Shown here: positions 1-64,000 of the stretch, piece by piece
Layout of the letters: each line of letters starts with the position of its first letter
How positions within the stretch are numbered: the stretch's first letter is position 1
Assembly (NCBI GenBank): GCA_963555705.1
Contig: OY743183.1
Coordinates: forward strand, 44,381,466-44,445,465
Direction: 5' to 3'
DNA length: 64,000 nt
Origin: Ligustrum vulgare
Lineage: Eukaryota; Streptophyta; Magnoliopsida; Lamiales; Oleaceae
Translations under genes and position numbers: made by a program
The notes under the pieces: model-generated
What the model saw: the letters and a program-made list of their open reading frames with translations, nothing else
The model's database searches: none
What the model was told of the DNA's origin: nothing

Positions 1-1730
1 TTTGAGTAAATTAGATGCTATGTTATTTTACTTATTTATATTAATTTCCATTCATTGTAAAATAACAGTTTAGTTTTGAGAATATTAAATTTGAGTTGAG
101 AGAGTTTTCTCCAATTAAAAGGTTGAGGAGTCTCTTTGGTGTTCTTCGAGAACAAATCCAACTTATCAAATATTGTGAAAATATTTGTGGTATTGAACTT
201 ATTAAATATTCGCGAGAATATTTGTGGCGTTTCCAATTAGAATCTTATCAAAGAAATTGACAAGTCCTTGTGGTGTTTCGAAAATCTTGGATCTCGATTT
301 CGCATCGTCAATCTTCGCATTGTAAATCTTGGGTCAAGGTCCTATCGTCAATTTTATTTTTCCAGTATTTTAATTATTGTGCTCTTGTGTTTGATTGGCT
401 GAATCTGGATCTTTCCTACGTTTTATTTTCGTTATTCCGCGTGTTTGTCGAAATTCCCCGATTGGGGTCCCATCACATTAAAAGTAGCAATATATCGACA
501 TCATGAAGAATTAAGAATTTAACCACTTGCACGTAATGTATCTTACCTCAAAAAAATGAAATAATTTCTATAAGGAAAATAAACTGCACTAACTCCAATA
601 TTTCTCTTAGTTTGGCCGAGAACAAATATTTGTGTGTGATTCGTTTACAACTTTCATCAGAATTTATAGATACAATATTGTACCTAATTTAGTATTAATA
701 AAACTATAATGAAAGAGGCGTGTCCACAGGACATTGGGTAAAGATGAAATTTGAATAATAAGAAATTGTTTGCAAATAAGATTCTCACACATCAACCGTA
801 AGAGAGAGTCGTTGCGGGTATAATTAGTATGGTTTGATTAAATATAATTCAATATTTATCTATTTAATAAAGTTCTAATCATAGTTAAAATAAGATGTTA
901 AAAACTATAAATGTGGTCATGTGGACACGTGTATAGCTTGGATAGAAATCAAAATAACTCAATTAACATCTTCTAATTACAATATCTCGAGCATAACCTA
1001 TCAAAATTGATTTCCTCTTGCGTCAAGACTCCTAATTAATCACGATCTATAAAATGAGTATAATATTAATATAATAATTATCATCATATCAATAATTAAA
1101 TATTTGACCAAAAATAAATTTATCTTCAAAATATAAAAACTTTAATCATTCGATTTTTCTAAATTATAAAAAAGATATCAAGGATATAAAAATCATTAAA
1201 TAATTCTATACTTGAAAATTTTTGGGGCGTTACAGTGCACCTATTTTATAAGATTGGATGTCTGATCTCTCACTCACACTTATTTAATACATCTTTCCGG
1301 TGCAATATTTACAAATTAAGACAATAACTGTTGTATTGATATGTACTGAACTAATTTCAGGAAGGATATGTGGTTTGATATGTACGTGACTTTTGTGGAG
1401 GTGCATTAGTGAATTGTGGTTTAACATTGAAATATGAGATTAAAGTTCATTAGAAATCATTTTTAACTTCGAAGTATATCTAGGTGTAAATGAGTTAACC
1501 AATTTTATGTTATGACAAAGGTGTCTATATGTCATCATTAGCATTTAAAATTTTAGTTTGGATGATCCAGGCATTTCAGTATAAGTAATACATAGAATAA
1601 CAAAAGATGAAGATCCTACTTTTCTGGTTGCTCGTGGGGATATACAGAATATTATAACCGTCTTTAGTGTCTTTAGAACCCGAATATATTCAATTTGAAT
1701 ATTTTACCGCATAGATGGTTTTGTTTGAAA
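1..1730. other. AT-rich intergenic DNA, no gene seen
   Basis: I find no coding region, RNA gene or complete transposon here. Short open frames lack codon bias or recognisable motifs. The stretch ending near 1234 (TTTGGGGCGTTACA) matches the terminal bases of the long LTR family annotated at 3923 and 53345, so a decayed LTR end of that family may lie just left of 1234; its other boundary was not found. Confidence 0.5.
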
Positions 1731-1799
1731 AATTTTGATTCAACACTCATTTGTTTGTTACACAAATTTTTACGTTTGCTCAAAGTTGAATTTATTAAC

Positions 1800-1960
1800 A
1801 AAAGAACCAAACAAAGAACCAAAAAATAATCGAAACCGAATCGGAACCGAAATCATTCGGTTCTTAAATTTTGAGAACCAAAATAGGAATCAAACCGAAA
1901 TTTTTCGTTCGGTTCCGATTCCTTCAATAACCGAACTGAAAACTAAAACACCCAGCCCTA
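1800..1960. mobile_element. One end of a hAT-like element (GAACCGAA-rich)
   Basis: The segment is packed with short subterminal repeats of the type AACCGAA and TTCGGTTC in both orientations, which is typical of hAT subterminal regions. Read on the minus strand it ends TAGGGCTGGGTGTTTT, resembling the TAGGGATG-type termini of the hAT MITEs elsewhere in this window. The partner end and an 8-bp TSD were not found, so this is a fragment or a decayed copy. Confidence 0.4.
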
Positions 1961-2240
1961 GCAAATTCTGCAGTGGCAATCTCCCAGGCTTGGCTGCCTT
2001 CGCCTCCTGTGAAACTCGCCGCTAGTCACTCTCGAAGGTGGCGATCTCTCCATCATCGTTGGCGAAGAAGAAATTGTGAGAGAGAGAGGAGGAGGAGGAG
2101 GAGCAGTTGAGAGATGGTAGAGAGATAAGAGTAGGTTCTACGTTCCGATTTGGAAGAAATAGTTTTGGAATTAAATTAATTAATTGCTAATTACCACACC
2201 TGAGAATTAGAAGAAATCTGAGTTTTGACCATTTAATTCT

Positions 2241-2245
<5 letters not shown>

Positions 2246-2286
<41 letters not shown>
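2246..2286. repeat. (AT)n microsatellite
   Basis: Pure AT dinucleotide run of about 40 bases, directly visible. Confidence 0.95.
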
Positions 2287-2289
<3 letters not shown>

Positions 2290-2694
2290 AACTAGTGGGC
2301 TTGGACATACTCTAGTAGCCCAAGCCCAGTTTTGTCAATGATTGCACTTACTCTTATCTATCAATCTATATTGTGTAATATTATCTCTAAGTGTTATACT
2401 TGTTTTATTAATTGAGTTTACTTCTTTATAACACTCTACATTGATAGTTAAATTATTTTACATCTCTAACAAAACTAAATGTTCATACTTATATTTATTT
2501 ATTTGTTTTCAAGTATGAGATTATTTATTGAAAAAGTTTTATAAATTAATTAACCCTCATCTTGGCTAGTTACTTTTAGGCTAGCAGTTCTCACAAAGTC
2601 ATTATCCTCTCCTAAATTTCTCACACTCCGTTCCAAGACTGGGTCACTGGAGTCTCTGATGGAACCTCCATCTTGTGGCGACATGTTAAGGAAA

Positions 2695-3606
2695 CTAGTA
2701 TTTTCATCCATGCAATGCACGGGAATATAGTTGAGATAATGATTTTGATCAAAATTTATGAAAATATATTAACTATACAATCATGTCAAATAAAAACAGA
2801 GTGCAATAACATTTTAATACAAAATATTATCTAATTCAAAACTTAAAAAAAAAATTAATCAAAATAGGAAATGCAACATTTACAAAACTAATAAAAAATA
2901 AGAAATTATGATTATTATAAGATTTTTTTTAATTGTTTGTCTCTTTAAAAAAAATAGTTTTATTTACTATTTATTTGTCTGTTAAACTTTCTTTTTTTAA
3001 ATAAGTTATTTTTATCTTTTTTTTGATATATTAAATTATTTTGAAATAAGATTTAATAAATAAAATTAACAACCATAAATCTATATTTGCTTTGAATTGG
3101 TAAAGAATATTATTGTTATATTTTTTGTTTATTTAATTTTACTCCAAATGATTAAATATCATTTTATTTGTAAAATAATTTTTTTTAAGAAAAATTTCTG
3201 ATATTTGAAATAATTATTTATTTTTTAATTAAAATTGATTCGACTTCGGTTCAACCCGATTCAATCTTCTGACTCTTGATCTGTTGCCTGTTCAGGTTGA
3301 ACCATTTCAGGTTTTCTGAACACAGAGTATTATATAACTTAAATAATATAATTTAAAATGAATTAAAAAATATAAATTAAAACTTTGACATTTGATCTTT
3401 TGAACGATTTTACAAACAATGTTTTTACCGTTTACTCTCACTTGTTATATTGTATTAAATTTTTTGTTGAGATCTTCGATTTGGCGCCTATATTACATAT
3501 TTTTCGACTTCAAAATAACACAATAATGTGTATGGTTAAAAATGTGATTTGAGAAATTGTGTGGTTTATATTTATAAACCAATTTTGCAAATTTATCGAA
3601 CACATG
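2695..3606 (-). mobile_element. Helitron-type element, 3' end and partial body
   Basis: On the minus strand the sequence ends with a GTGCATTGCAT dyad, then 11 bases, then CTAG (2695-2698) followed by T. This is the arrangement of a Helitron 3' terminus and matches the spacing at 47115 and 48530. The body near 3420-3530 shares blocks with those elements, for example TTGAGATCTTCGATTTGG versus TTGAGATCTTGAATTTGC. The 5' end was not located. A Tourist-like MITE fragment lies at about 3519-3606. There is no Rep/helicase ORF, so it is non-autonomous. Confidence 0.45.
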
Positions 3607-3780
3607 CTTAAATATAATTTTAATATAGATAGCTACCTATAAGATTTTTCAAATGCATTCCAACATGCGAGAGTAGTTACTTCTAACTCTTGTTAATTGT
3701 TATTACATATGACGGAAAATTATAATCAATCAAGTATGGAATTATTCGATTTGAAAGAAAATTTCTGGATTAATCATTTA

Positions 3781-3783
<3 letters not shown>

Positions 3784-3873
<90 letters not shown>
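3784..3873. repeat. (AT)n microsatellite
   Basis: About 90 bases of uninterrupted AT dinucleotides. The Ile/Tyr open frame across it is an artefact of the repeat. Confidence 0.97.
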
Positions 3874-3875
<2 letters not shown>

Positions 3876-3922
3876 CTAACTGAAAAAATTATAAAAAAAT
3901 ACACAATATAAGGAATGTCTTA

Positions 3923-6447
3923 TGTAGCGCCCCGAGTTCTAAATACCCGGTTCACCATGTCATCGTCTGATCTAACTTTTCAAATAATATTTTTGCGGAA
4001 GAAATATCTGAAATTCATTTTTGGCAACATTAAAATAACGGTAATGGTCGATAAAATTAAAAACATTTATGAAACAATTCGAAATAATAAATCGAGCCAT
4101 TAATATTGTAAAGCAATTGACAATGTCATAATTTCTCAAATAACTGAAATTCTCAAAATTATCCAATGTTTGGAAATACGGAAATCATTAAAATAAGGTT
4201 TTCAACCATTTAACATCTATTGCCACAATCATTCATCACTTGCCACCATCTCCGAAATCTGCAAATGTTGTTAAAATAGACATGAGCATTTCATAGAAAT
4301 ACTCAGTAGACTCATCGCAAATTAATTAATCTACAATATAATTGAACACATAAATGCATGCTCTTTAGAAAACAGGGTGTTGGTAGTCTCTTCTTGTGCA
4401 TTAAAGCACAGGGCTTCTTTTGGAAAATCATAGGCTCTTTAAAATCATCGGGTGTGGGTAGTCTCGTCTCTTGCACTTAAGACACGTATGTTATGCATAA
4501 CATCATCATTTCTTGTAGCGGATTGGGCTCCCTCAAGGGGCCTTTTCTCAATCTTGCCCGCATACTCATATCATCATTATTCCTGACGAGGGAATACATG
4601 CTCATTTTCATAAAAATGACTTTTCACAAGTCACATAACATTCACATGCAATCATAATTTAAATCAATTAATAGGGGTGAATCTACCTTAAACTTGATGA
4701 GTGCAAAGTTGAGCGAGAAACAACTTCAATTCTTTAATTCTCCGTACGCTTCGTCTAGCCAATTAGAAGATTAAGTCGAATTAGTCTTTTGAAATTTATA
4801 GTTTAAAAATGATTACTTAAAATTGAGGGATTGAAATTGCTGATTTTGAAAGTTCGGGAACTAAAACGAATACTTTGAAAGTTGAGGGACTAAAATGAGT
4901 AATTTGAAAGTTAAGGGACGAAAATAAATATTTTGAAAGTTGAGGGACTAAAATGAATAATTTGAAAGTTAAGGGACTAAAATAAATATTTTGAAAGTTG
5001 AGGGACTAAAATGAATACTTTTCAAAAGTTGGGTCGAAGCTCGAGATGAATATTAAATTGTAGGGCTTGAAATAAGTGATTTTGAAAATGAAAGGCTTAT
5101 TAAAATCATTTGGAACTTAATGGGCTGAAATGATAGGTTTTAAAATCTATAGGGATTGATTTAAATAACTTTGGAACTTGGGGACCAAAGTGCAAATTCT
5201 GAAATCAATAATATAAACCAAAACCTATACTCTCTCTCTCTCTCTCTCATTACCGTCAGAACGCAGAGGCGCGAGGGAGGAGGAAGAAATCCGGTCTTCC
5301 AGCCGGCAGTTCGCCGGCGCAGGATGCGGCCGACGGCGAGGGTTCCGCTAGGCTAGGTTTTGGGATTGATTGGGTGCGATTCGAGGTGAAACCGGGGCTG
5401 CAGGTCGGGACTTCCGGTGGAAAATCCGGCCATAAATGGTCGACGGTAGAGGTAGGTAACTGGGGTTCATTTATTACTGGGTTTTTGGTTTGATTTTGGG
5501 GCTGGTAGATGGGGGTTCAAGGTTGGGCAGTGGAGGTGGTTGGCTGAGTTTGTGTCGGCGATGGGCGGTCAAGGTGATGATGATGGTGATGGTGATTCGG
5601 TTTGTTGGTGGGTTCGTTTGTGTATTGTGGTTGTGCAGTGGGTGGTGAGGATCATGATGGTGATGGTGTAAATGGGTGGTGGCTGGCCGTGGTGGTTGTA
5701 GCTTTTTGATGGCGGTTTGTGTATTGGTTTGGGCGTGGTGATGGTGATGGTGAAGAAGAAGAAAGTGTCGGTGGTGATGGCTGCTACAGGTGGTTTGGGT
5801 GGTGGAGTTGCAGGTGGTTTGGGTGGTGGAGCTGCAGGTGGCTTGGGTTGCTGGTGGTTGGCCGAGACTGTGGAGGTGTTGTGGTGGTGTGGATGGTGGC
5901 GGCCGGTTGTAAATGGAGGTCAAACAGAGAATGTGCCATGATTCTGCAATGGGGTCTGAAATGGTTGAAATGGAGGTGCTGGAAATGGTGGGTTGGTTTG
6001 CTGAATGGAGAGGCTGGGTTGGTTTGAGTGGTGAGGTTGAGAGTTGGGTTTGGAGGAGTGGGTGATTTAGGGCGAGGGTATGGTATGGTATGTGATTGAT
6101 ATGATTGATGGAGGTTGGTAGGTGTGAAAATCAAGACAAGCATTGCACGTAGTTCGAGGGAAATTCGCACGCGAATTCAACTGGTCGGGAGAATGAAACT
6201 GATAAAATGAGATTGACGTAATTTGAGATTTAAGATGATTTTGAAAATAATAATTAAAATAAATAATTAAAATAATAAAATTTTGGAAACTCGAAATTTA
6301 ATTAAAATCGAATTGACTTTACATTTCTCGACTTGCCTAGACGAACGCGTCGTGAAGTTAACTTAGAAATGGGCGAGATTGCAGCGACACGGTTTTCGAA
6401 GTTTTAAAATAATTATTTAATCGCTTGGAAAATTCTTGGTTGCTACA
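3923..6447 (+). mobile_element. Solo LTR, 2.5 kb, gypsy-type
   Basis: Begins TGTAGCGCCCCGAG and ends GGTTGCTACA, so it has TG...CA termini, and it is flanked by a perfect 5-bp duplication TCTTA (3918-3922 and 6448-6452). There is no internal domain, primer-binding site or coding region, which is the structure left when two LTRs recombine. A related unit lies in opposite orientation at 53345-56033. LTRs of 2-3 kb starting TGTnACnCCCC are known from Tekay/Del-type chromoviruses; that lineage call is inference. Inside are a tandem array (4845-5015), a CT run near 5230-5250 and a GT/GGT-rich stretch (5480-5920) that produces spurious ORFs on both strands. Confidence 0.8.
4845..5015. repeat. Tandem repeat inside the solo LTR
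   Basis: About five degenerate units of 37-38 bases, each containing GAAAGTTGAGGGACTAAAA or a one- or two-base variant. Single related units continue to about 5170, and similar reverse-oriented phrases occur in the second solo LTR near 55060-55260. Confidence 0.7.
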
Positions 6448-6452
6448 TCTTA

Positions 6453-7914
6453 AGTTCTTTAAATTAAAACATTTTTCGTTCTTTAAACTAAAACATTTTC
6501 GGGTTATTTAAATGTTTTTCAACACATTTTATAATATAATTTTATATCCTTAGAAATAATTTAATATTACTTTACTAAATTAGTTACACTATGATAAAGC
6601 AGAATATTTTTGAATAATCTTTTTTATATAATAAATTTAACAAAATTTCTTAATTACGGATCTTGAATACTTTTTTATAACAATAGAGAGTTTTCTATTT
6701 ATTTTTTAAATTATACTTATGATGCTTTTGATGTAATTTTTTCACATGTCCCACAAAAAAAAAAAAAAAAAGTTAGGATACATAATAAGATTAATAGTTA
6801 TATTAAAATAAATCATCCTATTAACTAAAAATAAATTTGTTAAAAAAAAAAATTAAATTGTCCTTTTTTGGAATTTGAACGAAGCATACTATGTTTGACA
6901 AAATATTTTTAAACAACATGCTTTAACATTACTTTTTAATCACACATTTTTTCTCTCTATTTTTCAATCACGAATTTTTACCTCAAAAACATCACATTCT
7001 TTGTTTTTAAACAAAAAATCTTAACTACCAATATTTTTTATATAATTTAATATTACTCAAAACTGTTTTTTTTTTTTTTTTTTGGAACAAATGCTTGTGG
7101 TACTCAAAAGTGTAATTCAAATTTGCAATCATTACACTTTCAAAAATGCAATCATTTTTATTTATGTTTTAATTCTTGTGTTTTGAACAAAAACTTTCCA
7201 AATTTAGTAAGTACATTTTGACGGAAAAGTGTGTGTGTTATTTTTAGTAAAAAACTTTATTTTTATATATAGATAGATATCAAAGTAGATATCGGTTACC
7301 ATACTAGAACAACAATCCGGATCATGATTTGGTTGTTACTTATTGATATCAATTGTAATATTACATTGTATCTTTGATAGCAATTATATTATTCTCACTT
7401 ATCCTCTATAATTGTATTACCTATATTAACAACGTCTAGTATATTGGCCAAAAAAAACAAAAAAAAAACAAAACGTCTAGTATAAAATATTATTCGGTAT
7501 GTATCCACAAATTATTACATTCATTCTACAAACACTATATTCTCTACAACAGTGTCATTGTCGTGGAGATGAAATTCTCCATTTACCAATCTTACTCTCA
7601 ATTTTAACACGCTTAAGAGCATCGTCTTTAGCCTCTTTAAATTAATACTGTTAAACAAACCATAAATATCAACCGAAAGTTGCACCGAATTAATGTGAGT
7701 CATTGATTTCGATATTAATGTTCAGGCCAGCCCGAGGCAACCAAAAAATTGGGATCTTTATGCGAATTTTAAATGGGGCCTTGAACGAAAAAATTATTAA
7801 ATAAAATCGTTCGAATAATAAAGTAAACTATCAAGATATGAAATTAAATTTACTCTTTTAACATTTTTGAATGAATTAAGCATTTTTATTAAAAACTTTG
7901 AACTATCTATTAAA
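6453..7914. other. AT-rich spacer with a MITE fragment
   Basis: No gene. About 6880-7030 holds a fragment of the Tourist-like MITE family common in this window (ACTTTTTAATCACACATTTT, then TTTTACCTC). Near 7722-7790 a CAGGCCAGCCCGAGG motif resembles the GGCCGGCC-type end of the element at 29896. A matching reversed end at about 13070 suggests that the foldback element at 7915 landed in an older copy of that family. Confidence 0.4.
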
Positions 7915-8094
7915 AGGAAAAGTACATAACTATACAACTAAAACTTTCGCTTTTTAAACATAACAAACTTAATATTTTTTTTAAAAAAATCAGGTGCTAA
8001 TTAGTTAATTAATTAATACAATATTATAATAATTATAATGAGTTGTCAAACAAAGGCTAATATTAAATAATAAAATCAAAACAATACATAATCC

Positions 8095-9415
8095 ACAACA
8101 ACTTTATCCCAACCCAACCCTGTACTCACCCCACCCACCAAACCCACCCACCCACCCACTCCACCACCCCACCCCATAAAAAAAATTTCCTTGTACTTCT
8201 TCACACTCACCCCCACCCCCACTCCTCCCCAACCCAACTCTGCCCACCCACCCACCCACCCAACCACCCCGTCACCACTCACCCACTACAAGAATGATTT
8301 TAATTCTATTTTTTTCTCATCTCACCCACCCACCCACCCACCCACCCAACCCCAACCCAACCATACCCCACCCACTAGTCCCATCTCATCACACCTACCC
8401 ACCCACCCCACTCCAAAAATAAGTTTTTTTTTGAAATATTTTTTCACCCTTCCCCACCCCACCTCACCAACAATGATTTTTTTCTACTATCTTTCTACAA
8501 CTCGCCCAGATCCTACCCTATCTTACCCCGCCACCTACCCCAACCCCACCCACCTCACCCAAAATTAATTTTTTTCTTCTAATTTTCAACTCTCTCACCA
8601 GCCTCGCCACAGACCCTACCCCAACCCACCTCATCCAAAATGATTTTTTTTACTACTTTTTCACGACTCGCCCAGAACCTTGCCACGCCACCCATCCCCA
8701 ACCCCACCCACCCCCACCTAAAATTAATTTTTTTCTCCTAATTTTCCACACCCCTACCCACCCTCACCGACCCTACCTCGCCACCCACCCACCCTCACCC
8801 CCACCCCACCCCCATCCTACCCCACCCAAATATGATTTTTCTTCTATATTTTCACACACACCCTAACAACCCCACTACACCCCACCCTAGCAACCCCACC
8901 ACAACACACCCCACCCAAAAATGATTTTTCTTCTATTTTTGCACACTTCACCTCAATCGCTCCATCCTATCCCACCACACCCTACCCCCATCCAAAAATG
9001 ATTTTTCTTCTATTTTTTACACCCCACCCAACCACCCCCACCCCCACCCAAAAATGATTTTTCTTCTATTTTTTCACACTTCCCCCAACCGCCCCACCCC
9101 ATCCCACCGCACCCCGCCACCCACCATACCCCATCAAAAAATTATTTTTCTTCTATTTTTTCACACTTCACACTAACCACCTCATCTCAACCCACCATAC
9201 CCCACCCCACCCAAAAAATAATTTTTTTCTTCTACTTTTTCCAACCACTAACTCGACCTTGACCCCACCCTACCCACCACCCACCCACCCCACTCCAAAA
9301 AATTATTTTTTTCTTCTACTTTTCCCCACCCCGACCCTACCTCACCACAAAAAATGATTTCTTCTACTTTTTCTAGCCCCACCCAACCTCTACCCACTAT
9401 CCCTACCCCCAAAAT
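8095..9415. repeat. Left-arm C-rich tandem array
   Basis: About 15 irregular units, each a CCCACCC-type run followed by AAAAATGATTTTTCTTC and then TTTTTCACAC. All cytosines lie on the plus strand, giving extreme strand asymmetry. The Pro/Thr/His-rich open frames across it are repeat artefacts. Confidence 0.85.
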
Positions 9416-9439
9416 CACATTCAGTCAAGTAAGTTGACA

Positions 9440-10325
9440 CGAGATAGCAGTTAAGGCACACAAGGTCACACAGAGTCAAATTACAAATTTAGTTGTAAAA
9501 TCCCACCCCTCCAAAGTCACAGTTGGTCACACAAGGTCAAAGTTCGGTCACACAAAGTCGCAGTTTGGTCAAACGAGGTCATAGTTGGGTCACAGGAGGT
9601 CACTATTAGGTCAAAAGAGGTCATGGTTAGATCACACAAGGTCACAGGTCGATCACATAAAGTCACGCTTCGTTCTTACAAAGTCAAGTTCGGTCACACA
9701 TAGTTATATTTGACACAATTGTAGATCACATCACGTCCTCGTCCAATGGTCACACCAAGTCACAGTTGGTCACAATCTATATAATTGGTCACAATGATCC
9801 ATAATTGATTACATATTATTTATTTATTGGTCATAGTTACCTAATAATTGGTCATAATCATCAATAATTGATCACAATTTATTTATTGATTGATCAAAAC
9901 TTACTTATTTTCTTGATCACATTCGCACTTATCATAAGTCGCACAAACTCACAATTAGTCAATATTTTGATCACATTTACCTATAATTGATCAAAATTAT
10001 CATATAATTGGTACGTATTATTTATTTATTGGTCATAATTTACACGTTTACTCAATCACAACTAGTTAACATTTTTGTTACAATTACCTAATATTTGGTC
10101 ACATTCCGTAATCTTAATTTTATTGGTCACATCCCCCATTTCTCACAAGTCACAATTAGCAAATATTTTAGTCACATTTACCTAATAATTGGTCACATCC
10201 CGTACTTGATCACACAAAGTCACGATTTGAACGTACAAGGTCACAATTCGATCAAAAAAAGTCTCAATTCGGTCATACAAGGTCATAGTTCAATCACACG
10301 ATGTCATAGTTCGGTCACATGTGTT
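9440..10325. repeat. Left-arm GGTCACA array
   Basis: Dozens of copies of GGTCACA or close variants in one orientation. They have short spacers (CACAAGGTCACAGTT-like) in the first part and AATTGGTCACAATT-like spacers in the second. Spacers are not unique and repeats are degenerate, so this is not a CRISPR. Confidence 0.85.
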
Positions 10326-10860
10326 AGCAAACTATGACCTTATGTGATCGAACCGTGCCTTCGTGTGACCAACTGTGACTTTATGTGAACGAATTGTGAC
10401 TTTGTGTGATCGAATTTTGCAACTAAACCAATTATGATCTAACTGTGACCTCGTGTGACCAAACTATGATCTTGTGTGATCAAACTATGACCTTGTGTGA
10501 TCAACTGTGACTTTAGGAATGTGTGGGTAGGTGGGTGAGGTTTTTCAACTAAATTTGTAATGTAACATTGTGTGACCAATTGTGTGACATGTTGTGACTT
10601 TGCATGTAGGGGTGGGGTGGGGTGATCGAATTATTAGGTAAGTGTAACCAAAATGTCAACTAAATGTGACTTTGTGTGACTTATGAAGAGTAGGGAATGT
10701 GACCAATTATTAGGTAATTATGACAAAAAATATTAACTAATCATGAAAAAAACGAGTAAGTTGTGACCAATAAATAAATAATATGTTACCAATTATAAAT
10801 GATTGTGACCAATTATATTAAAAGTTGTGACCATCTATAACTTTTTGTGATCATCGGACG
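10326..10860. repeat. Right-arm TGTGACC array
   Basis: The reverse complement of the 9440-10325 array: TGTGACC, TGTGATC and similar units, switching orientation within a few bases of 10330 (GGTCACATGTGTTAGC). This is the symmetry centre of the foldback element. The right array is shorter than the left. Confidence 0.8.
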
Positions 10861-10869
10861 AGAAAAAGT

Positions 10870-12790
10870 ATAAGAAAAAAATAATTTTTGGGTGGGGTCG
10901 GTTTGTTGGGTGGGTGACGGGGTAGGGACGGGGTGTGGAAAATTAGAAGAAGAAAATCATTTTTGGGTAGGGGTGGGGTTGGTGGGTGACGGGTATAGGG
11001 TTGAGACGGGGTGTGGAAAAGAAAAAAATCATTTTTGGATAGGGTGGGTAGTGGTGGGGTTGTTGGGTGACGTGCGTAGGGTCGGGATGGAGTGTGAAAA
11101 TGTAGGAAAAAAATCATTTTTGGGTGGGGTCAGTTGGTTGGGTGGGTGGCGGGGTAGGGTCTGCACCGAGGTGGGTGGGGTGTGAAAAATTGAAGAAAAA
11201 ATCATTTTTGGGGGGGTGAGTAGGAATGAGATGGGTGGGTATGGTGGGGTGGGTGCAAGGTAGGGTCTTGGTGGGGTGTGAAAAAGTGGAAGAAAAAAAT
11301 CATTTTTGGATGGGGTGGGTCGATTGCTTGGGTGGGTAGCTGGTAGGGGCGGGGTGGGTGTGAAAAATTAGAAGAAAAAAATCATTTTTGGGTGAGGTGA
11401 GTGGCAGGGTAGGGTGGAAAAATATGGAGAGATAAAAAAAACTCATTTTGTGGGGTGGGGTGGGGTGGGCAGGGTGGGGTTGGTGGGGGCATGAAAAATT
11501 AGAAGGAAAAAAATCATTTTTGGGGTGTGGTGGGATCGGTAGGGTGGTGTTGGGCTGGGTGGTGGTAGGTGGAAAAGTAGAAGGAAAAAAATCGTTTTTG
11601 CGGTGAGGTGGGGTAGGGTGGGTGGCGAGGCGGGCAGGGTGTGTCCTGGTTTGTGGCTGGGATAAGATCAATTTGTCACTTTGCGATAAGGTGGGGTAGA
11701 GTCGAGTCGAGTGGGGTTGGGTTGGGTTGGGGTGGGGTGGGGAAGTGTAGGAAAATATCGGGAGAATATAAAAATAAACTTATTTTTGGGGTGGGGTAGG
11801 ATATGGGTGGTGAGGTGGGGTCGGGGGATGTAGCTAGGGTGAGATCAATTTGTCACTTTGCGATGAGGTGGGGTAGTATAGGGTCAAGTGGGGTTAGGTT
11901 GGGTTGGGGTGGGGTGGGTTGAGGAAATGTAGGAAAACATCGAGAGAAAATAAAAATAAACTTATTTTTGGGGTGGGGTAGGATATGGGTGGTGAGGCGG
12001 GGTGGGTGGTGGGGTCGGAGGATGTGGTTAGGGTGAGATCAATTGGTCACTTTAAGATGAGGTGGGGTAGTGTGGGATGGGGAATGATAGGAAAATATCG
12101 AAAGGAAAAAAATAAAAATTATTTTTGGTGCGGGATTGGGTGGGGTGGGGGTGGTGGTCTGTGACTGGGATAAGATCATTTGTCACTTTAGGATGAGGTA
12201 GGGTAGGGTAGGGTCGAGTAGAGTGGGGTTGGGTTGGGGTGGGATGGGGAAGTGTAGGAAAATATCGGGAAAAAATAAAAATAAACTTATTTTTAGGGTG
12301 GGGTAGGATATGGGTGGTGAGATGGTATTGGTGGGCAGGGTGGGTGGGATTTTGGGATGTGGTGAGGGTGAGATCAATTTGTCACTTTGCGGTGGGGTGG
12401 GGTCGAGTAGGGTTGGGTTGGGGTGGAGTGGGATGAGGAAGTGTAAGAAAATATCGAGAGAAAATAAAAATAAACTTATTTTTTGGGTGGGTGAGTGGGT
12501 GGGTGGGTGGGGTCGGGGGATGTGGTTAGGGTGATATCAATTTGTCACTTTGTAATGAGGCGGAGTAAGGTCAAGTGGGGTTGGGGTTGGGGTTGGGATG
12601 GGGGTGAGATAGGGAATGATAGGAAAACATCGAAAGGAAAAAAATAAAAATTATTTTTGGGGTGGGGTGGGTGGTTGGATGGGTGGGTGTGTGGGTGGGT
12701 GGGTGGGGTAGGGTAGGGTAGGGTGGGGTGGTGGGCGGGTGGGTGGGTGGGTGGGTGGGGTGGGGTGGTGGTAAGTTGTGGCGTCAAAAT
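10870..12790. repeat. Right-arm G-rich tandem array
   Basis: Units of GGGTGGGGT-type runs separated by AAAAAAATCATTTTTGGGTG (first part) or AATAAAAATAAACTTATTTT (second part, from about 11690). In the second half a 200-260 bp higher-order unit recurs three or four times, with GATCAATTTGTCACTTTGCG as its landmark (about 11667, 11844, 12370, 12535). Runs of four or more guanines are frequent. Confidence 0.85.
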
Positions 12791-13000
12791 TTGAAATTTT
12801 GATTTAATATTATATTAGTTTTAATATAATGTATAGTAGATAAATGTTTATCTTATATATATCATTATATTTATTTTTAATTATTAAACACCTAACTAAA
12901 TGAATTAACACTTGAATTTAAAAAAAAAAAAATTCCTTCACATGATTTTTGAATTGCATCTTTGAAATACAAGGTTTTATGTAATTTTCCCTAGATTAAA

Positions 13001-13326
13001 TTACATACTTTTTGGGACCTTCACACCTTGGGGGCCCTATGCGATTGCATGGATTACCTAGGGTCAGGGCCGGCCTTGTTAATCTGATGAGTAAATAAAT
13101 AAATTATTACTACTGTGTGTGAGTAAAATTTTATGTTAAACGTTAATTTAACATTTAATTTAGAGAGTGCGTTCTAATCTCCAAATTTGGAAAGTCAAAT
13201 AAATTCTCTATTATTAAATACATTTAAAAAAAATTAATTTTCAATGTTCTTATATTAATTTTATTTATTAAATATTTGATTCCATCGACCATTAACTTAT
13301 AAAAATATTAAATATTAAATAAAAAT
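13001..13326. other. AT-rich spacer
   Basis: No gene. 13025-13078 contains CTAGGGTCAGGGCCGGCC, which resembles the terminus of the CAGGGCCGGCCC element at 29896 in reverse. The rest is featureless. Confidence 0.4.
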
Positions 13327-14083
13327 TGATCTGTATAATTTCCTACCTCCGGAGTTAAGGGAAAGTCTATGGGCCATGGCTTATTACACAACGGGTCTTC
13401 CCTAGTAAAACCTTCAACCTGGGTTTGTTGCTTGACTTTCCTGGACCTCATATTTCACAGGCCCACGGATCGGCCCATATGCTCGGGTTACTATCCAAAC
13501 TTTTGGTTAGGTCTTGACCGACCATATTTTCATCCCACTATATTATGGGTTCATAGGCCAATTCTCATGCCCTAGCGGATTCCCATGTATGCTCATTGCC
13601 CGACCATACCCATATCTCATCGCGTCGTGAGTATTTCAGGTCGGTCCTTCCGGTCTAGTCTCACCGCAAACTCATACAAGTAGGCCTCAAGTCCTCCTTC
13701 GTCAATAGGCCACATTCTTGAGCTCCAAGATAAAGATATTCACTATAAGGAAAGTTCCCTCCTTATAAGGATTCTTCTCTTAAATGGTAAGTTTACACAA
13801 AAAGGACTCATTCTCTTAATAGAAGAAGGTTACGAGCTTTCTAAGCCCTATAAATACAGCTCCTATGATCGAATATTATTCATTCATCATTCACAATATA
13901 CTTTCTAGTTATATATTTCTCTCTCTACTTTTCTTTATCCAGAAAATCAATTCTCACATCGGAGGGGCGATGAGGAGAATCATCCTCTCCTTTTTTGCAG
14001 GTCATCTAAGATGAATCCATTCATTCAGTGATCGAGCAATTTCAGATCTTGTCACGTCATGGTTAGGAATTTTTATGGCATCA
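13327..14083 (+). repeat. 5' LTR of the deleted gypsy element
   Basis: 757 bases with TGAT...ATCA ends. The last ~142 bases (13942-14083) are matched by 16222-16369. A TATAAATA box at about 13850 could be the LTR promoter. Confidence 0.8.
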
Positions 14084-14085
14084 AC

Positions 14086-14103
14086 TGGCGCCGTCTGTGG
14101 GAA
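14086..14103 (+). other. Primer-binding site
   Basis: TGGCGCCGTCTGTGGGA lies two bases after the 5' LTR. It begins TGG as expected for pairing with a CCA-ended tRNA, and this PBS form is familiar from plant gypsy elements. The exact tRNA was not assigned. Confidence 0.8.
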
Positions 14104-14118
14104 AAGATACGATCAGCC

Positions 14119-15147
14119 ATGGTTAATATACGTCAAGCTCGTCCCTCTGCATCCACAGGACAGCCCCTTCCAACCAATACCTTGGCTGAAGGGGATAATC
14201 CCCCACCTCTTGAAGATATTGAGGAAGAACAACATCCAGAAGTTACGCCAGATAATAGACCGGTTAGTCGAGAAGCTTTCAACGAACTCCAGCATCAGCT
14301 CCTTGAACTCCGTCAAATTCTTCAACAGTAGAATAGTCGTCAAGCAGCACCCAACCTGAATACTCCTGGAACAATTCCCAGGGATGACCACATGCCAGTC
14401 AATCCTGTGGATATCAATTCCCCAGGAATTGGGGCTCCCATCACATGACTGAAGGTTCCGCCAACTTGACACAACAGGAAATTTCCAAAATTATTCAGGA
14501 AGGAATAGCAGACAGGATAAGGAAAAACACGTAAGGTCGGACATCTTTCACGAGAAGAACTCCTTTCACCATTGAAATAATGTCATTCCCCTTGCTAGAA
14601 AGATTCAAGTATCCTCAGATAAAAGAATATGACAGAACTACAGATCTTAACAACCACCTGAACACCTACACTGATGTCATGGACATGCAGAATGCTCCCG
14701 ACTAAATATTATGCAAGGCCTTTCAGCAAACCTTAACAAATGCTGGCCAAGATTGGTTTTCCACAATACCATCAGGGTCAATCTCTTCCTTCGCCAATCT
14801 TACTAAGAAATTCACGGCCTTTTTTGCAAGCAGCAAAAGGATTAAGAAGACTACTTTTCTCATGTAGACAAGGGCCTAATGAAACACTACGGGAGTTTAT
14901 AACCAGCTTTAACGTCAAGAGACTTTAGATTCCGGATCTTCACATCTCATTGGAAAATTCAGCCCTAACCTTAGTAATCCAAGGCCAGGAATTCAGAATG
15001 TCCTTGTCTAAGAATCCTCCTAAAAACGTGACCAAACTCCTCAGAAGAGCGAAAAAATACATAAATATGGAAGAGACACTGTTGTCGGTAAGGGCACAGG
15101 ATAAGGTTCATGGAACAACAGTACAATCTTCAGAACTCGTCAAGTAA
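14119..15147 (+). pseudogene. gag pseudogene of the gypsy element
   Basis: The frame opens with MVNIRQARPSASTGQ and is broken by a stop after LRQILQQ (near 14329) and by several later stops or frameshifts. The nucleocapsid-precursor region is recognisable from phrases typical of plant gypsy gag: DMQNAPD, CKAFQQTLTNAGQDWFS, GSISSFANLTKKF, then QGPNETLREFITSFN at about 14870-14915 and KNPPKNVTKLLRRAKKYI at about 15010-15060. Normally this polyprotein assembles the virus-like particle. Here it cannot give a full product, because no frame stays open beyond about 90 codons. It is followed by a decayed linker and then the protease region. Confidence 0.75.
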
Positions 15148-15654
15148 GGGAACAAGAGGTCAAGGCAAGAGGATGGACGGAATTCTTCCTGATCTAACAC
15201 AAAGAGAAATAGTTATGGGCACCAGAATTCCATTCCGTTGAATGCACGTCAGTCTCACATTCTCATGCAAATCAAAGGTAGGGAAGACTTACGTTGGCCG
15301 AGACCCATCAAGGGGAAGATCGATAAAGGAAATTGCCATAAATATTTCACAAAAGCCCAGGTTATACTACGGATGAATGCAGAATACTCCAACATGAGGT
15401 AGAAAACCTCATCAAAAGAGGCTTCTTGGGGCATTACGTGAAGAAAGAAGATAAAGATCATGGGAAAGGAGAAGAGAAGAATAGACCCGCTGACACTATA
15501 AATTTTTTCATTGGAGGAATAGCTTCTGGGGGTGATTCAAGCAATGCCATGAAGAATTATGCTCAGGGATTGGGAAGTCAAGAAGAAAGGTCGGCCAGGC
15601 ATGACCATGATATCTCAATCAGCATCAGTTTCGATAACTCTGACAAGGAAGGAA

Positions 15655-16170
15655 TTTAATACCCCCACGATGATGTTGTCGTCATTAGTGCCATAATTGC
15701 AAATTTTGATGTAAGAAGAGTGCTTTGTTGACAATGGAAGCACAGCTAATGTTCTTTCTTCAGAAGCTTTCAACAAGATGTAACTCCCAAAGGATCGACT
15801 TCAGCAAGTCATTACTCTATTAACTAGTTTTGGTGGAGGAACAGTAAGACCAGAAGGTTTAATAGACCTTTCTACTTCTCTGGGATCAGGAGAGAAACAG
15901 GTGACCAGGATGACCCCATTTCAGGTCGTGAAGACCCCAGTAGCTTACAACGCTATCTTGGGAAGACCTTTTTTGAACAGCTTAAAAGCAATAGTATCAA
16001 CATATCACTTGACAATCAAGTTCCCAACTCCCGCAGGCATAGCAACAGTGCAAGGTAACCAAGCAACAGCCAGAAGTTGTTACATAAGCTGCATTGGAAA
16101 GGAGAAAGCAGAACTAATGTCAATTGAACCTCCCACGGAAGAACGAATGTCGCCAGTGAAAGAGTTGTAA
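15655..16170 (+). pseudogene. Aspartic protease region of the gypsy element
   Basis: The translation contains FVDNGSTANVLSSEAFNK, the active-site loop of plant gypsy proteases. Asn replaces the more usual second residue of the D-x-G-S motif. YNAILGRPFLN and a following STYHLTIKFPT strand are standard downstream protease landmarks. A stop follows FNKM (about 15780), and the frame reopens to 16170. Reverse transcriptase, which should come next, is absent: within about 50 bases the sequence enters the 3' LTR stub. Confidence 0.75.
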
Positions 16171-16221
16171 GAAATTCTCATTTCAGAAGCAAAAAATTTT
16201 ATAATCAGGAAAGAGCTTCCC

Positions 16222-16369
16222 GAAAAACTAATTCTCACACCGGAGGGACGACAGGAAGAATCCTCCTCACATTTTTGGCAGGTCATCCAAGGCGAATCCA
16301 TTCATCTTTTCTAGTAATCGAGCAACTTCAGATCTTACTACGTCAAGGTTAGGAATTTTTACAACATCA
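16222..16369 (+). repeat. Truncated 3' LTR of the gypsy element
   Basis: Matches the last 142 bases of the 5' LTR with roughly 80-85% identity by eye (shared GAGCAA, TTCAGATCTT, GGTTAGGAATTTTTA). The 5' part of this LTR is deleted. The divergence suggests an old insertion. Confidence 0.8.
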
Positions 16370-16554
16370 AAAATAAATAAAGACAATAAATATTTTTATT
16401 AAAAAAACTAAAGAGTTTTTTGAGTTTGTAAAAAAATTTACTCTTTAAATTTAAAGATGCTCTCTATTATATAAAATATGTTTTTAAATATAAATAGTCT
16501 ATTTGAGATGCTCTACCATTACCTAAATAATAAACGTTACAATTCTACTTTTTT

Positions 16555-17165
16555 ATTTTTATTTTCCAGGTAAAAATGTGCTTGAAAAGTGGAGAGAGAA
16601 AAATTGTGTAATTAAAAAATGGTTTGAAAAATTGTACTGCAATAATAAAAGTAACATTGCCCGTGTATTTCACCGAAGTCGATTGCTCTGTTCAGTAACA
16701 TTGTACCAATTATAAATTAGTTTGTTTATTTTTTTGAGGTAAGATGTAGTTAAAAAGTGGAGAGGAAAAATGTGTGTTATTAAAAAGTGGTTTGTAAATT
16801 TTATTGTTTATAAATTGAAGCCTCTGTTTTAAAAGAATATAGTTTATAAACTGATATATTTATATTTTTGGTGTAAAATGTGTGGTTGAATATTGAAAAA
16901 GAAAATATGTATGATTAAAAAGTAGTTTGAGAAATTATGTAGTTTATAAACTGAATCAGTTTACTATTCATTGAAGCATTTGTACAGTGTGTTTGACGGC
17001 CATACAAGAAATGGTTTATAAACCAATTTTTAAACTACATAATTTCTCAAATCACTTTTTAACCACATACATTTTCTCTCTTTAATTTTTAACCACACAT
17101 TTTACCTCGAAAACACAAAAAATTTGATTTTCAAAACGCCAAGCGAGGCAGTACGACAGACAGGC
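16555..17165. mobile_element. Cluster of Tourist-like MITE copies
   Basis: Three or four adjacent copies of the window's most frequent MITE family. Hallmarks are GGTTTATAAACCAATTT, ATTTCTCAAATCACTTTTTA and ACCACACATTTTACCTCGAA or their reverse complements. Termini resemble GCCTCTGTTTGGTAA, but individual boundaries are blurred here. The last copy (about 16995-17165) is in the opposite orientation to the first two. Confidence 0.55.
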
Positions 17166-17230
17166 GCAGTTTTTGTGGGGGGGGGGGGGTTTAAGGGTAA
17201 TTATATTAACACCACTTAATTTGTTAACCA

Positions 17231-18052
17231 TGTTGGGAATTTACTTAATCATGCACAGTGAAATATAAAATATTTTCAATTCCCAAACGAGGATTTACTT
17301 TGTATTTAGATAGAAATCGTGACAAGAATAATACCTCTTGATTATTTTGCAGACGGATCTGAAAATCTTGATTCCTTCAATCTACTTGCACACCACAATT
17401 GTCCAATTGTCCAGCCTCCAAAAGTGATCCACGCAAGAGAACAAGAATAAGAGTATAGGGTTTCTCTCTTCATGTGATTCTTGACATACCCGAATGACAT
17501 CGTATTAGCGACTCATTTCAGAGCAACATCCGACATCACCAAAGTATGACTGTCCTCATATAAGGTACCATGATGACCTCAAGTCAAAGGATCAATTCCA
17601 CTAACGAACGTTAGAGATTAACCACTGACACTCAGATAGTTATCCATGTGGAATCTCCGTTGCGGGTCTCCAATGTTTTGTTCTCTTAACAAAACATCCA
17701 CGTGTTCATTTAGATGCCTCTACATCTTAGCTTGTGAGATCGGCTACTCACTTCTAAAGTGGGGAATGACACACGTGTTGATCTATCCATAATAAAGATA
17801 TCCATATCTCGATATTACTTTACGACCAAGGATATTTAAGATTCAATTGTAACTTATATCTTACAATCACAACTCCTTGTGATTAACAAGTTATCAATAT
17901 TTGAATTTATCTACGGACTCTGTTGATTTAATTAGCAAGAATAATAATATTATTACAAATCAATTAAATAATAGATCTGTCATATATTAAATACATGAAA
18001 TATATTAGTAAGTGTTTGGTCAAACGATTGGACCTAGGGCATAACACTTACA
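17231..18052 (-). repeat. 3' LTR of the copia element, internally deleted
   Basis: 822 bases. It matches the right LTR from 24983 to about 25216 and then jumps to the sequence equivalent to about 27720-28292. The junction is at TCTCTCTTCATGTGATTC (about 17461). Confidence 0.85.
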
Positions 18053-19789
18053 AACTCCCACTTACACTAGATCCAATCGCTTATGTATTTAATATCATAA
18101 GAGTCCACATGACAATCATGTTTATTCAGTGACAACTCTTTGTCAGCAGATCTGCAATGTCTTACATTTGTGAGAAATAGTTCTTTCGTTTTGTCATTTA
18201 TTTGTATTACTTCTCTAGTGAGATAATACTGCCTTAACATACGTTTAGGTCACTGACGAGACTTTAGTTTCTTTACTTTGCGTGATAGCTCCATTGTTAT
18301 CACTATAACAATGTTAGAAACCACTCTAAGTTCATTAATGAACTTATTGATCCAGACCACAACCTTTTCTGTTTCTTAAACAGCAATGCATTAGACTTCC
18401 TTTATTGAATCAGCGATTATTTCTTGTTTGAAATATTTCCAACTAATCGCTCCATTAAGAGTAAACATATTGAGATTCGCCATCTTCCTAGTCTAACTAG
18501 AAGTTAGCACTAATGAACTCTTAGTTCACTTTCTCCATTTAAAATCTTAAGATTTTATCTATACATGCAATTTGGGATAATCGAAGCATTCTTTTAGATC
18601 TATCTCTATAGATCTTTATCTCTAAGATATAAGTTGCTTCTCCCACATCTTGCATGGAAATTTTTTTTTTACAACCATAATTTTATCGAATAATCACAAA
18701 GACGTCGTTTTCATTAATAATATGTCATCCACATATAATATTAAGAATACGATATCACTACCACTTGCCCTTTATAAACACACAGTTCCTATTTATTTAT
18801 TTTTGATAAAATCAAATATTTTGATTATCTCGTCAAAATAAATATACCAGCTCCTAAAGGCTTGTTTCGATTCAAAATTAAATAATAGATCTGCTATATA
18901 TTAAATACATGAAATATATTAGTAAGTATTTGGTCAAACGATTGGGCCTAGGGCATAACACTTACAAACTCTCACTTACACTAGATCCAATCCCTTATGT
19001 ATTTAATATCATAAGAGTCCACATGACAATCATGTTTATTCTGTGACAACTCTTTGTTAGCAGATCTGCAATGTCTTACATTTGTGGGAAATTGTTCTTT
19101 CCTTTTGTCATTTATTTGTATTAGTTCTCTAGTGAGACAATACTGCCAAAATTCACGTTTAGGTCACTGACGAGACTTTAGCTTCTTTACTTTGTGTGAT
19201 GGCTCCATTGTTATCACTATAACAATGTTAGAAACTACTCTAAGTTCATTAATGAACTTATTGATCCAGACCACAACCTTTTCTGTTTCTTAAACAGCAA
19301 TGCATTAGACTTCCTTTATTAAATCAGCGATTATTTCTTGTTTGAAATATTTCCAACTAATCGCTCCATTGAGAGTAAACATATTGAGATTCGCCATGTT
19401 CCTAGTCTAACTAGAAGTTAGCACTAATGAACTCTTAGTTCACTTTCTTCATTTAAAATCTTAAGATTTTATCTATACATGCAAATTGGGATAATTGAAG
19501 CGTTCTTTTAGATCTATCTCTATAGATCTTTATCTCTAGGATATAAGTTGCTTCTCCCACATCTTGCATGGAAAAAAATTTTTACAACCATAATTTTATC
19601 GAATAATCACAAAGACGTCGTTTTCATTAATAATATGTCATCCACATATAATATTAAGAATACGATATCACTACCAGTTGCCCTTTATAAACACACAATT
19701 CCTATTTATTTATTTTTGATAAAATCAAATATTTTGATTATCTCATCAAAATAAATATACCAGCTCCTAAAGGCTTGTTTCGATTCAAA
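17963..19789. repeat. 914-bp tandem duplication in the copia element
   Basis: 17963-18876 and 18877-19789 are near-identical direct repeats with only scattered point differences. The unit contains the last ~90 bases of the LTR, the purine-rich tract and about 820 bases of the 3' coding region. The duplication therefore created a second internal LTR end at about 18965. Confidence 0.9.
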
Positions 19790-20160
19790 CATGGATCAGA
19801 TAATCTTGCATACATTAACATTTTGGATTCAAAACTTTTTTGGTTGTGTCGCATACACTTCCCATTGTATATTCTGTCTCAAGAATACAGTTTTGTTATC
19901 CTTCTGCCATATCTTATATTTATGATATGCAACTATTTACAAGCAAAATCCAAATGGATGGCTGTAGTGAAAAGGTCAAAGTCAACTATTTGGCTTTGTT
20001 TGTAACATTTCACTATTAGCCTTGCTTTGTATGTATGGATTTTTACATCTATCTCGACCTTCTTGTAAACACATTTACAACTTATGGGGTTTATTCCATC
20101 AGTTAGGTCAACCAAGGTCCTTACCTTGTTTGCATACATCAAATCCATCTTGAAACCCAT
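19790..20160 (-). pseudogene. copia reverse transcriptase remnant
   Basis: The minus-strand frame from 20160 reads GFKMDLMYANKVRTLVDL, then GINPISCKCVYKK and HTYKARLIVKCYKQ, then VDFDLFTTAIHLDFACK. These align by eye with the start of the copia reverse transcriptase domain (usual form W-x-L-V-D, P-I-G-C-K-W-V-F-K, Y-K-A-R-L-V-A-K-G-Y-Q-Q). Key residues are lost, including W to R in front of TLVD, W to C, and loss of the conserved SPV segment. The downstream catalytic YVDD region is not recognisable. This is a dead copy. Confidence 0.75.
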
Positions 20161-20449
20161 GGCCCCTGGCCATCTCCTTGAGTCAACACCTGACTTACTT
20201 TTTGCATAACTTGTAGGTTCATTATTCTCGATAATTAATCTTAAATTGGATCATTCAAGGAATCAAATGATCCTACTAAATTTACGCTGAGCTGTCGTTT
20301 CATCAGGAGTCTCTACTTCCTGATCATGAGTTTGTCCCTTAGCTGGTGTGAGATTAATCTCAAGCTCATTTATTTAGTCAACTGATATTTGTGATCCTTG
20401 AACTTCTTCAAGTTCTATTTTGCTCTCACTGTCCTCTCCTAGTATGAAC

Positions 20450-21090
20450 TATTTCTCTAGGAAGACCGCATGTCTAGAAAACAAGACTTTCTTCTCAGTG
20501 GGATTTTCGAATTAATATCCAATTATTCATCTTGGATATCTCACAAATATGTATTTATCGGAGTTAGATTCAAGGTAATCCGATTCAATGCGCTTCACAT
20601 AAAGGTCATAGCCTTGAACTTTGATATGAAATAAGTTGGTGGGGTTTTGTTGACAAATTTAGATGGGACACGATATAGTGTGTAGCATGTGGTATTTAGT
20701 GCATGACGCCAAAATGATTTCGGGAGGCTAGCATGGCTCATCACTTATTGTACCATATCTAATAATGTACAATTTCTCTTATCAGATACATCGTTGTGCT
20801 GCGGTGTATAAGTCGGAGACCACTACTTGAGAATCTTATTCTTCATTAGTTAATCTAAAACTCACCTTCAGATATTCTACACATTGATCAGATCTTAGTG
20901 ATGAATATCTTTACCAAATTATTTCTCTAGTTCTAGCTTGAATTCCTCGAACCTTTCAAGGGCTTCATGCTTGAATTTCATCAAGTATACATAACCATAT
21001 CTAAATGGTTGTTAGTAAATGTGATGAAGTAAGAGAAACTACCTCTAACATTAATTAATATGGGTCCACATATATCACTATGTATCAGGT
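20450..21090 (-). pseudogene. copia integrase-region remnant
   Basis: The position between gag and reverse transcriptase, plus reverse-strand phrases, suggest a decayed copia integrase with its GKGY-type linker and C-terminal region. Examples are a DSDKYIFV-like stretch near 20560 and a FLEK-like block near 20460. No frame stays open and no DDE residue can be placed with confidence. Confidence 0.4.
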
Positions 21091-21256
21091 CCATTAATTG
21101 TGCAGATCTTTCTTCTTTTCAATAAAAGGAGATTCATGTCACCTTACCTAGCAGGTATGAATTGCATTTGTCAAGTGATTCAAAATCAATTGACCTCAAA
21201 TCTACATCTCTATTTAATTTTAAAAATGCATTTATTTGACATTAATATGCGATGCC

Positions 21257-21258
<2 letters not shown>

Positions 21259-21304
<46 letters not shown>
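21259..21304. repeat. (AT)n microsatellite
   Basis: About 46 bases of AT repeat inside the copia coding region, interrupting it. Confidence 0.95.
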
Positions 21305-21310
<6 letters not shown>

Positions 21311-21936
21311 AGAGTAACGCCTTATTTTGCTTTTTGTTTTCTATACTCTTAATAGAAAACTCATTATAGAATATAAATGTCATTTTGTAATTTACCACAA
21401 CTATATGATATCTTCTTAAGATAGAAGGGAACAACGATTGTCCTTAACATTAAACAATTCATGTCTAAACATGAAATTGAATTAATGCTCTTAGTAATGG
21501 TGAGTATGACATTTTTTTCTAATTTTAGTACAAAGCTATAAGGCAATGATAAGAAGTTTTGTCCCTATAGGTAATGCAGCAACCGTTGCTCACTTCCATC
21601 GTATAGGTTAACTTCTTCATTCTGCAGTAGTATGCCATTCTATAGTCTGCACATATTTATTCAAATATGAGATCCACGCCTGGCATCTAATACCCAAGAG
21701 ACTAAAGAAATAGCTAAATCTACCTCAACAAAATTACTTGTAATAGAAGTTTCAGAAAACTTCTTTACTTTTAAGCTTGCGAGTCAGCCTTGCATTTCTT
21801 ATTCCAACAACCTTTCATTCCAAATGAAAATAAGGGTCATTGAAATTTGGATTGTCCTTCATTGCTTTGACTATTGTTTATTTTAGCCTTATTGGATACT
21901 TCTCAAAGATTCCTTTAGACTTCCATTTCAGATGAG

Positions 21937-22344
21937 TCATTGGCCAAGACATGTCCCATTATCAAACCTAGTATTGGGCTCAATAGTCTTAAGCATATTC
22001 AGAAACGCAAGAAGTGTGCATTCGAGCTCATTCATGTTAAGATTCATAATGAACTTTGAATAGTTGTTCTGCACAGATTGCAGAACCAAGTCACTACTTA
22101 GTTCATTGTCCACAACTGAACTCAACAAAGACAGCATCTCAATATAGCCAATCATCTTCAGTATATCATACTGATTGAAGATTGCTCTGCCATTTTGCAC
22201 AATATAGTTGCTTAGAAATATCATATATTTCAATAGGTAATTGGTTATCATACAACTATGAATAATCACTATATTAGCATCTATACTCTCGTGTTTGCTT
22301 TTGTAACGCAGTTGAAATAGCTGCAAGCATCTCGTATGTTGCAA
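21937..22344 (-). pseudogene. copia gag (UBN2-type) fragment
   Basis: The frame of 135 codons contains KMIGYIEMLSLLSSVVDNEL, SSDLVLQSVQNNYSKFIMN and LNMNELECTLLAFLNMLKT. This is the conserved helical core of plant copia gag proteins (usual form M-I-G-Y-I-E-x-L, D-L-I-L-Q-S-L-P, Y-x-x-F-I-M-N-F-N-M). The amino-terminal ~50 residues do not look like gag, and the zinc knuckle that should follow is not in frame, so the ORF is a surviving block of a broken gene. It lies 2.6 kb from the primer-binding site, unusually far for copia gag. Confidence 0.75.
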
Positions 22345-23629
22345 TACTATTGTAAGTACTGTGTTAAGCAGTCACCTCTTCCAAAACTGAGTTCTCAACT
22401 TAAGCTTCTGGAAAGGACTACTCAAGGACCTATCCAATTGATCATGCTTAAAAACAATTCTCAGATTATGGTGCGATTCGAAAAATTTGGTTGAATAAGA
22501 TAATAGACATCCAATATGCCTCTCAAGATTATATGATTATGCGTCAATTAATTTAACATGTACTTGAATTAAATTAATTATGCTCCCACTGTTTAAAATA
22601 AATTTATGTCCCTCTTACACAAATTAATGGAATCCATACTTTGATTCCCAGTGGGCTAGGATATCATTTGTTATATCAAGACCTTGAGGGTACTCAACAA
22701 GCCTCAATAAAATATTTGGGTAGATACTCTTATCAATTGTATCTCTATACAACTCCCAGATCATTAAGTCGACAACTGTTTGTCCACACACATCTTATGT
22801 GTTAACTTAATATGCCTCTAAAACTTATCTCCTTGAGTGTACTCAACAAAAGATAGATTTTAGTTAAGTCAAACCCATCATTAAGAAATATCTAATATTT
22901 TATAGTGTCAAACATATTCCTAATAAACCCGCCTTGAGTGTACTCAACAAGCTAAGGTCGATACGAAACTCTCGTTTTTCACTATAATGATGGAATGCAA
23001 ATAGAATTGACTTAATATCAAATTGAGGGATTTAGTCATGCAAATGTCTCATCAAATCATGTATATATAATTTATCATACATCTAGCATGCTAATAAACA
23101 TAGACATAATAAATATAGTGTGGACGATTATGGACTTTATTCTACCTAGTCTTCCGGAGCCAAAAGGAATACTAGTTGGTCAATTCCTAGGGGGACATGT
23201 CATTGATCATACAATGCTCCATCTCCATGGTATCCTCCATCTTGTATTTTCAACTAATCCAGCTGCAACCTGTATCCTATACTAGTTGGCACGCAAGCCT
23301 AATTGAATTAAGCACGCATGCTCAAATAATAAAATAACAATGGACTCGCAGGCCCAAAATAATTACAATAGGCTCGTAAGCCCAATTATTACAATAGACT
23401 TGCAAGCCCAAATACTACAAGAAATAAAATTAACCATTCTACACATCCACATGGCCAAGTCCATAATCATCCACTAATATAACATTCATCAAATAAATAT
23501 GACCCTATATAATATCAAATATTATTTGTATAGATATATTTCAAGTTTCTAGCAAATAAATGTCGTCTAAACATTTTAGACAAAAGGGATCGAAACCATT
23601 AAATAAATAATTAATCAAATTAATCAACT

Positions 23630-24120
23630 TATTTAATTAGCGGGATTTATTTAATCAAAATCAAATTTTAATTAAATATCGAATTAGAGTCCAACTCTAA
23701 TTATAAGGTTTATGGGCAAATAGAATTACTACTTTGATTTAAGATAAACTTCTAAATAAAATAGAAATCAATTCAATAATTAATTAATTAAATTAATCAA
23801 CTATCAAAATTTAATTCAAATCAAATTTTAATTAAATGCATATTGGAGTCCGACTCCAACATCAATGTTTTCATGACAATTGAGTTTTAATTTAATAATT
23901 AATTAATCAAATTAATCAATTATCAAAATTTAATTAAATGCGTATTGGAGTCCAACTTCAATATCAAGATTTTCAGGGCAATCGAGTTTTAATTTAATAA
24001 TTAATTAATCAAATTAACCAATTATCAAATTAACTTAATCAAAATAATATTTTAATTAATTATTAAATTAGAGTCCAACTCTAATTATAATACAAGGGTA
24101 AATTGAAATTAATATTTAGA
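23630..24120. repeat. Tandem AT-rich units with strong dyads
   Basis: About four units of roughly 115-130 bases, each with TTAATTAAT-type runs and a perfect or near-perfect dyad: AATTAGAGT-CCA-ACTCTAATT (23682-23702), TTGGAGT-CCG-ACTCCAA (23843-23859), ATTGGAGT-CCA-ACTTCAAT (23944-23962) and AATTAGAGT-CCA-ACTCTAATT (24066-24086). The stem bases differ between copies but remain paired. Confidence 0.8.
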
Positions 24121-24540
24121 TTTAGGACAACACTCCTAAATAAAATAAAATCCAATTTAGGTCAAAGTTACTAAATTGATTAAAATCATATTTTACTTTA
24201 ACGACAATTTAAAATCATGAATTTTAATAATAAATTTTAATTGGATCAAGATTGAAAATCTGGTCAAAATTGAAATTTTTGTCAAACCATTCATAATCAA
24301 TTTTGAAAACTATTTTAAATAAAACTTTAAAACCAATTTTTAAAGAATTTGCAAAATGACCCAAAAAGGAATTTATAGAACAAGCCCTTATCATTAATCA
24401 GATTAACAAATCAGCCATTAGTTTAAAATTGCACTTTGACCCCTATAGGATATTTGGGACGTGCCCCTACAATTTTTGAAATTGCATATCAACCCCCGAT
24501 CTCCCTCTCACCTCAACAAACCAACAGAAAATCCTAAAAC

Positions 24541-24830
24541 TAGTAATAGGGTCAGCGGCGCTGCTCTCCGGTGGATGGCGACTTGTGTCGCCTGTTAGTA
24601 GCGCCTCGCGTTACTTCAGCGTTCGCAGCTACGTATTTGCAGCGACGAAAGAGTCGCCAAGTAGTGGCGATAGCACTGCTGCATTACGTAGCGGTGCTCT
24701 ACGCTACTACGCAGAGCGACTGTGGCGCTGCCTCACCCATAGTAGCGCTACCGTCGCGCGCTACTGCCTCCAGTGCCTAAATTCACTAGCGGCGCTGCCG
24801 CCGATCGCCGCCTCTTCTCTTTGCTCCAAT
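24541..24830. repeat. GC-rich block with AGCGC/GCGCT repeats
   Basis: A GC-rich island in a very AT-rich element. It is dense in short motifs such as TAGCGGCGCT, GTAGCGCTAC and GTCGCC on both strands. Two overlapping Ala-rich frames cross it, but neither resembles a known protein. Confidence 0.5.
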
Positions 24831-24968
24831 CTTTTCTTTTTTTTTTTCAAAAATAATTTTTCAAAATTGTGAAAATCAAATCTTCAAATTGCTAGAAACA
24901 TGAAACAAGAACAATTAACAATTAATTGTTACAGAATTCATAGAACAACTTCTAACAAATACAAAGTA

Positions 24969-24981
24969 GGCTCTGATACCA
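24969..24981 (-). other. Primer-binding site of the copia element
   Basis: The reverse complement reads TGGTATCAGAGCC, the plant initiator-methionine tRNA complement used by most copia elements. It starts one base inside the LTR and fixes the element on the minus strand. Confidence 0.9.
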
Positions 24982-25346
24982 CTGTTGGGAATTTACTTAA
25001 TCATGCACAGCGGAATATAAAATATTTTCAATTCCCAAACGAGGATCTGTTTTATTTTTAGATAGAAATCGTGACAAGAATAATGCCTCTTGATTATTTT
25101 GCAGACGGATCTGAAAATCTCGATTCTTTCAATCTACTTGCACACTGCAGTTGTCTAATTGTCCAGCCTTCAAAGGTAATCCACAGAGAGAACAAGAATA
25201 AGAGTTTAGGGTTTCTCTCTTCTTGTACTAGCAAGAGAATAATGAATTATGGTTAACTGTTTCCAAACCCTAGTTGTTTGTTAATATAAGTTAGGGTGGG
25301 CTTGACCCATAACTTAAACATGATCCGATCCATGTGGTTTAATTAA

Positions 25347-27100
25347 GGGAAAAATACATAAATGAGGTGTTTTAAAATACAAATTTGAAAAATGAGGTCA
25401 AACTTCTATAATTTCAAAAATCAGGTTTTTATTAGAATTAATTAATTTAATTAAAGAAATAAATATATTTTAATAAATAAATATATTAAGGTCACACCAT
25501 TATATAATTTCAAGTCACAAAGGACTAATACTTTTAGGTCACAAGTCAAAATTTTAAGGTCACTAATATTTTAATAAATAAATATACTAAGGTCACAACA
25601 TTATATAATTTCAAGTCACAAAGGACTAATACTTTTAGGTCACAAGTCAAAATTTTAAGGTCACTAACTTATTTTTAGGTCACAAATCTTTTAAGTGCCA
25701 ATTACCAAATTTAGGTTACAATTATTTGATTTCTAGGTCACAACTTATCAATTATTAGGTCACACAATCTTTTTAAGTCACATTTATCATATTTTTAGGT
25801 CAAAACATCATACAAGCACAAGACCTGCAACCACCACCTGCCAACGCCAACATCCCACCACCATTTATAAGGTCACAAGAAAAATTATAGGTAACAGTTC
25901 ATCATCAAGGTTATCGCCACCGTCACCGCCACCACAATGGTTTCAACGCCATCGTCGCCATACTGATTTCTTTAGGTCACATATTATGTGAGAGGTCACG
26001 TTCCAAGCATTCAACGTCTCAAACATTCAACATCTATCACCGCCAGCGTCTCACCACCACCATCACCACCACCGTGCCACATGAATATCACTGCCTCCAC
26101 TTCTTGTTGTCTGCTCTACCACCGCCCAAGTCACAATAAATAACACAATCAACAATTGCAATAACTAGCGTCTCACTACCACCACAGCCACGGTGCCTGT
26201 GAATATCACCGCCGCCTATCCACCACGGCCTCCACCACCACCACCAACAGCTCACATCCAAAATCCCAAAATCAAAATTCCACTCTCTCCAACAGCACAT
26301 ACCTCATTCTCCAACAGCAAAACTACATACCTCACAACCTACAACCAGAATCTCGCTACCTCATGTCACCGCCGCACCCTCTTGCACCCCACCTTAACCA
26401 CCTACACCCCACCATCACAGGTTCATCAGCACAAATTAACAACCACAGATCTCCCAGAATCCCACTCCCTCCTGTCACCGCCGCACCGCCTTGCACCCCA
26501 CCATCACAAGTTCATCAGCACAAATTAACCACCACAGATCTACCACCACCAATTCGGATCAACCACCATAAGGTGCTGCTACGAAGGAGGTGCAACAATG
26601 ACCGCCTCGGCCGCAAGACAGTGTTGGTGGTGTGGAGTTATGAACAGAAATGGAAGAGATGGTCTCACTCCTTCCCGTCACCGTCGAGCACCTGCCTGCA
26701 CCCCACCATCACAGGTCAACCACCACAGATCTACCACCACCAATTAGGATCAACCGCCATAAGGTGCTGTTGGCTGCTGCGAGGGAGGCGCGAAAATGAC
26801 CTCCTCGGCTTGGTGATGTCACCGCCGCTGTGTGGTGGCCTGAAAAGAAGCGTTGGCGATGGATTGAAGAGAAGCTTTGGTGGTGATGTGAGGAAACGGC
26901 GTGAGAATGAGGAGCGAGAGAATGAGGAGCGTTTGAATTAGGGTTTGGAAATTATGGGTTGAAATAGATAATTAATTTAATTTTGTAATATTATTAATTA
27001 ATTAATAAAATCTTAATGAAACCTGAAAATTGAATAAATATATGTTTCACCTTATTCTTGAATTTAGATCTTTAAAAGTAGGGGTAGGTGTAATTTCCAC
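25347..27100. mobile_element. Mutator-like element inserted in the copia LTR
   Basis: Flanked by a perfect 9-bp duplication TTTAATTAA (25338-25346 and 27101-27109). Its ends GGGAAAAATACATAAATG and, reversed, GTGGAAATTACACCTACC are imperfect terminal repeats. The left end matches the terminus of the foldback element at 7915. It has an internal GGTCACA array at 25480-25900, including a direct repeat of about 110 bases (near 25485-25600 and 25590-25680). No transposase is present. The Pro/His-rich and basic frames between 26193 and 26941 are unrecognised and may be repeat-derived or a captured fragment. Confidence 0.8.
26363..26941 (+). CDS. Uncertain ORF inside the Mutator-like element
   Basis: I do not recognise this protein. 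The 192-codon frame has a Pro/His/Thr-rich first half containing an internal duplication (HQHKLTTTDLP appears in two neighbouring frames) and an Arg/Glu-rich tail (RKRRENEERENEERLN). The composition reflects ACC/CAC-rich repeated DNA (CACCACCATCACCACC-like blocks) more than protein-coding constraint. It fits within the MULE boundaries, so a Pack-MULE capture is possible, but there is no domain or intron signature to support it. Confidence 0.15.
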   Translation: MSPPHPLAPHLNHLHPTITGSSAQINNHRSPRIPLPPVTAAPPCTPPSQVHQHKLTTTDLPPPIRINHHKVLLRRRCNNDRLGRKTVLVVWSYEQKWKRWSHSFPSPSSTCLHPTITGQPPQIYHHQLGSTAIRCCWLLRGRRENDLLGLVMSPPLCGGLKRSVGDGLKRSFGGDVRKRRENEERENEERLN

Positions 27101-29237
27101 TTTAATTAATCCAATTAATTAAACATGGGACATTAGTTAATCAATCAAATTAATTAACTTGAGCCTATTAATAAACAATGTAATTAACTAATTCTACAAA
27201 TGTCGAACACTTATTAATTAATTAATTCCAATCACATTCTTCTAGTTCTTCCTTTGTATGTGACCCTTTAGGTTCCCAACCACGATGTCGAACTACGTGA
27301 ATTATTATTTTGATCTAATCAAAATAATATTAATTAAAACTCTCTTTTGAATTAATCATTAATTCTCCTAAATTAATTAATTCATATTAGTTGTCCCAAA
27401 TTAACATCTAACAATGTGTCGGGCAATACATGTGATGGGAAATGTCACGTGGTGTTACAAAACCAAACTAGTTCGTTTATCATGAAAATTTAATCCCTTC
27501 GTCAATATGATCCAATCAATTACGAGATATGGAAATGTATCAATCTCGTTTATTGATCATATCTTTTATTTCGCTCTTAAGTCAATAAACGTCGAAACTA
27601 TTTTCGACTTTATTAATTCACCTTGGCCAATGATTTCGATATCGACTTAACCAAATAAAACGAGATCACAATCTCTTACTATCTAAGTGTGACGAATCCT
27701 ATATTGATCATTCACAACCTTCATGTGATTCTTGACATACCCGAATAACATCGTATTAGCGACTCCTTTCAGAGCAACATCAGACATCACCAAAGTATGA
27801 CTGCCCTCATATAAGGTACCATGATGACCTCAAGTCAAATGATCAATTCCACTAACGAACGTTAGATATTAACCACTGACACTCAGATAGTTATCCATGT
27901 GGAATCCCCGTTGCTCTCCAATGTTTTGTTCTCTTAACAAAACATCCATATGTTCATTTAGATGTCTCTACATCTTAACTTGTGAGATCAGCTACTCACT
28001 TCTAAAGTGGAGAATGACACACTTGTTGGTCTATCTTTAATAAAGATGTATCTCGATATTACTTAACGATCAAGGATATTTAAGATTCAATTGTAACTTA
28101 TATCTCACAATCACAACTCCTTGTGATTAACAAGTTATCAAAATTTGAATCTACGGACTATGTTGATTTAATTAGCAAGAATAATAATATTATTACAAAT
28201 CAATTAAATATCCGATCTGTCATATATTAAATACATTAAATATATTAGTAAGTGTTTGATCAAACGATTGGACCTAGGGAATAATACTTACAAACCACAC
28301 CACATTATATATACACATTTTATAAAATATAAATTTTATAATTACACCACTCCATTTTTACAATTATAACCCTTTACTAAATAATAAAAACAAATAACTC
28401 ACACCACAAATATACTCACACCACAAATATACATACGCCCAATAATAAAAATGAATAACACACACCACAAATGTACATACATGATACACCCACTTATACA
28501 TACATTTGCCATCTTCCTTCTTCACCATCATTTTCTCTGCATTTTCTTCTGTGTTTTCAACCATTAAGCGCATCATACATTTTAAATATTTTCTGACTTA
28601 TTTTCTAAGATGAAGACTTTGTGCAATAGATATTTTCTTATTTATATAAATTTCTGGGTAAATTTTATCGAGTATTTGAAGACATTTTCATCTAATGTTT
28701 GCTATAAATTTCAAGATATAAATATCGAATTACCTACCTATAATGTGCTATTGAAAGAATCGTGATTTAGGTCTCTTGAATTGAATCATTTGGTGGTTCT
28801 GAATATTCATATGCATATTCTATATTTCTATATTTTGTTCTGTTATTTTTTTCTGATTGTCATCTTGCTTATTGCCACAGTTCACAACACAATTTGTTGG
28901 ACAATTTGGTGATGGTTTTGTTGAGACAGTGTAAGCCTTTTTTTTTTTTCTTCACACAGTTTCACACTTCCAATATTTAAGTAGGCTTTGGGACAATTTT
29001 GTAGAAGAAATTGACGCCTTTCAATCCATCGGAACAATAAATATGAAGAGAAATAGATAGAATTTTGACTTGTGAAATTGTATTAGGGTTTTTGAAATTT
29101 TGTGGTGCGAATAAGAGTAAAATAGAGAAAAATAAATATAATAGGTGGTTATTTAAGTCAATTCATTAATGATCATTTTTGCAAAAACAAAAAATGTGAT
29201 ATGGTTAACAATTTTAACGGTGTCAATATAATTATCC

Positions 29238-29887
29238 TTTTTATAATCATTTTTTTGAACATTTACAAGTTTTATTTACATAAAACCCCAACTGACACGC
29301 CCATGGTAGAACTCGAAGCTTGGACGTACCCGATAAGGGGCAGGGAGCTTAAGCATTGGGCAGTGAGGGTATTTTCTCTTCAATGTTAAGAATTTATTTT
29401 AAATAAAAAAATAATGAGACTATTTCGTGTATTTGACCTTGTGTAGCACAATCATTATAATCTATAAGTCAATATAAATTGTAAAAGTTTTCAAAGTACT
29501 TTTTAACCGTACATATTTTTCAAATCATTTTTTAATAACATATATTTTTAACTACACATTTTTTACCTAAAAATAATAAATAAGCATTTTTTAATCAAGA
29601 TCTAATAAATTCCTACCATTTCGAACATAGAAATCTATTACAAATATCAATAATTATGCGTCCACGATCAAAGATGATAATAAAAACATAATTAATTACA
29701 TCAAATCCATTAATTATATATATTAAATATAGAGTTGAAATATGAAATTTAAAACTAGAGCTTCATCATAATTTCAAGTCAACAATAAAATAGAAAACTC
29801 TTCCCATTTATAAACTGAGCACCCAAATCGATGGATTGAATTTGCTGCATGCAGGTGTTGCAGGGGCTAATGACCGTTGAAACGAGT
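29238..29887. other. AT-rich spacer with MITE fragment
   Basis: No gene. About 29465-29600 is a decayed Tourist-like MITE fragment (ACTTTTTAACCGTACATATT, then ACACATTTTTTACCTAAAA). Confidence 0.4.
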
Positions 29888-29895
29888 GTTACTTC

Positions 29896-30467
29896 CAGGG
29901 CCGGCCCTTGCATAAGGCCACCAAGGCCTGCGCCTAGGGCCTCTAAATTTGAGGGGCCTCAAAAATATTTTGGCCAAACTATTTAACCAATTTTTTGGGA
30001 CTAAATGCAACTGGAGGCAGTCTAAAATCTATAAATTTGAGTTTTTTTTTTTTTTGGAAGAAATTGATTATTGCAGATTCAAAGCTCTTCCACTAAATAA
30101 AAAACTAAGAAAAGTCAGTAACTTGTTTTATAAAATGAAGTTTGAGACTTATGAATTATTGAATGATTTGGAGATATATGTTCAGACCTTCACTTTTGCT
30201 TCCAAAAAGCACTCCTCGATTACCGGAGTTTCAAGTGGGTGAAAATGGAATAATTAAGCTACATTAGAACATGACCATTTTTCCTACATTATACTGATTT
30301 TTAGGAATTTCATCTTTTGAATGTTATAAAGTCATTTTTTTTAAAAAAAATACATATATGTTATTCATTTTAATATTTAAGTATTACTACACGAAAAATA
30401 TACATATATTTAAGGGCATCAAAATAATGAGTCGCCTAGAACCTCTCTATTCTTAGGACCGGCCCTG
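29896..30467. mobile_element. hAT-like element with CAGGGCCGGCCC ends
   Basis: The left end CAGGGCCGGCCCTTGC and the reversed right end CAGGGCCGGTCCTAAG form terminal repeats. The TSD is a perfect 8 bp, GTTACTTC (29888-29895 and 30468-30475). 572 bases long. A 97-codon frame (29949-30242) runs through it without recognisable transposase motifs, so this is a deletion derivative. Confidence 0.82.
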
Positions 30468-30475
30468 GTTACTTC

Positions 30476-31840
30476 AAAACAACACGTACAATACATAGAA
30501 TAAAGATACACGTACAACACTATCTTACAATGAATTATGCTACTTTATCATTCTCTCTTGTCCAAATAGATGATCGAATTTTTGTGAATCATTGATTTTA
30601 GAGTTGATGTGTGGATAAATAAATAGATTCTTGTCATATCATATGTGAAGGTATAAAACTTTCAATCAAATTCGATTCCTCCAGCAAGATCCATCTTACA
30701 GTACATCTTACAACTTTCACTTTTTTTGAGGTGGAGTGTACACTCAATTTTGCCCACCAATTTGCATGGTTGCAGATTTTTTTATTTTTTCTACGTAAAA
30801 TATATGGTTGAAAAATGGAGATAGAAAATGTGTGTAATTATAAGGTGATTTAGTGAATTGTGTAGAAAAAATATGTTTAAAAATATGTTTGCCAAACGGA
30901 AGCTTATACACCGTTCAATTATGAATTTAACAGATAAATTTTTTTTTAGTCGAAAAGCGTAATAATAACTTTTTGATTATTACTTTTCTGGTGGTCTGAA
31001 AGCATAATATTCAGGTTTTTTGGTCAAAAAAATTAGTGCTCTTCATATTAAGCTAACCTTTTTTGGTTAAAAATTACGCATCAATCAAATATTTTATCTT
31101 AAAAAAATAAATAAACAATTTCATATACTATTGCAACGTTACATATAATTTTATTGTCAAAATATTATTTTGCTAGTAAATTATTTATTAGTCTCTCTTT
31201 GCTAAAATTTATTGGTTTATAAATAAAAAATTATTAATTTCGAAACAAAATATGTTGTTAGAAAATAGTTTGAAAAAATATACGTGGTTAAAACTTAATT
31301 TGGAGAAACATGTTATTTATAAACGTAGCCTAAGTTTTGTAATGTAATTATTAATAATTTATAAACCAATTTATAAGTAACATAATTTTTCAAACTACAT
31401 TTAGTTACACAAATTTTTCGAAACTACTTTTTAATCACGTATTTTACTTCAAAAGGACAAAAACTTTTTATAAATGGTGACAAATTAGCCGAACATACCT
31501 TATTTATAAATAAGCTTGTGTTCGGCTTTTGTTGATTATAATCAACACATTTTTCAACACAGCTTTTTAACCATATATATTTTCTCTCTCCAATTTTTAA
31601 CCACGCATCTTACCTAGAAAATATAAATACACAAATTATTACATGTTATAATAGTTGCCGAACGGTCCATAAGTTACCAAATATAGGCTGAGTTAAAAAG
31701 CGATTTCAAAGAATTTGTGTTATTTATAAATTTATATATAAATGAGAAATAATTGCATTACAGAACAGATGCTGAGTTTATAAATAACACGTTTCTCTGA
31801 ATCATTTAGTGGCTCTGTTCGGCTAACTTTTCGCCATTAC
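30476..31840. mobile_element. Cluster of Tourist-like MITE copies
   Basis: No gene. Copies or fragments of the common MITE family lie at about 30740-30905, 31255-31330, 31330-31500, 31500-31680 and 31690-31830, in both orientations. Landmarks are AAATATATGGTTGAAAAATG, TTATAAACCAATTTATAAGT and GCCAAACGG or CCGAACGG near the ends. The 31255-31500 block recurs almost unchanged at 44690-44945. Confidence 0.55.
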
Positions 31841-31843
31841 TTG

Positions 31844-31844
<1 letters not shown>

Positions 31845-31910
<66 letters not shown>
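31845..31910. repeat. (AAT)n microsatellite
   Basis: About 22 uninterrupted trinucleotide units. The poly-isoleucine ORF over it is an artefact. Confidence 0.97.
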
Positions 31911-31912
<2 letters not shown>

Positions 31913-32319
31913 TTATTTTTTGGAACAAAAACAAGACAATTAACAACAAAAAAATTGATCAAACGGAATGAAAAATTAAACTTTCCTTACCTAGTTCAAC
32001 GGAAAGAGAGAACCGGGCGTGTGGAGTGCTGGCTATAAAAACTTTTCCACTAAACAAGAAAAAGGAAGGAAAAATGAAAAATGTTTTGATTTTTCTTGAA
32101 AAATATGGCTCCATCAAACTTGCCCTTAATGACTTTACAAGAGAAATAATAAATTGCCATTAATTATCCACGTGAAAATAAATAAAATAGAGACAAAAAA
32201 AATATATATATATATATATTTTAAATTACTTTTTAATTACACATATTTTATCTCTCAAATTTTCAACTCTACTTTTTATCTCAAAATAATAAATAAACCA
32301 GTTTATAAACCAAACAGTG

Positions 32320-32651
32320 TTATCAAAATAGACTCAAAAAAGAAATTCCAAGGATGAATTATCCTTGTAAAAATAAATATAATATAATATAATTTTTTTT
32401 TTTTTTTTTTTTTTTTGAAAAATGATAAAAACAAGAAGTTGGCAGTTGGGTGCCGTGTAGTCTAAGTATAAAATAGTAAAAATATTGTTATCAAAATAGA
32501 CTTAAAAAAAAAAAAAAAATCCAAGGATGAATTATCCAAGTAAAAATAAATATAATATAATATAATTTTTTTTTTTTTTTTGAAAATGATAGAAAACAAG
32601 AAGTTGGCAGTTGGTGCCGTGCAGTCTAAGTATAAAATAGTAAAAATATTG
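32320..32651. repeat. 168-bp tandem duplication
   Basis: Two direct copies (32320-32487 and 32488-32651) share TTATCAAAATAGACT, CCAAGGATGAATTATCC and AAGAAGTTGGCAGTTG. They differ mainly in poly-A and poly-T run lengths. Confidence 0.85.
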
Positions 32652-32689
32652 TGGTGGACCAAAAATGGGTGTACATACTTCCACCTCAG

Positions 32690-33113
32690 CAAAACGATTC
32701 ATCAGCTCGAAAAAAGTTCGGGCTAAGCTCGGTTCGCGACTCGAGATTTTGAGACAAAGCTCGAGTCGAACTTTTTTTTTAGAGATGAGCTTTGGCTCGG
32801 CTCGGCTCGAGCAAAAAAAAGCCCGCTAAAAAAGTTCGATGGGAGCTTGAATAATGAATTTCGACCATGAGTTCGGCTCAACTTGCTATATATACACATT
32901 TTCAATAAAAATTTTATGAGTTTTTGTTATAAAAATAAGAAAAAAAGTAAAAGCTCAGACTTGGCTCGGCTCGGCTCAGAAAAACTCGAGTCGAGCCTTA
33001 TTTTTGGGGACGAGCTTTAGCTCGGCTCGGCTTGGGCCAAAAAAAGCTCGACCCCAAAAAGTTCGAGCCTTGATCTTCGGCTCGCGAGCCGACTTGGCTC
33101 GTTGACATCCCTA
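32690..33113. mobile_element. hAT-type MITE, CTCGGCTCG-rich
   Basis: The reversed right end reads TAGGGATGTCAACGAGCC, a hAT-type terminus, and the body is full of GGCTCGGCTCG subterminal repeats on both strands. The right flank AGTACATA (33114-33121) is nearly matched by TGTACATA at about 32670, but the left terminus is decayed, so the left boundary is approximate. Confidence 0.55.
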
Positions 33114-33185
33114 AGTACATATGAACAAAGTCCTAAGAAAGATTGTAAAAAAAAGTTGTACTCGTATCATTTCTATAAGAATTAA

Positions 33186-33807
33186 GGTGGCGTTCTATTT
33201 CTATTTTATTTTGTATTTTCATTTTCGAAAATGTTTTGTGTTTTGTGTTTTCATTTTTGTTTTCAAATTTGCTGAAAACGCGTTTGGTTTGTCATTTCTG
33301 AAAACTGTTTTTGAAAATGAAAAGCTGGAAAACACGTTCCGTTTGAAATTTTGCAGAACGCTATTTAAACTATTTTTAATTAATTTGCTTACAGAATACT
33401 ACTAACTCCAACTCAAATTTCCTTTCACAATACAATAAAAATATGGTTACATGCAACACACTAATATGAGCATTAAGAGTCTATATTAACACAGCTTGAT
33501 CAGGTTCGGGACTTGAGAAAGCTCTACTTCTATTAAAATCTTGAAAATGCTAGTTCTTTCAAAACCACCAGAGTCCACTTATTATTACATTTTTGAAATA
33601 TAACAATAAGAATTCTCATTTAATTTTTTTTTGTAATCTTGATATTGAATTCAATAAAACTTTATTTAAACTAAGTTCCAAGTTAGGATAATTCTAAAAA
33701 AAAAAAAAATCTTTATTTAGGCTTAATTCCAAGTTAGGATAATTCTAAAAAAAATAATAAAAAAATAAAAACTTTATATTAAGATTAGTTCTAAGTTAAG
33801 ATAATTC

Positions 33808-33841
<34 letters not shown>

Positions 33842-34163
33842 CCCAAAACGCGTTTTCCGCGTTTTGGACATTTTTTGTCGAAATACACACAAAACGCCCA
33901 AAACGATGTTTCGGGCGTTTTCCGTTTTGTGTAAAAAAAAAATTTTTATTTTCCAAAATGCGTTTTCGTAAATGGTAAAGAGAACGCGTTTTTAACGTTT
34001 TCGAAAATAAAAACAGAAAACGACCTCAACATCGTTTTGAAAACGCATTTTGGAAAACAAAAAAAAAATTGTACAAAAAACGGAAAACGCCCGAAACATC
34101 ATTTTGGGCGTTTTGTGTGTATTTCGACAAAAAATGTTCAAAACGCGGAAAACGCGTTTTGGG

Positions 34164-34200
<37 letters not shown>

Positions 34201-34807
34201 TAGAACTAAGCTTAATATAAAGTTTTTAATTTTTTATTATTTTTTTTAGAATTATCCTAACTTGGAACTAAGGCTAAATAAAGAATTTTTTTTTCTTTTT
34301 TTGATAATTATCTTAACTTGGAACTTAGTTTAAATAAAGTTTTATTGAATTCAATATCAACATTACAAAAAAAAATTAAATGAGAATTCTTGTTGTTATA
34401 TTTCAAAAAATGCAATGATAAATGGACTCTGATGGTTTTGAAAGAACTTGCATTTTCTGGATTTTAATAGAAGTAGAGTTTTCTCAAATCCCGAACCTGA
34501 TTAGGCTGTGTTAATATAGACTCTTAATGCTCACATTAGTGTGTTGTATGTAACCATATTTTTAGTGTATTGTGAAAGGAAATTTGAGTTGGAGTTAGTA
34601 GTATTCTGCAAGCAAATTAATTAAAAATAGTTTAAATAGTGTTTTGCAAAATTTCAAACAGAACGTGTTTTCCAACTTTTCATTTTCAAAAACAGTTTTC
34701 AGAAATGACAAACCAAACGCGTTTTCAGCAAATTTGAAAACAAAAATAAAAACATAAAACATTTTCGAAAATGAAAATACAAAATAAAATACAAACAGAA
34801 CGCCACC
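33186..34807. mobile_element. Harbinger-type palindromic element, 1.6 kb
   Basis: Terminal repeats GGTGGCGTTCTATTT and, reversed, GGTGGCGTTCTGTTT are flanked by TAA on both sides (33183-33185 and 34808-34810), the PIF/Harbinger target. The element is an inverted duplication: each arm is about 750-800 bases and the spacer lies around 33985-34030. A third, internal copy of the terminus occurs near 34000-34030 (TTTTCGAAAATAAAAAC then GACCTC), so an ordinary MITE of about 840 bases seems to have gained an inverted copy. The Phe/Lys-rich frames in both arms mirror each other and are not genes. Confidence 0.8.
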
Positions 34808-34810
34808 TAA

Positions 34811-35071
34811 ATTTCTTGTACAATTTTTGTATGTACTTTTTTGAATTTTGTACAGTACCTCATATGAGCTGCGCCACTGTTCGGTAAAAAAAAAACACAA
34901 AGTAGTGTCAATTCTTCGTTCCTACGCCTGCAGCAGATGAATATTTTGGATTATTGGTACAAAGTGGGTCCCAATATTGACTATTTCAGAATTGCATGAT
35001 TTGACAAAAATAATATTTTAATGCAACAGTGGTAAGGATGGGAAATGGGAAAGAGAAACAAGTGCGGGTGG
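34811..35071. other. Spacer, nothing recognised
   Basis: About 260 bases of possibly single-copy sequence. No coding or structural signal was seen. Confidence 0.4.
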
Positions 35072-35158
35072 GTGCTCCTTTGTCAGTAGGTTTTCTGACG
35101 TAGTGCAGAGGAATAAGTGCTCCTTTGTCAGTAGGTTTTCTGACGTAGTGCAGAGGAC
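35072..35158. repeat. 45-bp tandem duplication
   Basis: Two direct units start GTGCTCCTTTGTCAGTAGG at 35072 and 35117 and are identical except near the end, where the second shows GGACATAAG in place of GGAATAAG. Confidence 0.9.
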
Positions 35159-35171
35159 ATAAGTTGATTAG

Positions 35172-35349
35172 GCCTCTGTTTGGTAATCAATTTTTTTTTT
35201 TTGTTTATAAACATGTTTATAAACAACACAATTTCCCAAATTATTTTTTAACCACACACATTTTCTCTTTTCAATTTTCAACCATTACTTTTATCTCGAA
35301 ATCATAAATAAACAAGTTTATAAATGAAACAGTGTTACCAAACATAGGC
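35172..35349. mobile_element. Tourist-like MITE, 178 bp
   Basis: Ends GCCTCTGTTTGGTAA and, reversed, GCCTATGTTTGGTAACA. It contains the family core CACAATTTCCCAAATTA and ACCACACACATTTTCTC. Flanks do not give a clean TAA pair. Confidence 0.7.
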
Positions 35350-35455
35350 TTGATGACAGTGTATAAAAAAGTGTACACAACAAAGTGTATATGTAGCAAG
35401 GCTTTTTTTATAATTTGTAGAGAAATTCAAAATGTTTCCCAAACCCAATGTCATT

Positions 35456-35765
35456 AAGCCTGTGTAAATGTTTTATTTAAAAATATTTTTTTTAAGTTTT
35501 ATAAATAAAATGTGTGGTTGAGAAACTGAGAGAGAAAATGTTTGTGATTAAAAAGTAATTTGAAAAATTATGTAGAAAAAAATATGTTTAAAAACTTATT
35601 TGCCAAACGGACAATGTGTTCGGATAGCTTTATTTATAATAAACACAATTTTTAATATTAATTTTTAACCACATATTTTTTCTTTCTAATTTTTAATTAC
35701 ACATCTTACTTAAAAAAATATAAATAACATAAATTATTATTATTTAAAACAGTGGCCGAACAGGC
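35456..35765. mobile_element. Two adjacent Tourist-like MITE copies
   Basis: The first copy (about 35456-35613) has GTGTGGTTGAGAAACTGAG in one orientation and ends GCCAAACGGACA. The second (about 35614-35765) lies in the opposite orientation, from TGTTCGGATAGC to GGCCGAACAGGCC. Confidence 0.55.
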
Positions 35766-35791
35766 CGGAAATATTCCCTCAGTCCCAAGCC

Positions 35792-36437
35792 TAGTGATGG
35801 CAATGGATCGGGTATGGGTCGGGTTTGCCAAATCCGTACCCTACCCACTAAATATTTACAACCTCCATACCCTACCCATATACCCATTTAAAAATTGCGG
35901 GTCGAGTGCGGATCGGGTGCGGGTCGGAGGCGGGTTTGCTTCTATACCCATTTAAAATCCATTACTAATTATTTATTTTATTATTATTTTTTTAGGCTAT
36001 AAATAGGTTATAAGTGCTCCGGATTAACTTGAATCAGTTAAAATTGGTCTTCACTTGAATTTGAGTTGAGAAAAGCTTGTTATATGTTGAAATTATACAA
36101 GCGAATTTGAACAATTTTTTTAGACATTAACAAAGTCAATAGTTTAAACATATTAAGGTTTAGACGATAACAATGTCAATAGATATTTGAGTTCTATTTT
36201 TTAATTTTTTTTAAACAATCACTTTTGTTTTAAATTCTATAATTTTTAAAGGAAATTAATGGGTATGTGGGTCGGGTATGGGTATTGTAGTAAAACCCAC
36301 ACCCGACCCATACCCATGTCGAGTTTTAAAATTTACCTCCATACCCTACCCACGAACCCATTTAGTCGGATAATCTCAGCCCATTTATGTCGGGCCTTCA
36401 TCGGGTATCGAGTTCGTGGGTATTACTGCCATCCCTA
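35792..36437. mobile_element. hAT-type MITE, 646 bp
   Basis: Termini TAGTGATGGCAATGGATCGG and, reversed, TAGGGATGGCAGTAATACC, with a perfect 8-bp TSD CCCAAGCC (35784-35791 and 36438-36445). Subterminal regions are rich in GGGTCGGGT-type and ACCCGACCC-type repeats. No coding capacity. Confidence 0.88.
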
Positions 36438-36445
36438 CCCAAGCC

Positions 36446-36711
36446 TAACCTAATTAAAAACTGCTTTCACCCCGATCAAGGCACTCACATAAGCTGGTCC
36501 GTGAAAACGTATCAGAACAACTGTCAAGAACATTACTGCAAATGTATTGAAACCCAGCTGCAAAATCCACTACAGATCCTGTCTTTCCAATTGCAGGTGG
36601 GCCCTTTAAGGTGGTCCCTTGTCAATGGTATTATGGTAGGGGTAATTCCGTAATGTTCGGCCCGACTCATTAACCCTTTCAAGTAATGCGGTTTGAGATG
36701 GTACGTGTGGT
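36446..36711. other. Possible single-copy spacer
   Basis: About 270 bases with more balanced composition and no recognised repeat. Short frames on both strands have no recognisable motif. Confidence 0.35.
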
Positions 36712-36769
36712 TAACAAGGTGTTCAGCAATATTATTAAGCAAGTTTTATATTCAACACAATTTTTCAAT

Positions 36770-36977
36770 TGTTATAAATAATGTATATATGTGAATGACA
36801 TTACCATTATATCCCTGTAAACTTTACAATATTACGATTGTGCCATTGTCCACTCCTATAAATAGGAGCCTATACTTACCAATTTATTACACCAATTCTT
36901 GAAGAGAAATTCTCTCCTCTAAACTCTCTCCATTTCTCTCTCTATGTTGTTCTTATGATTTCGATGATTTTATAACA
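36770..36977 (+). repeat. 5' LTR
   Basis: 208 bases, TGTTATAA...TTATAACA, with no difference seen from the right LTR. CTATAAATAG at 36858-36867 is a strong TATA box, so transcription probably starts about 30 bases downstream. The bases after the LTR, CGTTATCAGCACGAGTC, are not a standard TGG-starting primer-binding site. The same post-LTR phrase is, from memory, common in one plant copia group. Confidence 0.92.
36866..36920 (+). promoter_or_regulatory. LTR promoter
   Basis: The TATA box CTATAAATAG (36858-36867) lies 110 bases before the LTR end, followed by a pyrimidine-rich CTCTCTCCATTTCTCTCTC leader. An identical copy lies in the 3' LTR (about 42988). In this position it would drive the element's sense RNA, antisense to the captured ORFs. 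Confidence 0.6.
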
Positions 36978-37116
36978 CGTTATCAGCACGAGTCTCTAAC
37001 CAATTGAGTAATAACGGGAGTATGCTCTACAGTTGCATCTAAATGATGAGCCTCTGTATCAGAAACCTGATTATTACTAACCAATGTTTCCTTTTCTCTC
37101 AAACTGAAAAAGAATG

Positions 37117-37430
37117 ATTCTGGCCGATCCAGATATCCGATCGACGATCGGCCACCGCCATCAGAACGGGCTTGTCAAGGAGAAGACTCGCCTAAAATTT
37201 GGCGCAGAACCAACGGCTGAAACAAAAGATATCGACCGAAGAAGAAAATCTGAAAAACTGTGCAAAAACAGATATCTGACCGAAAATTGAAATGCTTATT
37301 CCGGACGATTCTGAACTCCGATCGACGATCGGCCAGCGGCATATCAACGGGTTTTTCTAGGAGAAGACTCGACTGAAATTTGGCGCAAATCCAACGGTTA
37401 AAACGGAAGTTATTGTCCGGAGAAGAAGAT
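37117..37430 (+). repeat. Direct repeats of the leader, 181-bp period
   Basis: Two diverged copies (about 37117-37247 and 37298-37429) share CCGATCGACGATCGGCCA, GGAGAAGACTCG and AAATTTGGCGCA. The centre CGATCGACGATCG is a dyad. A third, degenerate start may follow at 37450. No long open frame conserves the repeat as protein. Confidence 0.75.
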
Positions 37431-37549
37431 GCTGGCGGACTGAAAAATGATGATTCCGGCCAAACGGTTGATCTTTTGGAAAATCGGAGACCACCGGCAT
37501 GTTCAGGACGCCGAGGCACATATTATGGTGATGGGTTAATTTTTCCGAT

Positions 37550-37608
37550 CACCGGCGCGTGGCGGCCGGCGGCGGCCGGCGGCGGCGGCGCGTGGCGGAT
37601 CCGGCGAT
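37550..37608. repeat. GC-rich GGCGGCCGGCGGC run
   Basis: Short tandem of CGGCGG-type units in an otherwise AT-rich element, downstream of the leader repeats. No coding meaning is evident. Confidence 0.7.
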
Positions 37609-37929
37609 GACGAAAGGCAGTTTGTCCGTTTTGATGAATTGGATTTTTCTATGATCTTATTTTTCTGTTTTGTGCAGTTTTTAAAATATTCCGGCGGTCG
37701 AACATGGCGGTTTTCTTAAAAACTGTTTTTGGAGCAATCCTGACGAGATTTTGAACTTCGGACCAAAAGTAAGTTTGTTCTAAATTAAATTTTAAACCTA
37801 TTGACGGTTTCAATTTATTCATATGAGCAATATATTAAAATATGGACGATTTTGCCCTTAATAATACATACAAGTATAATAATCGTAAATTAACGATTAA
37901 TATGTGATCAATTGAATTATATTATGCTG

Positions 37930-38110
37930 CCACCTACATGGTTGGTTTTACCACCTACATGGTTGGCTTTACCCGGTTTAATTATTTCATTATGTCGATT
38001 CCGCCTATATGGCCGGTTTAATTGTTTCATCTCGTTGATACCGTCTATATGGCTGGTTTAATTATTTCATCACGTTGACACCGCCTATATGGTCGGTATA
38101 TCAATTGAAT
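37930..38110 (+). repeat. Tandem repeat, about 54-bp unit
   Basis: Four or five units of the form CCGCCTATATGGCCGGTTTAA then TTATTTCAT.ACGTTGA, with drift between copies (CCACCTACATGGTTGG, CCGTCTATATGGCTGG, CCGCCTATATGGTCGG). Confidence 0.8.
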
Positions 38111-38702
38111 ACATATAAACACCTCAGTTGTTGGTTAATTCTAACATATTAGAGGGTTGTTGTCAACATATATACTTGGTGGTATAACCCCAGTATCGTT
38201 ATTGTTAATATATATATACAATATTATTGTTATTTGATACTTCATTAAATGATACCAGAAGTTATCAATACTAAAGTTAGAAAATATTTTATCAAATGAT
38301 ACCAGAAGTTATCATTACCAAAAGGTTGATAAATATTAATAAAATGTTTTATCCAATGGTACCAGAAGTTACCAATATCTGAATTTGAATGGGTGGATGA
38401 AAATTATTCAACAAGAGAATGTTGATGTATGATAAGATAATATCACATGATAGCACGGATATAGCTAATGTGAAAATAATCTCATCAGTATTATGAGATG
38501 AATGTTAGATGATAAGTGCCTGGAAAAGTTCTTGCACGAGCACTTATATATTCCAGAAGAAGTACATATTTACTCCAGAAGAAGTAAAAATTATCATCTA
38601 AACATACTGAAATGATATTATTATTGCTCCTGAAGAAGCATAAACGAGACATACATGCAAAATGCAAAAGGGGAAAACATTTATGATCCTCAAAATTAGA
38701 GA

Positions 38703-38906
38703 TGTGTTTCGGGAGTAGCCGTATCCTACCACCTCTGACCTTTTGAGGAAATAAAGAAAAAAGTGTGTTTCAAGAGTAAGAAATACTCCATACTCTACCA
38801 CTTTAAATCTTTGAGGTACACAAGATTAATACATTGATAAAATCCTAGAAATTTATGGTGTGTCTCAAGAGTGAGAATACTCCGTACTCTACCACCACCT
38901 ATTCTA
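38703..38906 (+). repeat. Three repeats next to the captured module
   Basis: Three diverged copies (38703-38749, 38762-38816, 38859-38906) of GTGTTTC.AGAGTA...TACTCTACCAC. The first two end TTTTGAGG or CTTTGAGG. The third loses that ending and passes into the LOG 3' region at about 38895-38910, which places the left junction of the captured sequence there. Confidence 0.65.
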
Positions 38907-38910
38907 GAGT

Positions 38911-39564
38911 TCACAAAGATAAATTTACATTAACCGGACTCCATTTTCGCTTGATTCCCCTTCCTTGCGACCAATCTATCTTTACTCCTGCTGGATCTTG
39001 TATTGGAATATATGATTGCAACTTATCCAGCAGTTCCTCGATAGTAGGAGCAGAAATAAGGATTCTCCTAGAAAATGGAGATATGAATCCCTGTTCCACA
39101 GCATAATCAAGAAATGTTAGCAAACCATCAAAGAAATTGTTTACATTTAAAAGCCCTATAGGCTTAGTATGGAGATCTAGTTGAGCCCATGAAGTAATAT
39201 TAAAGATTTCTTCTAAAGTACCAAAACCTCCAGGCAGGGCTATGAAGGCATCAGAACCATATAACATGCAAGTTATGCGTTCATGGATAGATAAGGTTTG
39301 TACTTCATGCCCTCGTGTTTTGCCTGCAATATCAGCTAAAGGAGTAGGTATAACACCTATCACTCTTGCTTTCTCTACTAGAGCGGATTGTGAAACACAA
39401 CCCATCAATCCACTGCTACCTCCTCCATACACGAGAGTGATACCTTTCTCTCCCAATTTCTTTCCTAAATCCACGGCTGCTTCTAGATACCCAAAACCTT
39501 TTCCCACTTTTGATCCACAAAATACACAGATAGTTTTGATCTGTCGAAATTTTGGTCCTTCCAT
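38911..39564 (-). CDS. LOG-type cytokinin riboside 5'-monophosphate phosphoribohydrolase
   Basis: 217 aa, the usual length of plant LOG enzymes, which release active cytokinin bases from nucleotide precursors in the cytosol and nucleus. Visible hallmarks: ICVFCGSKVGKG at residues 12-22, VYGGGSSGLMG at 45-55, VIGVIP at 68-73, HERITCM at 94-100 and the signature PGGFGTLEE at 111-119, then TSWAQLDLHTKPIGLLNVN (124-142) and FISPFSRRILISAPT (160-174). The arginine expected near the HxR motif is present (Arg96), but the neighbouring Lys of typical LOGs is Ile. The frame is intact and intronless, whereas plant LOG genes are normally multi-exon. It lies antisense inside an LTR retrotransposon, 248 bases from a second antisense ORF. 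No poly-A remnant is seen at its 3' side. It is either a processed capture or a retrogene; activity is unproven. The start is the only in-frame ATG before ICVFCGS. Confidence 0.9.
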   Translation of the reverse strand: MEGPKFRQIKTICVFCGSKVGKGFGYLEAAVDLGKKLGEKGITLVYGGGSSGLMGCVSQSALVEKARVIGVIPTPLADIAGKTRGHEVQTLSIHERITCMLYGSDAFIALPGGFGTLEEIFNITSWAQLDLHTKPIGLLNVNNFFDGLLTFLDYAVEQGFISPFSRRILISAPTIEELLDKLQSYIPIQDPAGVKIDWSQGRGIKRKWSPVNVNLSL

Positions 39565-39812
39565 TTTTGAAAGTAAAGAAGGAAAATGTTATTTTGGGAT
39601 GCATGAACTATGAAAAATGTTTGGCTATTTAAAACCGAAAAACTTCACTATTTACTGGTCGTTTTTCGAAAAAGTGAAGATTTACTTTTGACAAAATCAT
39701 CCTACTCACCTTTCGGCGATTTAATATTTTTAACCAGCCTTTATCAAAACTCGTGAAAGGAAACAGAAAAAATATTTTATATGTGCATATATATCAAATG
39801 ATTTACCTTGTA
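39565..39812 (-). other. Spacer between the two captured ORFs
   Basis: 248 bases without an ORF. On the minus strand AAG|GTAAATC at about 39799 resembles a 5' splice site. Pyrimidine-rich stretches before the LOG start (TTTTCCTTCTTTACTTTC) could serve as the acceptor region, although the nearest AG is not ideal. The spacer could be an intron, an intergenic region or the LOG promoter; the sequence does not decide. Confidence 0.3.
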
Positions 39813-40358
39813 TTAATGCTGCATAGCCAAAGCATCATTGTTTATAACAGCATGGCAAACATGATCTTTTGCTATTATATTTTTGAGACTATATCTCTCT
39901 TTATCGCTGATGAATTTAGCCCATAAAGATAGTAGCTCACGCTGCACATATCCACTAGGGTGCGTCTCAAGAGTCAATCGGATATCATCCAATGACTCCT
40001 TACTCAGTCCACCCTTAATGAAGTCTATCTTATCATCTCGATTTATGGATGAATATCCTATTGATTTACAACGGGTATCACATGTCCATCGAGCACATTT
40101 GTAGCAACTATTTAATCTTTTTGCTCTTCGCTTCTTTGCAAAAGTACTCTTACCTAAGCCAGGCTTGTGCTTAGAAAATGAATCTGGTAATTCACCAGCT
40201 AATCGAACTTTTGCTTCGATCAACCAGCGAACATCTTCTGACATGCCATGATCCATCAGCAACCTCAATCTTTCGAGCCTAATTCGATAAATTTTTCTCA
40301 AATCATTTACTGGAAGATTGGAATAATATTTGCGAATATTTGAAAGTATGATATCCAT
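39813..40358 (-). CDS. Uncharacterised 181-aa protein captured with LOG
   Basis: I do not recognise this family. The frame runs from 40358 (first ATG, MDIILSNIRKYYSNLP) to a stop at 39813. It stays open a further nine codons upstream (GRRLDPSK) to 40385 without an ATG, and an in-frame stop lies just beyond. The protein is basic and soluble, with no signal peptide or membrane segment. It has an amino-terminal helical block rich in Leu/Arg (DLRKIYRIRLERLRLL), a Lys/Arg cluster (KSTFAKKRRAKR) and a cysteine cluster CYKCARWTCDTRC (C-x2-C-x4-C-x3-C) that could bind zinc, followed by a mixed helical tail. The codons look normal and there are no internal stops. A GTAAAT splice-donor-like site follows the stop at about 39799, so the ORF may be the last part of a spliced unit that also includes LOG. 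Confidence 0.7.
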   Translation of the reverse strand: MDIILSNIRKYYSNLPVNDLRKIYRIRLERLRLLMDHGMSEDVRWLIEAKVRLAGELPDSFSKHKPGLGKSTFAKKRRAKRLNSCYKCARWTCDTRCKSIGYSSINRDDKIDFIKGGLSKESLDDIRLTLETHPSGYVQRELLSLWAKFISDKERYSLKNIIAKDHVCHAVINNDALAMQH

Positions 40359-41909
40359 TTTTGATGGATCTAGCCTTCTTCCCAAATCATCTATTTAAAT
40401 GCATTATTCAACGCGTAAAAGAGCGGCGGCTCCGCGTGTCAGTGATATGGATTCCATCAAGAAATAATGGAATAAATTATTGAAAAGGTGAGATAATATG
40501 CCATTACCTTTTTCGATATAAGGGAAGATTTGGCGACAAGATTGAGATTATGAGATATTTCCTTGGATATTGTACCTGATTTTTCGGTATACTAAAAGTA
40601 ATAAAGGTATACTGATTTGAACTATATAGAATACTGATGAAATAAATGTTGTATTGAACCAGAAGTTCATACATATGTACAAGTGAAATATCTTATTGAA
40701 CCAGAAGTTCATACGTACAAGTGAAATATGTATATAGTATGAACCAGAAGCTCATAAATGAAATATACATTGTATTGAACCAGAAGTTTAGCGATATTGT
40801 ATTGAATCAAATATTCATACATAGAAATGAAATAAAACCGTATAGAACCAGAAGTTCTATAATAAACGGTTAGATTATCAAAAGTTCCAAATTATTTTCT
40901 ATGAGAATAACTTATTCAGAAATTGTTTATCATACAACAATATTCTATGTCAAACAGGGAATAGCTCAAGAAGCTTTATTATTTGTAAAAGTGCGATATG
41001 CATACACTCCACCAAAGCGCACTGAGATATATGATTGAAATTACATCCCTAAAAGAATGACATGTGTTATGGCATTTTAGCCGATTGATAATATTTGAGA
41101 ACATTATGGTGAAAACACGCCTGAAGCGTAATTATGCCTGAAGCATAATGACTATCGATTCCAAAAATAAATATCTCTTGAATGATTGAAATGATTCCTT
41201 TGAGGCTAAATACTCAAAGTAAGTAAAAGGGACATAGTCAAATGATGAGATATTCAGGTACCTGATGATAGAACATATAAAGAGATCTCTCCACGTTATA
41301 TTGAGATGGAATCGATAAATAAGTCGACTGCATACCCTCTTATGAAATAAGATTGATGAAATCATAATTCTTTGGCCAAGTATGAAACCCTAATGTAGGG
41401 ATTATTGTTCAAGGACCTGAAGTCCAAATGCTTAAATGTGTAAAGCCAGTAATTATATGTACAAATGAAAAATATTTCACAGTCGTAAAAGACGACTAGT
41501 TGCGCGCGAAATTTTTCATAGAACTGGCATGACATATGGTGGATAGACTATAGTCTAAATCACTAGCTTGAGCTCCTTGATATACCAATGAGTGAGATCA
41601 AAATGTATGATTCTCATCTCGGTACTTTGGGAGTATTCTTTGATGTACCAGTTGATCGCGGTACGTTGGGATTTCAAGTAAAATGATTGTAGATTATATG
41701 TCGAAATTGATATCTATTTCAATGATTGATTATGCTCCTGCAAAATTAGAAATTGCAGTTTATAAAGTGCAAGAACATACATGTATAAATCATTGAAAGA
41801 TTCAATATGCCCAGATTAGTATCACTATAGAATGATACAAATGACTCCATGATATAATATGTTGAAAGTGAAATTGGAGTGTACTATTTATGACATCTGG
41901 GAAATTGAT
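40359..41909 (+). other. Non-coding interior of the LTR element
   Basis: No gag or pol motif on either strand. 40386-40540 is probably the 5' flank of the captured module. From 40600 the sequence is made of short AT-rich phrases and the recurring hairpins. The dyads 41198-41219 (CTTTGAG/CTCAAAG), 41792-41806 (ATTGAA/TTCAAT) and 41819-41838 (GTATCA/TGATAC) belong to the same style with other loops. Confidence 0.5.
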
Positions 41910-42175
41910 TATTCACTAGAAGTGAATACGAAAATGAATATTCACCAGAAGTGAATTTGAAATTGATTATTCACTAGAAGTGAATTTGAAAATGAATATT
42001 TAATTATTCACTAGAAGTGAAAGATGCAATCTATGAAAGTGAATTATAGATTTGATTATTCACCAGAAGTGAATTCTAAATTTGATTATTCACCAGAAGT
42101 GAAAAATACAATGAAAAGATTCGTGATTGCACCAATATACATGTAATATTCCATGAAAGGAATAAATACGCGTTG

Positions 42176-42869
42176 CACTCTTTTTCCCTTAGCTGAGGTT
42201 TTGTCCCACAGGGTTTTCATAGCAAGTTTTTTAATGAGGCAACAGTTGAGGCGTATTGATGAAAATTAATGAGAATAATGCACTCTTTTTCCCTTCGCTG
42301 AGGTTTTGTCCCACAGGGTTTTCCTAGCAAGGTTTTTGAGGCATCATCATAGCTATCAACAAGCTATAATTCAGCAACACATTGTTATACTGGAATGATA
42401 TCAACAAATGAAGAAAATCATACACATCTTATGAAGAATGTTATGATATCGACTACACACAAGAAGATTTTCATATATATTCCAGAAGAAAGATGATATC
42501 ATTATTCAAAAGGTTCATGAATACTTGATTGCACACTTCAGGGGGAGAATCATGCTGTCATGCTGTACTCTTTTTCCTTCGTCCAGGTTTTGTCCCACAG
42601 GGTTTTCCTGACAAGGTTTTAACGAGGCAGCGGCTGTACTCTTTTTCCTTCGTTCAGATTTTGTCCCATTGGGTTTTACTGACAAGGTTTTAACGAGGCA
42701 GCACTGAAGCACTGAAGAACTTCAAAGATTCAATACATGATTTGTTCTACTTGAACATTAAGACTCAACGATTGACGATGGCCAATATCAGGGGGAGCAA
42801 CTGTACTCTTTTTCCTTCGCTCAAGTTTTATCCCATTGGGTTTTCTTAGCAAGGTTTTAACGAGGCAGA
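42176..42869 (+). repeat. Five copies of the pre-PPT box
   Basis: Copies start at about 42176, 42282, 42566, 42636 and 42803. Each reads ACTCTTTTTCCTTCG, then AGGTTTTGTCCCACAGGG, TTTTCCT.GCAAGGTTTT and AACGAGGCA. Two extra purine tracts (CAGGGGGAG at about 42538-42546 and 42789-42797) follow some of them, as if the unit box plus tract had been multiplied. One such box upstream of the 3' LTR is, from memory, a common feature of plant copia elements. Confidence 0.85.
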
Positions 42870-42887
42870 CAATTGCGTAATATGTCA

Positions 42888-42899
42888 TTCAAGGGGGAG
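42888..42899 (+). other. Polypurine tract
   Basis: TTCAAGGGGGAG immediately before the 3' LTR, the expected primer for plus-strand DNA synthesis. Confidence 0.85.
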
Positions 42900-43107
42900 T
42901 GTTATAAATAATGTATATATGTGAATGACATTACCATTATATCCCTGTAAACTTTACAATATTACGATTGTGCCATTGTCCACTCCTATAAATAGGAGCC
43001 TATACTTACCAATTTATTACACCAATTCTTGAAGAGAAATTCTCTCCTCTAAACTCTCTCCATTTCTCTCTCTATGTTGTTCTTATGATTTCGATGATTT
43101 TATAACA
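42900..43107 (+). repeat. 3' LTR
   Basis: 208 bases, identical by eye to 36770-36977, followed by the TSD TCAAT. Confidence 0.92.
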
Positions 43108-43226
43108 TCAATATCACTTATTAATTACAAATATTTTTTTAAATTATTTTTTAATCATAAATTCTACCTCAAAAATACCAAAAAGTAAAAATAACGACAA
43201 CTACATAACATCCGAACACAGACTAA

Positions 43227-45130
43227 GGCAGTTTTAGGCAACTCATTTACGTATCGTTTTTTTACGCAATTATTACAATTTATAAACAATACAATTTCTC
43301 AAACTACTTTTTAAACAAACGTATTTTATCTCTTTAATTTTCAACCCTACATCTACCTAAAAAATACCAAAATAAACAAAACAAAAAACTGTCGATTATA
43401 ATTTATAATTTACACAATTTTTCAAATCACTTTTTAATCATACATATTATTTTATTCAATTTTTAACCACATATTTTATCTAGAAAAAATAAATAATCAA
43501 TTATAATTGATTTAATGATACGGTGAACATAGGCTAAAAAGTAGAATTTTTTTTTAAGTTTATGGATTTATTTGTATACTGCATCCGTCTTGTAAAGACA
43601 GATTCATTTCTCTTTTTACACAATTAACCATACTTTTTTTATTTATAAACCAATTTAAAGCAAAACAGTTTTTCAAATTCTTTTTTAACCACACATTTTC
43701 TCTTTTCAATTTTTAACGATTATTTTTTACCTCAAAAATAGAAATAAACTAATTTTTAAACAAAACAGTGTTACCAAACAGAAGGAAAACATAATTAATA
43801 TATGTATGTAATTGGTAGTTTATATTTGTTGATAATAATACTAATTAAATATGAGTATATTAGAAATTAAGAAATTAATATATTTTCAAAAAGTAGATGG
43901 TATATAATTTGGAACAAATAGAAAAAGGAAAACGATTCATCTTTGTGGGACAGATGGACCGATGGAGTATTATTATATCAATAGAATGTGTAAATGTAAA
44001 TGAATTTTTAAAAAATAGGATTTCAAAAAGAGTAATACTATCTATAGTCACTCAATACCATAATCAACATACATGTTTGTTAGCTTGGTAAACTTGTTAA
44101 AAATAAATTTTTAAACAGTATCTAATCAAATTTTAATCACATATTTTATTTTTCAATTTTTCAAACACATTTTTACAAAAAACATATTTTGAACCAAAAA
44201 CATTTAACGGGCCCTTTTTTTACACAATAATTATAATTTATAAATCAATTTGTATATAAAAAATTTCTCAAACCAGTTTTTAACTACACACATTTTCTTT
44301 CTACAATTTGTAACAGTAATTTTTTAATTATTTTATATTCACCCTTAGTTTTAATTAATGTACATTTTTATTATTTTATTTTTTTTTATTTTTGTACTGC
44401 AATAAAAATATATTTTTTTTATACATTTACAATCTAAATTCTTTTACTTTTCACTATTTTTTTTTTTAAATAAAATCAGTAACTCTCATATAATTATATT
44501 TTCTAATAACTCCTTCCATTAATATGAGAAAACAAAATGTGTATTTCTTGAAATAAATATACTTCAAAAAGGGCTTAAAGGATTTTTTTTATAATTATTT
44601 TACCCTCAAACATTTTAATAATATCATATTTATCACTAATTTTAATTAATGTACAATTTTTTTTAAAATTTTTTTTATTTAATTTCTTAGTGTGGTTAAA
44701 AGATATTTTGAAAAAATATACATGGTTAAAACTTAATTTGAAGAAATATGTTGTTTATAAACATAGCCTAAGTTTTGTTATGCAATTATTAATCATTTAT
44801 AAACCAATTTATAAGTAACGCAATTTTTCAAACTACATTTAATTACACAAATTTTTCGAAACTACTTTTTAATCACATATTTTACTTTAAAAGGACAAGA
44901 ACTTTTTATAAATAGCGACAAGTTAGCCGAACATAACCTTATTTATAAATAAGTTACAAAATATAGGCTGAGTTAAAAAGCGATTTGAAAGAATTTGTGT
45001 TGTTTAAATGTGGTTTGAAGAATTCTGTCATTTATAAATTTTATATAAATGAGAAATAATTACATTACGAAAAAGATGTTGAGTTTATAAATAACACGTT
45101 TCACTGAATCTTGTTCAGCTAACTTTTCGC
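43227..45130. mobile_element. Dense Tourist-like MITE remnants
   Basis: No gene. Copies or fragments lie at about 43250-43390, 43390-43545, 43635-43785, 44095-44320 and 44690-45115, with core phrases such as AATTTCTCAAACTACTTTTT and TCAATTTTTAACCACATATT. Most read in the same orientation. Non-MITE gaps of up to about 300 bases are AT-rich and featureless. Confidence 0.5.
44158..44690. repeat. Dispersed repeat, copy 1
   Basis: Direct repeat of 46555-47085. Shared landmarks are ACATATTTTGAACCAAAAAC, TATTCACCCTTAGTTTTAAT, AATATGAGAAAACAAAATG and GGGCTTAAAGG. Differences are mainly in poly-T length. A MITE fragment is included at its left. Confidence 0.8.
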
Positions 45131-45132
45131 CA

Positions 45133-45763
45133 TCTTAATCTTAATATATATAATAACAACATAGCCGTCACATAAATCCGCACATAGTTTCCCGCCATTT
45201 TTGCCTGCTATTTTAGGAAACTTTATAATTTTATTAAATATTTTAATAATTGAATTAGGAAACTTCAATTAATGCAAAATTAATTATAGGTGACATATAA
45301 TAAATGACTTATTGATTTGTAAAAAATAAAAAATATATAAATAGATCAAATTGTATATTATTTTTATTATTTTGATAATTATTGTAATATTTTGAAGTAA
45401 AAAAATATGCAGTATGTGTATCAAATTCAAGATCTTAACGAGAAGTTTAATACAAGCTAACAAATGAAAACAAACTCTAAATATATCATTCGTAAAATTG
45501 TCTCAAATAATAAAGGTAAAAGCTTAATTTATACTTTTTAATTTTTCCAATATCTAATATTTTTAATTTATCTCATTTAAATCATAAAATGATATCTATC
45601 TTTTCTTACATAACTTCAATTTGACATAAATGATTAATTTCATATTTTTTTTCTTATCAAATTAAAAAAAATAATAGATATCCAATCTTTCTAAGTAAAT
45701 TCAATTAAAATATTTTAATTTCTACAACTTTAGATTTCGACAAATTTTTTGGTAAAATGAGAA
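45133..45763 (+). mobile_element. Helitron-type element, 5' part
   Basis: Starts TCTTAATATATATAATAAC then ATAGCCGTCACATAAATCC (5' TC, as Helitrons have). Its body matches, in reverse, the minus-strand elements at 47115-48531 and 48530-49796 over several hundred bases (GATCTTAACGAGAAGTTTAA, GATATCCAATCTT). A second 5' end of the same type starts at 45764 (TCTTAATTTTAATATATATA), so two copies are abutted or one is truncated by the other. No 3' hairpin with CTAR was found. Confidence 0.5.
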
Positions 45764-46119
45764 TCTTAATCTTAATCTTAATTTTAATATATATAATAAC
45801 AGGATAGTTGGCTCCTATTTTCCCGCCAAAACTGCTGTCATATTTTTTTATTTTTTTTTAAAAAAAGAGTCAAAATATGATTTTTCGTTGTCTGGTGCAA
45901 TATCATTAATTAATAAACTATCATTAGTATCAATTGCACGTGGATCAATGCATTGATACTGACAAAATGTTTAATCATTTTTTTTATCGTATAAAATTTT
46001 TTTGATCGTAAAATGTGTAATAATTTGTATAATGCAAATGGTCCATGCACATTAATATTTATTGTATGTTATATTATGAAGCAGTTAACGTCCAAGGAGT
46101 GTTGAGAATATTTCTAACT
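45764..46119 (+). mobile_element. Second Helitron-type 5' end and unassigned DNA
   Basis: TCTTAATTTTAATATATATA then AATAACAGGATAG and TTTTCCCGCCA resemble the start at 45133. From about 45880 the sequence no longer matches and includes an imperfect dyad, ATCAATTGCACGTGGATCAATGCATTGAT. Nothing else is recognised. Confidence 0.35.
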
Positions 46120-46264
46120 AAAATAATTTACAAATAAATTTAAAAACTCGTTTTTAACCACACATTCAATCAATAAAATAATTTACAAATAAATTTAATT
46201 TTTTAACAACAAATTCTTCAAAAAAATTACAATTATAAATCATATTATTTGAAATAATTGATTT

Positions 46265-46560
46265 CAAATAGGGACTTAATATGTTAGGGACTAAATACGC
46301 CAAACGTTTGGAGGTTACAAAATAAAAATATCAAACGTGACATTAATATGTTAGGGACTATTATCGTAAAAAAGTCAAAGGTTAGGGATTATTTGTGCTA
46401 TTTACACGTTTTTAACAGAAAAAAATAACGGAATATAACGGTAGGGACCATTTTCGCAACGTTTGGTGATTCTGAGGGTATAAATGCAAAAATCTAAACG
46501 TTGGAGACTATTTTCGCAAGAAACCTAAAGGTTGGGGACTATTTGTGCTTATTACCCTTT
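46265..46560. repeat. GGGACTA-rich element fragment
   Basis: Contains repeated AGGGACTAAATACGCC-like phrases (TTAGGGACTATTATCG, GTAGGGACCATTTTCGC, TGGAGACTATTTTCGC, TGGGGACTATTTGTGC), each followed by short AACGTTTGG-type phrases. It resembles plant non-autonomous elements with such internal arrays. No clear TSD. Confidence 0.5.
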
Positions 46561-47085
46561 TACAAATGCATATTTTGAACCAAAAACATTTAACGGACCC
46601 TTTTTTTTTACAGAATCTTATAATTTATAAATCAATTTATAAAGAACACAATTTCTCAAACCATTTTTTAACTACACACATTTTCTCTTTGCAATTTTTA
46701 ACAGTAATTTTTTAATTATTTTATATTCACCCTTAGTTTTAATTAATGTACAATTTTATTATTTTATTTCTTTTTATTTTCGTATTGCAATAAAAATATT
46801 TTTTTTATACATTTACAATCTAAATTCTTTACTTTTCACTATTTTTTTTTTTAAAATAAAACCAATAACTCTCATATAATTTATATTTTCTAATAACTTC
46901 TTCAATTAATATGAGAAAACAAAATGTGTACTTCTTGAAATAAATCTACTTCTAAAAGGGCTTAAAGGTAGATTATTATTTTATTTTATTTTACTCTCAA
47001 ACATTTTACTAATATCATATTTATCATTAATTTTATTTAATGTACAACTTTTTTTTGAATTTTATTTTATTTTATTTCGTAGTGT
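46555..47085. repeat. Dispersed repeat, copy 2
   Basis: Direct copy of 44158-44690. A third, more diverged trace of the ATGAGAAAA...TGTGTACT segment is at about 49880-49920. Confidence 0.8.
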
Positions 47086-47114
47086 CGTTAAAAAATATTT
47101 TCGTATATTTACAA

Positions 47115-48531
47115 CTAGTAATCACATCTGTGCGATGCACTGAATATACTATTGAAAATTATTTATTAAAGAACTTGAAAAAATATAATGTTCGACAAAA
47201 ATAACACAATGAACAACAAAAAAAAATAACTTACATACACATATTGTGGATAATTTAGCCTTTGTTGTTAAAAGTTTTGTGTTTAAATACTTGTTTTTTT
47301 AATGTTTTCGAGGTAAAATATGTGATTGAAAAATAGAAATAAAATGTGCGTGGTTAAAAAGTGGTTTGATGAATTGTGTTATTTGAAAACATGTTTTATA
47401 GTTCCTTTCTCCCTATAAGATTTCTCACTTGCATATTTCTTTTAATCGTTAATTGTTCATTCTCTAGTTTTCTTAGTCTATTTATTCTTGTAGAATTGAT
47501 TTTTCGAAAATAATTTTTATGTAATATTCATTCACACCCACACATTATTTAACAATTAATTTTTCACAATTGCAAATACTACTTTTTAACCATACATTCA
47601 AAAAAAAAAACCACTTTTCAAATTTTATTTTCAGCCACTCAATTGATTGATTTGATAATTATTTATTTTTTATATCACTTTCCTTCATTTTCAACTATAC
47701 ATTAAAAAGGGTCATGTTACTGAGGAAAAAAAACTATTTTTTGTATATGTTAAATAAACAAGTTGATCATATTTTATTTTTAAATAGAATGAGTTTGCTA
47801 ACACCTTATATTTTTATTCTCTATAGAATTTAATGTATTAATTGTTAAAATCTATAGTATATATTTTACAAATTGAGGTTATTTTAAATCTATAAAATTA
47901 AAAATAGAAAAATGAACAGAATGAGTAAATTAATAAATTCATTTCAAAATTATCAAAGAGTTTTCGAGGATTTAATTGAGTTTACTTAGAAATATTGGAT
48001 ATCTATTATTTCTTTTAATTTGATAAGAAAATGATTCGAAATTAATCATTTATGTCAAATTGAATTTAATTTAGAAATAATAGATATCATTTTATGACTT
48101 AAATGAGATAAATTATAAAGATTGGATATTGAAAAAAGTAAAAATTAAAACTTTTACCTATATTATTTAAGACAATTTTACTGATGATATGTTTAGAATT
48201 TGCTCTCATTTGTTAGCTTGTATTAAACTTCTCGTTGAGATCTTGAATTTGCCACCCATATTGCATTTTTTTCGACTTCAAAATATTATATAATTATCAA
48301 AAGAATAAAAATAATATACAATTTGACTTTTTTTTATAGATATTTTAGTTTTCACAAATCAATAAATCACTTATTACATATCACCTATAATTAATTTTGC
48401 ATTAATTGAATTTTCCTAATTCAGTTACTAAAATAATTAATAAAATTAGCGAGCTTCCTAAAATGACAGGTAAAAATGGCGGGAAAATATGTGAGGATTT
48501 ATGTAGCGGCTATATTGTTATTATATATACG
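47115..48531 (-). mobile_element. Helitron-type element B
   Basis: The minus-strand 3' end has the hairpin GTGCATCGCAC, 11 bases, then CTAG (47115-47118) followed by T. The 5' end at about 48531 reads TCGTATATATAATAAC then ATAGCCGCTACATAAATCC. About 1.4 kb, no Rep/helicase, with MITE fragments inside (about 47270-47400 and 47540-47720). It abuts element A head-to-tail. Confidence 0.6.
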
Positions 48532-49796
48532 AGTAATCGAACCCGTGCGATGCACAGAATATATAATTGAAAATTATTTATGAATAAGTTATAAAAATAC
48601 AATGTCCAACAAAAATAATACAATGAATAACAAAAAACATAACTTGCATACAAAAATTGTGGATAATTTATAATTTCATTTCTCCTTATAAAATTTGTTA
48701 CTCGGTTTAATATCCTTGTATGAATAACATAGTGTTGGCAATGGGTCGAGCCGTGTCGACCCTTTAAGCTCATTGCTCGACTCATCCTAGGGATGAGCCG
48801 AGCCGAAGCTCGGTCGAGCTCGTAGCTCGTGTTAGACGAGACGAGTCGAGGCTTGTCCCTCAAGAATTAAGCTCGGCTTGGCCCTTGAGCTCTCGAAGCT
48901 CGGCCTACGATTCATGTATATAATTTATTTTTATTTTTTTTTGCATTTTTCTTTAGGGAATGGCATTTTGTTTCAAAAAAACACGTGCCCACGAGCTCGG
49001 CTCGTGGCTCGTTGCCACGAGTCGTTCGTGAAAAACGAGCCTTTAATTTCCTTGTTTGGCTCGTGTTCAAGCTCGTGGATTGGATGAGCTGAGCCGCTCG
49101 TGGCTCATGTTTTGACGAGCCGAGCGGACGAGCCAACGGCGGCTCGACCCGTTTACCATCTCTAGAATAACATAAATTTTCTTAGTACAAAATGAAATTA
49201 AAGAGGTAAGTCGAAATCTAAAGTAGTTGAAATTTAAAATATTTAAATGAATTTTTGTAGAAAAATCGGATATAAATTATTTCTTTTTGTTTGATAAGAA
49301 AAAATATTCAAATTAATTATTTATGTCAAATTGAATTTAGGTAAGAAGTGATATGTATCATTTTATGACTTACATGAGATAAATTAAAAAGATTGGATAT
49401 TGAGTAAAAAAGTACAAGTAAAACTTTTACCTTTAGTATTTGAGACGATTTAATGAATGATATGTTTAGAGTTTGCTCTCATTTGTTAGTTTGTATTAAA
49501 CTTCTTGTCGAGATCTTGAATTTGACACTCGTATTGCATATTTTTCGACTTCAAAATATTACAGTAATTATCAAAAAATAAAAATAATATACAATTTGAT
49601 ATTTTTATAGATATTTTTATTTTTCATAAATCCATAAAGCTTTATTACATGTTACATATAAATTGATGTTGCATTAATTGAACTTTCTTAATTCAATTAT
49701 TAAAATAAGTTGGTAAAATTACAAGATTTTCTAAAATAGACGGGAAATTATGTGCGAATTTATGTGACGGCTATATTGTTATTATATATAAAAAGA
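48530..49796 (-). mobile_element. Helitron-type element A
   Basis: The 5' end on the minus strand is TCTTTTTATATATAATAAC (49796). The 3' end has GTGCATCGCAC (48545-48555), 11 bases, then CTCG at 48530-48533. The last base before the end differs from the CTAG of element B. The body (49200-49795) matches element B at about 80-85% by eye. A hAT MITE is inserted at 48730-49164. Confidence 0.6.
48730..49164. mobile_element. hAT-type MITE, 435 bp, CTCGGCTCG-rich
   Basis: Termini TAGTGTTGGCAATGGGTCG and, reversed, TAGAGATGGTAAACGGGTCG, with a perfect 8-bp TSD GAATAACA (48722-48729 and 49165-49172). Subterminal GAGCTCG and GGCTCG repeats lie on both strands, as at 32690-33113. Confidence 0.9.
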
Positions 49797-51156
49797 TTTA
49801 AACTCTTCACTTTATCACTAGATTTTTTTAAAATAAAATAATAATTCTCAGATAACTTAAAGTTCATAACCATCCTTCAACTAGCATGAGAAAAAGAAAA
49901 ATAATGTGTACTCCTAGAGTTAATTTTTTTACTTGTACACAATATATATATATATATATATTCACTTTTTACATTAAACATTTTATTCTCCATTAGTCAT
50001 ATTTCAATTTTAAGTTTCTTTTTCAAATTTTAATTTGAAGCTTATTATATTATCATCACATCATCATTTCTTTGTTCAGAAAGTCAATTTCTGAAGTGTG
50101 ATGCATGTAAATTTATTTTTCTAAAATATTAATTGTATGAAAAATTAATTTAAGTTTTTTTTGGAGCAATTTAAATTCTTATTATATTAACTTTTTATGT
50201 TGAAATTTGTTTATGTTTTAAATTGTTTTATATGTATATGTTTTTATCTCGTATTCGAATTTTAAATTGAAATTTTAGTTTTTACAGTTTATAAAATGCC
50301 ACGAGGTATGCGCAACCATAAGTTAATATTTTGTAAATATGTATTGTATTTTGTTCACCCCAACTCCTTTTACTATATTTTTGAACTCATTTTATTATTA
50401 TGTGTTTGCTATGCTAAACAATGAAACGAAATCACGAGGGCATGATTTTATTGTTTTCTTTTTTATCAAATCAGTGAACACATCTCATTAGGTTGTAGCA
50501 AAATTTGAGATGATGATTTGTGGCGATTCTATCAATTTAAAGTGCATGCTACTTTGGGATTCACAATACTGTGAATCAATTTATTGAGCCAGAAATTTGA
50601 AGGTATCGATTTCAGTACAATTTTCCAATTCAAACATTACTCTAATTATATTTGATATCTTCTATGTTTCGAATAATCGTACCTTAGTAAGGAACCTAGA
50701 TTATATACATCTCACTTTTTCGTAAACATTTACAATCAAATGTTTTTTTGAGTTCAAACATCCCATGCACGATTAGTATTCTTTTTACGTCAGATTACAA
50801 TTGATTTTTTTATTTATTTAACTTGGTTCTAAAATCTAGAAAAACTGTCAAACGTTTATCATTCTTTTTATAATATAGCAATGAATTTATTATGAACTAT
50901 ATACATACAAAGAAGGAGAAATACTCCCAACTCCAACTCCAGTTTTTTTGAATAATGTAGCATAAGATTACATTTTAGAAGATATAGAATTTAAAGAAGC
51001 CAGAAATTAATAATTAGAAGAAAAATGATGGTATTATTGATAATGGCGTACTTAGAAATTTGAATAATGTTTAGGTCGATATTGAAATTGTTTAAATCAA
51101 CACTTTGAATATTTTTTAGGTAAAACATGTAGGAAAATTTGGATAATTGAATATTA
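49797..51156. other. AT-rich spacer
   Basis: 1.36 kb without a gene, RNA or clear transposon. There is a short (AT)n at 49944-49961 and scattered homopolymers. Confidence 0.45.
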
Positions 51157-51422
51157 CCTTCGTCCCGTGAAAATAGTCCCATTTTCCTTTTTCGTCTGTC
51201 CCAAATTATAGTCCACTTACCTCAATAAAAGTGAAGTTAATATTTTCTTTTCCTAATATGCCCTTAGTTTAATTACCTAAATGTGTGATGCATTAAATTC
51301 AATTAGTATTGAATAATTGTATAGTGTAAAAGTCATTGTAAAATTAATATTTTCAAGTACATTAATTAATATTTCTTAATCTATGTGAAAATTGTTAGTA
51401 GACTATTTTCATGAGACTGAGG
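51157..51422. mobile_element. Stowaway (Tc1/mariner) MITE, 266 bp
   Basis: Ends CCTTCGTCCCGTGAAAATAG and, reversed, CCTCAGTCTCATGAAAATAG, flanked by TA on both sides (51155-51156 and 51423-51424). The CTCCGTCCC-type terminus and TA target are Stowaway hallmarks. Confidence 0.9.
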
Positions 51423-51690
51423 TAATAATATAGTACTAGTTGAAATAATGGCAGCTAGTAACAGTCGAACGCATTGTAGTATGTGTTTGATATTTTTTAG
51501 AAAAAGTTTTTTTTTAAAAGAAAAATAATTTTTAGTAGAATAGATGATTAAGATTTTGTCGAAAACTCAAATATTATGTACTTGATTTTTAATGAATGAT
51601 TTAGATTGATTATTGTAGAAAAAAAATCTAAACAAAATCAAAGGCGTTACACCGTGGGGGAAAAAAAAAAAAAATAGGTCACTGCAAAAT

Positions 51691-51788
51691 TTCGGACTCC
51701 AACACAAATAAAATTTTTCGGACTCCAACAAAAATAAAATTCCGGACTCCAACACAAATAATTTTTCGGACTCCAACACAAATAAGAT
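51691..51788. repeat. 24-26 bp tandem repeat, four units
   Basis: Units begin TCGGACTCCAACACAAATAA at 51692, 51718, 51742 and 51766, with small indels. They lie upstream of the retroelement gene at 51899. Confidence 0.9.
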
Positions 51789-52236
51789 TACAACTTTTGA
51801 GCATCTTTCTTTTATCAAATTTCTACTGCTTCTGTCACTATAAAATTTAAGCTTCCTCTGGAAATTTCATTCCCTTCATTTCTCTCTCAAAATTTGAAAT
51901 GCTGCCACGACGAAACTGCAGAGGAGGGAAAACTAGAGGAAAGGAGGTCGAAACTTCAACCCAAAAAGAGGTAGAAACTTCTCTACTTAATGAAAATCAA
52001 GATCGTCACTGTCTACCATATTCTCCAGAGTATCCAACTAAACTTCATGAAAATAGTTTTGGAATTGGTGGTCAGCACGATGTAGATCCTGGTGCGGTGA
52101 TAAACTTTGGACATATGAATCAAATGGGATTTCCTTATACGTCTACTTTTAAAAGTTTTAAATGGATGAATTTTTTAACTCTGAATAGGATTTATTATGC
52201 TCGAGCAGTAAAATTATTTTACTGTAATGTTAGTAT

Positions 52237-53092
52237 TTCATTTTCAAATTACTTAAAATATTTGAACTCAAAAACCCTCATCTAGTAGCACTAATTTAGT
52301 TCTCGTTTCTCGTGGGATCGACTCTTACTTCCGCTATTACAATTAAAATTGATGATTTACAAGTAAGATATTTAATTAAATTTTGGTGCGTAGCGACGAG
52401 CATCAGAAGTACAATAGCTTCTAGGCGAAAATTACAGATTGAGATTGTAAATAAAGATTTTCTTTTTAATTCTTTTCGAAAATTATAATAAATATTACAC
52501 AAGTCATTTCATTCATAATAAATTATACATGTCATTCATAATATCAAATTACGAAAACTTTTCTAACAAACAAAATCTAGAAGAAAATATTAAGAACGAG
52601 ATGTCTTCAATTCATCTAATTCTCTTCTCATTTCTTCTTGATTACTCTGCATTCTCTCCAATTGATTTTTCATTATCTCCATTTTTACATTCATTTCTTT
52701 CTAATCAGTGAGAGAAACGTTTGCACTGCTTTCTTCATGGAACATTCTTTTTGACTTCACATCTGCATTAACTATTATTCTTTTTACTAAATTATAACTC
52801 ATTTTTTTTCAGAGTCTCTAATCCAATATGATTAGAATGATAAGGAACCCTCTCAAAATGACCTAAATCTATACCCAACATTTCTAATAAAACACTAATG
52901 ACCATGCCATATGAAAAATAATTTTTCTTATTTATGTTTTTTATTATATTTTTCATTATAATATGACATAAATTGGGAGGATTGTTCTCCACAATTCGTC
53001 ACATTAACCATATGTCCTTATCTTCTAAAGTAATAAAATGTTTAGGACGAGGATTTATCACTTTAGAAACTATAAAATGAAGAATACGTTTA
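52237..53092 (-). repeat. Inverted-duplication left arm
   Basis: Reverse complement of 53307-53344 plus 56039-56868, about 90-93% identical by eye. It includes a broken copy of the protein's 3' part (minus strand 52992-52792: NNPPNLCHIIMKNI, then a frameshift giving LETLKKNEL where the other copy has LETLEKMSY) and about 370 bases downstream of the gene. Confidence 0.85.
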
Positions 53093-53344
53093 TCGGAGGT
53101 TTTTCAAAAAATAGTTTTCATATCTCTATGAGTGGTAAATTTTTTGAAATCAAATCTAGTGATATTAGTGAAGTATTTTTAATTCCAAATGATGGTTTGA
53201 AATTTGAAGAAGATTTAGATTATAATCGTCTTCATGCTTGTTCTATGCTTTTCGAGAATGAGGGTCTCATTGAAATATCGATAAATGCTTCTAAAATACC
53301 TCCCCTTAAACGTATTCTTCATTTTATAGTTTCTAAAGTGATAA

Positions 53345-56033
53345 TGTAGCGGTCGAGAATTTTTCACGACTTATTTAAATAAATATTATTTTAAAAAAAA
53401 AAATGTGTCGCTACGACTTTGCTCGGTGATTTTTAAAGCGTGATCGTCTAGCCAATAAAATAAAATTTAATTCCAAATTTTATTAAATGATGTTCAAGTC
53501 CGTCTTTTGACTTAAAGTCAAATTTTATCAAAAATATTCTAGGATCATTATCTATTTAGTTTGTCCAAATTTTCAATTTATTTGGATTCAAATTATTTTA
53601 AGTCCAAATTTTGATTTATTTTAGGTCCTAACTTTTAAGCCCAACTTCTAGTCTTGCTTGTTTAATGCCATATTCCAATTTAACCAAATTCAAACCCTTG
53701 GCCCGATTTTGAGCCCAATCCATTAATCAGCAACTGCACTTCACGTTTCCTCTTGCCTTCTACACAGATTTTGATTTCCAAGCTTTCCCTCAATCCATGT
53801 CATATCCCTTGCATTCAATTATCCAAATTTTCCCCTTTCTTCACTCTACAATCCCATAATTTCATTCCCCAATCAATCTCAATTCCTTTTACACCACAAT
53901 TCTGCACATTTTAGTTTACCTCCTTCCTAGAAATTCATTGTCCCAAGTCTCAAGCTCTATCAATTCTTATTTCCCAAAATTTTTCCCCCACACACGCCAA
54001 CTGCACCAGCATATCCCTCCTTCAGCTCCCTCAATCAACTATTTTATTCCTGTCAATCCCTATAACCTTTCTCAAATCCAATTCTGTCATAAATTTACCA
54101 AAAAGAGAATTTAAACACAACCCATACGACTATAATTCCCTTCCCCAGCTTCATTCGCACACACAGACAGATTCAAAACCACTGCAAGGTATCTCCTTTC
54201 TTTTTCCATTTGCCATTATCACACAATCAAACCAACCTGCAAGATCGAATTCCACGCACTCAGTGCCTCTAATCCAAATTAATGGAACTAGGGGATATTG
54301 AGAGTGTCGCCTCGATTCGATTAATGAATCGAAGGAGACAGAAGAGAATTCAATAGAAAACAACGCCAAAGCACCTTCAGAGCCAAAACTTTCACCCAAG
54401 TCTCGATCAAGCATCCCAACCTGTATTATCCAACCACCATTTTCCAACCAACCATCACTGCCATCAATCCACCAAGAACCAGCCACCACTGCTCGAAAAC
54501 CACCAAGCCGCCGCCTCTCTATCAAACCGCCAATCAAGACCCTGCAACCATCAGAGTCGAACCGAACAACACCACCCACACTTCACTGTCCACCGGAACA
54601 CCACCACACTAACATCACCAATTCATCACCCAACCGAAACCAATATCACCACCACCTCAATCGACCGCCCTACTCCAGCCCCCAACCAAATCAAATCCCA
54701 AATATAAAACCCAAAACCAAAGAAATAAGTTAAGCCATAACTTACCTCGACAAATTTCTGGCCGGACCCTTCGCCGGAAAACCCATGAATCCGACCCTTC
54801 ATCACACCCAAATCGCAACCTCGGTCTCGGCTGGTCACACCCCAAACTTCCCAAAATGTTCCTCCTTTTCCTCACACACCACCGTAGCCACCACCCTGCG
54901 GTGGCGCTAACGCCGGAGGCGCCGACGGACGGAGGAAGGGGAGAAGCCCTTCCATCTCATCGCACCCCTCTCTCATTCGCCTCTCCTCTGAATAACGAAA
55001 GTGAAGAGAGAGAGAATGAATTTTGTTATAAATATATTTTGATTTTATTAAAATTGCTTTTAAGCCCCAAACTTTGAAATGTGTCTATTTCAGTCCCTTG
55101 TTTTAGAAGTCTCTTAATTTAATGCCTACACTTTTAAAATGAGTTGAATTGAACCCTAGTATTTTTAAAATCCTGTAAGTCAGCCCACAAATTTCGAAAA
55201 GTCTATTTCAGCCCCTACACTTTTAAACTCATGCTTTTCTTTAAAATTTCAATTTAACCCTGAACTTTATTTTGTCACTTAATGTATCAAAATACTAAGT
55301 TCACTTAATTTTCTTTTGGCTAGGCGATACATTTGGTGATTTAGAGGATTGACGTGATTTTTCAGCTTTATTTTCAAACTCGTGATTTAAGGTAGACTCG
55401 CCCCCACTAATTAGTTTAAATTATAATTTACGTGTCTTATGTGAAATTACGTGATTTATATGCTTTGATGCATGAGACGAGAAAAGAATATCTCTTATGA
55501 GATAATATAAGAAATGATGTTATGCATAACTTACTTGCTTAAATGCATGAGACGAGATTACCCACACCCTATGATTTTACGAGCCTTGATTTTGAAAATA
55601 AAATAGCCCAAGAATATGATGATGATGATGTCACTGTATGATTTCATAATTACATGTTAATTATTCTGTAAATTAATTATTGGCGATGAGTCTACTGAGT
55701 ATTTCTTTCGAAATGCTCATTCCATTTTTAACAGCTTTTGCAGATCTCGGAGGTGGCGGCGAATGAAATGGCAGCGCTGGCAAATTTAATAAATGATTAT
55801 GTTATTAGAAAATTTTATGAATGTTGCTCTTTAAGTTATTTATCGCTAATTTCATTTAAATAATTTGGATTAAATTTTTTTTATGAATTGTTCTATATTT
55901 AAATTAATCAAGTTTCCGCTGAAGTTTTCGAATGATGAATGTGATGCTTTAAATTAAAATGATTTTTCCGCAATAAAGTCAGATTTAAAGGACGACGTGG
56001 CGTCCCGGGCTCCGCGGAATTCGGGGCGTTACA
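53345..56033 (-). mobile_element. Solo LTR, 2.7 kb, gypsy-type, second copy
   Basis: Reversed, it starts TGTAACGCCCCGAATTCCG and ends TTCTCGACCGCTACA. It is flanked by a perfect 5-bp TSD GATAA (53340-53344 and 56034-56038). It is homologous to the solo LTR at 3923-6447 in opposite orientation: shared ends, GCAAAAGCTGTT-like and GAGATTACCCACACCC-like blocks. The interior is C-rich on the plus strand (53700-54900) and gives long minus-strand frames (for example 54151-54579) that are not recognisable proteins. Confidence 0.82.
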
Positions 56034-56502
56034 GATAAATCCTCGGCCTAAACATTTTACTACTTTAGAAGATAAGGACATATGGTTAATGTGGCGAATT
56101 GTGGAGAACAATCCTCCCAACTTATGTCATTTTATAATGGAAAATATAATAAAAAACATAAATAAGAAAAATTATTTTCCATATGGCATGGCCATTAGTG
56201 TTTTATTAGAAAGGTTGGGTATAGATTTAGATTATTTTGAGAGGGCTCCTTATCATTTTAGTCATATTGGATTAGAGACTCTGGAAAAAATGAGTTATAA
56301 TTTAGTAGAAGGAATAATAGTTGATGCAGATGTGAAGGCAAAAAGAAAGTTCCATGAAGAAAGCAGTGCAAACGTTTCTCTCACTGATTGGAAAGAAATG
56401 AAAGTAGAAATGGAGATAATGAAGAATCAACTGGAGAGAATGCAGAGTAATCAAGAAGAAATGAGAAGAGAATTTGATGAATTGAAGACATCTCGATCTT
56501 AA

Positions 56503-57660
56503 TATTTTCTTCTAAATTTTGTTTGTTAAAAAAGTTTTCGTAATTTCATATTATGAATGACATGTGTAATTTATTATGAATGAAATGACTTGTGTAATAT
56601 TTATTTATTTAAATAATATTTATTATAATTTTCGAAAAAAATTAAAAAGAAAATTTTCATTTAAAATCTCAATCTGTAATTTTCGCATAGAAGTACTTCT
56701 GATGCTCGTCGCTACGCACCAAAATTTAATTAAATATCTTACTTGCAAATTATCAATTTTAATTGTAATAGCGGAAGTAAGAGTCGATCCCACGAGGAAC
56801 GAAAACTAAATTAGTGCTAATAGATGGGGGGTTTTGAGTTCAAATATTGTAAGTGATTTGAAAATGAAGTAAACACGTAAACTGATTGGAATATAAATCA
56901 ATTATTAACAAATCATAGTTCTCATGTTCAGTTATATTATATTACTACTTTCCAAGTAATTCTTATTCAATTCAATTCTTGATTTATCACCCGTAAATAA
57001 TTAACAAGATCTAACTACCTCTTTTCTTCCTCGATTGTATTTAATTAGAACAAGCTCCCTAATCGAACTATAGTTATTGGACAATCTAAAATAAGCTCTT
57101 TAAATTTAATACAATAACTAAGTTGCTCAAGAAGAATTAGGGTGATCTAGATTACCACTCACATAAGCTCGTGACGATTAACCTAGGTTGAATTTCCAAT
57201 AGAATTGCAAAAATTCCAATTGTTACCATGAATTGAACAATAAGATAATTACGGATCCAATCATTTAATTTAGCATATATCAACACAACAAGATATGAGA
57301 TAGACCTAAATCACATAAATCATTGTGTTAACTAAAATAAAATTCATAGAAATCAAACAATCAAGAATATAGAGTTTACTACTAAATTAATAGTTTGGAA
57401 AATAACAACATAATGAAAATAAATACAACGTCCCCCTTGTACTAGATAGAGAACTTAGCCACTTAAGCCATGAAAAATTACGAAATTTTTCGCTCTTGAT
57501 TCACCTTCTCGAGTCACTTGATTTCTCTTCCAACCTCCAAGCAAGCCGCTCTCCTTTCAACAATTTTTTCCACACTTTTTGTCATGAAATTCCATTTTTT
57601 GTAGCCACAAAATCGTGCTTTAGAGTTGGGCTCAAGACACACCAAAATTATGCAAAGCAT
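56503..57660. other. Downstream region of the interrupted retroelement gene
   Basis: 56503-56868 is the downstream part of the inverted-repeat right arm and includes CTCGTCGCTACGCACCAAAA. From 56869 to 57660 the sequence is AT-rich without a clear gene. It may be the remaining interior of the same retroelement. Confidence 0.4.
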
Positions 57661-57688
57661 CAAAAAAGGAAATTTCTTGACGAGCAAG

Positions 57689-57940
57689 TTACGGTCGTGA
57701 AAAAGAATTTACGGTCGTAAATCAGTTTCTGTTGATTTTTCTAGTTTTGAGATTACGGTCGTAACCTTTACCCTCACGGCCGTGAGACAAGTTCTGCTGA
57801 TTTTTGCACAATTGAAGGTTACGGCCATAACTTTTGATTTACGGCCATAACTCATGTTCTGCTTTTTTTTTTTTGGCTTAATGCGATGAAAACGTTTACG
57901 GCCGTGACTTTTTAGTGTTGCGGACGTAACTTATTTGCAC
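57689..57940. repeat. Repeated TTACGGCCGTAA-type palindromes
   Basis: Eight copies of TTACGGTCGT, CACGGCCGTG, TTACGGCCATAA and similar, spaced 20-60 bases. Several are near-perfect palindromes, and many are followed by a phrase like GTTCTGCTGATTTTT. See the separate finding. Confidence 0.8.
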
Positions 57941-58129
57941 CCAAGGTCCTCAATCTTCAGTTTTAAGTGCATTTTGATCTTTTTTTCTTCTTTTTTCTTC
58001 CTTTATGATCATATACAACATAAAATATAAAATGCATTAATAATACTTAGATATGATCAAATTATTACTAGTCCAAAGTTATAAATGCACAAAATAAGTA
58101 TTAATAAAGTACTTATCAGCTTCTATTGT

Positions 58130-58275
58130 ATGCGGAATTGAATGTGGATAGAAGCTGTACGAGGATAGAAGTGAAATTGTATGCGGATAGAAGCTGGAAT
58201 TGTATGCGGATGGGTTCGGAATTGTGTATGCGGATGGAAGCTGGAATTGTATCGGAATTGTGCGCGGATAGAAGT
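58130..58275 (+). repeat. Degenerate minisatellite, about 23-bp unit
   Basis: Six or seven units of GGAATTGTATGCGGATAGAAGCT with drift (CGAGGATAGAAGTGAAATTG, GGATGGGTTCGGAATTGTG). Confidence 0.8.
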
Positions 58276-59142
58276 TGATTTAATCATAAATCACTTTTTA
58301 ATCCAAAACATTTTCTTTTTATTAATTTACCAAAGGATTTAGATATATTTCGTATTTTATGTCCTTTATTTGTAGGGCTATAAATCAAAATCTCAAAAAA
58401 CATCAATTTTGAAACCATTTCTTCGAGTACACGTGAACCGTTTTGGTCTTGACCAAATTTTTTTTATTAATATTTATTATTTAATAAAGAATTATAGATT
58501 TATTCAATTAAAGGCTAAACTTTTTTATACAAAATTTGGCATAAAAAAATTATAGTTAATACTAATGCTATATTTTTGTGAAATCAACATTTACAACATT
58601 TTCTTTGTTTGTGTTTAGTTTTGGGCGTCAACACATGTTTCCACATTTTTCTTTGGCAAGTGTGCAAGTTAACTATTATATTTAAACCGTTTAATTTTGA
58701 AAGCACATTGAAGATGTAGGCGGGTGAATGTCACTCATTGGCTGATCTCTTAAGTCAAAATTCTAGTTCAATATTTATTTAAACTCGATCTAAATATATT
58801 AGTTTAATTTTGTTTGTAAATCATAGTTTAAATCCACATCAAACTGTAAAAAATAGTTTTGTTTGATTTGATTTAAAAAATTAAATGATTTGATTTGGTT
58901 GAAAAAGTGTAAAATTATTTTAAATGTTTTAATTTGAAAATTTATCAAAAATCGAGGGACTTTAAAACTTTGTCTAGATTCAACCGAAACAAGTAGAGGA
59001 TCTGATGAAAATTGAATAATATTTTATTGTTGAAAAACATTATCTTGTGGTCAATTATTATGATGTATTGGGATGAAAAACTTAGATGGGAACAGTAGGC
59101 TCCAAAGACTCTGGTTATCGCCATTCTAAGTCAGAGAAATCA
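58276..59142. other. AT-rich spacer
   Basis: No gene. About 58800-58980 has AAATGATTTGATTTGGTTG and AATTTATCAAAAATCGAGGG phrases similar to the right end of the hAT element at 59151-60434, so it is probably a fragment of that family. Confidence 0.4.
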
Positions 59143-59150
59143 GTGCTAGC

Positions 59151-60434
59151 TAGGGCGTAAGCAAAAATCGAAAATCGAATCGAAATCATATTTTAAAAAT
59201 CGTCGGATTGGTGTCACGTGAATCGTCAACGAAATGATTTTGAACCGGATCAAACCGATCAAGAATGATTTTGTTTAGGTATGAAATTTTTAATTGCAGT
59301 TTGAAATCAAACCGGACTACTGAAAAAATATATAAAAATAAATAAAGGAAAAATTCGCTAAAATTCGGCCAAATATGTCAAATTCAATAGCTATAAGAGT
59401 ATTCTTATTAATTTTTATTACATTTATTACCCAATTAGACAATTACCATACTTCAAAATTCAAATAAATCTACTAATCTCCATCCCAATATTCAATAAAT
59501 GGTTTGAGTTCGTAATAATAGACAACGATAATCTTATGCATTTTTAATATTGATTATAGATTCTCTATCTAATCAATAAATATTTTTTTTTTAAATTTTG
59601 ACCATTTATACTTTTTATCTAATCAATAAATCTTTTTTTTCCCTAGATATGACGATCACATAGGTCTTATTGGGCATCATGTTATATTTTTTGGCCTTGT
59701 AGACTTGTATTGTAATATTGTTGTAACTTTTCTTTGTAATATCTTAGCCTCCGTTTGGTAACACTGTTTGGTTTATAAATTGGTTTATTTATGATTTTAA
59801 GGTAAAAAATAGTGGTTGAAAATTGGAGAGAGAAAAATGTGTAGTTAAAAAGTGATTTAGGAAATTGTGTGATTTATAAATTGGTTTATAAACCAAATAA
59901 AGTAAGTTTACCAAACAGATGCTTAGTCTAAGAAGGTAGAAAAAATAACTATATTGTAATTTTACCGTGATTTCGTTTTGATTTAAGCCATATTTAGTCG
60001 TAGAGAAATTGAACAAATTTTTGCTCAAATTCATTTTCAGCCACATGTTTATATGAGACCCACTACTTTACATATTTTCAACAACTTTTCAACTATAAAT
60101 TTAATTTTTTTTTCCAATTTCTCTTACATCAAACATGCTCTTAGTTAGTATTTTCATTTATAGTAGATATATTTAGTTTGCTTAGATAAAGTATAAGTAT
60201 ATATCGAAATCGATAAACTAGTGGCATAAAAGTAGAAAGACAAAAATATATATGGTGAAATCAGCGGTTTAAAATTGGACCAAACCATTAATTTTAGGTT
60301 TGAGTTTTTTTAAAACCGTTCTCAAACCGTTTTAAATGGTTTGGTTTAGGTTTGATTTTTTTTTCAAACCAATTTAAATGATTTAGTTTCAAAATTTATC
60401 AAAAATCAGTGAAATCGAACCGCTTACACACCTA
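59151..60434. mobile_element. Non-autonomous hAT element, 1.28 kb
   Basis: Ends TAGGGCGTAAGCAAAAATCG and, reversed, TAGGTGTGTAAGCGGTTCG, with a perfect 8-bp TSD GTGCTAGC (59143-59150 and 60435-60442). Subterminal AACCGG and CAAACCG repeats. No transposase ORF. A Tourist-like MITE is nested at 59747-59922. Confidence 0.88.
59747..59922. mobile_element. Tourist-like MITE, 176 bp, nested
   Basis: Best-preserved member of the window's main MITE family. Ends GCCTCCGTTTGGTAA and, reversed, GCATCTGTTTGGTAA, flanked by TTA on both sides (59744-59746 and 59923-59925), the PIF/Harbinger target. Confidence 0.9.
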
Positions 60435-60446
60435 GTGCTAGCTTTA

Positions 60447-61160
60447 GAGCATCCACAATGAACAAGTTAAATATAGCTAGCCAAGTTACATGTTATAAAT
60501 GCCACATCCTCATGTTAAAGTTAACATGTACAAATTGCTACAATGAATATGTTAATTTTTAATTAATTCCAAGAATAGAATAAATATTTATTTTTAAAAT
60601 ATCAAAATTTATATATTAATATGATACTCATTTTGACGATCTCATTAAATTATATAATATGAAATTAACAAAAAAATTATATTATTTATCAATATTAAAA
60701 AAATTTAAAGAAAAAAGAAGAAAAGAAAAAGAATAAGATTTTGGGAAAAAATTTCAACTTAACATTGCCATGTCATCCACTAAGGGTGTGTTCTTTTAAA
60801 TTTAAATGACAAATAAATAGAATGTTTTGTGTCAAATCAAGGAATTGAAATTATTTTTTGATTTATTTGTGTTTTCTAGGTAAGATGAAGGGTTAAAAAT
60901 TGAAGAGAAAAAATGTGGATGGTTAAAAAGTGGTATGAGAAATTGTGTAATTTAAATTTTTGTAATGATTACAAATTAAATTTTCCACTTGCCCAGTCGA
61001 ACGGTCCCTAAGTTGGTAGTCAAATTTAACATACAAGTTAGCATGTGCTAAATAAGATTCTCTTAACATTTGTTTTAACATGTCCATTGTACATATATTT
61101 TTAACATCTTCCTAACTTACTTCACTAACATGTGCTATAATCCATCTATTGTGGATGCTC
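60447..61160. mobile_element. MITE with GAGCATCCACAAT ends
   Basis: The left end GAGCATCCACAATGAAC and the reversed right end GAGCATCCACAATAGATG are inverted repeats, a terminus familiar from plant MITEs. Possible imperfect TSD AGCTTTA / AGCCTTT. A second MITE is nested inside at 60784-61008. Confidence 0.65.
60784..61008. mobile_element. Tourist-like MITE, 225 bp, nested
   Basis: Ends GGGTGTGTTCTTTTAAAT and, reversed, GGGACCGTTCGACTGGG, flanked by TAA on both sides (60781-60783 and 61009-61011). The core ATGTGGATGGTTAAAAAGTG is shared with the other Tourist-like copies. Confidence 0.8.
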
Positions 61161-61161
61161 A

Positions 61162-61500
61162 GCCTTTGACTGTAACATTTATAAACTCATTTTGGGATTT
61201 TGAGTTAAAAGTAGTGTTTAAAAATTGAAAAGATAAAATGTGTGGGATTAAAAAATTATTTGGGAAATCTTATGTTTTATAAATCGGTTCCAATTTATTT
61301 TGTTTACCAAAGCAGTAGGGAGACATTTTTAATTGACATTTTTAAGTGACATTGCTACATGACGCACATACAATGAGTAGTAAAAAAGTAAGTAGTGGCG
61401 TAATTATTTAAACCATTCAATGTATATTCGTCATGTTATAATGTCACTTAAAAATATTAATTAAAAATGTCTCCTTAAAATTATTTTTACCAAACAAAGG
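61162..61500. mobile_element. Tourist-like MITE with a second MITE in it
   Basis: 61162-61316 is a Tourist-like copy (GCCTTTGACTGTAAC to TTTACCAAAGC). 61317-61476 is a different MITE with about 34-bp inverted ends (GGGAGACATTTTTAATTG and, reversed, AGGAGACATTTTTAATTA) next to TA on each side. A further TTTTTACCAAACAAAGGC at 61484-61501 looks like the displaced end of the first element. Confidence 0.6.
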
Positions 61501-61508
61501 CAAGTCAT

Positions 61509-61644
61509 TAATCTGGATTCTGACTGTCTCTTGATTTTAGTTTATATAAGGTAATTACCACATAAAATTTAGTTTCTAATCTGGATTGTGACTGTCTCTT
61601 GATTTTAGTTTAAATAGGGTAATTACCACACAAATTTTAGTTAT
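61509..61644. repeat. 68-bp tandem duplication
   Basis: Two direct units beginning TAATCTGGATT at 61509 and 61577. They share GACTGTCTCTTGATTTTAG and GGTAATTACCACA with a handful of substitutions. Confidence 0.9.
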
Positions 61645-62935
61645 TACACACGTTATAATTACAACATATTTAAAATATAATTTCAATAAATACACCACAT
61701 CAAAATTATCTATTTAATATATAAAAGGACCCGCCCAAGTCTCTTCAAGTCAAGAAAAAAGTTAAATTTGCAAATGGAAGTGAATAAATACACAGATTTC
61801 ATTTTGAATTTTGTATTTGAAATTACAAATGAAGCATGACTGTCATGTATTGAAAATAATATATAGATATTGTTGGTGATTTTCAAACAAAATGAAAACG
61901 AGTACATGTACCATATGATTCAAATCTGTCATTAGGCACAACTAATTATGTCTATACTCCCAAAAAGGCAACAATATATCTACTTTCCGCCCTTTGAAAT
62001 AAGGCTTAGCTGCCTGGAAACATCCTTTTTAGACGAACTATGTATGTAGCATTTAATGCTGAGATTAGGAACAGCCATACACACAACATCTTCTTCAATC
62101 ACAGCCATACACACAACATCTTCTTCATTACGCAAAAGCAGCTGCATCCATCTTCTTCATTACCAGTCCAACAATAGCAGTTGTGATGAGAATCGAGAAA
62201 GTCAAACCTCGATGCATGTGCTTGTGGGGACCCATGACGAGATCCGATTCTAAGGAGCTTCAAGATTCGAGGCTAAATAATGTGAATAAGTTAAGAAAAG
62301 AAGCCAATAATCAAGTTGTAGCCAAAAAATGAGAAGAAATTGGACTCAGCCAATTTCGATCGACTGAAAATCATTTCGATCAACCGAAAGTCTGCAGAGA
62401 ATTTTGAAGGCAACCTCAGTCACGTTCGGCTGAGGACTGGTCGACTGAAACTGTTATTTTGGTCGACCATGTGATCGACCGAAAATATTTCGGTAGATCG
62501 AAACACCCTATTTCAGAAAAACGAGATTTTTTGTGCAATTTTCGAATTTACTCATTTTACCCAATTTTTGTACATTAAATACATTTCATTTTCGAACCAT
62601 AAGGACAATTTTGATGTTCATTTGAATGCTCTAGAGAGCTTGGTCTTGAAGACTCCTTTGGGTGAATGTAAACCCTTGTTACTCTTGTAATCTTCTTGGA
62701 ATTTCTTCAACTAAATATAGAGTATTGTTTATTCTTGTGTTGTTGATTTCCACCACCTCGAAATTTGTTTAGTTGATACCCATTGAGCTAGATTTGTTAA
62801 CCTTTGAATTTTGGGTTAGATTTAAACTTGGGTTAAGATGTTTATTGCTTTATTTTACCACTTTAACTTTCTTGGATTTTGTATTAAATTGTTGTGAGAA
62901 TTCTTGATCAATATATCAAAGGGGTTCGCATCATT
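61645..62935. other. Spacer leading into a gypsy LTR
   Basis: No gene is recognised. 62071-62130 is an exact 30-bp direct repeat (ACAGCCATACACACAACATC start). 62340-62510 has seven TCGATCGAC or TCGGTCGACC-type palindromic phrases. The part before 62935 (ending GGGGTTCGCATCA) is probably the LTR of the gypsy element that follows; its left end could be TGTGAATAAG at 62280 but is unproven. Confidence 0.4.
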
Positions 62936-64000
62936 TGGTGTTAGAGTCAGACTCTAATTTGGTAAATCTATTATTTACATTATCGTTGTTGTTATTAAAA
63001 AAAAAAAACGAAAATTTGAAAAAAATTGGGGAAAATTTCATATGCCCATGAGTATTTCTTGATTCCTACATATTGGACATTTTGATTGTTGAGTTTGTAG
63101 GGTGATTCCATTAGTCATGCACTTGCATTTCTATGTGTTCAAAAGTGTGCCACCAAGTATTTGATAAATTGTCCCAATGAAAAATACTCCATTAGTACTT
63201 TGTTGTTCAATGCCCATATATTATTAATTACTTGGGCCTATGCAATTTCTATTATTGGGATTGTGTTATCAACATTCTATCCCACATATCACTTGCTCCA
63301 TACATTGGGTAATTTTTGTTCATTCTTTCTTTACCACATTTGGGTTGTTGGGGGGTTTTCATATATCCACATCATACTCATTCATGGCCACTTCAAGATT
63401 GAGTACAAAGTGTTTGCTAAATTGCCTCATTGAAAATTTACACTCTTGTGTTTATTGCTCTACATCTATGCCTTGTCTAACACTTGTGGTTATTCAATCT
63501 CATTGTTGAAATTGTGTTCCTAGCATCTTATTCCATATAAATATTTTTCCCTTTGAGTATAACAAGCACATAAATTCCACTTGCTATTGTGTCTACTTGT
63601 TATAAATTCCTTCTTTCTTATTTATGATTTCTTTGACTCCACAAGAATTATATACTTTATGGTTTAGTTGATTACCTTCCTTGGAGAACTTGAGAAATGA
63701 GATTTTGAGTGGAAAAAGGCAAGGGTGGTGAGCTCATTAAAGGGTAAATCCTAAATTGAGTGAATCATGAGTGAAAAATATTCTTGTGAGAACACTTTCA
63801 CACTTGCACGTCATGTCAAATTCCAATATTCAAACTCAAGACTTGAAGGAATTGTTGCAAATTTTTTCAATCACCATGGCTAGAAAATGGAGGAGATTGA
63901 AGGAGGGTTAGAAATGTTAGCAACAAAAGGGGAGAGTACACCAACTAGTAATGGAGAAAAGGGAAGGGATAATAGAAGAATGAGGAATAAGTGTGGAGAT
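62936..64000 (+). mobile_element. 5' part of a gypsy-type retrotransposon, runs off the window
   Basis: TGGTGTTAGAGTC at about 62938 resembles a decayed TGGTATCAGAGCC primer-binding site (10 of 13 bases). It is followed by a leader of about 870 bases and then gag-like sequence. Frames at 63161-63509 in the leader have hydrophobic translations but no known domain. Confidence 0.5.
63813..64000 (+). pseudogene. gag amino terminus, frameshifted, truncated by the window end
   Basis: The first frame (MSNSNIQTQDLKELLQ) stops at 63909-63911. A second, overlapping frame from 63887 (MEEIEGGLEMLATKGE then STPTSNGEKGRDNRR) stays open to the window end. The second frame resembles the acidic amino-terminal helix and Ser/Gly/Arg linker of plant gypsy gag. 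A one- or two-base indel near 63870-63885 would explain the switch. The main gag domain lies beyond the window. Confidence 0.45.

Follow-up and report, generated by a model that had tools for sequence, protein, structure and literature searches.

A high-copy LTR retrotransposon carrying an antisense pair of a flexivirus-type nucleic-acid-binding protein and a diverged LOG-like protein

Structure of the element

The window, which is the whole 64-kb stretch of DNA analyzed, contains an LTR retrotransposon with two intact antisense open reading frames, one for a nucleic-acid-binding protein (NABP) and one for a LOG-like protein. The features are as follows.

36770-43107: LTR retrotransposon, whole element, 6,338 bp
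36765..36769, strand not applicable: target-site duplication TCAAT, left copy
36770..36977, plus strand: 5' LTR, 208 bp, same sequence as the 3' LTR
36978..36992, plus strand: putative primer-binding region CGTTATCAGCACGAG, adjoining the 5' LTR
38244..38645, plus strand: cluster 1, six loop sites of the form C(CAGAA or CTGAA)G, the closing C lying at 38255, 38302, 38362, 38553, 38575 and 38629
38757..40362, minus strand: segment homologous to a diverged lineage (38969-40362 plus 38757-38807 and 38850-38894)
38911-39564, minus strand: LOG-like ORF, 217 aa, Pfam PF03641 (7.4e-34)
39565..39812, minus strand: AT-rich spacer between the NABP and LOG-like ORFs, 248 bp
39813..40358, minus strand: NABP ORF, 181 aa, flexivirus-type nucleic-acid-binding or cysteine-rich protein
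40648..42498, plus strand: cluster 2, 15 loop sites from 40659 to 42482, stems of at least 5 pairs in 11
42173..42869, plus strand: 70-nt repeat (TCTTTTTCC...TTTTGTCCCACAGGGTTTT...AAGGTTTTAACGAGGCA), five imperfect copies upstream of the 3' LTR
42891..42899, plus strand: polypurine tract AAGGGGGAG, adjoining the 3' LTR, read from the sequence
42900..43107, plus strand: 3' LTR, 208 bp
43108..43112, strand not applicable: target-site duplication TCAAT, right copy

Between the two LTRs there are zero differences; they begin with TGTTATAA and end with TTATAACA, corresponding to TG..CA ends. The boundaries, the identical LTRs and the perfect target-site duplication given in an earlier note on this DNA were thereby confirmed, together with the two antisense ORFs and the full-length, intronless LOG-type frame. 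The absence of a visible gag/pol was confirmed as well: Pfam gave no gag/pol match in six sense-strand pieces, in which the interior was tested, nor in one sense ORF and one further antisense ORF, and the pieces yielded two unrelated sub-threshold matches. Since the pieces tested lack a gag/pol match, the element is classed as non-autonomous; a copia type is presumed from the likeness of its primer-binding site and tail features. No self-priming complement of 8-14 nt with a start 0-5 nt inside was found in the LTR. Within the window, Rfam returned zero matches at the gathering thresholds and no tRNA gene was detected. TATA-like words at 39781 and 39793 in the spacer are a weak hint of a possible promoter for the LOG-like ORF.

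Along the sense strand, CAGAA-type loops occur at 21 sites, and at 17 of these the stem has at least 5 pairs. The stems of cluster 1 comprise 5-8 pairs when a single bulged base on the 3' side is tolerated. RNA folding of five stretches resulted in z values of -3.25, -0.75, -0.92, +0.82 and -1.82, so that folding energy alone backs one of the five, and the fold predicted there pairs arms of different sites. The claim of hairpins is therefore based on covariation and on a reshuffling of the stem arms, not on folding energy.

The two encoded proteins

The NABP ORF, regarded as coding for an unknown protein in the earlier note, belongs to the Viral_NABP family (Pfam PF05515, 2.6e-8, 34.5 bits with a cut-off of 23) and also matches Carla_C4 (PF01623, 25.2 bits, cut-off 20.9). 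Its product contains a C-x2-C-x4-C-x3-C arrangement and a basic stretch, and matches to both Pfam families were obtained in all 18 members scanned, i.e. the window protein and 17 relatives. In total 335 NABP relatives were found; those with a species name among the 120 listed originate from Orobanche, Populus, Acer and Xanthoceras. With a model of pLDDT 68 (an earlier one of pLDDT 51 was too poor), a Foldseek comparison with viral models gave weak matches with E values of 0.035-2.5. Among the best 22 rows 20 were named, 18 of these being silencing suppressors or nucleic-acid/RNA-binding proteins, and all 20 are flexivirus proteins. The same model gave nothing credible in a search of PDB structures, and pattern scans of viral contigs revealed no NABP relative. 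As the structural matches are weak, the viral relation of NABP rests on Pfam. According to passages in PMC3689765 and PMC12172455, the viral relatives act as silencing suppressors.

The window NABP is encoded by a retrotransposon and not by a flexivirus genome, and neither the Pfam nor the fold matches can tell the direction of transfer. It is conceivable, although we consider it doubtful, that flexiviruses acquired NABP from a plant or transposon, in which case the element would hold no virus-derived gene. The element-type proteins are numerous and longer than the viral ones, many with a length of exactly 182 aa, which would fit such a direction; a weak argument against it is that no host gene outside repeats was recognized as the origin of NABP.

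For the LOG-like protein, Arabidopsis At2g37210 is the best solved relative. Using the catalytic and pocket residues given in PMC4979012, the catalytic Arg (in HERI) and the Glu of the PGGxGTxxE motif (as PGGFGTLEE) are both retained. The Lys of the adenine/prenyl base pocket (Lys100 of CgLOG) is replaced by Ile. This Lys is present in 6 of 124 element-type LOGs compared to 120 of the 120 canonical LOGs listed. A second difference concerns the C-terminus, which is basic, ends in VNVNLSL and is unlike that of all 120 canonical LOGs listed. An LxLxL sequence occurs near the C-terminus of 97 of the 124 element-type LOGs and in none of the 120 canonical ones. LxLxL is an EAR motif, which recruits TOPLESS-type corepressors; the window tail only approximates it and corresponds strictly to neither LxLxL nor DLNxxP. 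In the tree, element-type LOGs (34 rows) form a clade separate from canonical LOGs (26 rows) with support of 99/97, and the identity of the window protein to Arabidopsis LOG3 is about 51%. At this distance an antisense RNA directed against host LOG genes, as had been suggested earlier for the source gene, looks unlikely.

Copies in the genome

The genome searched comprises 1.385 Gb in 51 contigs. With 27-base words and up to two mismatches, element-type LOG was found at 7,070 sites, NABP at 2,931 and canonical LOG at 11, each with a control of 0. The count of the LOG word is more than twice that of the NABP word, pointing towards many LOG copies without a well-matching NABP partner. Among the first 100 exact LOG matches, which all fall on one contig, 67 have an exact NABP match in the same orientation at an upstream distance of 875-924 bp.

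All 18 near-identical copies that were retrieved have both frames at full length and uninterrupted, an intactness that is biased upwards because these were drawn by cassette identity from 39 other best matches. Of 19 copies, counting that of the window, 17 are flanked by an exact 5-bp target duplication; in the two exceptions (L010 and L023) one LTR was matched only partly and the ends were extrapolated. As both frames are open in all 18 and the duplication is exact in 17 of 19, the arrangement is not due to chance, and the spread of the gene by a recent LTR element, as anticipated earlier, is borne out. In 15 of the 19 copies the two LTRs align without a difference. Most copies fetched are accordingly very young, so that open frames prove nothing for the family of the window element. 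In two diverged copies of the same family, L027 and L028, NABP is open over the matched part and LOG contains two stops each.

A second, diverged lineage

NABP and LOG sequences are also adjacent in 12 of 12 loci of a diverged lineage in the same genome, with a protein identity to the window of 53-64%. The upstream edge of the homologous segment lies 4 bp before the NABP start codon. In this lineage the pair is in sense. In its LOG the catalytic Arg is gone (HESM) and the motif reads PGDFG(T/A)LEQ, so that a function shared by all members cannot be an enzymatic one.

Apparently these are elements of the Ty3/gypsy type. In one of three long regions, L042, NABP is preceded in the same orientation by an integrase (PF00665, 7.6e-10), and the two may belong to one element; its gypsy type is judged from the sequence. 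In L043, GGCGCCGTTGCCGGGG adjoins one LTR; a primer-binding site of the tRNA-Asp type is, besides the reverse-transcriptase phylogeny, a criterion for the Athila lineage, to which the diverged elements may belong. Since the same pair occurs in sense in another LTR lineage, either it was transferred from one LTR family to another or it was inherited from a common source. Relatives of both proteins were found in other eudicots, and one gene model of Orobanche gracilis (P0022), joining NABP to a LOG piece, suggests that the pairing exists there, too. The virus-like character of the second gene and the sense orientation in another lineage had been overlooked in the earlier reading.

The NABP-LOG cassette was not newly taken up from a host transcript. 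The earlier note proposed that template switching had brought in a spliced LOG mRNA of the host, which would be consistent with the intronless frame and with the established ability of plant LTR elements to capture genes (PMC7264820). As a recent event such a capture is extremely unlikely, because the element-type LOGs form their own clade, the identity to LOG3 is low and the NABP partner is common to the diverged lineage. This candidate was rejected on the basis of the tree, the divergence and the differences in pocket residue and C-terminus. A source gene in this genome for such an event is likewise not supported. What probably stands of the proposal is the ultimate origin: an ancient capture of a spliced mRNA at the root of the element-type LOG clade is likely.

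Selection on the pair

The pair has been under purifying selection over deep time. Between the window and the diverged lineage, dN/dS ranges over both ORFs from 0.18 to 0.27, with 0.18-0.25 for NABP (12 of 12 loci) and 0.21-0.27 for LOG (9 of 12 loci), values obtained near saturation (dS > 1). The comparison of dN/dS among copies suggested earlier thus gave low deep values and values near 1 between recent copies. Close pairs within the diverged lineage (dS < 0.08) scatter from about 0.45 to more than 3, and at dS 0.2-0.27 the constraint on its LOG is no more than moderate (0.38-0.54).

A role of the antisense unit as RNA, i.e. as a source of dsRNA or small RNA controlling the element or LOG genes, was considered since antisense ORFs are discussed as RNA regulators in a section of PMC7264820. 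The deep protein conservation with dN/dS of about 0.2 and the sense orientation in the other lineage argue for a coding function and make this role quite improbable.

The pair might instead have been useful in other elements and be carried here by chance, with open frames that reflect the recent burst and no effect on the element. The identical LTR pairs, which leave little time elapsed, the dN/dS values of close copies in the diverged lineage, which scatter around 1, and the antisense position away from the LTR promoter are in line with such a passenger. It appears unlikely to us in view of the values within the LTR family: for LOG, the window gave about 0.17 and 0.21 against L028 and L027, respectively (dS 0.16-0.18), and for NABP 0.21 was obtained against L027 and 0.19 between L027 and L028. 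The low ratios, which take in only these two diverged copies, indicate that replacement changes were still removed after the cassette had entered the family of the window element. The counter-evidence is weaker for LOG between L027 and L028 (0.41) and for NABP between the window and L028 (0.029/0.036, about 0.8).

Proposed function

The most likely explanation is an old transposon accessory pair with a role in counter-defence, a function that we infer. In its fuller form, in which NABP and LOG act as a kit for counter-defence and host manipulation, we would give this explanation an even chance. It starts from the observed structure, site counts, homology and pairing. The window feature would be one copy of a non-autonomous LTR family that was very recently amplified to very high number, with gag-pol presumably supplied in trans. 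The module on the antisense strand would code for the flexivirus-type NABP followed by the diverged LOG-like protein. By analogy with its viral relatives, NABP, transcribed from the minus strand, may dampen RNA silencing, perhaps with a nuclear role. For the LOG-like protein there would be two options: it could liberate cytokinin in its active form, or related bases, within meristem cells, or it could act as a nuclear recruiter of corepressors via the basic LxLxL tail found in many relatives. Either role, combined with NABP, would favor copying of the element in dividing cells; expression, biochemical activities and benefit to the element are presumed throughout.

More speculatively, and rather unlikely in its entirety, a mobile counter-defence module of a virus-type silencing suppressor and a re-purposed LOG with a repressor-recruiting tail might be swapped between unrelated LTR families of eudicots. 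Here it would be read in antisense, the approximately 20 CAGAA-loop hairpins of the sense strand would serve as a packaging or NABP-binding code, and success would be seen in the more than 7,000 LOG sites.

Comparison with known systems

LOG (YgdH) domains were described in several consensus Ty3/gypsy LTR retrotransposons of Citrus and Populus (PMC9289625, citing Steinbauerova et al. 2011), which share with the present element a LOG-type extra domain. Those elements are of the gypsy type; the survey found no gained domain among copia-type elements and, in the part drawn on here, mentions no NABP partner, whereas here a NABP-LOG pair occurs, in antisense in a non-autonomous, copia-like element and in sense in another lineage. 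According to the same text, extra ORFs of plant gypsy elements are most often without known protein domains.

Similar in position is aORF-3R of Grande, RIRE2, Retand and PvRetro13, an antisense ORF between the LTRs in most copies, with a nuclear protein for some (PMC7264820, in part). In the passages concerned, this 2020 review describes no clear similarity of aORF-3R and other antisense extra ORFs to other proteins, and takes the fact that they do not resemble viruses or other transposable elements as an argument against one of the origins proposed. In contrast, the antisense extra ORF reported here has curated viral relatives known for silencing suppression and is accompanied by LOG in two lineages that diverged deeply from each other, and the element gave no gag-pol match. 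The question whether plant retrotransposons carry virus-like anti-silencing genes becomes directly testable. For annotation, most 'LOG' sequences in such genomes may be transposon-borne and unrelated to cytokinin metabolism.

Like the element NABP, proteins of carlaviruses, vitiviruses, pruneviruses and mandariviruses have a zinc-finger-like group of Cys residues that comes after a basic stretch, with PF05515 and PF01623 (PMC3689765 and PMC12172455). The viral matches among the first 22 Foldseek rows comprise 62-170 aa compared to about 182 aa for the element NABP, which is located in a retrotransposon and paired with LOG.

AlkB domains, which also occur in plant RNA viruses, provide a further parallel. 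An AlkB-type demethylase ORF in Ty3/gypsy elements of orchids is likewise an additional ORF that plant LTR elements have acquired and whose product is directed at RNA; the protein is a different one and its elements are of the gypsy type only (PMC9289625). The idea of an element-encoded counter-defence, together with motifs repeated in the element, is shared with VANC of the VANDAL transposons (PMC5735166). Compared to the repeated VANDAL motifs, the repeated motif here is a strand-specific RNA hairpin. Proteins and element class are presumably unrelated in the two systems.

Results and Discussion

The architecture described in the earlier note, a recent LTR element with a target duplication, two intact antisense ORFs and no visible gag or pol, was confirmed; no gag or pol domain was recognized by Pfam in the tested pieces. 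The following features were located in the window:

36770–43107: element, 6,338 bp, two identical 208-bp LTRs, duplication TCAAT
Immediately inside the 5′ LTR: CGTTATCAGCACGAG
Directly before the 3′ LTR: purine tract AAGGGGGAG
39813–40358, minus strand: NABP, flexivirus-type nucleic-acid-binding, cysteine-rich protein, 181 aa
38911–39564, minus strand: LOG-like frame, 217 aa, 248 bp downstream of NABP
38244–38645 and 40648–42498, plus strand: C[C/T][A/T]GAAG loop sites (n=21, word counts), flanking the antisense cassette of both frames on both sides

From its PBS and tail features we tentatively take the window element to be copia-like. Its leader contains a 133-bp direct repeat (37117–37249 and 37298–37430, 80% identical), with a GC-rich CGG stretch after it around 37550–37600. 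Downstream of LOG, at 38695–38894, short repeats of CTCAAGAGTGAGAATACTCCGTACTCTACCAC and variants occur.

The 181-aa protein, previously regarded as unknown, passes the curated cut-offs of both Pfam Viral_NABP (PF05515) and Carla_C4 (PF01623), and each family matches all 18 members scanned (window and 17 relatives, E≤0.01). The protein database holds 335 relatives at E≤0.01, with named ones from Orobanche, Populus, Acer and Xanthoceras among the matches listed. Among the 120 best, some of which are fragments, many are exactly 182 aa long, 105 show the pattern C-x2-C-x4-C-x3-C and 104 a basic stretch like KKRRAKR. In an alignment of 75 members, nine columns are invariant and many more almost so. 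The fold model is of moderate quality (pLDDT 68), and a Foldseek comparison with viral models gave nothing below E 0.001. Of the top 22 rows (E 0.035–2.5, low TM-scores), 20 are named proteins, presumably all from flexiviruses, and 18 of these are annotated as silencing suppressor or nucleic-acid/RNA-binding. Against the PDB three matches were obtained, with E above 6. Published work describes such cysteine-rich proteins as RNA silencing suppressors of potato virus H, potato virus M and a mandarivirus, and p12 of chrysanthemum virus B as a transcription factor that causes hyperplasia (PMC3689765, PMC12172455).

To count copies, as proposed in the earlier note, the genome (1.385 Gb, 51 contigs) was searched with a 27-base LOG word, which occurs at 7,070 places within two mismatches (reversed control 0). 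A 27-base NABP word was found at 2,931 places (control 0), and a degenerate word of 24 bases encoding the canonical motif MH[QE]RKA.M, which misses genes with a differing or intron-split motif, at 11 (control 0). If each LOG site were a full element, the family would make up some 3% of the genome; this is an upper estimate, because the sites include fragments. The first 100 exact LOG sites all lie on contig C1, and 67 of these are preceded, 875–924 bp upstream and on the same strand, by an exact NABP site, with two main spacings of 875 and 887 bp; conversely, LOG is present for 67 of the 99 exact NABP sites listed there.

From 39 other best matches 18 copies were fetched, plus two diverged ones (L027, L028). 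All 18 have LTR sequence at either end, incomplete in L010 and L023, together with both flanking regions (internal deletions occur, for example in L015) and NABP and LOG frames that are open and full-length. With the window included, the two LTRs of a copy match completely across the aligned length in 15 of 19 copies (L010 over 175 bp only) and differ in L012, L014, L020 and L023; an exact 5-bp duplication is found in 17 of 19. These 19 copies are therefore very recent insertions.

The same pair of frames occurs in a second, diverged lineage. When a NABP from Xanthoceras served as query, 150 of 8,154 candidates were scored; 27 diverged ones ranked first (65–73% identity to the query), ahead of 123 others at 59–62%. 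In this score-ranked list, 10 of the 27 and 110 of the 123 are without a stop (hand count). All 12 diverged loci cut out (L029–L040) contain NABP and then LOG sequence on the same strand, with 53–64% identity to the window in the longer matches. Both frames are free of stops or breaks in four (L030, L031, L033, L035); L029 and L032 lie next to each other on contig C8 and are nearly identical.

Three 9.9-kb regions (L041–L043), taken around L030, L031 and L033, have interiors in common. Direct terminal repeats, unlike the window LTR, were found in L043 (1,993 bp, 99.7%) and L041 (552 bp, 99.5%). Next to the LTRs of L043 lie a PBS-like GGCGCCGTTGCCGGGG and a purine tract (TTTGGGGGTG), placed such that the element reads along the NABP–LOG strand, with the pair in sense. 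L042 has, on the NABP strand and upstream of that frame, an integrase core (PF00665, 7.6e-10), with no LTR pair shown to enclose both; the integrase frame stops about 14 bp from the shared interior, and part of it is duplicated nearby. From PBS and integrase sequence we assume L041–L043 to be Athila-like gypsy elements. DNA homology between the window and this lineage covers 38969–40362, reaching the NABP start codon, and two short downstream repeat pieces. Pieces of the 38695–38894 repeats match L041 and L043, and may be a 3′ end or regulatory sequence that the cassettes share. In the position ahead of NABP these two copies have in common a 264-aa frame without Pfam match (L041 6977–7768 and L043 6679–7470, both minus strand), which may be a third accessory gene or a diverged gag.

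The dN/dS comparison among copies, also suggested in the earlier note, was performed by the Nei–Gojobori method and gave low ratios at depth and scatter in close pairs. Between the window and the diverged lineage, LOG shows dN 0.27–0.35 and dS 1.06–1.37 (ratio 0.21–0.27; 9 of 12 loci, the match being too short in three), and NABP dN 0.25–0.30 and dS 1.04–1.62 (ratio 0.18–0.25; 12 of 12). Within the LTR family of the window, dN/dS values for window LOG are 0.027/0.161 against L028 and 0.038/0.183 against L027, those for window NABP 0.044/0.212 against L027 and 0.029/0.036 against L028; L027 against L028 gave 0.036/0.087 for LOG and 0.042/0.224 for NABP. Within the diverged lineage at dS 0.19–0.42 the ratios are 0.17–0.35 for NABP and 0.38–0.54 for LOG, which looks the less constrained frame there, and close pairs spread from about 0.45 to above 3. 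Judged from these substitutions, the pattern is that expected of a transposon gene, with constraint along the lineage of active copies and free decay after insertion.

The window LOG retains PGGFGTLEE and the catalytic Arg, whereas the Lys of the adenine/prenyl pocket is replaced by Ile. In the available passage on a bacterial LOG, Lys100 is counted among the adenine-binding residues, and Ala substitution of crucial AMP-binding and catalytic residues, S19 excepted, nearly abolished activity; the passage does not itemize the residues substituted (PMC4979012). We compared 124 element-type LOGs (120 best protein matches, window and L041–L043) with 120 canonical ones; element-type denotes high rank in the protein search, the LTR setting having been inspected for the window family and L041–L043.

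Residues and motifs in element-type and canonical LOGs
Pocket Lys: 6/124; 120/120
Catalytic Arg: 115/124; 120/120
Basic patch near C-terminus: 105/124; 0/120
LxLxL within last 12 residues: 97/124; 0/120

Of the forms of the EAR repression motif, LxLxL is the more frequent (PMC9956375); the window tail, VNVNLSL, only approximates it. In L041–L043 the catalytic Arg is lost (HESM), as are the motif glycine and last glutamate (PGDFG[T/A]LEQ), and L041 and L043 end in LDLELRL, which argues against enzymatic cytokinin release as the function common to all these LOGs.

In a tree of 61 chosen rows, 34 element-type LOGs stand apart from 26 canonical and one bacterial row (support 99/97); the rooting is unsure, since the grouping of the long bacterial branch with the canonical rows may be an artefact. 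Repeated gene copies suggest that many other element-type LOGs sit in transposons; Reevesia pubescens, for example, accounts for 36 of the 120 best rows (hand count), annotated as genes. In such genomes transposons may thus inflate the annotated number of LOG family genes. Two Xanthoceras sorbifolium LOG relatives that branch basally in the element-type clade (P0122, P0123) retain the pocket Lys, seem to contain two LOG stretches, and are a possible link between both types.

Outside the cassette, CCAGAAG occurs 14 times on the sense strand and never on the other (shuffled mean 0.17), C[CT][AT]GAAG 21 times against once (0.82). With one bulged 3′ base allowed, the flanks form stems of at least 5 pairs at 17 of 21 sites. 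Summed stem length is 116, against a mean of 54 and a maximum of 86 with 3′ arms re-dealt among sites (0/5,000 reach 116). Stems also occur in the diverged copies L027 (61 vs 27.4) and L028 (50 vs 23.0; 0/5,000 each); L043 showed no such excess in this test. In the rest of the window one strand is weak (190/5,000) and the other null (4,802/5,000). Covariation over 14 aligned second-cluster sites (13 distinct) scores 0.641, compared with 0.183 after shuffling (0/500) and at most 0.143 when slid; shuffle counts are not probabilities here, given that the sites are tandemly related. The number of cells with a change on either side of the pair at once is 19, against 7.5; pairs with two-sided change (5 vs 3.5, 42/500) and further pair types (10 vs 6.7, 8/500) are weaker, and folding energy supports one of five stretches. 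Since the array is strand-specific, we read it as a putative RNA signal; that it serves packaging or binding by NABP is a guess. Elsewhere in the window the word CCTAGTCTAACTAGAAGTTAGCACTAA occurs twice in identical form, at 18497 and 19411 (spacing about 900 bp), with a stem of this loop type.

Among the titles and abstract openings of open-licence papers listed by our searches, none reports a plant retrotransposon with a flexivirus-type NABP, or the NABP–LOG pair. LOG domains within gypsy-type LTR elements (PMC9289625) and antisense extra ORFs of LTR elements (PMC7264820) have already been published, and SIRE-type copia elements likewise carry extra ORFs (PMC6317226).
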